Part shown: positions 1 through 44,111 of the stretch, piece after piece
Layout of the letters: every line of letters begins with the position of its first letter
Position numbering within the stretch: the first letter of the stretch is position 1
Assembly (NCBI GenBank): GCA_001509345.1
Contig: LGGM01000007.1
Span: forward strand, 1 to 44,111
Length of the DNA stretch: 44,111 nt
Direction of reading: 5' to 3'
From: Clostridiales bacterium 38_11
GTDB taxonomy: Bacteria; Bacillota; Clostridia; Tissierellales; Dethiosulfatibacteraceae
The notes under the pieces: model-generated
Seen by the model: only the letters and a program-made list of their open reading frames with translations
What the model was told of the DNA's origin: nothing
Databases searched by the model: none
Program-made: the position numbers and the translations under genes

Positions 1-462
1 GGTGTAATCGAAGCCGCCGCAAGAACCGCCTATGAGTGGCTTACCGGTGAAAAGCTGGAAAATGTTGACTTCAAACAATTGAGAGGCCTTGAAGGGATAA
101 GAGAAGCCACGATAAGGGTTGGAGAAATGGATCTGAAAATTGGTATCGCTCATGGTTTGGGCAATGCGAGAAAAATGCTTGAAGATATCCAATCAGGCAA
201 ATCAGCCTATCATGCTATAGAAATCATGGCATGCCCTGGTGGTTGCATTGGTGGCGGTGGACAACCGTATCATCACGGCAATGTGGAAATTATTCAAAAG
301 CGTCAAGATGCCATCTATCGGGAGGATCTCGGAAAGCCAAGAAGAAAATCCCACGAAAACACAGAGGTTATCGCTTTGTATGAGGAATTCCTTGGCGTGC
401 CTTATGGTGATAAGGCACATGATTTGCTGCATACACACTATATAAAGAGAGAAAAAATCTGA
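1..462 (+). CDS. [FeFe]-hydrogenase catalytic subunit, C-terminal part (5' end outside window)
   Basis: This is the last ~153 residues of an iron-only hydrogenase, which makes H2 from protons with reduced ferredoxin and/or NADH. The reading frame is open from base 1, so the gene enters from the left. The diagnostic H-cluster motif MACPGGCIGGGGQP is at about residues 77-90 of the fragment; its cysteines ligate the H-cluster and its [4Fe-4S] part. The following segment (KRQDAIYREDLGKPRRKSHEN, then a Leu-rich end) is the typical small-subunit-like C-terminal tail of this family. Whether it is a monomeric ferredoxin-type enzyme or the HydA subunit of an electron-bifurcating HydABC complex cannot be decided without the upstream genes. 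It ends at a strong bidirectional terminator and is convergent with the rubredoxin gene. Confidence 0.95.
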   Translation, partial: GVIEAAARTAYEWLTGEKLENVDFKQLRGLEGIREATIRVGEMDLKIGIAHGLGNARKMLEDIQSGKSAYHAIEIMACPGGCIGGGGQPYHHGNVEIIQKRQDAIYREDLGKPRRKSHENTEVIALYEEFLGVPYGDKAHDLLHTHYIKREKI

Positions 463-476
463 TTTCAAAAAAACAA

Positions 477-508
477 AATCTGCCTGGTTTCCCAGACAGA
501 TTTTTTTC
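477..508. terminator. Bidirectional rho-independent terminator (hydrogenase / rubredoxin)
   Basis: AATCTGCCTGG, a TTT loop and CCCAGACAGATT form an 11-bp stem with one G-T pair, followed by a T tract on the plus strand and preceded by an A-rich stretch that gives a T-rich tract on the minus strand. It lies between two convergent genes and probably serves both. Confidence 0.9.
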
Positions 509-516
509 TATAACGA

Positions 517-675
517 TTAAACCTTTTGGAAATCTTCTTTTCCAGCTCCACAAAGAGGGCAAACCCAATCCTCCGGTAAATCTTCAAAGCTTATACCCGG
601 ATCAATTCCACCATCCTCATCCCCTACTTCCGGGTCATAAATATAACCACAAGGTATGCATTCCCATTTTTCCAT
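517..675 (-). CDS. Rubredoxin
   Basis: A 52-residue rubredoxin, a one-iron Fe(Cys)4 electron carrier of the cytoplasm. Both metal-binding knuckles are intact: CIPCGY (residues ~6-11) and CPLCG (~39-43), with the usual [12 protein letters not shown] and DLPEDWVCP segments. The start is the ATG at 675, preceded by an AAGGAGG site; the longer open frame upstream has no ribosome site and overlaps the ferredoxin gene. It follows the ferredoxin gene by 25 bp, so the two are probably co-transcribed. In anaerobes rubredoxin commonly serves O2/superoxide/peroxide reduction; the partner is not in the window. Confidence 0.97.
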
Positions 676-700
676 TATTCTTTCCTCCTTAATTTTATTG

Positions 701-874
701 CTAGTTTGAAATACAATCAACCGGGCATGCGTCAACACATGCTCCACATTCAATACAAGCATTTTCGTCAATCAATCTTTTTGCATCATCAACCTCTGAT
801 ATGCACGATACCGAACACACATCCTCACATGCTCCACAACCAATGCATTCATCTGCATTTATCTTATATGACAC
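701..874 (-). CDS. 2[4Fe-4S] ferredoxin (GTG start)
   Basis: A 57-residue clostridial-type ferredoxin, the low-potential electron carrier for hydrogenase and AOR-type enzymes. It reads [20 protein letters not shown]... and has two CxxCxxCxxxC clusters, at Cys10/13/16/20 and Cys40/43/46/50, the second followed by Pro as usual. In the first cluster the residue after the last cysteine is Ser rather than the near-universal Pro. Translation must start at a GTG (874), preceded by GGGAGGTG; the nearby upstream ATG is in another frame that stops after four codons. It has its own promoter and leads a two-gene unit with rubredoxin. Confidence 0.93.
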
Positions 875-915
875 TCATTCTCACCTCCCCATTGATTAAA
901 TCTCTACCCATTATT

Positions 916-943
916 ATTATAACCAAAATAAATAAAATGTAAA
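916..943 (-). promoter_or_regulatory. Sigma-A-type promoter of the ferredoxin-rubredoxin unit
   Basis: Read on the minus strand, TTTACA, a 16-bp spacer and TATAAT precede the GTG start of ferredoxin by about 40 bases. Confidence 0.7.
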
Positions 944-964
944 TCACTAGACCCTATTTTTTGT

Positions 965-1381
965 CTAATAACGCATTTTTTTTGTGATTCTGTCTCTTAA
1001 CTCTTCTTTGGTGATGATACCAGCATCGTATAGCTCTTTATATTGCTGATGATAGTGGTCTTTAGGGTCTATTTTGATAAATTCTTTATCGGCAGGTATC
1101 CTTATGTTTTTAATCTCGTTCAATCCAAAATCCTTGTTGAAACCTTTTTCTCCCAACTGATTTCCTGATTGATTAACAGCTTTTCGATACTGAATGGGCT
1201 GTTTGTTCTTGAATAGAGTTAATACTCTAGAGGCAACAGCGATCACCACAACGATAGCGATAATACTGGAAAATTTCCTCGGAGCACCGCTATATCCTAA
1301 GAATGAAGACAGCACTAAAAACAATATATAGATGATAATGATGGTTCCAAGTAAGGATCCTGATTTTTTATTCTGACTCAC
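965..1381 (-). CDS. Small membrane protein with SHOCT-like C-terminus
   Basis: A 138-residue protein of unknown role. It has two predicted membrane helices, at about residues 9-30 (LLGTIIIIYILFLVLSSFLG) and 37-56 (SSIIAIVVVIAVASRVLTLF), then a charged soluble region. The C-terminal ~30 residues (YKELYDAGIITKEELRDRITKKM) match the short oligomerisation motif called SHOCT. The start is a GTG at 1381 with a well-placed AGGAGG; an in-frame ATG 10 codons upstream overlaps that ribosome site and is rejected. It is transcribed away from the AOR gene and stands alone. Function is not inferred. Confidence 0.75.
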   Translation of the reverse strand: MSQNKKSGSLLGTIIIIYILFLVLSSFLGYSGAPRKFSSIIAIVVVIAVASRVLTLFKNKQPIQYRKAVNQSGNQLGEKGFNKDFGLNEIKNIRIPADKEFIKIDPKDHYHQQYKELYDAGIITKEELRDRITKKMRY

Positions 1382-1477
1382 GCTAAACCTCCTGTAAACA
1401 AATATAGTCATATTATACCATAAGATGGTTAAAAAACTTAAATTATTGTGTTTTTGATGTAATTGATTTTCTAAGCG

Positions 1478-1505
1478 TTTACAAAACCGGAAATTGCTTT
1501 ATAAT
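1478..1505 (+). promoter_or_regulatory. Promoter of the AOR-MoaD unit
   Basis: TTTACA, a 16-bp spacer and TATAAT lie about 38 bases before the AOR start codon, which itself follows a GGGAGG ribosome site. Confidence 0.75.
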
Positions 1506-1543
1506 GAATACTATAAGAAAAATCATATTAAGGGAGGCAAACG

Positions 1544-3394
1544 ATGACTTACGGAATCATGGGAAAAATATTAGAGGTGGATTTGACTTCCAAAGCCATA
1601 GGATATAGAACATCTGACATAACAGTATTCAAAAAATATCTCGGTGGCAGTGGTGTTGCGGCAAAAATCCTAATGGATGAATTCGATTTGGGCGTTGACC
1701 CCCTGTCCCCTGAAAACCCACTGATATTCATGAACGGGTTGTTGACAGGTCTGCCAGTGCCAACGGGTGCAAAAAGCTCTTTCGTCGCCAAAAGTCCTTT
1801 AACCGGGATTTGGAACGAATCCACAGTTGGTGGACATTGGGGTGCCCAGGTGAAAAAATGTGGTCTTGATGGTATGATTATGACAGGAAAATCCGAAACT
1901 CCCGTTTATATATGGATCAATGATGATTGTGTTGAAATAAGAGATGCTAGTGCATTAATGGGTTTGGATGTATTTGAAACCTCAGACAAAGTTAAAGCTA
2001 TGACTGATGCAAAAGCGGTTGTAGCCTGTATAGGACCTGCAGGAGAAAATCTGAGCAAAATAGCCGGTATCATGATTGGCGGCAATGAGACCAGAGCTGC
2101 TGGACGCGGTGGTCTAGGTGCTGTTATGGGCTCAAAAAATATCAAAGCAATCGTTGCTAAGGGAACAAAGTCAGCAAATGTTTACAGTCGTGAATCTCTA
2201 AGGGATTTATTGAAGGATTTTCTACCGATATTGAATGCCAATGCCAAAAGCCTTCACGATTTTGGTACTGCAGGAGGCGTACAAGGTGTGGAAGCAAACG
2301 GCGATTTGCCGATTAAAAACTGGACTCTTGGAGACTGGGCTGAGGGTGCTGAGAAAACCTGTGGTCAGAATATGGATTACCTTGGAATAACCGTATCCCA
2401 TCATGCCTGCTATGCCTGCTCAATCAGATGTGGAAAGGATGCACGTGTTGACATCGGTCCCTATAAGGGGGCTATTGGTCACGGTCCTGAATATGAGACT
2501 TGTGCCGCCTTTGGTGCGAATATACTGAATGATAATATTGAATATCTTGTGGCTGCCAACGATATCTGCAACCGAATGGGACTTGATGTCATCTGTGCCG
2601 GAAACGCCACTGCTATGGCAATGGAGTGCTTTGAACGTGGTGTAATTGACAAGGTCGATACCGAAGGCATTGATCTGACCTGGGGTAATGGACCTTCCAT
2701 ATTGGATTTTTTGCTAAAGCTAGCAAAAAAAGAAGGAATAGGTGCTATCTTTGGAGATGGTGTTAAGGATGCAGGAGACAAACTCGGTGGTCTGGCAAAG
2801 GAATTTGCTATCCATGTCAAGGGGTTGTCAGTCGCTTTCCATGACCCACGTGCCTTCACAAGCATGGCTGTCGGTTATGCCACATCAAACAGAGGTGGTT
2901 GCCATCTTGAAAATCTATCTTATTTCTGCGAATCCGGTGCATTTCCTCCTGGAATATTTGGATTCAATAAACCTTTGTCTAAACATAGTGATGAGAATAA
3001 AGCGGAGTTATCTGTAATCATGCAAAATCTTATGAATGTCTATAATGCATTGGGCTTGTGCAAGTTTCTAATCAGGGGAAAAACCAATCCTGAAACCATA
3101 GCTACATGGATCAATGCCGTTACAGGTTGGGATATGACCGGCGAAGATCTAATGGTCACCGGTGAACGGTTGCACAATATCAAACGCTTATACAACAATT
3201 CCATGGGTATCAGTAGAAAAGATGATCATTTGCCCCCAAGGCTACAATATCATGATAGAAGAACCGGCGCTGCAGCAGGCATACTACCCAACATGACCAA
3301 GCTTCTGACCGAGTATTACAATATTCGTGGCTGGGACAATGAAGGGATACCTACTCCTGAAAGACTCGATTTTCTGGACCTTACAACTATATGA
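1544..3394 (+). CDS. Aldehyde ferredoxin oxidoreductase (AOR) family protein
   Basis: A 616-residue member of the tungsten/molybdenum AOR family, cytoplasmic enzymes that oxidise aldehydes (or related substrates) to acids with ferredoxin as acceptor. The N-terminal AOR domain starts MTYGIMGKILEVDLTS and carries the glycine-rich segments expected for binding the bis-pterin cofactor (KKYLGGSGVAAKIL; GPAGE; RAAGRGGLGAVMGSKN). The [4Fe-4S] ligands are Cys289, Cys292 and Cys296 (CYACSIRC), with the fourth Cys near residue 507 (GLCKF). Length is normal for the family. Fourteen bases downstream is a MoaD/ThiS-like gene. It is a different lineage from the second AOR at 21970-23919. The substrate cannot be told from sequence: simple aldehyde oxidation or carboxylic acid reduction are the defaults. 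Confidence 0.93.
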   Translation: MTYGIMGKILEVDLTSKAIGYRTSDITVFKKYLGGSGVAAKILMDEFDLGVDPLSPENPLIFMNGLLTGLPVPTGAKSSFVAKSPLTGIWNESTVGGHWGAQVKKCGLDGMIMTGKSETPVYIWINDDCVEIRDASALMGLDVFETSDKVKAMTDAKAVVACIGPAGENLSKIAGIMIGGNETRAAGRGGLGAVMGSKNIKAIVAKGTKSANVYSRESLRDLLKDFLPILNANAKSLHDFGTAGGVQGVEANGDLPIKNWTLGDWAEGAEKTCGQNMDYLGITVSHHACYACSIRCGKDARVDIGPYKGAIGHGPEYETCAAFGANILNDNIEYLVAANDICNRMGLDVICAGNATAMAMECFERGVIDKVDTEGIDLTWGNGPSILDFLLKLAKKEGIGAIFGDGVKDAGDKLGGLAKEFAIHVKGLSVAFHDPRAFTSMAVGYATSNRGGCHLENLSYFCESGAFPPGIFGFNKPLSKHSDENKAELSVIMQNLMNVYNALGLCKFLIRGKTNPETIATWINAVTGWDMTGEDLMVTGERLHNIKRLYNNSMGISRKDDHLPPRLQYHDRRTGAAAGILPNMTKLLTEYYNIRGWDNEGIPTPERLDFLDLTTI

Positions 3395-3408
3395 GATGAG
3401 GTGTTATT

Positions 3409-3633
3409 TTGATTACCATAGAATTAAAGGGCCAACTAATATGGTGTGTGGATAAGAAAAAGACCATTCCAATAGAAACCTTTGAGGGCAACCTAAAAGA
3501 TTTGATTATTTTACTCAGGTTACCGGAAAGTGAAATAGGTATGATATTGGTCAATCAAAAAAAAGAACCATTATCCTATTGCGTAAAGGATAATGACCAT
3601 ATTATTATTGTTCCAGTTGTGGGAGGCGGTTAA
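3409..3633 (+). CDS. MoaD/ThiS-like sulfur carrier protein (TTG start)
   Basis: A 74-residue ubiquitin-fold protein ending in VVGGG; the C-terminal Gly-Gly is the site that is adenylated and thiocarboxylated in MoaD/ThiS proteins, which donate sulfur to molybdopterin or thiazole. The core pattern (a strand-rich N-terminus, then LKDLIILLRL and CVKDNDHIIIVPVVGGG) fits. The start is a TTG at 3409 with GAGGTG six bases upstream. It directly follows the AOR gene, so it probably supplies or tunes the pterin cofactor of that enzyme. Its stop codon sits inside the hairpin at 3621-3640. Confidence 0.82.
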   Translation: MITIELKGQLIWCVDKKKTIPIETFEGNLKDLIILLRLPESEIGMILVNQKKEPLSYCVKDNDHIIIVPVVGGG

Positions 3634-3640
3634 GCCTCCC
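3621..3640. terminator. Hairpin between convergent genes
   Basis: GGGAGGC and GCCTCCC form a perfect 7-bp stem around a 6-base loop that contains the MoaD-like stop codon. There is no clean T tract on either strand, so termination is likely but weak. Confidence 0.5.
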
Positions 3641-3643
3641 TCT

Positions 3644-4183
3644 TCACATTTTTGCAGCATTTAAGTATATTTTTTCGATCTCTTCTTTTTTCATCAGTTT
3701 TTCAATCAGTACCGCGATGATGATGATTCCGGGAATATCCACTAGAAGTCTTGTGAATGCGAAAGTTTTTCCAAGGGATGCCATCTCAAACAATAACATT
3801 GGGATTTTTGTCGTTGACCAGGCACCGATGAATATCATTACATTGCTGAATCTAGCACCTTTTTTCATCAAGACGGCTGCGACTGGGAATGCACCATACA
3901 AGGGTCCAGCTGCTGCTGATCCTAAAAAGAAGGCTAACAGAATCCCTTTAAGACCAGCTTTTTCACCCATAAATTGGATCATCATTTCTCTGGGTACCCA
4001 TACATCTAGAAGGCCTAAAAGCAGAAATACCGGAGGCAAAATTGCGAACATCTCGTTGAAGCTATAAGATGTCATTCCGATTGCTCTTAATCCAACTTCT
4101 TTGTTGATTAGATACAAAATGAATGTAACAATAGCTACCAATATGAATAATCTGTATTGTTTTATCAACTGTTTAAACATCAA
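3644..4183 (-). CDS. Permease, C-terminal half-type (DUF318/ArsP_1-like), 179 aa
   Basis: An integral membrane protein of about 5 helices, resembling the DUF318/ArsP_1 (YraQ-like) permeases. Helices are visible at ~13-30, 47-63, 82-108, 116-140 and 145-165. The signature loop [17 protein letters not shown] and the following [19 protein letters not shown] are characteristic. Its start overlaps the stop of the upstream gene (4180-4659) by four bases (ATGA), implying translational coupling. The two short proteins share a parallel motif plan and probably form one transporter as two halves. Substrate unknown; the family includes putative organoarsenical exporters and many uncharacterised members. 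Confidence 0.8.
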
Positions 4184-4659
4184 CTCATCACCGTTCCAAT
4201 CACTAGCGCTACAACTAACGAAAACAAAAACGCAAGCGTATTTCTAATAATAGTCATTTTTTTACCGAAGTATTTAATCTCTATAGGTACTGTCATGATG
4301 CCCACCATCATCAGCGCTGAAACAAATGCACCAATCTGCATATATCCACCACCGTTCTGAAGCACTAATGCAGCAGTTGGAAAAGCAACAAATCCTGGAA
4401 TCAATGTTACAGCACCTACCATTGCAGATATCAGCACGCCAAACCAACCTGATTCATTGCCTACTAATCTGGAAATAGTTTCTGCGTTGAAAAAAGCAAA
4501 TATGAGCCCTACCATTGTAACGATACCCAGCATTTGTGGCAAAATATTTAAAAATGATTTCCATCCTTTCTTGATTGCCATTTTTGTTTTTTTCCTGTCT
4601 TTAAAAAAAGAAACCCCTAAAAGTCCTAAACTAAGACCATACATCAGATAAGCATTCAT
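4180..4659 (-). CDS. Permease, N-terminal half-type (DUF318/ArsP_1-like), 159 aa
   Basis: A membrane protein starting [19 protein letters not shown], with helices near 2-17, 34-52, 60-85, 95-115 and 135-157. Its motif [17 protein letters not shown] parallels [13 protein letters not shown] of the downstream partner, as expected for two halves of a duplicated permease. The start chosen is the ATG at 4659, 11 bases after GAGGGG; a possible promoter (TTACAA, 19-bp spacer, TATAAT at 4700-4730) lies just upstream. The frame stays open for another ~190 codons upstream (to 5232), but that part is a glycosidase remnant (see 4660-5232), so a longer fusion protein is possible but unlikely to be the native product. 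Confidence 0.78.
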
Positions 4660-5232
4660 TTTTACTTCAACCCCTCTAATAAATCTATTTAGCATCCTAA
4701 TTATAACAGATAATAAAATATGGTTTGTAATCTCAGTTACCAACAAGGGTTTTTTTAAAGACCTTAAAATTTCAAATACACCGGAAAAAACTTTACCATT
4801 TCTAATTTTCAAAATGCCTTCAATCATTCCCAATGATACAATATGTCCACCCATCATGGCAATTGTTTTTAGAGGTGACTCATATACGAAATGCCACATC
4901 ATTCTATAGGATGGATCAGACTCATCTTTGATACCAATATGCTTTTTTAGACCTCTTTGAAGCAAAAATCCTATTAGCTTCTCAATCACAGTTTCTTGAA
5001 TATCCTCCAAAGATGAGTTTAATGAATAAGGTTTTGTGTATTGAGGTTGATATACAGGTAAATTTCTGCCACAAAGAGGTAATCTCTTGATATTTGCTCC
5101 AGGAACAAGCAAAACAGAAACTCCTTCTTGTAGACATTCCTCTCCCAAAGCCTGACCTATTTCAAACATCAATTCCCTATCCCATGAACAGGCTGTTGAA
5201 GCTGTGGTAGGAAAACAAGTTGCAGGTATGGT
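4660..5232 (-). pseudogene. Glycoside hydrolase family 3 remnant with large internal deletion, read-through into permease
   Basis: The frame after a stop at 5233-5235 reads [18 protein letters not shown], then GQALGEEC and [15 protein letters not shown]: the N-terminal catalytic-domain signature of GH3 beta-glucosidases (family pattern CFPTA..ASSWD.., GEE, PGVNIKR.PLCGRN). Immediately after CGRN the sequence jumps to [17 protein letters not shown]...[24 protein letters not shown], which I recognise from memory as resembling the extreme C-terminal helical tail of some Firmicutes GH3 proteins. About 550-650 residues, including the nucleophile region, are missing. There is no start codon or ribosome site of its own before the signature. 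The frame runs on without a stop into the permease gene. The GH3 N-terminal assignment is firm; the C-terminal assignment is less so. Confidence 0.8.
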
Positions 5233-5339
5233 TCAGCAAAAGAAAATGGCAATAAAATCAGACCTACCAAAGCGTAAAGCCCTAACCACATAAAATAGAG
5301 TCCCACAACTGTTAATAAAACACTTAATGTCTTCTTCAT
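5169..5339 (-). CDS. Short chimeric membrane ORF (56 aa)
   Basis: Starts [20 protein letters not shown] with an AAGGA ribosome site five bases before the ATG. The first ~33 residues look like two membrane segments of a genuine small membrane protein or the start of a larger one. After FSFAEP the sequence is the GH3 remnant read in the wrong frame, so the ORF is probably a gene start joined by deletion to the GH3 debris. It lies just after the 2H phosphoesterase gene. Expression or function is not supported beyond the ribosome site. Confidence 0.4.
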
Positions 5340-5372
5340 TAAAATCCTTCATCTTGTCTGTTGATTCAACGG

Positions 5373-6003
5373 TTAAAGCAGCCCCATTTCCAAGATTGTA
5401 TTGAAAGGATAGAACTCCACAAGGGCAACCCTTTCAACCGTTACCTCCATTGTTTCAAAATCTCTGCTTAGTATTTCCATTCCTTTGATATGCATATCAA
5501 TCTCATTGTTTAGAATCATAGTACAGTGAGGTACCCATATTTTGGGTTTGTAATGACCCCAATAAAACTTTCGAATTCCTTGTTTTTTTATTTCACTATA
5601 AAGAGTGCTCTGAATGCTCAATAATCTCACTGACGGCTTGGGACACAGAAAAGTAACTCTCTCTTCACCGGGAAATACGCCAATACTGTTGAATATCAGT
5701 TCAAATTTTTTGACGCCACTGAAGATTGAGTGAACAACATCTTTCAATTTTTTGATATCTTCCATTTCAGAATAATAAACCGCTAAAGATATGTGGGGCC
5801 GTCCACCCTTCAGGTGCATAAAGTCACCACCGCCATGATCATATAACAGTTTCCAATAGTTTCTGATTTTTTCCTCGCTGTCCTTATCAAAAAGAATTAT
5901 CCAGGGACTCTACAGTGCTTATCTCCCACTTATAGAAGTGGGAGTCTTAGCACTGTTAGTCATCGGATACATTCATTATAACATCAATGGAAAGGATTTT
6001 CAT
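5373..6003 (-). pseudogene. 2H phosphoesterase (2'-5' RNA ligase-like) gene interrupted by a 68-bp element
   Basis: The C-terminal 148 codons (5373-5819) encode a 2H phosphoesterase-like domain with both histidine motifs, HISLAV (from PHISLAV) and HCTMIL (from PHCTMIL); such proteins act on cyclic phosphates or 2'-5' linkages of nucleic acids. The homologous frame continues upstream as ILFDKDSEEKIRNYWKLLYDHGGGDF with no start codon, then meets stops inside the repeat at 5898-5969. Removing the repeat with one copy of the flanking TA restores one frame, ATG AAT GTA ATT CTT TTT GAT, and a further in-frame ATG exists at 6003. The gene was therefore intact before insertion. A shortened protein from the internal ATG at 5819 would still hold both His motifs. 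Confidence 0.8.
5898..5969. mobile_element. 68-bp palindromic miniature element, copy 1 (TA-flanked)
   Basis: TA, 68 bp beginning TCCAGGGACTCTACAGTGC and ending CACTGTTAGTCATCGGA, then TA. The element is nearly one long imperfect hairpin whose core is CCCACTT-ATAG-AAGTGGG, with outer arms CAGTGC/GCACTG and TATCC/GGATA. A second copy at 25415-25486 is identical at 65 of 68 positions and sits in the same orientation, also between TA and TA. No transposase gene is present. It could be a Tc1/mariner/IS630-type MITE (TA duplication) or an IS200/IS605-derived palindromic element with the TA belonging to one end; the restored frame is the same under both. Confidence 0.85.
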
Positions 6004-6025
6004 TTGATTAATCTTAAATATTGGA

Positions 6026-7204
6026 TCAACAATCTTCTGCTTCTGTCGCAACGAAATTGTTTTTCTTTAATATACCAATAGCATGGGCTAGATTTTTTTC
6101 ACTGACTAGAATGATAGGTCCGGTGCATCCCATGCCACTCTCAGCGTATACCGCTTTCTGCCAAAGCACTTGAACAGCGGATTCCAGATCCATAATATCA
6201 ATTCCTGATATTTGTCCGGTAACCACTTCTTTAACAGGCATTGTAATCTGTTTTTCTGATTTCACAGTCTCTTTGGTGAGATCATTGATAATATTTTCCA
6301 AGCCTGCATCTCTTGCTTTTTTAAATTCTTCTTTAGTCTTAACTGTTAATCCACCTTTAACCAGTTTTGCCGCATATCTTATGGCATTGGTAACTACTGG
6401 CACACCTGAAGCCCTTGACAGGATCAGGATTATTTTGTCGTAGTTTTCACCGATACCAGGTCCGTAGCCATCACCTGATGATTCATAATTGCCACCAGTA
6501 GTAAATGACGAAAGCATCTTCATCATGAGATTGCCGGTCAGCGTATCGGTCACCATGACATCAGAAGACCCAGACAGCAGATCGTTTCCTCTCATGACGC
6601 AGCCACCTTCAGCTCTAGCTGATTCGCCAAAATTGATCTTATAGCCATTCGCACTAAGTTTTTTAAGGGCTGACTCCACCTGTCTGCTGCCATCAAGATT
6701 GAGAATACCCACTGATGGGTTCTCTATGCCCATTGCCTTGGCAGTGATAATGCCATACAGTGTATTTTTAATCATTGCTTCCACTCGATTGGTAGAGGCT
6801 GTCCCGGTTGTGGTTGCCAAATAGATATCTCTTCCCAATCCGGGTGTGATGGCTTTGCCAACTGTTGCAACGCCAATTGGAAAAGTGTAATGCATGGTGA
6901 TACAGGCGTCAATCTCGTCTGTTTCAAGTAGCTCTTCCATTTTTCTATGCATATCATCTTCCGTATAGGACTCAGCAATCTCCAAGGCAGTATCCACTTT
7001 GGGCCCAATAAGAACAACTTTTAAGTCTTTGTTTTCCTTTTGCGCCTTCTCAGCACCCTTGATGACATTCTCGACACCGTGCTCACTGCCGAGTGTTGTG
7101 ATTCCAATCCTTGATTGGCTGCCGAATTGTCCGGAATCGATGGCTTCTCCAATTTCAAGAAAGATCTCACCTATCATGTTTTTAGTTTCTTTCAACTTAT
7201 CCAT
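6026..7204 (-). CDS. grdD: Glycine reductase complex component C, alpha subunit GrdD
   Basis: A 392-residue PlsX-like protein that, with GrdC, accepts the carboxymethyl group from protein A and releases acetyl phosphate. The phosphotransacetylase/PlsX-like fold is indicated by ITTLGSEHGVENVIKGAE near the start, LGRDIYLATTTGTASTNR and the glycine-rich TGGNYESSGDGYGPG (~237-250). Cysteines conserved in GrdD are placed at 101 (DACITMHYTFP) and 360 (ESGMGCTGPI). The ATG at 7204 follows GGAGGC; an upstream in-frame codon would overlap grdC and lacks a ribosome site. It is the last grd gene and starts just after the grdC stop. No clear terminator follows. Confidence 0.96.
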   Translation of the reverse strand: MDKLKETKNMIGEIFLEIGEAIDSGQFGSQSRIGITTLGSEHGVENVIKGAEKAQKENKDLKVVLIGPKVDTALEIAESYTEDDMHRKMEELLETDEIDACITMHYTFPIGVATVGKAITPGLGRDIYLATTTGTASTNRVEAMIKNTLYGIITAKAMGIENPSVGILNLDGSRQVESALKKLSANGYKINFGESARAEGGCVMRGNDLLSGSSDVMVTDTLTGNLMMKMLSSFTTGGNYESSGDGYGPGIGENYDKIILILSRASGVPVVTNAIRYAAKLVKGGLTVKTKEEFKKARDAGLENIINDLTKETVKSEKQITMPVKEVVTGQISGIDIMDLESAVQVLWQKAVYAESGMGCTGPIILVSEKNLAHAIGILKKNNFVATEAEDC

Positions 7205-7205
7205 C

Positions 7206-8750
7206 TTAAGCCTCCAACTCATTTATCAGCTTGGAGCCAAACTCTCTCATAGCTTCCGCTATCAATTTCTTTATTTCCTGCTTGGATACTGTTGCTTCCT
7301 CTTGCTTTTTACTGTTCTGCTCCAAGATTACCGAGACGCCATCAAATAGATTTGTCATTCTAGCAAGGAACAGGCTGCCTTTTCCGACAATCATGGCACG
7401 CTTGATGTACCCCGCTACAAGTTCCTCTCTGGCGAAACCGACATAGGGAACGCCTGATGGTATATGTCCCTGGGTAGGAGCCCAGCCTTGCATACCATGC
7501 TTCTTGACAAAATTCATCAGATCACTTTTGTCCATCTCACCTCTCTTGACAGCAAGTGCTCCTATCATTTTGTAGTTTGATTGAGGAACATCTCCAGCTC
7601 CTGCAGGTTTAGTAACATCAGGATTTTGCATCTCAACGGAATATTTATCCACGTCTGTTATTTTCATATTCCCTTTGTCAAGAGGCATAGTGACCAATGC
7701 AGTTATGACAGCTTGTGGAGAAGATCCCGTACCCACATTATGTTTGCCCACCAGATCATTTCGGATGATAGGATTGATCCCATCATTCTCGCTGACCAGT
7801 ATGCCAAAGCCTCCAATTACGTCCTCAAGGATTGGCATGCCCTTCTTGACATGATCCTTGCCGTTCATTCCCAGTTTTGCAATTGCTCCACCTGCAACAA
7901 TTGCAACATTCTTGTAAACTCCTGCCTGCACCAACGCCGATGCTTGTATCAAGGCGTGAGTTGGTGCCGCACAAAATCCTCTAATATCAGATCCAGAAGC
8001 ATTGATAGCACCTGCAATCTCGGCTATAGCCTTCGCAAAATTGCCGCCACCTCTTTGATTCATGTCTCCACAAGCCTCTTCCGAGCACTCTATGACATAA
8101 TCTATTTCTTGGATTCCAATTTCAACATTATTAATCAGGTGCTTTAACGCCAGAACACCTGAGGCTTTTGACACGATATTCTCGAACATGATATGTGCCG
8201 TTAGATTGGCATCTAAATCATGGGCCTTCTTGACACACCCTACCAGCTTGCCCTCGTTGTAAATCCCTTCACCATGGTGTTCATTAACTTCCTTTTGAAT
8301 CGCCGTAATATCAGAGCCTTCTTTTATCGTAGATGAATACTGTTCTCCAAACAAGGGATGCTTTGCCAATTTTTCTTTAACTGTTTCTGAAAAATCCTTA
8401 TCAAGCATAACTAAATCAAAGGAATCTGACAGTTTCATCAGTCCAACAAATTCATCTTGAGGCATTATCTCTCCGAATTTTCCAAATCTTTCCCTTATTC
8501 TGACATCTTTATCATACCAAGGCATCTCCAGTGTTTCCAACTCTTCAGGTTTCATGTTGCCGATGTAAACTTGGCTAGGCGCGTAATTCAAGACCTGTTC
8601 ATAGGTCCTTATATGAGTGCCTATTGCCTTGATGTACTCTGAATCTGGATTAGCCGTTTTTTCCATAGTTTGTGTGGTTCCGTTGTGGATAATCATATCC
8701 GGTGTATTCACCAGAATATAGCTTGTTCCTTTCACGACCGAATAATTCAT
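7206..8750 (-). CDS. grdC: Glycine reductase complex component C, beta subunit GrdC
   Basis: A 514-residue thiolase-fold (FabH-like) protein. In glycine reductase the acetyl group formed from the Se-carboxymethyl-protein A is held as a thioester on component C and phosphorolysed to acetyl phosphate. The FabH-like core is in the second half, with the probable acyl-carrying Cys260 in IRGFCAAPTHALIQ, preceded by IECSEEACGDMNQRGGGNFAKAIAEIAGA. The N-terminal ~150 residues are the family-specific region. The ATG at 8750 follows CGGAGGATAAA. grdD begins one base after its stop. Confidence 0.97.
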   Translation of the reverse strand: MNYSVVKGTSYILVNTPDMIIHNGTTQTMEKTANPDSEYIKAIGTHIRTYEQVLNYAPSQVYIGNMKPEELETLEMPWYDKDVRIRERFGKFGEIMPQDEFVGLMKLSDSFDLVMLDKDFSETVKEKLAKHPLFGEQYSSTIKEGSDITAIQKEVNEHHGEGIYNEGKLVGCVKKAHDLDANLTAHIMFENIVSKASGVLALKHLINNVEIGIQEIDYVIECSEEACGDMNQRGGGNFAKAIAEIAGAINASGSDIRGFCAAPTHALIQASALVQAGVYKNVAIVAGGAIAKLGMNGKDHVKKGMPILEDVIGGFGILVSENDGINPIIRNDLVGKHNVGTGSSPQAVITALVTMPLDKGNMKITDVDKYSVEMQNPDVTKPAGAGDVPQSNYKMIGALAVKRGEMDKSDLMNFVKKHGMQGWAPTQGHIPSGVPYVGFAREELVAGYIKRAMIVGKGSLFLARMTNLFDGVSVILEQNSKKQEEATVSKQEIKKLIAEAMREFGSKLINELEA

Positions 8751-8771
8751 TTTATCCTCCGATTATAAAAT

Positions 8772-8803
8772 CAGGGCATTAGTTTTTACAAAAGAATACC
8801 CTG
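8772..8803 (-). other. Intercistronic hairpin between grdA and grdC
   Basis: CAGGGTATT and AATGCCCTG pair imperfectly around a loop of about 14 bases, just before the grdC ribosome site. There is no T tract, so it would be a processing or translation-modulating structure rather than a terminator. Role is inferred only. Confidence 0.35.
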
Positions 8804-8824
8804 TTTGAATTGTTTGCTATTTTA

Positions 8825-9295
8825 TTAGTATTTGCTAAACTGATCTCTGATAGTTTTCATTTCACTTATTATGTCATCAACATCCAAGACCATTTCCATC
8901 ATGCCAATCTGATCCTCGTACACTTCTTCATTTACAGCCTGTTTAAACTGTGGTTCACAACAATGATACACTCCGAGTCCTAACTGGACTCCTGTCAATG
9001 GACCTGCATAAGTGGGATCTCCTGCTGTTACGGTTTCTGCGGCTAATCCTGCCGCTTCTCCTTCTGCCGCACCTAGTATAACTACCAGATTTTCTTCGCC
9101 ATATTTCTCAGCTAAATCCTTAACTCTCTTTTGGTTCTCCAGATCCATTGCACCTGCAGCCGTTCAGACGAAGCATTCTGTTGATGAGAATACTACCTCT
9201 GCGCTAGAAGTCTTAACGCATTCTTCGATTGCTTGACCGGGGACGCCGTCTCTGTCGCCTATTATGACAATTTTCTTATTGTCCAATATACTCAT
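8825..9295 (-). CDS. grdA: Glycine/sarcosine/betaine reductase selenoprotein A (GrdA), Sec44
   Basis: A 156-residue selenoprotein that carries the carboxymethyl group as a selenoether between proteins B and C and is recycled by thioredoxin. Translation starts at the ATG at 9295 (AAGGAAG upstream), giving [20 protein letters not shown]. An in-frame TGA at 9164-9166 is codon 44, inside CFVU followed by [14 protein letters not shown]; residue 44 is the known selenocysteine position of GrdA. Downstream, the [36 protein letters not shown] region is typical of the family. Naive gene calling would keep only the part after the TGA. Position in the operon is unusual: after trxA and before grdC. Confidence 0.97.
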
Positions 9296-9341
9296 TCTTA
9301 CACTTCCTTTCGTTTAATTGGTTTATATAAAGCATATAGCC

Positions 9342-9659
9342 TTATAGATATTTTTTGATAACTGTTTCTATATGATCTTTGTTGGCTTGATCTTTAGTGA
9401 TTTCTTCAATAATACTGCCATCTTTATATAGCAAAAGGGTTGGAAGTCCAAGCACTCTCTGGCTTATCGCTACTCTTCTGGCTTTGGTAGTATTTAGCTT
9501 AGTAAATTTTATCTTGTCTCCATACATTTCGGAAAGAGCCTCAATGTCAGGCATCAGTGCCTTACACGACTCACAGCTGTCACCCCAAAAATCCACAAAG
9601 GTTAGTCCTTCTGACTTCAATACTTCATCTTCAAAATTTACTTTATTTAATTCTAACAT
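9342..9659 (-). CDS. trxA: Thioredoxin of the glycine reductase system, active site CESC
   Basis: A 105-residue thioredoxin-fold protein that supplies electrons to reduce the selenenylsulfide of GrdA after each cycle. The active-site region reads FVDFWGDSCESCKALMP: both redox cysteines are present but the usual WCGPC is replaced by CESC. The cis-Pro loop is GLPTLLLYKDG (~77-87). The start at 9659 follows GGAGG. It sits between grdB and grdA. No thioredoxin reductase gene is in this operon, so the electron donor must be elsewhere in the genome. Confidence 0.93.
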   Translation of the reverse strand: MLELNKVNFEDEVLKSEGLTFVDFWGDSCESCKALMPDIEALSEMYGDKIKFTKLNTTKARRVAISQRVLGLPTLLLYKDGSIIEEITKDQANKDHIETVIKKYL

Positions 9660-9677
9660 ATCATCCTCCTAAATCAA

Positions 9678-10985
9678 TTATTCAAATACTGTCTGGTCGG
9701 TTATCTCAGTTTCAAGAGCTTTTAAAGCCTTTTCAACCAGTCCTCTTCTCAGTGATTTCTCTTCCTGGGCATTCAGGGAAGGATTCCCTAGAGGATGTGG
9801 TATGGCTACTGTTGGCACAATTCTATTTGCTCCTACAGTTTTGGATATTGGAACGATGGTACACATATGAACAACAGGAATACCTGCTCTTTCTATTTCT
9901 TTCACCATAGTTGCACCGCAACGTGTACAGGTGCCTCAGGTGGAGGTGAGTATTACTGCCTGCACATCATTTGAGATTAGGTCTTTTGCTATTTCAGCCG
10001 CAAAAGCTTTGGCATTGGCTACAGATGTTCCATTCCCTGTTGTGGCATAGAAGAAGTTGAACAGTTCTCCGATTCTCCCTTCCTTTTCCATGTCTCTGAG
10101 GACGTCAACAGGTATGACCCTGTCGGAGTCCAGATTGGCAAAGGTCGGGTCATAACCACCATGAGCGGTTTCATGATCCTGATCAGTTAGATCTCTGAAC
10201 TTACTGATATCATATTTTCCATATTTAGAAGCACTTGATGATTCTATATGATCGGGATTTCCTTTAGGCACTATGCCTCCTGATGTGACAATTGCAATCT
10301 TAGTTTGGGACATGTCTTTAATGGCCGGATTCGGATTTACACGGTCAAAAGTTGGCATAGCAAATTCTGTTGTGAATGGATCTTTTTTCATCTTCTGAAT
10401 TAGCATATCAATGGCTCTATGAGAGCCTCGCTTATCTGCAAAATAATTTTTTCTGAATCCTCTTTTTAGATAGCCTTCTTCTTGAGGGGTTAGGATCTCT
10501 TCGCTTTTCAACAGTTTCAATCCCAAAGACACCATTTTTTTAATGGCATTTCTCATATCTACCGCGCTGTTTTTTGTCTCTATCAGATAAATGGATTTCT
10601 TGTACAGATCGACTCCCGGGTTTTCGAGGTACATACCAGACAATGCCTTTACACCTAGACTATTCTGAACTGATGACGCTATATCACCACATGCAACACC
10701 ATATCTGCCTGCATTGAAAGCAGGTCCTGCAACAAATAAATCAGGACTGCACTGCTTGACCATTCCCAGTATGGTTTCTCTGGCTTTTTCCATATTCTCG
10801 TTGTAAAAGGAATCACCACAGACAATAGTAGCTACAATCTCAGCCTGCTCACCAAATGCCGCTTGAAACGCAAGTCCAGGTCCAACTGCGCCTTTTATTG
10901 CTTCAGGCATATGATCCGCTTTTTCTTCACCACCAATTCCCGCATAAAACTGGTTAATATAATGCACTACTTTGAATTTCGCCAT
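9678..10985 (-). CDS. grdB: Glycine reductase selenoprotein B, large subunit GrdB, Sec350
   Basis: A 435-residue selenoprotein. With GrdE it forms the substrate-specific protein B, whose selenocysteine takes up the glycine-derived carboxymethyl group. The frame runs from ATG 10985 (AGGGGTAAG upstream), starting MAKFKVVHYINQFYAGIGGEEKA, through an in-frame TGA at 9936-9938 (codon 350) in LTSTUGTCTRCGATMVKEIERAG, to the stop at 9678. UGTC is the expected redox-type Sec-x-x-Cys motif. Without recoding it would look like two ORFs of 349 and 76 residues. The next codons can form a short hairpin (9914-9935). Confidence 0.97.
9914..9938 (-). promoter_or_regulatory. UGA plus candidate bacterial SECIS hairpin of grdB
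   Basis: Directly after the UGA, GCACC and GGTGC form a 5-bp stem around a 12-base loop, at the place where a bacterial SECIS element must lie to recruit SelB. The stem is short; a longer fold of ~38 bases downstream of the UGA should be computed. Confidence 0.5.
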
Positions 10986-11000
10986 TTTCTTACCCCTTTT

Positions 11001-12287
11001 CTAATAGTCTCTTGCAGATAGTTTATTGAATCCAATTTCATTGGTAGCTCCTATAATCGCCTGCAGCTCAATAGTGATTGTTCCATCCTCAGCCACGTTG
11101 CCATTAAAACCACCAGCTATCTTATCAATAAACTCCATATGTCCCATCACTTTTTTCATCGGTTTCAAAATGACAAGTTCGTTGGCATTGCCACCTGTTA
11201 CTACCGCATTGGCTTTTTCATCGGCGTCTGCCAAAGGCTGTGATGCTCCATCTCTTCCAGCATACTCGTCGGTGATAATGACAGTATCAATACCTTTTTC
11301 CTCAATTTTTTTGCAGTTCATAATCAAGTCGGTGTCAGGGTTACCGAAACCTTCCTGTGATATGATTACGCCATCGACACCTAAAAACTCAGCAAGCTTT
11401 GCTGTCCAGTCAGATGATCTTTCCTTATCGGCCAAATAAACATTTTCGTTGGTGATAATCACGCCTACAAAATTTATCTCAGTTCCATGTTTTTTGTACA
11501 AATCATGAACAACACAATTGTTCTGGTGATGATAGGTTGTGTTCTTATCGCAGGCCGATACGCAGTTTCCACTCATGATAGCTCCATCCATCAATTCTGT
11601 TGGATATAGTATGGTTGGGATGATATTTTTCGCATCCACACCATATACATGGGTATCATGAAGCAAACCCTGACTTTGAAGCATTTGAACATAGGCCACC
11701 TTTGGCAGATCAGGATACTTCAATATATTCTGAAGTAGAGGCAGAGTTTCATATACAGCCACTTGATCCGGTTCCAATCCTATCGACAGCTCTCCAATGA
11801 AGTTTGCCACTTTGATGCCCGCTAGCCTAACCGATTTCTCGTGGTCTTGAGCTTTGATCTGATCATGGCAATGACACACTAGAACCAGATTGTTGGTTTC
11901 TGAGAATGGCGTGTATTTTGCTCCTTCCCCTGTCATGTCGATGATACCTTCCTGGAAACCTACTATCCTGCCTGATGTCACAACTGCTGAGCCCTTCAGT
12001 ACATTTGTTTTGCCTGTTCCGACAGTTCTCACTTTAGATATTACTCCAGGAAACATACCAGTATCACTATCAATCTTGACCCTTGGTTCGATAACATCCT
12101 TCACCGGTGTTATCCTGACTTCCTCACCAGGTCTTGCGATATCAATCAATACCTCCTTGATATGCTCATCTTCCATGACCAGTGATTCGATATCCTGCCT
12201 GTTGACGTAAAGTGTGTGATTCTTGATTTCCGATACATCACCAAATTGTATATTTTTGATCAGAATGTCCCTTAATTCTAATCTCAT
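11001..12287 (-). CDS. grdE: Glycine reductase protein B proprotein GrdE (pyruvoyl-forming)
   Basis: A 428-residue proprotein that self-cleaves into two subunits, creating a pyruvoyl group that binds the glycine amine as a Schiff base. The cleavage motif SGNCVSACDKNTTYHHQNN is intact with Cys242, the position used in characterised GrdE. The chemistry is also used by sarcosine- and betaine-specific homologues, but the glycine riboswitch, grdX and single gene set favour the glycine enzyme. The start at 12287 follows GGAGGTG. It precedes grdB by 15 bases. Confidence 0.96.
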   Translation of the reverse strand: MRLELRDILIKNIQFGDVSEIKNHTLYVNRQDIESLVMEDEHIKEVLIDIARPGEEVRITPVKDVIEPRVKIDSDTGMFPGVISKVRTVGTGKTNVLKGSAVVTSGRIVGFQEGIIDMTGEGAKYTPFSETNNLVLVCHCHDQIKAQDHEKSVRLAGIKVANFIGELSIGLEPDQVAVYETLPLLQNILKYPDLPKVAYVQMLQSQGLLHDTHVYGVDAKNIIPTILYPTELMDGAIMSGNCVSACDKNTTYHHQNNCVVHDLYKKHGTEINFVGVIITNENVYLADKERSSDWTAKLAEFLGVDGVIISQEGFGNPDTDLIMNCKKIEEKGIDTVIITDEYAGRDGASQPLADADEKANAVVTGGNANELVILKPMKKVMGHMEFIDKIAGGFNGNVAEDGTITIELQAIIGATNEIGFNKLSARDY

Positions 12288-12312
12288 AATTCACCTCCAA
12301 AATATTTTTATG

Positions 12313-12693
12313 CTATAAACTGTTTTCCAGCTTGATGATAACGCTTTCAATTAGGCTCAAATCAACCAGGCCAAAATCATTGAGCAAATCCTCTGTCATT
12401 AGGTGTTGATTGACACCAAATTTTTTTGCGGTTTCGAGGCTTTGCTCGATAATGCGCAATGAATCAAGATCCAGTGTATTCTGCTGTTCGCTGACTATAA
12501 TGGTCTTAAAAACAGTCTCGTTCGGTTTTACGCTTCCTGATAAAGGATGCGTTAAAAGCTTATGTCCTGAGTGGATCATATCCCTCGTGCGTATAAGAAC
12601 CTGCTTGTAGGTCTGCTGTTTGTAATCGACATTTAATTTATCATTATATTTTTCATACACTTTAGGGTTATTGGTGACCATTATATATTTCAT
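12313..12693 (-). CDS. grdX: GrdX family protein
   Basis: A 126-residue protein of unknown molecular function that regularly heads glycine reductase operons. The opening IMVTNNPKVYEKY and the segment YKQVLIRTRDMIHSGHKLLTHPLSGSVKPNE are characteristic. The ATG at 12693 has GGAG five bases upstream and lies just past the riboswitch terminator, so it is the first gene read when glycine is sensed. No membrane segments or metal motifs are seen. Confidence 0.9.
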   Translation of the reverse strand: MKYIMVTNNPKVYEKYNDKLNVDYKQQTYKQVLIRTRDMIHSGHKLLTHPLSGSVKPNETVFKTIIVSEQQNTLDLDSLRIIEQSLETAKKFGVNQHLMTEDLLNDFGLVDLSLIESVIIKLENSL

Positions 12694-12705
12694 ATAGACT
12701 CCAAA

Positions 12706-12736
12706 TAAAAAAGAATGGTAAGTAAGATACCTACCA
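12706..12736 (-). terminator. Riboswitch-controlled intrinsic terminator before grdX
   Basis: On the minus strand TGGTAGGTA, loop TCT and TACTTACCA form a 9-bp stem with one G-T pair, followed by TTCTTTTTT. It lies between the second glycine aptamer and the grdX ribosome site, where an expression platform is expected. Confidence 0.85.
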
Positions 12737-12738
12737 CC

Positions 12739-12906
12739 CTGTTATTGACCTGAGAGATTCTTCGATTGCTCGCTTTGCTCCTTCGGTGCTGCGCTTTCCA
12801 GAGTACTGTCCATAAACGGTCCTTTTGCCTGAGATCATCACTTTTTTTCGGTGAAAAAAACTTAATCCTTCGGCGTCGTAATTTAATACGATCTCTCCCG
12901 CATACT
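12739..12906 (-). ncRNA. Tandem glycine riboswitch (gcvT RNA motif)
   Basis: The minus strand shows the conserved blocks twice. Aptamer 1 (~12906-12818) has GCGGGAGAGATC, GACGCCGAAGGA and ATCTCAGGCAAAAGGACC. After a short linker, aptamer 2 (~12815-12740) has GGACAGTACTCTGGAAAG, GCACCGAAGGAGCAA and AATCTCTCAGGTCAATAACAGGG. Two aptamers followed by one expression platform is the classical cooperative glycine riboswitch. Placed ahead of grdX and a terminator, it should raise grd operon transcription when glycine is plentiful. Confidence 0.95.
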
Positions 12907-12940
12907 TCAACCATCTTTATTTAGTTTTATGTTCATCTAC

Positions 12941-12969
12941 ATTATACGATATTATTTTAACGATGACAA
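12941..12969 (-). promoter_or_regulatory. Promoter of the glycine reductase operon
   Basis: On the minus strand TTGTCA, a 17-bp spacer and TATAAT stand about 35 bases upstream of the first riboswitch aptamer. Confidence 0.8.
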
Positions 12970-13119
12970 CGTTTTTCTCGGATTAATTATGACTAAATTC
13001 TTGTATTCTGTTAAATTTAATAATTTTAACGCCTTATATTTTTTATTCCTTAAACCCTCATATTGTATGTACTTTTATGAATACTATGATATAATTGAGA
13101 TGTAAAATGAATTGATTAC

Positions 13120-13226
13120 AAATTAGCAAACTCAATGAAAGTTGAGGACGCAAAGTTGTGAGTCTAGGATATTGTACATTTCTTGTTTAAACCGCTGAAT
13201 ATCCAATATTATGACTGTCTAACTGC
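13120..13226 (+). ncRNA. Cyclic di-GMP-I riboswitch (GEMM-I)
   Basis: The core reads GCAAAC, a CTCAAT-GAAA-GTTGAG hairpin with the required GNRA tetraloop, GGACGCAAAG, then GTCTA, a long hairpin closed by GGATATT/AATATCC, and TATGACTG as the tetraloop-receptor side. These match the c-di-GMP class I consensus. A TATAAT box at 13090-13095 supplies the promoter; its -35 is unclear. TTAG/CTAA closing bases overlap the start of the downstream terminator by two bases, so the direction of control is not obvious. It lies upstream of a secreted surface protein, a common c-di-GMP target. Confidence 0.82.
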
Positions 13227-13244
13227 ATTGAGGCAGTTTTTTTT
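13221..13244 (+). terminator. Terminator of the c-di-GMP riboswitch
   Basis: AACTGC and GCAGTT form a 6-bp stem (loop ATTGAG) followed by a run of T residues. It directly abuts the aptamer, as expected for transcriptional control. Confidence 0.8.
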
Positions 13245-13288
13245 GTCCCTATTTACAATCTACGCTTGATTGCTGGCATATTTTATGG

Positions 13289-13377
13289 AGATGAAGATTT
13301 CAAGGCTTATTTGTACGCTTTGCCTTGAAGGAGTTAGTGGCGTAACCGACCTGATGGTCGGGTTTTGTGTCTTTTTG
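13289..13377 (+). other. Structured leader segment with a second terminator
   Basis: The 206 bases between the riboswitch terminator and the surface-protein start are not coding. TTCAAGGC and GCCTTGAA (13289-13328) pair as an 8-bp stem, and CCGACC-TGAT-GGTCGG (13346-13361) is followed by GTTTTGTGTCTTTTT, a terminator-like hairpin. I do not recognise a known riboswitch in it. It may be a decayed second regulatory RNA or the end of an independent small RNA. Confidence 0.5.
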
Positions 13378-13450
13378 GGGGTGATTGCATTATTGGGTTA
13401 AGAAATGACAGAAAGAGATTTCAGGGAATAGGAATTGATAGAAAAAAAGA

Positions 13451-14658
13451 GTGAAAAATTTTGAAATGAATCTAAAAATGAGAAGAAAAATAGGTCTATT
13501 TGTGTTTACAAGTATACTCCACCACCAACCTACTGCATCTGTGGGTATAAGTTGGATACGGATACAGGCGAAGCACTTCCAGGTTGGACTATTAAACTTT
13601 ACAAATGGAACGAAGCTTTGGGAGACGATGGTGACTGGGAATGGATAGATAATACCCTAACAGCTCAAGATGACGGCAAATACTGCTTCAAAAATTTGCC
13701 GGCAGGAGATTACCGAGTCAGTGAGACACTGAAGCAAGGATGGACTCAAACCTCACCTGATTCTGATGAAGGTTATGTTCATTTGATAACACTTCCTACA
13801 GAGGAAGAAATGGAATACGATTTCTGCAATATGCCCAAGATGAAATGCTATGATGACACCATCTGGGCATACGGCGGAGAAGATGGCACATATACTGATG
13901 GTCTTGACGCAATGGTTGTCCCAAACAACACAGTTGAAGGAAATCCTTCAAACAACTGGGGATGGACCAATCAAATCACATGCCCTGGTATCTATGTCTT
14001 TACACTCTACAGAGGAGCTGGCCAGAATAATCTGGACAATGGTACCCCGGTAGGAACACTGACCGTTAATTATAACAGCACACAAGCTGCTATCACCTAT
14101 GAAGTGGTTGAGCCTTATACATTGAGAGAAGCACATCTCTGGGTTGGCGATGATATGCTACCATTAGTAGCACAAACTAAAAAAGGGGAAACAACCTTAA
14201 CACCGACTGCTGCACCTGGTCAGCTTGCCAAGCTTGGATTCAATCCTGAAATATCCGAAGATGGCTTGTCTGCATCTATTATAATTGACATAACCGCTCC
14301 ATTCTGGGTAGCCGCACATGGTGTTGTGGATTGGTGTGAGATGGTTGCTTTACCCGAGACAACATACTATCACTGGGGAGTCGGCTATCCATACGGTGCC
14401 ACTCCGGAAACCTACGCTACAGCTTCTGTTTCTCCGGAAGGGATCATGGATGTCTGGTGGTATAGTGATAGTGTTTGGTATCATGATATATACCATAGTG
14501 CTGAACCTCTTACCTGGGACGTAGCTTTGCTAAATGCACCAGTTAAAATGCTGCATGAATTATATTATCAGGGTGTGACAGAAGCACATTGCTCTAGAAC
14601 ACAAGTAGATATAACTGAAGTACCTGCACCAAATGCCATGTCAATACTGATTCCTTAA
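13451..14658 (+). pseudogene. Secreted surface protein with Cna-B/SdrD-like domain, N-terminus out of frame
   Basis: From about 13465 one frame reads ...PPPTYCICGYKLDTDTGEALPGWTIKLYKW and continues to 14658 (~398 codons), but it has no good start: a TGA stands at 13462 and the first start-like codon is a TTG inside the domain (13552). A signal-peptide-like start, GTG at 13451 reading MKNFEMNLKMRRKIGLFVFTSIL, is in another frame and would need a shift near 13500-13520 to join. Residues ~1-90 form a SdrD B/Cna-B-like repeat (DDGKYCFKNLPAGDYRVSETL); the rest is an aromatic- and Asp-rich extracellular region of unknown fold with no LPxTG or membrane anchor. A deletion that removed the original N-terminal region is the simplest reading; a sequencing error is possible. 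Confidence 0.65.
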
Positions 14659-14701
14659 ATAAAGCAAAATCAATTTTTGTTACATTAAGTCCTATATACG
14701 A

Positions 14702-14730
14702 GCAAGCCGAGGATTTAATCCTCGGCTTGC
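14702..14730. terminator. Strong hairpin after the surface protein gene
   Basis: GCAAGCCGAGGAT and ATCCTCGGCTTGC form a perfect 13-bp stem around a 3-base loop. The tract after it is only loosely T-rich. It separates the convergent surface-protein and uspA genes. Confidence 0.65.
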
Positions 14731-14754
14731 CAATATCCTGCTAATATTTTTCTG

Positions 14755-15174
14755 CTACTTAACAACCAATATCGGTGTCTTAACGTGATGCACCACTTTG
14801 CTGGTGACACTGCCAAGCAAGAATCTCTTGCTAGCGCTCATGCCACGTGAGCACATGATGACTAAATCATATCCACCATTGTCCGCTTCATCAATGATGT
14901 CTGACGGCGGATCACCTTTTACCAGCTTTGATTCAGCTTTAACGCCTCGTTCTTGGAAATACTTGACAGTATTATCCAGATACTCTTGTTTGCCATCTGT
15001 ATCATACATTTTTTCGATATACCCAGCATATTCCAACTCATTTGGAATCCTATACAAATCAAACACAAAGTAAACTATTATGGTGCTGTCAAATTTTTTC
15101 GCAATATCCTCTGCAATAGCTAGCGCTTGTTGGCATCCCGGTGAGCCGTCCACTGGCAATAATATTTTTTTCAT
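14755..15174 (-). CDS. Universal stress protein, UspA family
   Basis: A 139-residue nucleotide-binding alpha/beta protein of the UspA family. The first strand KKILLPVDGSPGCQQAL and the ATP-binding signature MCSRGMSASKRFLLGSVTSKVVHHVKTPILVV (G-x2-x-S...GS-x-S pattern near 108-135) are clear, so an ATP-binding type is likely. The ATG at 15174 follows AGGTGG; an upstream GTG falls inside that ribosome site and is rejected. It is monocistronic with its own promoter. The biological role of this type is general stress or starvation adaptation and is not specific. Confidence 0.92.
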   Translation of the reverse strand: MKKILLPVDGSPGCQQALAIAEDIAKKFDSTIIVYFVFDLYRIPNELEYAGYIEKMYDTDGKQEYLDNTVKYFQERGVKAESKLVKGDPPSDIIDEADNGGYDLVIMCSRGMSASKRFLLGSVTSKVVHHVKTPILVVK

Positions 15175-15221
15175 TAAAACTACCACCTTTCAGATATTTT
15201 TTGCATACCGTTCTAGCTCTG

Positions 15222-15249
15222 ATTATATTATACACCAATTTCATGCAAA
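15222..15249 (-). promoter_or_regulatory. Promoter of the universal stress protein gene
   Basis: On the minus strand TTTGCA, a 16-bp spacer and TATAAT precede the ATG by about 48 bases; a second TATAAT overlaps upstream in the spacer. Confidence 0.5.
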
Positions 15250-15283
15250 GATAAATACTAAATGGCAATTTAATGAATCGAAT

Positions 15284-16450
15284 TTATTTTTCAGCGTTTT
15301 TAAACTCTTCGTTTATTTTAACTAAAAGCTCTTTATTCTGAATCACATCCACTGCAGTAGCGACTAGCGCCTGAATAGTAATCATCATGTTCTCATAAGC
15401 ATATGGCTTAACTGTACTTTCAGCGAATTCAACCGTATGAGCGCCCACGTTGATATCCCCAACTATATCAAAATAGGGATGTATGGCCGGGCAAACATGG
15501 CTGACATTGCCGGCATCTATGGATCCGAATGATTGTCTTGGTTCGAGAATATTTTTGACTCCCAATTCTGTCAGGTGTTTGGAGAAGGCGTCTGACATGG
15601 TCTGGTTGGTCACCATGTTGTCATACGGGTATTCATAATTGGATATGGTCAGCTCTGCACCTGCGGCGAGTGCAGCACCCTCTGCACATCGTTTGACTTT
15701 TTCTACCAATTCATTCAAATATCCCTTAGTCTGTGCTCTAACATAGAATTGGGCCATGCAATAATCAGGAATGATATTGGCAGCCTTGCCACCATCTTTG
15801 ATGACACCATGTATTCTGGCCTCAGGCAAGGTCTGTTGTCTTAATGCATTGATATTGTTGAATGTGTTGATCACTGCATCCAATGCATTGATACCTTTCT
15901 CTGGGGAAGATGCGGCATGTGACGGCTTTCCCTTATATTCAAATTGGATGGCGACAAGGGCTAGTGATTTTCCGCTTTTATTATAAGACATGTTGGGGTG
16001 TGCAACCAAAGCCACATCCACATCATCAAAAGCGCCTTTTTCAACAAACAATACCTTTGCGCCGCTTGTTTCTTCTGCAGGCGTCCCGAAAACGACAACC
16101 CTTCCACCAATGTCATCCACTAGATGCTTTAATATGATTCCAGAACCCGTACTAGTTGTCCCTAAAATATTGTGTCCACATCCATGTCCAATTCCAGGAA
16201 GAGCATCATATTCTGACATGAAGGCTATTGTTGGTCCTTTCTTTTCAGACTGGTACTCCGCTCTAAATGCAGTATCAACACCAAGATATTTCTTTGTGAT
16301 ACTAAAACCATATTTTTCGAGTATCTCTTCATGAAGTCTACAGGAGTTATACTCCTCATAGCCTAACTCAGGATTCTTATATATTTCATCGCTAAGTTCT
16401 ATAAATTCCTTTTCCAGCTGGCCAGCCAATTCTTTAATTCTCTCTTTCAT
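15284..16450 (-). CDS. M20 family amidohydrolase (M20D, AbgB/HipO-like)
   Basis: A 388-residue zinc/manganese-dependent amidohydrolase of the M20D branch, which cleaves N-acyl amino acids, aminobenzoyl-glutamate or similar amides. Metal-site features include MSEYDALPGIGHGCGHN (~78-94, the D and H/C-G-H motif) and PAEETSGAK (~119-127, with the general-base Glu); the dimerisation domain follows HAASSPEKGINALDA. The ATG at 16450 follows AAGGAG and lies 14 bases after the end of a D-aminoacylase pseudogene, so both were one unit. The substrate is not determined. Confidence 0.9.
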   Translation of the reverse strand: MKERIKELAGQLEKEFIELSDEIYKNPELGYEEYNSCRLHEEILEKYGFSITKKYLGVDTAFRAEYQSEKKGPTIAFMSEYDALPGIGHGCGHNILGTTSTGSGIILKHLVDDIGGRVVVFGTPAEETSGAKVLFVEKGAFDDVDVALVAHPNMSYNKSGKSLALVAIQFEYKGKPSHAASSPEKGINALDAVINTFNNINALRQQTLPEARIHGVIKDGGKAANIIPDYCMAQFYVRAQTKGYLNELVEKVKRCAEGAALAAGAELTISNYEYPYDNMVTNQTMSDAFSKHLTELGVKNILEPRQSFGSIDAGNVSHVCPAIHPYFDIVGDINVGAHTVEFAESTVKPYAYENMMITIQALVATAVDVIQNKELLVKINEEFKNAEK

Positions 16451-16464
16451 AAAATTCTCCTTTT

Positions 16465-17383
16465 TTAATTATATCTTACAAATTTTCCCAATCTTCCATG
16501 CTTTACCTGGTTGTTCTCAACGGCAATCTCACCATTGATAATCATATGACTGATTCCTTCTGGCGAGAGTGTCGGTTGTTCAAAGGTTGCTTTATCTTTG
16601 ATGGTTTGAGGATCAAAAATTACAGCATCTGCATCCATCGCTACCTACGAAAACAAATGGTGCCTGAAAGGGTTCTTCTGTCAGCAATACATCGCTGTAG
16701 GTTCTGTCCCACTTCTCAAAACACCCGTCATCAAAAACGGCAGGTCTAATGAATGTACCAAATGCGTCGTAGGGATAGCAATCGGCAAATATGTCGGCTC
16801 CTTCCATTCTTGCTTTTATGATAGTTCTCAAGCTCTCATCCATGTATCCATAGGCACTGCAGCTGCCAATATGTGATATCTGCATCGGAAGCTTTGACAT
16901 TTTCGAAAACTCAATCAGCTCGGTAATCGCCTCTACACTTTTTCCCACATCTGACTTGAAATGGGCAGATAGCAGATATTTATCCGAATCAAGGATGCCC
17001 GCCAGATCAACTATCTCTTCTGTCTTTATGCCAGGCGAGTACTCTATTCCGTATGAAATGCCTACAGCACTTCTTAAAAAGTTATGACCTAGATACATCA
17101 TATAATTGACTGGTGATCCATGCAACTGAATATATCCAATGAAGTCCTCGACACTTTGCCGGTTAGCGCCACAATTACCGTCAACACAGGTGGTGACGCC
17201 CATCTTCAACTCACAATCAGCTATAAAGTATGGGTCTTTTTCGGTCATATTCATTGATATCCACTTCTTTGGAAATACTTCCAATCTGGGATATTTTGCC
17301 TTCCTCCAGCAATATATCCTTATATATCATCAACATTTTTTATAATCCGGTACTAGTCCATTGATTATTTTAATTGATTTCAC
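16465..17383 (-). pseudogene. D-aminoacylase / N-acyl-D-amino-acid deacylase family, frameshifted and internally deleted
   Basis: Four collinear pieces of one amidohydrolase are visible in different frames. A GTG at 17383 after AGGAGGG starts MKSIKIINGLVPDYKK and soon stops. A second frame gives YKDILLEEGKISQIGSISKEVDINEYD (~17325-17240). A third gives DPYFIADCELKMGVTTCVDGNCG...QISHIGSCSAYG...DCYPYDAFGTFIRP...VFVGSDG (to ~16635). A fourth gives ADAVIFDPQTIKDKATFEQP...SHMIINGEIAVENN to the stop at 16465. Missing are the N-terminal metal-binding HxH segment and the ~120-150 residues between SDG and DADAVIFDP (the GQGHPR..TFPR region). Total length is 919 bases against roughly 1,600 for the family. 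It cannot encode an active enzyme. Confidence 0.88.
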
Positions 17384-17403
17384 TTAACCCTCCTGAAAGA
17401 ATA

Positions 17404-17428
17404 AACCAGGCAGCTAAGCTGCCTGGTT
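17404..17428 (-). terminator. Terminator after the ArgE/DapE-like gene
   Basis: AACCAGGCAGC, loop TAA and GCTGCCTGGTT form an 11-bp perfect stem; on the minus strand it is followed by TATTCTTT. It lies six bases past the stop of the upstream gene and ahead of the D-aminoacylase remnant. Confidence 0.75.
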
Positions 17429-17433
17429 ATGGT

Positions 17434-18618
17434 TTAGCCACAGAACTCCATAGCAATTTCACTATAGATTTTTACATAGTTATACAAATCAATCACAGGA
17501 ATCCTCTCGTCCTTTTTATGGGAATAGCTGATATTTCCCGGACCAGTTATAACTGTTGGTATTTTCCCGTAGTAGGATAGTGTTGCTGCATCCGTCCAGC
17601 CTCTTTTTCTAGTTATTTCGGGTTTATAATTCAGATGTCCCTGCAATATCTTTTCTACTGTTTTAACGATTTTGGTATCAGGATCGGTATAATGGTAGAT
17701 GTGGTCAAACTGCTTCATCTGTCCGGAATCCATCCTAATCAATTCTGCCTGAAATTGACTGTCATATGATTTGATATGGTCAAATACATCCTGGTACTCC
17801 TTCAGTACCGATTCAACTGTTTCTCCCACTATATATCTTCTGTCAATTTTAAGGGAACATCTATCTGCCACCGTTGACGGTTGTGTGCCACCCTCGATTC
17901 GTCCAAAATTCATGACCGAGGGTCCCATATACTCATTATATCTTATCTCAAGCTTGGGGATGATGTCACTCTCAACAACCTTGATAAAATCTGCAGCCTT
18001 GGATATGGCATTGATTCCTTCATTTGGTACGCCACCATGGGCTGTCTTACCTGTGAACAATACTTCCAGCCACTCCAATCCTCTGTGTCCGATGGCATAC
18101 TCATAGTTTGAAGGTTCACCGACAATGGCACCATCTGCCTTTATGCCTGATAGGACAAGATCCTCGGTTCCTTCGCTTTCCTCTTCTTCTCCAATAACCG
18201 CTGCGACTATAATATCTCCCGATAATTTGACGCCGGATCTCTTTAAAGCCAGGGTGGACATAATCATGCATGCCACAGCCCCCTTCATATCATTTGTTCC
18301 CCTACCCCATATGAAACCATCTCTGATCTCAGCTTTATAGGGATCGACTATCATCTCATAGGGTGGAACAGTATCCGTATGTCCGTTCAATATCAGAGTG
18401 GATCCTGTACCAGTCCCACTTAAGTAAATGTATACGTTGTTTCTTTCACCATCAACTGATTTTAGCTCAGCTTCAAGTCCGTTTTCCTTGCAGAACCTGT
18501 AGATAAAGTCAGAAACTTTCTTTTCCCTTCCCGGCACATCCTTATGGCTGGGTATTCGGACAAGATTCTGCGTCAACTTGACCACTTCATCCTGAGTGTA
18601 AAATTTTGTGATGTCCAA
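17434..18618 (-). CDS. M20 family peptidase/deacylase (ArgE/DapE type)
   Basis: A ~394-residue M20 metallopeptidase of the ArgE/DapE/ACY1 group, two-metal amidases acting on N-acyl amino acids or small peptides. The metal motifs are NGHTDTVPP (~77-85), GRGTNDMKGAVA (~106-117) and GEEEESEGTED (~146-156), with HGGVPNEGINAI in the dimerisation domain. The likely start is the second of two adjacent TTG codons (18618), eight bases after AAGGGAG; a GTG at 18627 sits within that ribosome site. It follows the YfcC-type carrier gene by 13 bases and ends at a terminator, so carrier plus hydrolase form one operon under the IclR regulator. Confidence 0.88.
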   Translation of the reverse strand: MDITKFYTQDEVVKLTQNLVRIPSHKDVPGREKKVSDFIYRFCKENGLEAELKSVDGERNNVYIYLSGTGTGSTLILNGHTDTVPPYEMIVDPYKAEIRDGFIWGRGTNDMKGAVACMIMSTLALKRSGVKLSGDIIVAAVIGEEEESEGTEDLVLSGIKADGAIVGEPSNYEYAIGHRGLEWLEVLFTGKTAHGGVPNEGINAISKAADFIKVVESDIIPKLEIRYNEYMGPSVMNFGRIEGGTQPSTVADRCSLKIDRRYIVGETVESVLKEYQDVFDHIKSYDSQFQAELIRMDSGQMKQFDHIYHYTDPDTKIVKTVEKILQGHLNYKPEITRKRGWTDAATLSYYGKIPTVITGPGNISYSHKKDERIPVIDLYNYVKIYSEIAMEFCG

Positions 18619-18631
18619 CAAGATCACTCCC

Positions 18632-20044
18632 TTAAAACGGTCCGTAGTTTATAGCGTTTGCGATTACTAAGAAAACGCCACCAATTGCAATCCATATTAG
18701 CATCATAGGCCACAGGAATTTAACCCATTTCTCATAAGGAATTTTAGCAACTGACAGTACGCCCATCAATGCTGCTGAAGTCGGTATGATCGAGTTGGTA
18801 ATGCCATCTCCAAATTGGAATGCTGTAACAGCAACCTGTCTATTGATTCCGATAACATCCGATAATGGTGCCATAATTGGCATGGTTGTCGCTGCCTGAC
18901 CACTTCCGGATGGTATGAAGAAGTTGAGTATAACTTGCACAATATACATACCCAGTACAGCAATTGAGCTGTGAAATCCAGATATGGCAATCGCTAGACC
19001 ATTGATGATGGAGTCTATAATAAAACCATCAGTCATTACAACCAGAATACCTCGTGCAATACCAACTACCAACGCTCCGAAAACAAGACTCTTGGCTCCA
19101 ATGACAAACTCTTGAGCTATCTTACTTGGTCCAAGACCTCCAACAAAGCCACTGATTACGCCCATAGCTAGGAAGGTTGTTGCAATTTCTGTTATATACC
19201 AATCCAGTTGGAATACACCATAAACGATGGATGCCAATCCCAGAACAAATACAACCAATACACCAATATGCCTAGAGGTTAATTCAGGTAGAGTAGATAA
19301 GTCTATTATCTCATGTTTTTCTTCTTCTTCTAATTCACTGACAACACTTAATTCTGGGTTGTTTTTTACTTTTGTTGCATATCTGATTAAGAAAATATTG
19401 ACTGCTATTAGCATAACCACCCAGATAACCAATCTGAACGCAATTCCTGAAAACATTGGCAACTCGGATATTCCCTGAGCAACACCTACAGTAAACGGAT
19501 TCATAAAGCCTGATGTAAATCCTGCGGCTGCTCCTAAAGTAACCATTGCGGTCCCAACAATCGCATCATACCCCAATGCTCTGGCAAGTGCGATGCCAAT
19601 TGGAACGAATACAATTGCCTCCTCAGCCATACCAATTGTTCCACCAAAGATTGAGAAAACGATAGTGAAAATCGGAATCATCAGTTTGTCTCTGCCTTCT
19701 AACTTAACAGCAATTCTGCTGATGCCGGCATTAATAGCGCCTGTACCAGTCAAAATTTGGAACGATCCTCCTACAATAAATATGAAGAAAACAATAGATG
19801 ATGCCGCTGACATTCCATCTGGAACAGACTGAAATAACCCAAAAGGCGTTGTTGGATTCTGCTCCACAGCATGGAATGATGCGGGATCTACAACCGTTCT
19901 ACCGGTATTGGGATCTTTTACTCTATCAAATTCACCCGCTGGTATGATATAAGTCAAGATTGCCATAATAATAATTACTGTGAATAAGATTACATAGGTA
20001 TGTGGAACTCTTGATTTTTTCTTGATAATTGTTGGTTCTGACAT
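18632..20044 (-). CDS. YfcC family (C4-dicarboxylate/basic amino acid anaerobic carrier-like) permease
   Basis: A 470-residue inner-membrane carrier of the YfcC/DcuC-related family. It begins with a short cytosolic tail and a helix (HTYVILFTVIIIMAILTYIIPAGEFDRV), has about 12 hydrophobic segments, and carries family signatures such as FGGTIGMAEEAIVFVPIGIALARALGYDA (~131-160) and the C-terminal FIPSGSGQAATTMPIMAPL...FQFGDGITNSIIPTSAALMGVL. A charged loop (LEEEEKHEI) splits the halves. Members are annotated as arginine/ornithine-type or dicarboxylate carriers, with few tested. Its neighbours (two M20 deacylases, a former D-aminoacylase) suggest uptake of peptides or acylated amino acids. Confidence 0.88.
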   Translation of the reverse strand: MSEPTIIKKKSRVPHTYVILFTVIIIMAILTYIIPAGEFDRVKDPNTGRTVVDPASFHAVEQNPTTPFGLFQSVPDGMSAASSIVFFIFIVGGSFQILTGTGAINAGISRIAVKLEGRDKLMIPIFTIVFSIFGGTIGMAEEAIVFVPIGIALARALGYDAIVGTAMVTLGAAAGFTSGFMNPFTVGVAQGISELPMFSGIAFRLVIWVVMLIAVNIFLIRYATKVKNNPELSVVSELEEEEKHEIIDLSTLPELTSRHIGVLVVFVLGLASIVYGVFQLDWYITEIATTFLAMGVISGFVGGLGPSKIAQEFVIGAKSLVFGALVVGIARGILVVMTDGFIIDSIINGLAIAISGFHSSIAVLGMYIVQVILNFFIPSGSGQAATTMPIMAPLSDVIGINRQVAVTAFQFGDGITNSIIPTSAALMGVLSVAKIPYEKWVKFLWPMMLIWIAIGGVFLVIANAINYGPF

Positions 20045-20102
20045 AAAATCCTCCTATTTTTTTATTATTCTATCCAAAAAGATGCTTTTATTAACCCTCC
20101 CT

Positions 20103-20858
20103 TCATACAATATATTTACTGATTTCTCTCGCACCTTTTTTTAACGTACTAATGTATAACATAATGCTCTTCTCAGTTATCATGCTTTTAGCGGCTGCCA
20201 ATGCAATACAACCATGTATGTTGCCATCGGTATTAAAGATAGGTACACCAATTCCTAAGGCTCCAAGCAGATTTTCCTCGTCACTGATTGTATAGCCTTG
20301 TTCTCTGATTTTCTTGTATTCCATCAGAAGTTCTTCAGGGTTGGTTATTGAGTTTGGAGTGGTTCCTTCAAGCCTTGATGATCGTACAATTTCCTCTAGC
20401 TTTTCTTTAGGCTTATAGAATGCCATAATTGTTTTACCATAAGCACCACGGTTAATTGGAAAATAAGATCCATACTGATAAGTTATTCTAACGGACATAG
20501 CTATCTCTGACTCATAGAGGTTAATAATCTTATCATTCTCAATGACTGTATAGCCTATGTTTTGTTTTGTTTCAACAGCAATATTGTCAACAATTGTTCT
20601 TATTTCAAGGAAATTGTTATTTCTATATAAATATTTGGACCCAATGTGATACATTGAGGGTCCAATTGTATATTTTTTATCTAGATTGTTCTGCACAACA
20701 AGCATTTCCTGCTCAAGCTCATTCAAAATCCTGTGAACAGTAGTTCTGTTAATATTCAATATATGACTCAACTCTTGAGCGCTAAAAGAGTACGGTTCTT
20801 TGGCAAATGCCTTCAATATCTCGATTGTTTTACCGATGGCCGTAAGCTTATTATCCAT
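20103..20858 (-). CDS. IclR family transcriptional regulator
   Basis: A 251-residue regulator. The N-terminal winged helix-turn-helix is SAQELSHILNINRTTVHRILNELEQEMLV (~27-55) and the C-terminal effector domain includes RGAYGKTIMAF and LLGALGIGVPIFNTDGNIHGCIALAA. Two ATG codons are adjacent; the second (20858) has the better spacing to AAGGAG. It lies directly upstream of, and in the same direction as, the YfcC carrier, so it probably controls that operon. A near-palindrome upstream (20870-20884) may be its operator. Confidence 0.92.
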   Translation of the reverse strand: MDNKLTAIGKTIEILKAFAKEPYSFSAQELSHILNINRTTVHRILNELEQEMLVVQNNLDKKYTIGPSMYHIGSKYLYRNNNFLEIRTIVDNIAVETKQNIGYTVIENDKIINLYESEIAMSVRITYQYGSYFPINRGAYGKTIMAFYKPKEKLEEIVRSSRLEGTTPNSITNPEELLMEYKKIREQGYTISDEENLLGALGIGVPIFNTDGNIHGCIALAAAKSMITEKSIMLYISTLKKGAREISKYIV

Positions 20859-20869
20859 CATTTCTCCTT

Positions 20870-20903
20870 GTTCATCATATGAACATATGTGCGTATTATG
20901 AAC
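20870..20903. promoter_or_regulatory. Palindromic operator candidate upstream of the IclR gene
   Basis: GTTCATCATATGAAC is a perfect 6-bp inverted repeat with a 3-base centre overlapping the ribosome-site region of the IclR gene; a further ATGAAC half-site lies at 20898-20903. Size and position suit autoregulation by an IclR dimer, but this is inference. Confidence 0.45.
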
Positions 20904-21018
20904 TTTTAAGTTATTGTAACATGTCGTCGATATGAAGTCAATGTCTGGCAGGACAAACCCTTTTTTTATCTAGCGTTATTCAATACGATTAATAAATATT
21001 TGGTTTATAGTGTTTGCC

Positions 21019-21771
21019 TTATAACTCGTATATAGTTTCGTGCCATTCCGGATGCAAAAATTCAGTGTCGTTGTCAATCATGGCTTGTTCAAATGATATT
21101 TTTTCTTGACTCTCGTCAATGGTTTTTAGATACTTGATACGATAATCAATCTGCTTAAGCAGCTCAGTTTCATCTTGGTCGGTTTCTCCATGACTTGTCA
21201 ATATGTAATAGTTTGCGTAATGTTTAAGGTTTTCCAAAGAGTTCAATTGTCGCTTGATTTTAGACTTGCCCACCAAAGGTATGACCGATACACCTGCATT
21301 TGAAAACATGAGTTCATCACCAACATGCAGGTACTTGTTGTTGATCATTGTCAGCATGCTGCATTGGGCATGTCCGGGTGATCTGATCATTCTAATCCTA
21401 AAACTTCCGAAATCAAACTCGTAATCATCATGGATTCTAATAGTTGGTTTATAAAATGACTGCTTGCCCTTATCGATATAGATGTCCAGGGCTTCCTGAT
21501 ATGAATCACTGCCAAGAATCTCCACCTTATCCAGAGCATTAAGTCCATTGATATGGTCCAGGTGGAAATGTGTGAATATGACCTTGGTAATTATGATGTC
21601 TTTCTGAGCAAGATATTTCTTCACCTCAATAGCGTGCCCTCTAAATCCGGTATCTATCATCAGTGCCTGCTTTCCATCAACCAATACATATAAATTGTAT
21701 CCAAATTTTGTTTTTTTTCTTGGTCCGAAAATGAATCTATAGAAATTTTTTTCCATTTCCTTTACTACCAT
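21019..21771 (-). CDS. Metallo-beta-lactamase-fold hydrolase
   Basis: A 250-residue MBL-fold protein with a complete metal site: HFHLDH at about residues 72-77, a later His in RSPGHAQCS (~135), the Asp in HVGDELMF (~155) and a final SHGE (~202). This is a glyoxalase II/PqsE-like general hydrolase; no C-terminal flavodoxin domain or lipase features are present. The ATG at 21771 follows GGAGG. It lies downstream of the AOR-MoaD-ADH group but separated by ~200 bases with a hairpin, so it may be an independent unit. The substrate is unknown. Confidence 0.85.
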   Translation of the reverse strand: MVVKEMEKNFYRFIFGPRKKTKFGYNLYVLVDGKQALMIDTGFRGHAIEVKKYLAQKDIIITKVIFTHFHLDHINGLNALDKVEILGSDSYQEALDIYIDKGKQSFYKPTIRIHDDYEFDFGSFRIRMIRSPGHAQCSMLTMINNKYLHVGDELMFSNAGVSVIPLVGKSKIKRQLNSLENLKHYANYYILTSHGETDQDETELLKQIDYRIKYLKTIDESQEKISFEQAMIDNDTEFLHPEWHETIYEL

Positions 21772-21969
21772 ACTTGTTTCCTCCAAGTTTAAAAAGTCAG
21801 ATTAAAAGATTAACAGTTCAACAATAATCTTATCATCATTAAGCATAAATCAAACACTAACATATGAAGGGCATAATAAAATCACTTAGATTCAACAGAT
21901 AATGACAAGTCAGATATGCCAAAAAGGTATTAAAAGCTTATAATCATAGACATATCTTTTTACCTGAAT

Positions 21970-23919
21970 TTAGCTATTAATATCAGGAATACCATTTTCA
22001 TCCCAGCCCATGTATTTGAAGTGCTTTTTCATCATCTCTCCAATGGGTATGGACTTGCCTGCCAGAGGTCCTTCCTTCAAAGGCGGATTGCCGGCCAGCC
22101 TATTGTTTAGAGCATTGTCCATCGGATTGACTCCCTCACGTATATTGAATGCCTGTCTTAGGGATTGTATTCTTCTACCTGTCTTCATGTATTGGTCCGG
22201 TGTCATATGCCATCCGGTTGTCGCATTCAGATAGTCAAACAACCGCCAGTGATTGAATCCGGATGCCATGGCAAAAAAACACCCTCCTGAACCGTCCAAA
22301 ACCTGTTTGATGCATGCATTGGCTGCTGATTTTAGACCAATTTCATCGCTTGCCAAATAATCATCAGCTTTGTTACTTCCTTTGGTGACTTTTGGTGCCC
22401 AAGATACATAATCCCATAAATGCATTATGTTATAATACATGCCACCGCCTATAGTATGTCTTCCGGGTGTCGGATCCGCAGCATAATGAATTCCTAGAAT
22501 AGGATCCATTCTGGCATCATGCATACCCGGCTCCTGTCCACCCACGTGCATGGCATAAGCTTGTGATTCAACTCCTATTGCTTCGGTGGCTTTTTTTACG
22601 CCATCCGCAAAGATAGCGCCAACCCCTTCCCTTGCAATCATTTGTCTGAGTAGCACTATGATTGACTCTACATTTCCCCAATGCAGTTCCAATCCACCGG
22701 TATATGCTTTGTCGATTAACCCATTTTCATAGCATTCAATTGCAAAAGCAATGGTGTTCCCAGCCGATATGCTATCCATTCCTCCCCTGTTCAGCATATC
22801 ATTGATGACAAACAGACTTTCCAGATTATTGTTCAAAAGAAGAGGCCCGAAAGCATTGACGGTCTCGTACTCCGGTTTATGTGTTTCATCCCCTTTGATA
22901 GCATCTATATTTTTCACATCACAGATTCCACCGCATCCGATAACACAGGAATAGCAACTGTATTTTTTTATTTCCCTATTGATTATTTTATCGGGATTAA
23001 TTGATCTGTAATAGCGCCACGAATAATCCCTGATTGAGCCACCCCAATTTTTGACAGGATTGTCTCCGTTGGGGATTCCCATAGTATTGTTTGCGATTGT
23101 TCCCCATTTTTTCATGGCTGATGCTGTCATCATACCATCCATAGGTCCATATGTCTTTTGTGTACCTGTCAAGTGTCCCATTATTGGCAGCATGCTGCCT
23201 TTAACCATTCCTGGCAGTTTTGCATTTTTAATTTTTTCAATATATTCTTTCGAAATAGCTCTGATTGACTTAGGATCATTGCTTTCTATTTTTTTTGTCC
23301 CTTTTAAAACTATTCCTTTAAGATGCTTAGAACCCATGACGGCACCAACCCCTGATCTGGCTGCATATCTTCCGAAATCGTTGGATATGCCAGAAATCAG
23401 AGACAGCTTTTCACCAGCAGGACCAATGACAGCCGCTGCTGTGTTGCCCTTATTTTTATTCTCCTCCAGCAAAAGTCTTTCGGAATCAATAGCATCCATT
23501 CCCCACAGATGTGATGCATCACAAAATGTTACAGTACTGTCTTGAATATACAGATAAACTGGTTTTAAAGACTTTCCACCTATTATGATTCCATCATAAC
23601 CACATTTTTTTATCTGTATCGATAGGTTTCCACCACAATTGGCATCACCCCACCCGCCTGTCAAAGGGGATTTGGTGACAACAGACCATCTTCCTGTCAT
23701 CACACTTCCAGTACCGGTCATCAATCCACTCATAAACCCTAACAGATTATCCGGACCCATAGGATTCGTTCCTTGCGGTATGTTATTATAGAGATAATAT
23801 ACTCCAAGACCTGTACCCGATAAATAGGACTGATAGACATCATCACTGATGCTTTCTTCCCTAAAACTTCTTTCACTTAGATTAACGATCAGTAGTTTTC
23901 CCATATAACCTTTAGCCAT
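21970..23919 (-). CDS. Aldehyde ferredoxin oxidoreductase family protein (second copy, distinct subfamily)
   Basis: A 649-residue tungsten/molybdopterin AOR-family enzyme. The N-terminal domain begins MAKGYMGKLLIVNLSERSF; the pterin-binding glycines appear in LSGTGLGVYYLY and RSGVGAVMGSKHLKG. The [4Fe-4S] ligands are Cys322, Cys325 and Cys329 (CYSCVIGC) plus a later Cys in GSGGCFFAMA. It differs markedly from the AOR at 1544-3394, being longer with other spacings, so the two are not recent duplicates. It follows a MoaD-like gene by 12 bases and an iron alcohol dehydrogenase, hinting at aldehyde/alcohol metabolism. The electron acceptor is presumably ferredoxin. Confidence 0.92.
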   Translation of the reverse strand: MAKGYMGKLLIVNLSERSFREESISDDVYQSYLSGTGLGVYYLYNNIPQGTNPMGPDNLLGFMSGLMTGTGSVMTGRWSVVTKSPLTGGWGDANCGGNLSIQIKKCGYDGIIIGGKSLKPVYLYIQDSTVTFCDASHLWGMDAIDSERLLLEENKNKGNTAAAVIGPAGEKLSLISGISNDFGRYAARSGVGAVMGSKHLKGIVLKGTKKIESNDPKSIRAISKEYIEKIKNAKLPGMVKGSMLPIMGHLTGTQKTYGPMDGMMTASAMKKWGTIANNTMGIPNGDNPVKNWGGSIRDYSWRYYRSINPDKIINREIKKYSCYSCVIGCGGICDVKNIDAIKGDETHKPEYETVNAFGPLLLNNNLESLFVINDMLNRGGMDSISAGNTIAFAIECYENGLIDKAYTGGLELHWGNVESIIVLLRQMIAREGVGAIFADGVKKATEAIGVESQAYAMHVGGQEPGMHDARMDPILGIHYAADPTPGRHTIGGGMYYNIMHLWDYVSWAPKVTKGSNKADDYLASDEIGLKSAANACIKQVLDGSGGCFFAMASGFNHWRLFDYLNATTGWHMTPDQYMKTGRRIQSLRQAFNIREGVNPMDNALNNRLAGNPPLKEGPLAGKSIPIGEMMKKHFKYMGWDENGIPDINS

Positions 23920-23931
23920 TTTCTCTCTCCT

Positions 23932-24165
23932 TTATCCCCCTGACAAAAATGAAATGAAGCTGACAATGTCACCTTTTTTTAAAGGTGTGTCCAATTTCGT
24001 TTTTTTGTAATTCACAACGCAGTAGACCAGCGGGCTCAAAACAACTGGTATACCTAATCTATCATAGATTTGTCTTACTGTACCTCCTTCATCGATCTCA
24101 ATATAATTGTCCATATCCAAAACATCAGCTTTAATGAAGGTTGGAGGGTATACTTTGATTTTCAT
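23932..24165 (-). CDS. MoaD/ThiS-like sulfur carrier protein paired with the second AOR
   Basis: A 77-residue ubiquitin-fold protein starting MKIKVYPPTFIKADV and ending FISFLSGG, with the C-terminal Gly-Gly needed for thiocarboxylate formation. The start chosen is the ATG at 24165, seven bases after AAGAGGT; an ATG two codons upstream lies too close to that site. It overlaps the end of the alcohol dehydrogenase gene by 35 bases, suggesting translational coupling, and precedes the AOR by 12 bases. Cofactor assembly for that AOR is the likely job. Confidence 0.82.
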   Translation of the reverse strand: MKIKVYPPTFIKADVLDMDNYIEIDEGGTVRQIYDRLGIPVVLSPLVYCVVNYKKTKLDTPLKKGDIVSFISFLSGG

Positions 24166-25366
24166 CAACATTACCTCTTATTCTATTAAGAATGATTTCA
24201 AAATCTTTTTTGTTGAGTATTCTCGGAACTGGATATGCAGGATTTCCTTCCTTCTCAATACGCTCAGCCAAGTAAGGTATGTCTCTTTCCCTTATTTCAG
24301 GGACATGCTGAGGAATACCCATAAGCATATTCATATGACGTATCTGCCCTATAAAGACATCTGCCTGTTCTTTGTCCGAGAGGGTGTTTTCCACGATACC
24401 GGTTTCTCTGGCAAGTCTGGCCATTTTTTTGTATGCCTTACCTTTGGATACTTCAAGAATATAGGGAAGCACTATGGCGTTGGCCAATCCATGGGGTAGG
24501 TTATACAATCCTCCCAGATTATGGGCAATAGCATGGACATAACCGATTGAAGCCCTGGTGAATGCTCTGCCGGCATAATTGGATGCCAAAAGCATCTCTT
24601 GCCTCAATACTAAGTTTTTACCATCTTCATATGACTTCTGAAGACTGTCAAATATTATTTTAACAGCTTCAACAGCATATTTGTCGGTAGAAGATGTCCC
24701 ATTCCATCCGATATAGGCTTCTATGGCGTGAGTCAACGCATCCATACCGGTTGAGGCTGTGAGACCTTTTGGCAGGTCTGCAAGTAGTTCTGGATCCAGA
24801 CAATAAGCTGAGGGAATCAGTTTCGTGTCATTAATCGCAAATTTCTCAAATGTTTTTTCATTTGTTATGACAGCAGCAATTGTTGCTTCTGACCCTGTGC
24901 CTGCTGTTGTAGGTATAGCTACAAGATAAGGCAATTTCTTTCTGATTTTAAACAGGCCTTTCATGCTGTAAACGTCTTTTTTATTTGTAATCTTAGCAGC
25001 TATAATCTTGGCGCAGTCTATAGATGAGCCACCACCAAATGCAATGACTGAATCGCATTTATTATCCATGTAAAAATTCACACCTGCTTCGATGTTATCG
25101 ATGGTGGGATTAGGTTGCACACCATTAAAAACGACATAGTCAACTTTGTTGGCACGCATTGATTCTATAAGTCCATCTATTATGTTCATCTTGATCAACA
25201 TCTTGTCAGTCACAACCAATGGTTTTTTACAGTTGTTTTTCAACATCAGTTTGTAAACACTTGAAGACTGGCCTTTGCCTGATAAAATATCCGGTTCAGG
25301 AAATCGCAGAATACGTACTATCAATTTAAATGTCAGATGCCTGATTCTAATGAAAGCCTTATTCAT
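24131..25366 (-). CDS. Iron-containing alcohol dehydrogenase
   Basis: A 411-residue group III (Fe-ADH) dehydrogenase, NAD(P)H-dependent interconversion of alcohols and aldehydes. The nucleotide-binding motif GGGSSIDCAK (~112-121), the TTAGTGSEAT segment (~154-163) and the metal-binding region (DALTHAIEAY, HAIAHNLGGLYNLPHG with three histidines) are intact. The N-terminal ~30 residues are basic and hydrophobic (IRHLTFKLIVRILRF), longer than average. The ATG at 25366 follows AAAGGTGAAATT. Its 3' end overlaps the MoaD-like gene. With the adjacent AOR it could form an alcohol-aldehyde-acid route. Confidence 0.93.
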   Translation of the reverse strand: MNKAFIRIRHLTFKLIVRILRFPEPDILSGKGQSSSVYKLMLKNNCKKPLVVTDKMLIKMNIIDGLIESMRANKVDYVVFNGVQPNPTIDNIEAGVNFYMDNKCDSVIAFGGGSSIDCAKIIAAKITNKKDVYSMKGLFKIRKKLPYLVAIPTTAGTGSEATIAAVITNEKTFEKFAINDTKLIPSAYCLDPELLADLPKGLTASTGMDALTHAIEAYIGWNGTSSTDKYAVEAVKIIFDSLQKSYEDGKNLVLRQEMLLASNYAGRAFTRASIGYVHAIAHNLGGLYNLPHGLANAIVLPYILEVSKGKAYKKMARLARETGIVENTLSDKEQADVFIGQIRHMNMLMGIPQHVPEIRERDIPYLAERIEKEGNPAYPVPRILNKKDFEIILNRIRGNVDENQSIPSNLH

Positions 25367-25414
25367 AATTTCACCTTTTATTTCTTATTTTTAATCAACA
25401 GGGTTCTAAACCGT

Positions 25415-25486
25415 TATCCAGGGACTCTACAGTGCTTATCTCTCACTTATGGCAGTGGGAGTCTTAGCACTGTTAGTCATCGGATA
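25415..25486. mobile_element. 68-bp palindromic miniature element, copy 2 (TA-flanked)
   Basis: Same element as at 5898-5969, three differences in 68 bases, flanked by TA on both sides and in the same orientation. The differences are C/T in the core stem and two in the loop (ATAGAAG to ATGGCAG). It lies across the 3' end of the pirin gene and supplies its present stop codon. Without it the pirin frame would read NNGTFNGLEPC and stop. Confidence 0.85.
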
Positions 25487-26313
25487 AACGTACCATTGTT
25501 ATAATCATCAAACGCCTGTCTTAGATCTTCTGCAGTGCTCATCACAATAGGTCCTCCCCAATGAATTGGCTCGTTGATTGGTTCACTGGAAAACAGCAAT
25601 ACTTTCGCATCTGATTTACCTGCAATCTCTACCAAATTTCCTTCTCCCAGAATGACAGCGTGAAAGCACTCGATTTCTTTTTCATCTTCGGGTATAAAAA
25701 TACTACCTTGGTATACATACAGAATAACTTTTTTATCATCTACATTATATTTGAAAACAGTGCCTTTTTTCAAAGAGATATCAAAAAAGTCGCATTCCAC
25801 TATCAGATCTTGTACAGGTCCGGTGGCTTCCATATATTTGCCAGCCAGAACCTTCACCATAATGCCATTTTTTAGGTAGACCTCAGGTATTTCCTTAGAT
25901 TTGACCTCTCTATAACGAGGATCCATCATTTTTTCAGACGTAGGTAAATTGACCCAAAGCTGAAAACCAGCCATTCCATCTGATCCTCCCTGAGGCATCT
26001 CCTGATGAATAATACCGTTGCCTGCAGTCATCCACTGAATATCACCAGTTTTTATTATACCGGCATTCCCCATACTATCCCCATGTTCCACTGAGCCTTT
26101 TAGCATATAGGTAACAGTCTCTATTCCTCTGTGCGGATGCCAGGGAAAGCCTGCCATATAGTCATCAGGGTTGTCAGAACCAAAATGATCCAACAGTAAA
26201 AATGGATCAAAATCCGGTATTTCATTGTAGCCGAAAACCCGTCTCAATTTAACCCCCGCACCATCCAATGTAGGTTGTGCTTTAACAATTCTTTTAATTT
26301 TTTTTATTTTCAA
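25477..26313 (-). CDS. Pirin family protein
   Basis: A 278-residue bicupin of the pirin family; characterised members are iron proteins with quercetinase or regulatory roles. The N-terminal cupin holds the metal ligands in DPFLLLDHFG and PWHPHRGIETVTYMLKGSVEHGDSMG, and MTAGNGIIHQEMP. The start is most likely the TTG at 26313, eight bases after AAGGGG; an upstream GTG overlaps that site. The last codons, ATC CGA TGA, lie within the inserted 68-bp element, so the C-terminus now ends NNGTFIR. It precedes the Fe-ADH gene in the same direction, with the element between them. Confidence 0.9.
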   Translation of the reverse strand: MKIKKIKRIVKAQPTLDGAGVKLRRVFGYNEIPDFDPFLLLDHFGSDNPDDYMAGFPWHPHRGIETVTYMLKGSVEHGDSMGNAGIIKTGDIQWMTAGNGIIHQEMPQGGSDGMAGFQLWVNLPTSEKMMDPRYREVKSKEIPEVYLKNGIMVKVLAGKYMEATGPVQDLIVECDFFDISLKKGTVFKYNVDDKKVILYVYQGSIFIPEDEKEIECFHAVILGEGNLVEIAGKSDAKVLLFSSEPINEPIHWGGPIVMSTAEDLRQAFDDYNNGTFIR

Positions 26314-26381
26314 ACTGGTCACCCCTTATAAACTAATAATTTATTTCTGTTTATTTTATTCTATCATTTTAAATAATAGTA

Positions 26382-26409
26382 TTCAATGGATGAAACATTA
26401 TGTTATAAT
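26382..26409 (+). promoter_or_regulatory. Promoter of the cation efflux gene
   Basis: TTCAAT, a 16-bp spacer and TATAAT precede the GGAGGGG ribosome site of the transporter. Confidence 0.5.
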
Positions 26410-26447
26410 AATAAATCTAGACCTAATAATAGGAGGGGTAAGCATAC

Positions 26448-27614
26448 ATGAATAAACTTTTAATCAGTTTGCTATTCAAGGACAAAAAACCATCCAGAAA
26501 GCTAATAGGTTATACCAGTGCGTTAACAGGTGCATTATGTAACATAGTACTGTTTGCGATTAAACTTATAACAGGTCTGCTGGTCAATAGTATCTCGATA
26601 ACCGCAGATGCATTCAACAATCTATCTGATATGGGAACCAACATAGTCTCATTCATCGGTTTTACATTAGCAGACAAACCGGCTGATAAGGACCATCCAT
26701 TCGGACATGGAAGATTCGAGTATGTTTCGGCTATGATCATTTCGATTATTATTTTGTTGTTCAGCTATGAGTTGATTAAATCTTCTGTTATTAGGATAAT
26801 CAATCCGCAGCCCGTAATCTTCAAGTGGTATATAATTGCTATTCTGATCACATCAATTCTGGTGAAGCTGTGGATGGCTTTTTTCAACAAACAGTTAAAC
26901 AGCAAAATTGATTCTCACAATCTGGATGCTATTTTTATAGATAGTGTCGCTGATGTGCTAGCAACCAGTATTGTTCTAATTTCTTTTATTATTTCTAAAT
27001 ACTCATCGTTTTCTTTTGACGGAGTTGCTGGGATATTTGTCGGATTGTTTATCGGTTATAATGGAGTAACAATATTAAAAGAGACGCTCAATTCCATCAT
27101 CGGTTCCCCACCTAAAGCGGAGGAATACTATGATATTGTAAATTACATCAAAAATTTTGAAAAAATTGATGGCGTGCATGATTTGATCATCCATGACTAC
27201 GGTCCTGAAACCAAGCTTGCCACCATACATGTGGAGATGTCTTCCGATTATACTTTTTCAGATGCCCATGCCATAATCGATACTATTGAAAACAGGGTTA
27301 AAGAAAAATTTGGGATTGAATTGGTCATACATGTAGACCCACTTGAAGATATTTGCGCCAACACACAGATCAGTAAGGTGATACTTGACAGAATCACAAG
27401 TGGTTATGACTGTATAAAGGATGTTCATGATTTCAGAATTGTCAACGAGAGAGGTCAGAAAATCATTGTGTTCGATGTTGTTGTGATTGATACTTTAAAC
27501 AATAAGGATATTCGTGAATTAAAAGATGATATTATAGAAAAGTTTAATGAAAATAATGATTTTTATCGTGTAGTAGTCAATATTGAAAAAGAGGATACTT
27601 TTATATATCAATGA
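26448..27614 (+). CDS. Cation diffusion facilitator (CDF) family transporter
   Basis: A 388-residue membrane transporter that exports divalent metal ions in exchange for protons. There are about six helices between residues 20 and 210. The transport-site motifs are ADAFNNLSD (~45-53) and FIDSVADV (~163-170); the second has D-x3-D where Zn-specific members have H-x3-D, which is compatible with Mn or Fe but not decisive. HPFGHGRFEYV is the usual loop after helix 2. The cytosolic part is longer than a single dimerisation domain: residues ~215-290 and ~300-388 look like two successive ferredoxin-like modules. It has its own promoter. Confidence 0.93.
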   Translation: MNKLLISLLFKDKKPSRKLIGYTSALTGALCNIVLFAIKLITGLLVNSISITADAFNNLSDMGTNIVSFIGFTLADKPADKDHPFGHGRFEYVSAMIISIIILLFSYELIKSSVIRIINPQPVIFKWYIIAILITSILVKLWMAFFNKQLNSKIDSHNLDAIFIDSVADVLATSIVLISFIISKYSSFSFDGVAGIFVGLFIGYNGVTILKETLNSIIGSPPKAEEYYDIVNYIKNFEKIDGVHDLIIHDYGPETKLATIHVEMSSDYTFSDAHAIIDTIENRVKEKFGIELVIHVDPLEDICANTQISKVILDRITSGYDCIKDVHDFRIVNERGQKIIVFDVVVIDTLNNKDIRELKDDIIEKFNENNDFYRVVVNIEKEDTFIYQ

Positions 27615-27647
27615 GCAAAAGCTTCCCAATGGCAGCTTCTGCTTTTG
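27615..27647. terminator. Hairpin between convergent CDF and nitrilase-like genes
   Basis: CAAAAGC and GCTTTTG pair across ~19 bases that hold a second small stem (AAGC/GCTT). T residues are part of the stem, so it is a modest bidirectional terminator at best. Confidence 0.4.
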
Positions 27648-29276
27648 TTAAAATAATTCTCTGTAAAAATATGGTTTTCTGAAATGCATCATTGGTTTGT
27701 ACTTCACTCTATTCATCGGGAAAACTCTAGTGTTTTCTCTTAAATATATCATCATTTTCACACTGCCTTGAAGTCTCTCCGAGTAAACAAAATCATTACG
27801 TCTCACAAATGAATCAGGCCCGAATATACCTGAGAAACCTATGCTGTTGCCTCCGATATAATTGGCATAAAGCACATAAATATTATTCTCTCTCGCTCTG
27901 ACACCAGCCAATGACCATAACAGCTCAAACCTATCATAATACCTGTTGTAGCCACTTCCATCTTTTTCCGGAATCAGCAACATATCCACAGCTTCCAAAG
28001 ACATGCACCTGATAGGCTCCATATTAATCAACTCGTCACCGAACATCATACTTATACGACCGTATTCCGTATCTATGAATTCAGGTTTTATACCATAATC
28101 ATCAATAATCTCTTCTCCATGGTAAATCCTTTTATATTGAGCCACTATGCCCTTTTTCCCAATCAAAAATATTCTAGAGCTGATTTTCCCAGCCTCTTTA
28201 ATGATACCACTGAGTGCAACATAACCATCGTAATTGGAAAGAATAGTGCATAAGTCACCGGCAAAAGCCACGACATCATCATAATGAATCTCTTTATCAA
28301 TCCCATTTAGAATACCTTCAGGAAATACCACCACTTTTGTATTGGTATTCAGCTCATCAACAATCATTTTTTTAATCAACTTCTTGTTTTCAGAAAACAT
28401 CCCGCAATCACTTTTTTTAATTTGAAGGACAGCTGCCTGAAAATCCTCCCCTTTTGGTAGTTTTCTAGATGTTTGCTTGAAGAACCAGTTGGGATTCCAG
28501 CCGTATGTATGCCTAGACAAGTCCTTGTAAAAAAATTTTTTTATTCTTGGCTGTGTACGTTTGATATCGACTTCTGCTATAGCCAACCCTTCTACTTCTT
28601 TAGTAGAGGCAAGAATGTTGCCTTGATTGTCTATGATGCAGCTGATACCATCAAATACCGTATTTCTCTCCTTGCCTGTTCGATTGGAGACAATCACAGG
28701 CTTTTCAAACTCATAAGCTCTTGTGATCCATACCGGGGATATCGGCCTTTCTCCAAACCAGTTTGATGGTGCACAAAAAATTTCACAGCCTTTCCTATCC
28801 AAAACAGCACAGGTTTCCTCGACGTTCATATCAAAGCATATGCACATTCCAATCTTTCCCAGCTTTGTTTCAAAAACCTCAAATCCCAAATCGCCGTCGG
28901 CTGACCATAGCGGGTCTGCTATAAACTGATGAATCTTCCTGTATTTGCCAATAAAACCCTCTGGTCCAATCAACGCTGCTGTGTTATAAAATATATCATC
29001 AGAATCTTTTTCCGCCAAACCGATAACTATATGCATTTTGTATAGCGTTGCCAATTCACAAAGTCTGTCAGTGGTCTTACCCGGTACTGTCTCCACATAA
29101 TCCCGTATGTCATCCCGATTATCAAATATGTATCCGGTTGTACACATTTCAGGTAAAACAGATAACTGGGACCCTTGTTCATAGGCATTTTTCAATAATA
29201 CCTCTATTTTCCCCATATTCTCTTCGTATTTCTTGAATCCAGGTGAAAATTGAATAGCTGCAACTTTTACTTTCAT
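27648..29276 (-). CDS. Tandem nitrilase-superfamily (carbon-nitrogen hydrolase) protein, second domain degenerate
   Basis: A 542-residue protein made of two consecutive CN-hydrolase domains. Domain 1 (~1-240) has the full triad: Glu43 in LPEMCTTGY, Lys114 in KYRKIH and Cys147 in GMCICFDMN, so it should hydrolyse an amide. Domain 2 (~278-542) keeps Glu320 (VVFPEG) but the lysine site is Arg383 (QYKRIY) and the cysteine site is Gly413 (SMMFGDE), so it is a pseudo-domain. Members usually act as single-domain oligomers. The ATG at 29276 follows GGAGGTATG. The substrate cannot be named; deaminated-glutathione, N-carbamoyl or omega-amide types are possible. Confidence 0.85.
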   Translation of the reverse strand: MKVKVAAIQFSPGFKKYEENMGKIEVLLKNAYEQGSQLSVLPEMCTTGYIFDNRDDIRDYVETVPGKTTDRLCELATLYKMHIVIGLAEKDSDDIFYNTAALIGPEGFIGKYRKIHQFIADPLWSADGDLGFEVFETKLGKIGMCICFDMNVEETCAVLDRKGCEIFCAPSNWFGERPISPVWITRAYEFEKPVIVSNRTGKERNTVFDGISCIIDNQGNILASTKEVEGLAIAEVDIKRTQPRIKKFFYKDLSRHTYGWNPNWFFKQTSRKLPKGEDFQAAVLQIKKSDCGMFSENKKLIKKMIVDELNTNTKVVVFPEGILNGIDKEIHYDDVVAFAGDLCTILSNYDGYVALSGIIKEAGKISSRIFLIGKKGIVAQYKRIYHGEEIIDDYGIKPEFIDTEYGRISMMFGDELINMEPIRCMSLEAVDMLLIPEKDGSGYNRYYDRFELLWSLAGVRARENNIYVLYANYIGGNSIGFSGIFGPDSFVRRNDFVYSERLQGSVKMMIYLRENTRVFPMNRVKYKPMMHFRKPYFYRELF

Positions 29277-29448
29277 TCACATACCTCCATCGTCCTATCA
29301 GTTAAATTATACAATAAATTCTCAGATAGATTAATCTTTATTTTAGATTGTAACAAATATATTAAATATTAAGAATCTTAATAAATTCTTTATATCTTCT
29401 AAAATATAGTGTTTTAAACATTTACATGGATTTTACCCAATTATTTGC

Positions 29449-29461
29449 TTTGATAATCAAA
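29449..29461. promoter_or_regulatory. FabT-like operator site 1
   Basis: TTTGATAATCAAA (palindrome extended to CTTTGATAATCAAAG, 29448-29462) lies just upstream of the fab operon -35. FabT, the MarR-type fatty-acid-synthesis repressor of Firmicutes, binds TTTGA-N3-TCAAA palindromes. No fabT gene is in the window. Confidence 0.6.
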
Positions 29462-29469
29462 GTTTTTTA

Positions 29470-29499
29470 TTGACATTAAAATACAAAGCGTAATATACT
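29470..29499 (+). promoter_or_regulatory. Promoter of the fatty acid synthesis operon
   Basis: TTGACA, an 18-bp spacer and TATACT stand about 50 bases before the acpP start. Operator-like palindromes lie on both sides. Confidence 0.75.
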
Positions 29500-29511
29500 T
29501 TGAATGTCAAA
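29499..29511. promoter_or_regulatory. FabT-like operator site 2
   Basis: TTTGAATGTCAAA has the same TTTGA-N3-TCAAA form as site 1, 50 bp away, and overlaps the expected transcription start. Binding here would block initiation. Confidence 0.6.
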
Positions 29512-29550
29512 ATAATGAAAAAATATTTTAAAATTATGGAGGAAAGTAAA

Positions 29551-29778
29551 ATGACATTTGATAAAGTGAAAGAAATTTTAATTGAAGAATTAGGTTTGGA
29601 GGATGAAATCAACCTAACTGATAATTTAAAAGATGATCTGGATGCCGATTCATTGGATCTGGCCGAAGTCGTGATAAATCTTGAGGAAGTTTTCGGAATT
29701 GAAATACCTGAGGAAGACTATCCAAAATTCAAAACTGTTAAAGACATAGTTGATTTTATAGACTCGAAGTTGAAGTAG
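29551..29778 (+). CDS. acpP: Acyl carrier protein
   Basis: A 75-residue acidic helical protein that carries growing acyl chains as thioesters on phosphopantetheine. The attachment serine is in DLDADSLDLAEVV (residue ~36). The ATG at 29551 has GGAGG seven bases upstream; an in-frame ATG 17 codons earlier lies in the operator region and is rejected. It is the first gene of the fab operon, nine bases before fabK. Confidence 0.96.
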   Translation: MTFDKVKEILIEELGLEDEINLTDNLKDDLDADSLDLAEVVINLEEVFGIEIPEEDYPKFKTVKDIVDFIDSKLK

Positions 29779-29786
29779 GGATAACT

Positions 29787-30728
29787 ATGGGATATTCAAA
29801 TTTATGTGAAATGCTAAATATTAAATATCCTATTTTTCAAGGTGGTATGGCTTGGATCTCAGATGCTGAACTAGCTGGAGCTGTCTCCAATGCAGGTGGA
29901 TTAGGAATAATAGCTGCAGGCAACGCACCCCCGGAATGGCTTGAAGAACAAGTATACAAAATTCGAAAACTTACTGATAAGCCATTTGGTGTCAACATCA
30001 TGCTTATGAGTCCCTATAAAGATGCTGTTGCTGAGGCCGCAGCATTTTTAGGAGCACCTGTTATTGTAACTGGTGCAGGAAGCCCTGGAAAATATATGGA
30101 TATGTGGAAAAGCAAAGGAATCAAAGTGTTTCCTGTCGTACCAACAGTGACGATGGCAATCAGGTTGGAAAGAACCGGTGCTGACGGTCTTATTTGTGAA
30201 GGTACAGAAGCCGGTGGTCATATTGGTGAATTAACCACAATGACCTTAGTTCCACAGGTTGGCGATGCAGTCAAGCTCCCGCTTATCGCTGCAGGTGGAA
30301 TCGCAGATGCCAGAGGTTTTGCTGCTGCTTTAATGCTAGGAGCATCCGGTATTCAAGTAGGAACCCGATTCCTCACTGCCTATGAGTGCAACGTACATCA
30401 GAATTACAAACAGATGATCATCGGCGCTAAAGATACCGATGCAGTAGTAAGCGGAAGAACAACCGGTCATCCTGTCAGAAGCATCAAAAACCGATTAACC
30501 GCTAAGTTAAAAAGAATGGAGAAAAATAATATACCATTACTGGAGATGGAAAAAGAGGGGGAAGGTGCTCTTAGAAAAGCCGCTATAGATGGTGATATTA
30601 AAACCGGTTCAGTAATGGCTGGTCAGATAGCTGGAATGATTAACAAAGAGGAATCTTGTGAAGAAATCATCAATGACCTGATGTCAAATACTGTTAAGAT
30701 TATTAAAAATTTTAGATTTGAGGAATAG
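29787..30728 (+). CDS. fabK: Enoyl-[acyl-carrier-protein] reductase II (FabK)
   Basis: A 313-residue FMN-dependent TIM-barrel reductase that carries out the last step of each fatty acid elongation cycle, replacing FabI. Markers are PIFQGGMAWISDAELAGAVSNAGGLGIIAAG at the start, EGTEAGGHIGE (~139-149) in the active site, and LIAAGGIADARG / GASGIQVGTRF for FMN phosphate binding. Location within acpP-fabD-fabG-fabF-fabZ separates it from nitronate monooxygenases, which look similar. No fabI is seen. Confidence 0.95.
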   Translation: MGYSNLCEMLNIKYPIFQGGMAWISDAELAGAVSNAGGLGIIAAGNAPPEWLEEQVYKIRKLTDKPFGVNIMLMSPYKDAVAEAAAFLGAPVIVTGAGSPGKYMDMWKSKGIKVFPVVPTVTMAIRLERTGADGLICEGTEAGGHIGELTTMTLVPQVGDAVKLPLIAAGGIADARGFAAALMLGASGIQVGTRFLTAYECNVHQNYKQMIIGAKDTDAVVSGRTTGHPVRSIKNRLTAKLKRMEKNNIPLLEMEKEGEGALRKAAIDGDIKTGSVMAGQIAGMINKEESCEEIINDLMSNTVKIIKNFRFEE

Positions 30729-30730
30729 AA

Positions 30731-31675
30731 ATGGGTAAAATTGCTTTTATATTTCCGGGACAAGGATCGCAATATTTAGGTATGGGAAAGGAATTGTATG
30801 ATTATTTTCCTGAGGCCAGAGAAATTTTTGATCAAGCTGATAATGCTTTGGGCTTTAAGATTAGTGATTTGTGTTTTAATGGATCGGATAATGAATTGAT
30901 GAAAACCGAAAATACCCAGCCTGCCATTTTAACTGTGAGTATAGCGGCTTTGAGAGTTTTAGAGAAGTATGGTGTTAAGGCTGACTACACAGCTGGTCTG
31001 AGCCTCGGTGAATATGCTTCAATGGTATATGCAGGGGCGATGCATTTCTCTGATGCTGTCAAGCTTGTTTCTAAAAGAGGGAGATTCATGCAAGAAGCCG
31101 TACCGGAAGGTACAGGTAAGATGGCTGTGCTTATTGGCATAAGCCGTGAAAATGCTTACAGATTATGTACTGACCTTGGACGGTATGGTGTTCTGGAATG
31201 TGCTAACTTCAACTGCCCAGGTCAGATAGTGATAGGTGGAGATACTGAGACAGTTTTAAAAGCAATTGACATCGCAAAAGAATATGGATCAAAAAAAGCA
31301 ATGCTACTGTCGGTAAGTGCTCCCTTTCATACATCCATGCTAAAGCCAGCAGCCAACAGGTTAGAACATGAACTGAAGTATATTGCGCTTTTCGATACTG
31401 ATATCCCGATTGTTGCGAATGTTAATGCTGAATTGACTCAGACCGCTGAAATTTTTAGAGTAAACCTAAAAAATCAGGTGTCATCTTCGGTCCTTTGGGA
31501 AGAAAGCATCATCAAAATGACTGAACAGGGCGTTGATACATTTGTGGAGATAGGACCTGGCAATACACTGTGCGGATTTGTGAAGAAGATTGATAAAACA
31601 AAATCATTTATGAATATAGAAGATCTGGCTTCTCTCATGAAGTCACTTAATAAATTGGAGGTGAGTCATGTCTGA
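30731..31675 (+). CDS. fabD: Malonyl-CoA:ACP transacylase (FabD)
   Basis: A 314-residue transacylase that moves malonyl units from CoA to ACP. IAFIFPGQGSQYLGMGKEL opens the domain, the nucleophilic Ser is in GLSLGEYASM (~residue 92), and the catalytic His in SAPFHTSML (~202). It ends with the conserved EIGPGNTLCGFVKKI. The ATG follows GAGGAA, two bases after fabK; its end overlaps fabG by eight bases. Confidence 0.96.
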   Translation: MGKIAFIFPGQGSQYLGMGKELYDYFPEAREIFDQADNALGFKISDLCFNGSDNELMKTENTQPAILTVSIAALRVLEKYGVKADYTAGLSLGEYASMVYAGAMHFSDAVKLVSKRGRFMQEAVPEGTGKMAVLIGISRENAYRLCTDLGRYGVLECANFNCPGQIVIGGDTETVLKAIDIAKEYGSKKAMLLSVSAPFHTSMLKPAANRLEHELKYIALFDTDIPIVANVNAELTQTAEIFRVNLKNQVSSSVLWEESIIKMTEQGVDTFVEIGPGNTLCGFVKKIDKTKSFMNIEDLASLMKSLNKLEVSHV

Positions 31676-32408
31676 TTCAAAAACAGCTATTGTTACTGGT
31701 GCCTCAGGTGGCATAGGAACAGCAATAGCTAGAAAGCTTAACAGTCTAGGTTATAATCTGGTGCTTAATTATTACAACAACGCAACAGCTTTAAGCGATG
31801 TTGTCGCAAAATTCAGCAATAAAGAACCAATAACCATACTTGTCAAAGCTGATATTTCAGATTATAACCAGGCAAGCGAACTAATCGCAAAAGCTTTACT
31901 TGAATTTGGAAAGATTGATTTACTAGTCAATAATGCTGGAATCACAAGGGACAAACTGCTATCCATGATGTCTGAAGATGATTTTAATGCTGTAATAAGT
32001 ATCAATCTCAATGGTACTTTTAATTGCACCCGACATGTGTGTAAAAAAATGATACGGCAAAAATCAGGTAGGATAATAAACATTTCATCTGTAGTCGGTC
32101 TAATGGGTAATGTCGGGCAGGTCAACTATTCCGCTTCAAAAGCCGGTGTTATTGGTCTAACAAAATCCACCGCCAAAGAGCTTGCACGGAAAAACATAAC
32201 ATGCAACGCAATCGCACCTGGTTTTATTGACACGCATATGACTGAAACAATGTCTGAAGAGGCTAAAAATGAAGTGATAAAAAATATTCCTCTCAATAGA
32301 TTAGGAACTCCTGAAGACGTAGCTGATCTGGTGGCTTTTTTAGCATCAGACCAGGCATCCTACATAACAGGACAAGTAATCTCAGTTGACGGTGGATTGA
32401 ATATTTAG
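31668..32408 (+). CDS. fabG: 3-oxoacyl-[acyl-carrier-protein] reductase (FabG)
   Basis: A 246-residue short-chain dehydrogenase using NADPH to reduce 3-oxoacyl-ACP. TGASGGIGTAIA is the nucleotide motif, NNAG follows at ~89-92, and the catalytic Ser/Tyr/Lys are in NISSVVGLMGNVGQVNYSASKAG. The C-terminus ITGQVISVDGGLNI is typical of FabG. The ATG sits inside the end of fabD after GGAGGTG, indicating translational coupling. Confidence 0.96.
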   Translation: MSDSKTAIVTGASGGIGTAIARKLNSLGYNLVLNYYNNATALSDVVAKFSNKEPITILVKADISDYNQASELIAKALLEFGKIDLLVNNAGITRDKLLSMMSEDDFNAVISINLNGTFNCTRHVCKKMIRQKSGRIINISSVVGLMGNVGQVNYSASKAGVIGLTKSTAKELARKNITCNAIAPGFIDTHMTETMSEEAKNEVIKNIPLNRLGTPEDVADLVAFLASDQASYITGQVISVDGGLNI

Positions 32409-32416
32409 GAGGCACT

Positions 32417-33649
32417 ATGTATAAAAGAGTCGTAATAACGGGAATGGGTGTTGTATCCCCCATCGGCTGCGGATTGGATAATTTTTGGAATGGAATAAAG
32501 ACAGGGCAATGCGGTATAGACGAAATCACCGCATTTGACACCGCGGATTTTTCTGTCAAATTGGCTGCTGAAGTCAAGGATTTTAACCCAATTGATTATT
32601 TGGAGAAAAAAGAGGCAAAAAGAATGGATCGCTTCTGTCAGTTTGCTGTCGCCGCCTCTCAGATGGCCATGGATGACTCAGGTCTTGATTTGAAAGAAGA
32701 AAATTTTAAACGCATCGGGGTCATAATTGGCAGTGGCGTTGGCGGCATCAGTACAATTGAGACTGAGCTGACAAAACTCCATACAAAAGGTCCTAGCAAG
32801 GTTTCTCCTTTTTTCATTCCTATGATTATTTCTAACATGGCCTCAGGTCTTGTTGCAATTAGATTTGGAGTTCAAGGTATCAATATGTCTGTTGTAACTG
32901 CGTGCGCTTCCGGTGCCAATGCCATCGGAGAATCATTCAGGAAAATACAGACCGGTTTGTGTGAAGTTATGATAACCGGTGGTTCTGAGGCATCTATAAC
33001 TCCTGCAACTATAGCGGGTTTCTCAGCCATGAGCGCTTTGTGCACTTCTAGGAACAAAAACCGGGCATCTATCCCTTTCGATAAGGAAAGAGGCGGATTT
33101 GTAATGGGAGAAGGGTCCGGTATGCTGATTTTAGAAGAATATGAGCATGCCAAGGCTAGGGGCGCCCACATCTACTCTGAGATAGTAGGATATGGTGCAA
33201 CCTGTGATGCTTATCACATGACGACTCCAGAGCCCAATGGTTTCGGTGCGGCTGCAGCCATTTCGAGTGCCATTGAGGATGCGGGTATTGACAAAGAAGC
33301 AATTGGTTATATCAACGCTCATGGTACTTCAACACCCTACAATGATAAGTTTGAAACTCTGGCTATCAAAAATGTATTTGGAGACTATGCCTATCAGATA
33401 CCCGTCAGTTCTACTAAATCAATGACTGGACATCTGATTGGAGGAGCCGGGGCAATCGAAGCTATCGTTTCTTCAATGTCTTTAGAGGAAGGTTTCTTAC
33501 CTGCTACAATCAATCACCTGGTAGATGATCCTGATTGTGATCTGGATATTATTCCAAATGAAGGACGAAATGTTGAAATCAATTATGTCTTATCCAATTC
33601 TCTTGGTTTTGGTGGGCATAACACTACCTTATTGTTTAAGAAAGTATGA
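32417..33649 (+). CDS. fabF: 3-oxoacyl-[acyl-carrier-protein] synthase II (FabF)
   Basis: A 410-residue condensing enzyme that extends acyl-ACP with malonyl-ACP. The catalytic Cys is in VTACASGANAIGES (~residue 163) and the two His in NAHGTSTPYNDKFE and KSMTGHLIGGAGAIEA. It starts RVVITGMGVVSPIGCG. The ATG follows AGGAGG, eight bases after fabG. No fabH initiation enzyme is in this operon. Confidence 0.97.
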   Translation: MYKRVVITGMGVVSPIGCGLDNFWNGIKTGQCGIDEITAFDTADFSVKLAAEVKDFNPIDYLEKKEAKRMDRFCQFAVAASQMAMDDSGLDLKEENFKRIGVIIGSGVGGISTIETELTKLHTKGPSKVSPFFIPMIISNMASGLVAIRFGVQGINMSVVTACASGANAIGESFRKIQTGLCEVMITGGSEASITPATIAGFSAMSALCTSRNKNRASIPFDKERGGFVMGEGSGMLILEEYEHAKARGAHIYSEIVGYGATCDAYHMTTPEPNGFGAAAAISSAIEDAGIDKEAIGYINAHGTSTPYNDKFETLAIKNVFGDYAYQIPVSSTKSMTGHLIGGAGAIEAIVSSMSLEEGFLPATINHLVDDPDCDLDIIPNEGRNVEINYVLSNSLGFGGHNTTLLFKKV

Positions 33650-33659
33650 GGGAAATCAT

Positions 33660-34082
33660 ATGTTTAACAGTAATGAAATTGAAAAAGTAATCCCCCATAG
33701 ATATCCATTTCTGTTTATTGATAGAATTGTATCATTAGACCCTGGGGTAAAAGCGGTAGCTATTAAAAACGTCACAGCCAATGAGCCTTTCTTTCTGGGG
33801 CACTTTCCCGGAAATCATGTCATGCCTGGGGTGATTATCGTTGAAGCGATGGCACAAACTGGTGCATTTGCCTTGTTGTCTCTTGAAGCGAACAAAGGGA
33901 AAACCGCTTATTTTGGTGGTATTAGGAAAATGCGTTTCAGGAAAAAAGTTTTACCTGGTGACACTTTAAGACTGGAGACAACCATCATTAAATTAAAAGG
34001 CAGCCTAGGCATCGGGCACGCCATAGCATTTGTCAATGATTTTGTTGTTGCAGAAGGAGAACTTACTTTTGCCATCGATTAG
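33660..34082 (+). CDS. fabZ: 3-hydroxyacyl-[acyl-carrier-protein] dehydratase (FabZ)
   Basis: A 140-residue hot-dog-fold dehydratase removing water from 3-hydroxyacyl-ACP. IPHRYPFLFIDRI, the catalytic His in FLGHFPGNHVMPGVIIVEAMAQ (Glu in VEAMAQ) and the closing VVAEGELTFAID are characteristic. The ATG at 33660 follows GAGGG; a longer frame reaching into fabF is not used. It is the last gene, followed by a strong terminator. Confidence 0.97.
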   Translation: MFNSNEIEKVIPHRYPFLFIDRIVSLDPGVKAVAIKNVTANEPFFLGHFPGNHVMPGVIIVEAMAQTGAFALLSLEANKGKTAYFGGIRKMRFRKKVLPGDTLRLETTIIKLKGSLGIGHAIAFVNDFVVAEGELTFAID

Positions 34083-34088
34083 AAAATC

Positions 34089-34118
34089 AAAACCCCTCAA
34101 GAGATTTTGAGGGGTTTA
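34089..34118. terminator. Terminator of the fab operon
   Basis: AAACCCCTCAA, a short loop and TTGAGGGGTTT form an 11-bp stem followed by ATTGTTAT. The symmetric A/T flanks let it also serve the convergent HD-domain gene. Confidence 0.88.
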
Positions 34119-34128
34119 TTGTTATCAC

Positions 34129-34653
34129 TTATTTGGCTTCACTATACTGAACTTTTGAAAATTTTATTGTGCTATATTGTTCCCTATACTTTTTCGAAGT
34201 TGACTTCCTGAAATTCTGGTAATATTCCTGTACCGCAAGATGCTTGTCCACCATGGATACAATCCAGCTTTCCTTATATCTTGGTATTCTTACCGGAAAC
34301 ATGTGTCTTACAATTATATCCTTTTCTATCTCGTTAAGTTCGAAGTGACTTGCGGCATTTTCAAGCGCTCTCACGGGGTGCATTACAGCGTGCTTTAATG
34401 CATCTAGTGGTAATTTCAGTCTGAATCTTTTGTCAAATTTATACAGATAAAAATCATGTAACAATGCTCCCCTTATTGTCGCTTCCCAATTCAAGCCAGC
34501 CTTATAAGCAATTTTGTATGATTGATAGGAAACATTCATTACATGATCATATACACTTCCATCATGATGTTCGATATGCTTCATCTTTTGAAATTCCTTG
34601 TTGTTAACTAATGGTTCCGCTATTTCCATGAACCTGTTGTCTGCGTAATTCAT
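34129..34653 (-). CDS. HD-domain phosphohydrolase-like protein
   Basis: A 174-residue HD-superfamily protein. Metal-ligand candidates are the His in SVYDHVMNV (~38), the His-Asp pair in GALLHDFYLYKF (~66-67), later His residues in HAVMHPVRA, and Asp in SMVDKHLA (~136). Such small stand-alone HD proteins hydrolyse nucleotides or phosphomonoesters; this one is not a full HD-GYP. The ATG at 34653 follows AAAGGGTG. A TATAAT box at 34686-34691 suggests its own promoter downstream of the RNase-like gene. The substrate is unknown. Confidence 0.82.
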   Translation of the reverse strand: MNYADNRFMEIAEPLVNNKEFQKMKHIEHHDGSVYDHVMNVSYQSYKIAYKAGLNWEATIRGALLHDFYLYKFDKRFRLKLPLDALKHAVMHPVRALENAASHFELNEIEKDIIVRHMFPVRIPRYKESWIVSMVDKHLAVQEYYQNFRKSTSKKYREQYSTIKFSKVQYSEAK

Positions 34654-34766
34654 TTTATCACCCTTTGTTTTTCATTACAGGTCACATTATAGCACATATG
34701 ATTCGATTATAATGTTATTTTTTTGTTAAATACTGATTTTGTAATTTAATTTTTCACTTTTTTAGG

Positions 34767-36566
34767 TTATTTCCCACTAATTATACTAAGATTGACAAGA
34801 GATTTTTCGAGTTCCTTGATATGATTGTTAAGTTGTTTGTATTCTCCGATTTTTATGTCAGTCTTTTCCAACAAACCTGTTGTCATCTCGAATATCTTCA
34901 CAGAAAGCTCCTTTAGTAATTCTAACTCGTTCTGGAGTTTTTTAATTTTATCCGCGCCAGCTGTCTCATCATCATCACGTTCAGCTGTCTCAGTTATCAA
35001 TTCTTCTTTCTTCATTAGCAGGACTTGACTGATTTTTGCAACATCTTCTTTGTCGATAGTTTCTTTCCTTATAGTCTCTGTTTTGACAATTACAGGCATT
35101 TTTTCTTTGACATCAATCGGTTTAATTCCTTCAGAAATCATTACCGCATCATTGTTTTCAATCAGATACTCTGAATTCATCAAGGGTATTATAGTCTCAT
35201 AATTAAACCTCTCTTTGATCTTTTTAGAAAATGTTTGTTTTGAAGTTTCTTCGCCGTGTATTATGAAAACTTTTTTTGGTCCTTCCTTGAAACCTGACAG
35301 CCATTCAAGCAAACCATTCTGGTCCGCATGACCTGAAAATCCATCAATACTGACAATATCAGCATTAACAACTATCTCTTCCCCAAATAACTTCACTTCC
35401 TTAAGACCATCTTTTAACAATCTGCCTAAAGTACCTTCTGCCATATAACCGACAAATATTACAGTCGCGTTTTTCCGCCACAAATTATGTTTAAGATGAT
35501 GTCTGATTCTTCCGGCGTTACACATTCCGCTTGCTGATATGATGACCTTTGGTTCAGTTGATATATTCAAAGCCTTGGACTCGTCCACTGTTTGTGTGAA
35601 ATGAAGATTCTTGAATTCCAATGGGTTATCGCCAGACATGATTTTGTCGCGGCTAGTCTCATCAAACACATGTGCATTTTTTTTGAATATTTCTGTTGCT
35701 TTGGAAGCAAGAGGACTATCAATATAAACATTGATCTTGTCGAATTCTTGTTTAAATTCCGATTCTCCGTCATAGTGTTCATTCAGTTCATAGATGATTT
35801 CCTGTGTTCGTCCTACCGCAAATGATGGTATAACAACTGTGCCCTTGTTTCTGATAGTTTTTAGGATTGTGTTTGCCAGTTTTTCAACCCTTTCATCAGA
35901 CGAATCATGTAGTCTGTCACCGTAGGTTGATTCAATAATCAGATAATCTGCTTTTTCTATGATTTCAGGGTCTCTGATGATAGGCTTGTTTTTCATACCC
36001 AAATCACCTGAAAACACAACTTTTGTTGTGTTGCCATTTTCTTTAAACCACATTTCTATGATAGAGGATCCCAGTATATGCCCAGCATCAACAAATCTTA
36101 CTGTCAGATTCTCGTCAATTTCCTCATACTGTTCATACAGCACAGGTTTGAAAAAACTCAGGCTATTTTGAGCATCTTCGGTTGTATACAGTGGTAAAAT
36201 TGGTTCTTCGCCTTTTCTCAGTGCTTTTTCTGTTTTCCACTGAGCTTCTGTCTCTTGAATGTGGGCACTGTCCATAAGCATGATTGTACACAAATCATAT
36301 GTAGGATTAGAAGCGAAAATTTTGCCCTTGAAGCCTTTTTTCACCAATAATGGTATTCTGCCACTATGATCGATATGGGCATGGCTCAGTAAGAGATAGT
36401 CTATCTCTGCAGGGTTAAATGGGAATTCGTTTTCGTTCAATTTCTCGGTTTCGCTCCGCCCTTGAAAAAGACCGCAATCCAATAGCATCTTCCTCCCTGC
36501 ATATTCAATATAATGGCAAGACCCTGTCAATATACCACCTGCGCCACCAGTGAATTTCAATTTCAT
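34767..36566 (-). CDS. Beta-CASP metallo-beta-lactamase (RNase-like) with C-terminal coiled-coil extension
   Basis: A 599-residue MBL-fold protein of the CPSF73/YSH1-like branch. The metal motif HAHIDHSGR (~62-70) and the later GHILGS and SGDLG carry the ligands; the beta-CASP domain follows (IESTYGDRLH, VIPSFAVGRTQEI) and the C-terminal FSGHADQNGLLEWL with the KVFIIHGE segment completes the RNA-metabolising type. Residues ~460-599 are extra: a linker rich in Lys/Glu and a predicted coiled coil (ADKIKKLQNELELLKELSVKI...). The ATG at 36566 follows AGGGAGGC, 13 bases after the foldase gene. Likely an endo/exoribonuclease; target unknown. Confidence 0.9.
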   Translation of the reverse strand: MKLKFTGGAGGILTGSCHYIEYAGRKMLLDCGLFQGRSETEKLNENEFPFNPAEIDYLLLSHAHIDHSGRIPLLVKKGFKGKIFASNPTYDLCTIMLMDSAHIQETEAQWKTEKALRKGEEPILPLYTTEDAQNSLSFFKPVLYEQYEEIDENLTVRFVDAGHILGSSIIEMWFKENGNTTKVVFSGDLGMKNKPIIRDPEIIEKADYLIIESTYGDRLHDSSDERVEKLANTILKTIRNKGTVVIPSFAVGRTQEIIYELNEHYDGESEFKQEFDKINVYIDSPLASKATEIFKKNAHVFDETSRDKIMSGDNPLEFKNLHFTQTVDESKALNISTEPKVIISASGMCNAGRIRHHLKHNLWRKNATVIFVGYMAEGTLGRLLKDGLKEVKLFGEEIVVNADIVSIDGFSGHADQNGLLEWLSGFKEGPKKVFIIHGEETSKQTFSKKIKERFNYETIIPLMNSEYLIENNDAVMISEGIKPIDVKEKMPVIVKTETIRKETIDKEDVAKISQVLLMKKEELITETAERDDDETAGADKIKKLQNELELLKELSVKIFEMTTGLLEKTDIKIGEYKQLNNHIKELEKSLVNLSIISGK

Positions 36567-36578
36567 CAGACTGCCTCC

Positions 36579-37505
36579 CTATAGGTCTAATTTACGTTCT
36601 ATTGCAGATTGAATTTCTAATTCGTCCATTTTTTCACTGTACTTGACATTCTTATATTCACTTAACACCAATTCTCTCTTATCCTCAAAACCTTCGCTTC
36701 TATCATCCAGTTTGATGATATGGAAGCCAAAATCCGAAGGAATTATTCCACTGACCTCACCAATCTCCAGGCTAAATGCAGCCTCTTCAAACGCTGGGAC
36801 CATTTGTCCTTTGTAGAAATATCCCAGATCACCTCCGTTAATGGCACTATTAGTGTCTTCCGAATAGGTCTTGGCCAATTCAGAGAAATCAGCGCCTTCA
36901 TTTATTTGTGCTAAGATATCTTTAGCCTCTTCCATTGAGTTGACCAATATATGTCTTGCCTTCAAAGAAACAAATTTATCAACATTATCTTCATAGTATT
37001 GCAGCAAATCTTCTTCCGATATTTCTAAATTTTCCATGTAAAAATCTGCATATTTCTGTATGACTTCATCTCTTCTAAGAGAATTCTTCAAAAAATCCTC
37101 ATCCATATTATTTGAAGTCAGGAAGTCCGTGTATGCCTGTTCATCTTCGAAAAAGGTCTTGTATTCAACCATGAGTTCATCCAACTCCGTATCGTCCACT
37201 GCCAGGTCGTTTTTTAAAGCCTCCTGATAAATGATTCTTTCAAATATCAAGTTTTCAAGAATATTCTCCTGTAAATACTGCAACAATGTAACACCGGGTT
37301 CTATCTCTGTTTCCAGTGCAGTATCACCATATTGATTCTTATACATAGACTTATATACCTCAAGAGTCTCTTCATACTCCTGTACGGTAATAACCTCACC
37401 GTTTACGATTGCTGCTTCTATTCCAGGTTTTTCTTTTACGCATCCTGCAGTTGTTATTATTAAGACCATTATCAACAGCAGAATGACCAGATTTTTGTTT
37501 TTCAA
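36579..37505 (-). CDS. Peptidyl-prolyl cis-trans isomerase lipoprotein (PrsA/parvulin type)
   Basis: A 308-residue extracytoplasmic foldase. The best start is the TTG at 37505, five bases after GGAGG; a frame-extending ATG at 37517 covers the ribosome site itself. This gives MKNKNLVILLLIMVLIITTAGC with a lipobox ending at Cys22, so it is a membrane-anchored lipoprotein. The N-terminal SurA/PrsA helical part (VNGEVITVQEYEETL) is followed by a rotamase domain, KARHILVNSMEEAKDILAQI...DFSELAKTYSED...GGDLGYFYKGQMVPAFEEAAFSL...FGFHIIKL (~185-275). It follows mfd with a 12-base gap, the standard arrangement in clostridia. Confidence 0.93.
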   Translation of the reverse strand: MKNKNLVILLLIMVLIITTAGCVKEKPGIEAAIVNGEVITVQEYEETLEVYKSMYKNQYGDTALETEIEPGVTLLQYLQENILENLIFERIIYQEALKNDLAVDDTELDELMVEYKTFFEDEQAYTDFLTSNNMDEDFLKNSLRRDEVIQKYADFYMENLEISEEDLLQYYEDNVDKFVSLKARHILVNSMEEAKDILAQINEGADFSELAKTYSEDTNSAINGGDLGYFYKGQMVPAFEEAAFSLEIGEVSGIIPSDFGFHIIKLDDRSEGFEDKRELVLSEYKNVKYSEKMDELEIQSAIERKLDL

Positions 37506-37517
37506 TTCTTCCTCCAT

Positions 37518-40500
37518 TTAGTTAGATTTCATCGTAATGCAGTCATTATATAATTTTTCAAACATGTTTTCAAGTGAACTTAAAACTTCCGTCTGTCTGG
37601 TGCTTGTAAGAAAATATTTCAGAATTGGCTTGTTTGTCACATCAAATTTAAAATCTTCGCGATAATTCTCCATAATAGCAGCCACAAGTTCCTGACTGAT
37701 TGATTTATTATTTTTGAATTCTATATTCACTGAAGCGCCTATTTGTCTTAGTGCGATTACATTTAAATTATTTGCAATGCTTTTGATGTAGGATATTTTG
37801 ATTAGGTTATTGACCTCTTGAGGTATGTTGCCATAGCGGTCTATGATTTCTTCAAGAACATCATTCACATCTTCTTTGTTTTCTATAACTGATATTTTTT
37901 TATAAATCTCAATTTTTTGTTCTTCGTCCATGATATATTTCGATGGTATGAACCCGTCTATATCCAATTCAATAATAGTGTCAATGATTTCTTTTTCATC
38001 AATGGCTGTCTTCTTTTTATTGAGTGTTCTTTCAATCATTTTCACATATAAATCGTAACCTATCGCTGCCAGATGACCTGACTGTTGAGATCCGATAATA
38101 TTGCCCGCTCCTCTGATTTCCAGATCTCTCATTGCAATCTTGAATCCTGATCCGAATTCAGTAAACTCCTTTATAGCTTTAAGTCTTTTTTCAGCAATTT
38201 CAGCCAACGCTTTATCCTTTTCATAAGTCAGATATGCAAAAGCTGTTTTATTACTTCTGCCAACCCTTCCTCTCAACTGGTAGAGTTGGGCCAATCCAAG
38301 CTTGTCGGCGTTGCTGATGATTATTGTATTGACATTGGCTATATCCATACCAGTTTCAATAATTGTCGTACAGACCAGAACATCATGCTCTTTATTGATA
38401 AATTCAACCATGATATTTTCCAGTTGCCTTTCGCCCATTTGTCCATGAGCTACCGCTATCTTAATTCCAGGAACCAGCTTCCTGAGTCGCTCTGCCTTTT
38501 CGATTATGTCTCTGACCCTGTTATGTACAAAATAAACCTGTCCGCCCCTTGATATCTCTTTGATGATGGCTTCTTTTATGAAACCTTCGTTAAATTCCAT
38601 TACAAAGGTTTGTATCGGGTACCTTTCTCCTGGAGGTTCCTCAATGATGCTCATATCTCTGATACCTATCATAGACATGTTCAATGTCCTAGGTATTGGT
38701 GTAGCTGTCAGTGTCAGAACATCAATATTGGTCCTAATCTGTTTGATCAGCTCTTTATGTCTGACGCCAAAACGTTGTTCTTCATCTATTACCAATAGAC
38801 CCAAATCCTTGAATTTTATCTCTTTAGACAGAAGTTTGTGGGTTCCAACGACCACGTCTATTAGCCCTTTGTTCAAGCTTTCGATGATTTTCTTTTGGTG
38901 TGCCGGTGTTCTGAATCTACTCAGCATTTCAATCTTAACCGGATATTGCTTAAACCTTTCCGCCATGTTGCTGAAATGCTGTTGCGCCAATATAGTAGTC
39001 GGTACCAATATAACTGCCTGTTTACCATCCATGACTGCTTTGAAAATAGCTCTTAGGGCTACTTCGGTTTTTCCGAAACCCACATCCCCGCATAATAGTC
39101 GGTCCATTGGAACCGGTTTCATCATATCTTCCTTTATTTCATCAATACATCTGAGTTGGTCATCGGTCTCTTGAAATTGGAACGCGTTCTCAAATCCTCT
39201 CTGCCATTCATTATCCTGGGAAAATGAAAAGCCTTTGGAGTTTTGTCTTTTGGAATAAAGCTCAATCAATTCTTCAGCCATATCATCAATTGCTCTCTGA
39301 GCTCTCACTTTGGCTTTAAACCATTCAGGTCCGGTCATTTTATTGATCTTAGGTCGTATGGATTCTGAGCCGATGTACTTTTGAATCAAATCCATCTGAT
39401 CCACAGGTACAAACAGCTTATCGCCACCCCTGTAATGAATTGCCAGGTAGTCTTTTTGAATTCCTTTAACCTCAATTTTTTCGATGCTTTTGTAGATTCC
39501 TATCCCATGATGCTCATGAACCACATAATCTCCGGGCTTCAAATCTGTGAAGGTATCAATTTTTGATGCTTTATGTTTTTTTGGGGTTTTCTTTCTTCTG
39601 ATTCTATTGCCGATAATATCTTTTTCTGTCAAAATTATCAGTTTTAAATCAGGAAAATCAATCCCTCTTTCCGCATAACCGATTATTATAGCTGCCTGTC
39701 CGGAAAGTAGCTCGGTTTTGGATTGGAAGGCCAAAGCGACATCACAATTGGCTTCCTTCAATGATTCTTGGATTTTATTGGCAGTGTCAACGCTACTCAG
39801 TTCCAAGTAAACCTTATATCCGTTATATTTCAATCGGTTTATATCTCTAGCAAGATCCGGAATTTTAGCATAGTATTGGTTTGATTCGCGAGAGCGAACA
39901 CTTACTAGCTTTTCAACATGGAAATTTATATTGCTTTTCAATGTGTTATTATATAATAGTAAGCTTAGGCGAGTCTTAATATTGCTGATTGACTGATCAA
40001 AGTCCTTGAAAATCTGCTCCTGTTCTCTAATCACCTGTCCGTTGCTATACAGCTCTGAAAATTTCATTATGAAGTCATCATAGCTGCCTTTTCTAGATTC
40101 TCGAATGGCATTGGGTTCATGAAAAACAACAACAGCACCGTTTTTTAAATAGTCACCAAAATTATAAGTCTTTATTGGTAAAAAAGGACTGAAAAATTCA
40201 ATATTGTACATGTAATCGCCATTTCTAAGTGCTTCGCCCGCCTTCTCACCAAGTTTTCTCAGGTTCTCTTCGATGGTTCTTTTATCATTTAGTTTTGAAA
40301 TTAAGGTCAACCTGGCTTCAATACTGTCTTCCATTTTTAACCTTACATTATCTGCCTGGTCAGGACTAAGTAGTATCTCACAGCATGGTATCACCCTATA
40401 GCTCTTGATGTTTTCAATCGATCTTTGAGTCTTTGGGTCAAATATTCTCAGAGAGTCTACTTCATTGTCAAATAGTTCTATTCTGCATGGATTATCATGG

Positions 40501-41054
40501 TATGGTGAAAATATATCAACAATACCGCCTCGAATAGTATACTGACCTTTTCCCTCTATGAAAGACACATTGCTATAACCCATTTTAGTCAGTTTCAGTG
40601 AAATATCCTGAATATCGACTTCCATATCGTTATCAACATCAAAAGCCAACTTTTGATATGATTTCTTATCCATCAATATATTATTGTAAGCCTCTATAGA
40701 GGCAATGACAATAATGTTTTCCTCATTGATCATCCTGTCAAGGACAGCTAATCTACTGTTCATGTTTTCTCTGCTAAGTGCATCCACTCCGTAAAGAGTG
40801 GATTGCTTGGATCGCAGATGATAAGCGTTTTCAGTCAACAGACTTATTGTATGATACAGTTTATAAGCCTTTACATCGTCTGCTGTAAGAATCATTATCT
40901 GTTTATTCTTTTCTGTTGATATGACTGATGCAAGCAACAATAAGGCTTCCTCCGTACAATCATGAAGCAGTACTGTATGCCTACTGTTGATTGATTGGGC
41001 GATTTCCTGATATTCATTAGTTTTTACGATGTTGTTAAAATAAAGTTTTCCCAT
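37518..41054 (-). CDS. mfd: Transcription-repair coupling factor Mfd
   Basis: A 1178-residue SF2 translocase that removes RNA polymerase stalled at DNA damage and recruits UvrA. The N-terminal UvrB-like part (~1-450), the RNAP-interaction domain (YVVHEHHGIGIYKSIEKI, ~500), the helicase core with Walker A CGDVGFGKTEVALRA (~650), the DEEQ box VIDEEQRFGVRHKE, motif VI LRGRVGRSNKTAFAYL, and the C-terminal TRCF domain (GYDLYVKMIERTL) are all present. Full family length. Lies in the pth-mfd-prsA order of Gram-positives. Confidence 0.98.
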   Translation of the reverse strand: MGKLYFNNIVKTNEYQEIAQSINSRHTVLLHDCTEEALLLLASVISTEKNKQIMILTADDVKAYKLYHTISLLTENAYHLRSKQSTLYGVDALSRENMNSRLAVLDRMINEENIIVIASIEAYNNILMDKKSYQKLAFDVDNDMEVDIQDISLKLTKMGYSNVSFIEGKGQYTIRGGIVDIFSPYHDNPCRIELFDNEVDSLRIFDPKTQRSIENIKSYRVIPCCEILLSPDQADNVRLKMEDSIEARLTLISKLNDKRTIEENLRKLGEKAGEALRNGDYMYNIEFFSPFLPIKTYNFGDYLKNGAVVVFHEPNAIRESRKGSYDDFIMKFSELYSNGQVIREQEQIFKDFDQSISNIKTRLSLLLYNNTLKSNINFHVEKLVSVRSRESNQYYAKIPDLARDINRLKYNGYKVYLELSSVDTANKIQESLKEANCDVALAFQSKTELLSGQAAIIIGYAERGIDFPDLKLIILTEKDIIGNRIRRKKTPKKHKASKIDTFTDLKPGDYVVHEHHGIGIYKSIEKIEVKGIQKDYLAIHYRGGDKLFVPVDQMDLIQKYIGSESIRPKINKMTGPEWFKAKVRAQRAIDDMAEELIELYSKRQNSKGFSFSQDNEWQRGFENAFQFQETDDQLRCIDEIKEDMMKPVPMDRLLCGDVGFGKTEVALRAIFKAVMDGKQAVILVPTTILAQQHFSNMAERFKQYPVKIEMLSRFRTPAHQKKIIESLNKGLIDVVVGTHKLLSKEIKFKDLGLLVIDEEQRFGVRHKELIKQIRTNIDVLTLTATPIPRTLNMSMIGIRDMSIIEEPPGERYPIQTFVMEFNEGFIKEAIIKEISRGGQVYFVHNRVRDIIEKAERLRKLVPGIKIAVAHGQMGERQLENIMVEFINKEHDVLVCTTIIETGMDIANVNTIIISNADKLGLAQLYQLRGRVGRSNKTAFAYLTYEKDKALAEIAEKRLKAIKEFTEFGSGFKIAMRDLEIRGAGNIIGSQQSGHLAAIGYDLYVKMIERTLNKKKTAIDEKEIIDTIIELDIDGFIPSKYIMDEEQKIEIYKKISVIENKEDVNDVLEEIIDRYGNIPQEVNNLIKISYIKSIANNLNVIALRQIGASVNIEFKNNKSISQELVAAIMENYREDFKFDVTNKPILKYFLTSTRQTEVLSSLENMFEKLYNDCITMKSN

Positions 41055-41137
41055 TTGAACTCCAATCTATCTCAATACAATATTACATACATTTATGCCC
41101 GGATATTTGTACCCGAGCCCTTGTTTGTTTTACCCAT

Positions 41138-41698
41138 CTATCTGATATTATATTTGTTCATTGCCGAATCGACCCCATTTAGGATAATCTCATCAACAGC
41201 TTTTGATGCCGCAATCGCTACATCCTTAATCAAATCAGTCTCCTCTGGGGAGAATCTCTGCAAAACATAATCAGCAAGATCCATATTTAATGGTTTTCCA
41301 ATACCAATTCTGATTCTTGGAAAATCTTCAGATTGCAGTTGGAAAATAATTGATTTCATACCATTATGCGTTCCTGCGCTACCATTTGGTCTTATTCTCA
41401 GTTTACCCTGTTCCAGATCTACATCATCAAAGATGACTATGATATTTCTAGTTTCTATCTTGTAATATCTTGCTATATCCATAACAGCATTACCACTTTT
41501 ATTCATATAAGTCAATGGTTTTGCCATTAAGACCCTGTGTCCAGCTAACCTAAATTCACCATAAATGGCATTGAACTTAGCCTTATCAAGCTTGACACCT
41601 TTTTTAAAGCAAATACAATCGACCGTTTCAAATCCTATGTTATGGCGAGTTCCTGCATATTGTTTTCCTGGATTTCCCAATCCTACTATCAAGTACAT
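41138..41698 (-). CDS. pth: Peptidyl-tRNA hydrolase
   Basis: A 186-residue enzyme that releases tRNA from prematurely dropped peptidyl-tRNA. The catalytic region is MYLIVGLGNPGKQYAGTRHNIGFETVD with the active His20 and Asn10; KPLTYMNKSG (~60-69) and the DDVDL loop and SAGTHNGMKSI complete the site. It lies 11 bases after prs and upstream of mfd. Confidence 0.98.
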   Translation of the reverse strand: MYLIVGLGNPGKQYAGTRHNIGFETVDCICFKKGVKLDKAKFNAIYGEFRLAGHRVLMAKPLTYMNKSGNAVMDIARYYKIETRNIIVIFDDVDLEQGKLRIRPNGSAGTHNGMKSIIFQLQSEDFPRIRIGIGKPLNMDLADYVLQRFSPEETDLIKDVAIAASKAVDEIILNGVDSAMNKYNIR

Positions 41699-41709
41699 TC
41701 GTTACCTCT

Positions 41710-42657
41710 TCATTCAAACAATTTGCTTACGGACCGATTTTCTGATATTCTCTTGATGGCCTCCGCTATAAGAGGTGCAACGCTTATTACTTCTATCTTT
41801 TTTAAATCTAGTCCTTCAGGTAATGGAATTGTATCTGTGATAATCAATTTTTCAATTACCGAGTTTTCAATTCTATCAATTGCAGGACCTGATAATACTC
41901 CGTGAGTGACACATGCATATACGTCCTCGGCTCCGAAATCCTTAAGCACCTTTGCTGCTTTCGTTAATGATCCGGCTGTGTCCACAATATCGTCCACCAA
42001 AATCACGTCTTTTCCCTTTATATCACCAACAACATTCATGACCTCTGAGACGTTGGCCTTTTGTCTTCTCTTTTCTATAATAGCAAGTGGCAGGTCCAAT
42101 AAAGCCGCAAAGTTTCGTGCCCTTAAAACACCGCCAACATCCGGAGAAACCACTACTGTATTTGGCTTGACAAATGGCTTGATATATCGGGCCAGGATTG
42201 GTCCTCCTATCAGTTGGTCGACAGGCATATCAAAATATCCCTGAATCTGACCTGCATGAAGATCTATTGTGACGACTCTATTAGCTCCGGCAGCTGTAAT
42301 CATATCCGCCACAAGCTTTGATGTTATTGGATCTCTCGCCCTGGTTTTTCTATCTTGTCTGGCATAACCATAATAAGGAATGACCGCATTGATTCTGCCG
42401 GCTGACGCTCTTTTCAGGGCATCAATAAAAATCAGAAGTTCCATCAGGCTGTCATTTACAGGCTTGCATGTTGGTTGGATAACATATACATCAGCACCCC
42501 TTACTGATTCTTTGATATACATAGCAACTTCACCATCGCTGAATCTAGTCACCTCTGCATCGCCAAGTTTAATACCCAACTCAGCGCTTACTTTTTCTGC
42601 CAGTGGTACATTGGCGTTTCCGGAGAAAATCTTTATTTCTGAATATTTCGAAAGCAT
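41710..42657 (-). CDS. prs: Ribose-phosphate pyrophosphokinase
   Basis: A 315-residue class I PRPP synthase making phosphoribosyl pyrophosphate from ribose 5-phosphate and ATP. Markers are FSGNANVPLAEKVSAELG, RQDRKTRARDPIT (flexible loop), DLHAGQIQGYFDMPVD and the PRPP-binding VILVDDIVDTAGSL. The upstream gap to glmU is 15 bases; they are co-transcribed. Confidence 0.98.
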   Translation of the reverse strand: MLSKYSEIKIFSGNANVPLAEKVSAELGIKLGDAEVTRFSDGEVAMYIKESVRGADVYVIQPTCKPVNDSLMELLIFIDALKRASAGRINAVIPYYGYARQDRKTRARDPITSKLVADMITAAGANRVVTIDLHAGQIQGYFDMPVDQLIGGPILARYIKPFVKPNTVVVSPDVGGVLRARNFAALLDLPLAIIEKRRQKANVSEVMNVVGDIKGKDVILVDDIVDTAGSLTKAAKVLKDFGAEDVYACVTHGVLSGPAIDRIENSVIEKLIITDTIPLPEGLDLKKIEVISVAPLIAEAIKRISENRSVSKLFE

Positions 42658-42672
42658 TAAAACCCTCCTAAA

Positions 42673-44028
42673 CTATTTTTTCTCTTTGTTGACTTGTCTT
42701 GCTCTTGCTATCGCCAACATGCCCTCACCCACGTCATCTGTTATGGTGGAACCACATGCGATGTAAGCACCTTTTTCTATTGTGACAGGAGCAACCAGAT
42801 TAGAATTGCTACCTATGAAAGCATTATCACCTATTTTTGTTGACTGCTTTTGCATTCCATCATAGTTCACAAAAATAACACCGCATCCAATATTGACATT
42901 GTCTCCTACTTCTCCATCACCAAGGTATGCAAGGTGGGATGCTTTTGAGCCATTCCCGATGGTTGTGTTTTTTACCTCCACAAAATCACCAATCTTAACA
43001 TGGTCACCTATGATGGATTTCGGTCTAAGATAAGCAAATGGTCCTATGCTCGAGCTTTTACCAACAACAGAATCTATTAGTTTAGACTGCTCTATAATTG
43101 TACCTTGGCCAACTTTGCAATCAACTATAGTTGCATTTGGACCAATGATGCAATCTTCCGAGATAAAAGTAGTTCCTTGCAATATTGTTCCCGGATATAT
43201 TATAACATCTTTTTCAATCATCACGCTATCATCTATGTAGGTATTGTGCGAATCTATAATCGTAACTCCGTTCATCATGTGATTTTTGTTGATTTCAAGC
43301 TGTTTATAGTGATTCAGTTGATACTGCTGGTATCGATCATTTATGCCGCTGATTTCCATCATATCATCTATTCTGAAACCACACACCTTTTTCCCATCTT
43401 TTTTCAATAATCCCACAGCATCTGTAATATAGTACTCGTTCTGAGAATTGTTGGTATCCAGCCTTTTTAATGCTGTTTTCAGTTCTTTTCCAGAAAAGCA
43501 ATAGATTCCTGAATTAACTTCCTTGATAGTTTTTTCATGCTCTGAAGCATCCTTTTCTTCAACGATGCCTATCACTTCTCCTGTTTTTTTCCTTACAATC
43601 CTGCCATAGCCATGAGGATTATGAAAAATGGCAGTCATGACAGAAATTGATGCTTTTTCCTTTTTGTGAAAATCTATAAAAGCTTTTAAAGTGTGGCTAC
43701 TAATCAAAGGTACATCACCGTTAAGTATTAATACAGTATCATCATCATTAACGTGACGCACTCCCTGCATTACCGCAAAACCTGTCCCGTATGGAAAGCT
43801 CTCCCCCATTGGTTGGTTTTCAAATAGGACATTATACTCTATCAGAGATTGTATAACCTCTTCCCTTCCATGACCCAAAATAAGAATGCATTTCTCAATA
43901 TTAGCACGATGCGATGCCTCTATGACATACTTGATGATTTCCTTGCCACATATCTTATGAAGCACCTTTGGTATTTTGGATTTCATTCTGGTGCCTTCTC
44001 CGGCTGCTAAAACGATTGAAATATCCAT
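42673..44028 (-). CDS. glmU: Bifunctional UDP-N-acetylglucosamine pyrophosphorylase/glucosamine-1-phosphate acetyltransferase
   Basis: A 451-residue enzyme supplying UDP-GlcNAc for the cell wall. The N-terminal uridyltransferase has LAAGEGTRMKSKIPKVLHKICG; the C-terminal left-handed beta helix shows hexapeptide repeats from ~250 on and ends in the acetyltransferase site (SHLAYLGDGEVGDNVNIGCGVIFVNYDG). The ATG at 44028 follows GAGGAG. First gene of the glmU-prs-pth-mfd-prsA run. Confidence 0.97.
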   Translation of the reverse strand: MDISIVLAAGEGTRMKSKIPKVLHKICGKEIIKYVIEASHRANIEKCILILGHGREEVIQSLIEYNVLFENQPMGESFPYGTGFAVMQGVRHVNDDDTVLILNGDVPLISSHTLKAFIDFHKKEKASISVMTAIFHNPHGYGRIVRKKTGEVIGIVEEKDASEHEKTIKEVNSGIYCFSGKELKTALKRLDTNNSQNEYYITDAVGLLKKDGKKVCGFRIDDMMEISGINDRYQQYQLNHYKQLEINKNHMMNGVTIIDSHNTYIDDSVMIEKDVIIYPGTILQGTTFISEDCIIGPNATIVDCKVGQGTIIEQSKLIDSVVGKSSSIGPFAYLRPKSIIGDHVKIGDFVEVKNTTIGNGSKASHLAYLGDGEVGDNVNIGCGVIFVNYDGMQKQSTKIGDNAFIGSNSNLVAPVTIEKGAYIACGSTITDDVGEGMLAIARARQVNKEKK

Positions 44029-44060
44029 GACACTCTCCTCACTTGATGATTTCAAAACAT

Positions 44061-44089
44061 ATTATATTATCATTGACTTAAAATAACAA
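44061..44089 (-). promoter_or_regulatory. Promoter of the glmU operon
   Basis: On the minus strand TTGTTA, a 17-bp spacer and TATAAT lie about 32 bases upstream of the glmU ATG. Confidence 0.75.
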
Positions 44090-44111
44090 TAGCATACTGT
44101 ATTTCTTTTAC

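Follow-up and report, generated by a model that had tools for sequence, protein, structure and literature searches.

Insertion sequences of the IS200/IS605 type, such as ISDra2 and IS608, insert 3' of a fixed tetra- or pentanucleotide that flanks the left end, and carry subterminal hairpins, which are bound by IS200-type enzymes (PMC6006769). ISDra2, for example, inserts 3' of TTGAT without target duplication (PMC8612924). The palindrome-associated transposable element (PATE) has been defined beside them (PMC3119063), and the PATEs of Haloquadratum, like an element of Halanaerobium made up of IS605 ends only, are short, lack terminal inverted repeats and have palindromes near both termini; they cause no target duplication and contain no gene, and some of their copies have lost parts of the core (PMC3119063, PMC7290912). 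All of these traits recur in a 129-bp element found in the 44,111-nucleotide stretch of Clostridiales bacterium 38_11 analyzed here (the window) and in related genomes. Like ISDra2 and IS608, it lies 3' of a fixed pentanucleotide, here TTTAT, and its own right end resembles that target (TTGAT/TTTAT). Unlike the IS200/IS605 elements it has no tnpA or tnpB inside, and its transposase was not found; unlike the PATEs it has no identified IS605 with the same full ends, its fold is conserved over several families of an order, and some of its relatives carry nested hairpin modules. With a probability of about 0.85, what survives in the window as a palindrome is the left half of an old insertion of this element, which behaves as a non-autonomous palindrome-associated element of the IS200/IS605 type.

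The palindrome, strong and imperfect, lies at 5897-5969 of the window, and its predicted DNA fold of -20.5 kcal/mol compares with a shuffle mean of -5.2 (z -8.25; 0 of 200 shuffles as good), which bears out the palindrome of the original prediction. The bounds given there, a 68-bp unit between duplicated TAs, have to be redrawn. When aligned with the family consensus and with a copy in the congener G001 (locus L031, 1510-1579), and bounded by means of empty sites and a nested insertion, the palindrome corresponds to nt 1-70 of the 129-bp element, at 5897-5966 on the minus strand. This remnant comprises the left end CCGATGACTA, a left hairpin ACAGTGC...GCACTGT and an inner stem CTCCCACTT/AAGTGGGAG, followed by CCTGGATAA. 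One of the two TAs belongs to the host pentanucleotide at 5967-5971 (minus strand), which is TGTAT at this copy and TTTAT in the family consensus (flank statistics, 58 copies), and the other to a conserved internal GGATAA of the element; the host TAT and this motif pair as TTATCC/GGATAA. The window copy is an incomplete member, because most copies in the genome continue leftward with a second conserved palindrome. The full unit reads CCGATGACTAACAG...CCTGTTGAT on the minus strand of the window, encodes no protein and, at 129 bp, is too short for a transposase.

Copies were compared in three congener genomes, all of them drafts: G000, the window's own genome (1.88 Mb, 156 contigs), G001 and G002. 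Further copies, for which the original prediction had proposed a search, are plentiful: a second one lies in the window and dozens more in G000, where the palindrome stretch has 38 whole or partial matches and the full unit 53, fragments included. In G001 the full unit gave 40 scored full or near-full copies from 136 first-look candidates. Exact matches to the left end number 22 in G000, 70 in G001 and 10 in G002, counts that are lower bounds on copy number (at least 22 in G000 and at least 70 in G001). The second window copy is 96% identical to the palindrome stretch at 25414-25486; as an element it spans 90 bp (25394-25483, minus strand), has a 39-bp internal deletion in its right-end hairpin and adjoins the host target TTTAT at 25484-25488 on the minus strand, and its TGA terminates the adjoining ORF at 25477. 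Internal losses are seen elsewhere too, the left palindrome being gone from L015/L109 in G001 and the right one mostly gone from L009 and L012. Full copies are 85-98% identical within G000 and 88-100% within G001, and the last activity was therefore not necessarily recent. At four G001 loci (L184, L208, L044 and L088), full copies follow tandem 35-bp left-end pieces that end in CACTTCTAT or CACTTTTAT, as if an element had inserted into the TTTAT-like hairpin loop of an older copy and the rest of that copy had then been lost.

The boundaries of the element rest on G000-specific copies set against their empty orthologous sites, and on one insertion of the element into itself. Left end first, and with ^ marking each junction, the arrangement is host ...TTTAT^CCGATGACTAACAG...CCTGTTGAT^host. 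At L011/L107, for instance, the empty site ACTTTAT^AATC corresponds to the filled site ACTTTAT^CCGATG...CTTGTTGAT^AATT, and further empty and filled loci are L016/L105, L014/L103 and L104, L002/L101 and L005/L111; target-site duplication is absent from five such comparisons. The pre-insertion sequence at L090 in G001 is known because one copy sits within the loop of another (...CACTTCTAT^CCGATG...129 bp...CTGTTGAT^AAGTGGGAG...), again without duplication. The target is TTTAT, loosely TTNAT: among 58 distinct left flanks, 27 have TTTAT, 97% carry T at -1 and 84% carry A at -2, and the information content is 1-1.8 bits at positions -1 to -5 and at background beyond -5. The right end of the element, whose own terminus reads TT(G/A)AT, is GAT or AAT in 56 of 57 cases and is followed by a base without strong preference. 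Each half of the element contains one hairpin domain in the consensus fold, and the two ends, CCGATG and CTGTTGAT, do not form an inverted repeat.

Since the element causes no duplication, follows a fixed 5' target that its right end resembles, contains no gene and bears hairpins close to both ends, its behavior is PATE-like and has the "peel-and-paste" signature of IS200/IS605. A Y1/HUH-type transposase acting in trans would have cut it out and reinserted it as single-stranded DNA. That it is a non-autonomous mobile element, as had been proposed, is supported. Copies of the IS605 type with TnpA have the core left hairpin CTCCCA..TTCTATAAGTGGGAG at their left end as well, in G016 and G030 and, more loosely, in G004. 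The likeness to these IS605 ends is confined to this hairpin, and no insertion sequence with both CCGATG and TTGAT ends was found. The internal GGATAA, being the reverse complement of TTAT^CC, may recognize the target by pairing; this guide idea is weak, because some relatives in G044 carry GGATTGG in place of GGATAA yet still follow TTTAT.

The wider family was explored with a covariance model (R1) built from 22 copies, which gave full-length matches in G044, G016, G142, G043 and G056, in other families of the order. Of 249 genomes, 9 contain the left-end pattern, and a reversed control gave two chance hits over all genomes; the match at L185 in G043 covers the left end only and may be due to chance, and the copy in G096 is a weak one. 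Of the pairs in the fold, 89.8% are kept across 23 copies, in an alignment fitted to the model and thus favoring the fold, and pairing drops to 30-45% when the structure is slid along the sequence. Compensatory change affects 21 of 38 pairs, altered on both sides; such cells number 95, whereas shuffles give 33.7 and none of 500 reaches as many. Relatives in the other families mostly end in TTTAT, not TTGAT. Some copies in G016, G044 and G056 contain extra hairpins (AAGTAGATAGCCAAAATCTATGATTTTGTGCTAGTCACTTA and variants, or of the AAGTAGATAGCCAAAATC..GATTTTGTGCTAGTCACTTA type) at two different internal points (L190, L194-L196, L204, L209-L211, L213, L217, L218, L220, L224 and L226-L230), and G044 copies reach 309 nt, apparently with modules within modules. 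Such nesting is reminiscent of BOX elements (PMC3049150) and of the PATEs of Haloquadratum, into which small repeats insert (PMC3119063). In Rfam no match over the element reached the gathering threshold, and a permissive search of five loci gave only sub-threshold, chance-level matches. G032 has another dispersed repeat with several hairpins (L033, L042, L046, L050 and L054), about 110 nt long and in more than 20 copies, which ends in TTATCA and has in common with the element the core hairpin CTCCCACTTATAGAAGTGGGAG and a hairpin TTCAGATGGAG..CTCCACCTGAA. A bolder reading, unlikely as a whole, would make of all this a so far undescribed family of single-strand elements, modular and conserved in structure, scattered patchily over several families of one order; an enzyme other than a recognizable Y1 transposase would mobilize them, the internal GGATAA guide would set their target and smaller hairpin modules would colonize them recursively.

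The conserved fold with its compensatory changes and the nested optional modules in G016 and G044 also speak for an alternative, in which the element would be a BOX-like modular repeat with an unrelated transposase and would act mainly as a transcribed structured RNA (a regulator, terminator or processing site) and not be a transposon relic. BOX elements of Streptococcus likewise lie scattered between genes as hairpin repeats, may contain internal modules and insert into one another. The orientation of the copies points the same way: of 55 sites with an upstream neighbor, 38 have it transcribed in the left-to-right direction of the element, and the element lies between two genes that run in its own direction at 24 sites and between two opposed ones at 7 (p = 0.003; ORF heuristic). 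However, lagging-strand insertion with co-oriented genes also predicts this bias, which is thus compatible with both. The copies include lineage-specific insertions at non-orthologous sites, and BOX has target-site duplications and terminal inverted repeats (PMC3049150), whereas the 129-bp element has neither, and we regard this alternative as unlikely.

Against a relic of the IS200/IS605 type it counts that no autonomous transposon with the ends of the element was found. Searches with PF01797/IS200 gave no Y1 transposase in G001; this genome also has no detectable REP-associated tyrosine transposase (RAYT), despite at least 70 left ends. An intact IS200-type TnpA is absent from G000, G001 and G002. 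In G000 there is a single REP-type Y1 gene, distant from all copies, and a degenerate IS200 pseudogene (C54), which was rejected as a source since its flanks are unlike the element. Phages, plasmids and IMG/VR were searched as carriers without a match. The simplest reading is that the transposase has been lost or is unassembled. The several hairpins seen in G032 and G023 had suggested a TnpB guide RNA (omega/reRNA), which was rejected: G000 and G001 have no TnpB (PF07282), and the TnpB loci of G002 lack an element-like 3' end.

Spread by a RAYT, which is also a Y1/HUH enzyme, would make the element a REP/REPIN-like repeat. REPs, too, are extragenic hairpins present in dozens of copies, and two of the three congeners, G000 and G002, carry RAYT-type genes (NF047646). 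However, no copy of the element lies in the RAYT loci L056, L057 and L059, the genome richest in copies is G001, without a detectable RAYT, and the consensus is an asymmetric 129-bp unit that lacks the GT[AG]G at the hairpin feet of canonical REPs (PMC6006769). This origin is improbable, and RAYTs were rejected as mobilizers for want of any association with the copies. The REP-type tyrosine transposase genes at L057 (contig C1 of G000) and L059 (contig C235 of G002) share the same neighborhood in the two species, which suggests vertical inheritance, and no repeat copies were detected around them.

Of the two sources offered by the original prediction, the IS200/IS605 palindrome thus fits (no duplication, fixed 5' target, subterminal hairpins), but the other, in which the 68-bp palindrome would be a MITE of a TA-targeting DDE transposon (Tc1/mariner/IS630), was rejected on the empty sites and is scarcely credible: TA does flank the palindrome, but intact copies reach 59 bp further, no TA is duplicated at empty sites or in the self-insertion, and the two ends are not mutual inverted repeats.

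The history of the locus can be read from the same relatives. The gene beside the remnant, for a 2H phosphoesterase of the 2'-5' RNA ligase superfamily (PF13563, E=2.3e-13), has lost its original start and occupies 5373-5819 on the minus strand. Its first remaining in-frame ATG, at 5819, would give a protein of 148 aa that keeps both H-x-S/T motifs, and the frame is open as far as the remnant. The window protein matches a 186-aa frame in G001 from residue 13, and outgroup proteins match from residue 2-3. Upstream of the element lie the TATAAT that is the likely -10 box of the gene (5975-5980, minus strand), read directly in the window, L031 and L146 and conserved in G001 and G002, and the gene for the alpha-subunit of glycine/sarcosine/betaine reductase component C (6026-7222, minus strand; NF040747, 571.9 bits), a syntenic anchor that is the same neighbor in G001 and G002. 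In L031 of G001, whose flanks are 82-83% identical to the window, the full 129-bp element stands at 1510-1638 between the reductase gene and an intact 2H phosphoesterase gene; in L146 of G002 the same two genes adjoin without the element. The insertion point falls between TATAAT and the Shine-Dalgarno GGAAAGGA with ATG GGT TAT TCT. When the window was compared with L031, the aligned segments (HSPs) ended at L031 1579 and 1678, and with the upstream sequences compared as well this sets a deletion junction at 5896-5897: the window is without 98 bp that are present in G001, namely element nt 71-129 and 39 bp holding the Shine-Dalgarno, the ATG and the first six codons of the gene. The real start in G001 and the outgroups, ATG GGT TAT TCT (MGYSVELLFD), is thus deleted in the window. 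The simplest history puts the insertion between the divergence of G002 and the later parting of G000 and G001; in the G000 lineage the right half of the element was then lost along with the Shine-Dalgarno and start codon. The gene is probably now silent or shortened.

This history replaces the clean and recent insertion into the start of the gene that had been proposed, with the pre-insertion frame recoverable by splicing to ATG AAT GTA ATT CTT TTT GAT. The arithmetic of the splice is correct, but it recovers no earlier frame, and its ATG, which also lies upstream of the element in G001, is not the start of the gene. In G001 the full element stands upstream of the gene, and the window has undergone the later deletion; because the full element is at the same position there and the window has lost 98 bp, the spliced MNVILFD frame is accidental and the insertion old. 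An orthologous copy in a relative had itself been named as evidence against recent movement. That the window is ancestral and the longer G001 start derived, as the open MNVILFD frame would allow, is refuted by the outgroups and is exceedingly improbable, since the proteins of G002, G003 and G004 have the G001-type start (E)RIF.MGY.VELLFD.

Other features were observed nearby. An inverted repeat is formed by AAAATCCTTTC(C/T)ATTGAT upstream of the -10 box (window 5980-6003) and, in G001, ATCAATGGAAAGGATTTT over the Shine-Dalgarno (L031 about 1639); it is also partly present in G002 and is possibly an operator, or chance. Elsewhere in the window, a glycine riboswitch (12807-12910, minus strand), a c-di-GMP-I riboswitch (13115-13230, plus strand) and a SECIS_4 element (9898-9935, minus strand), all at Rfam gathering scores, are fitting for a glycine-reductase gene cluster.

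The locus itself is ordinary, and what seemed a clean insertion scar is an older insertion followed by a deletion, visible only through a close relative. For the family, a genome that has at least 70 copies and lacks the transposase presents a concrete and testable gap, and the repeat, which is without a match in Rfam, now has exact ends, a target and a covariance model.
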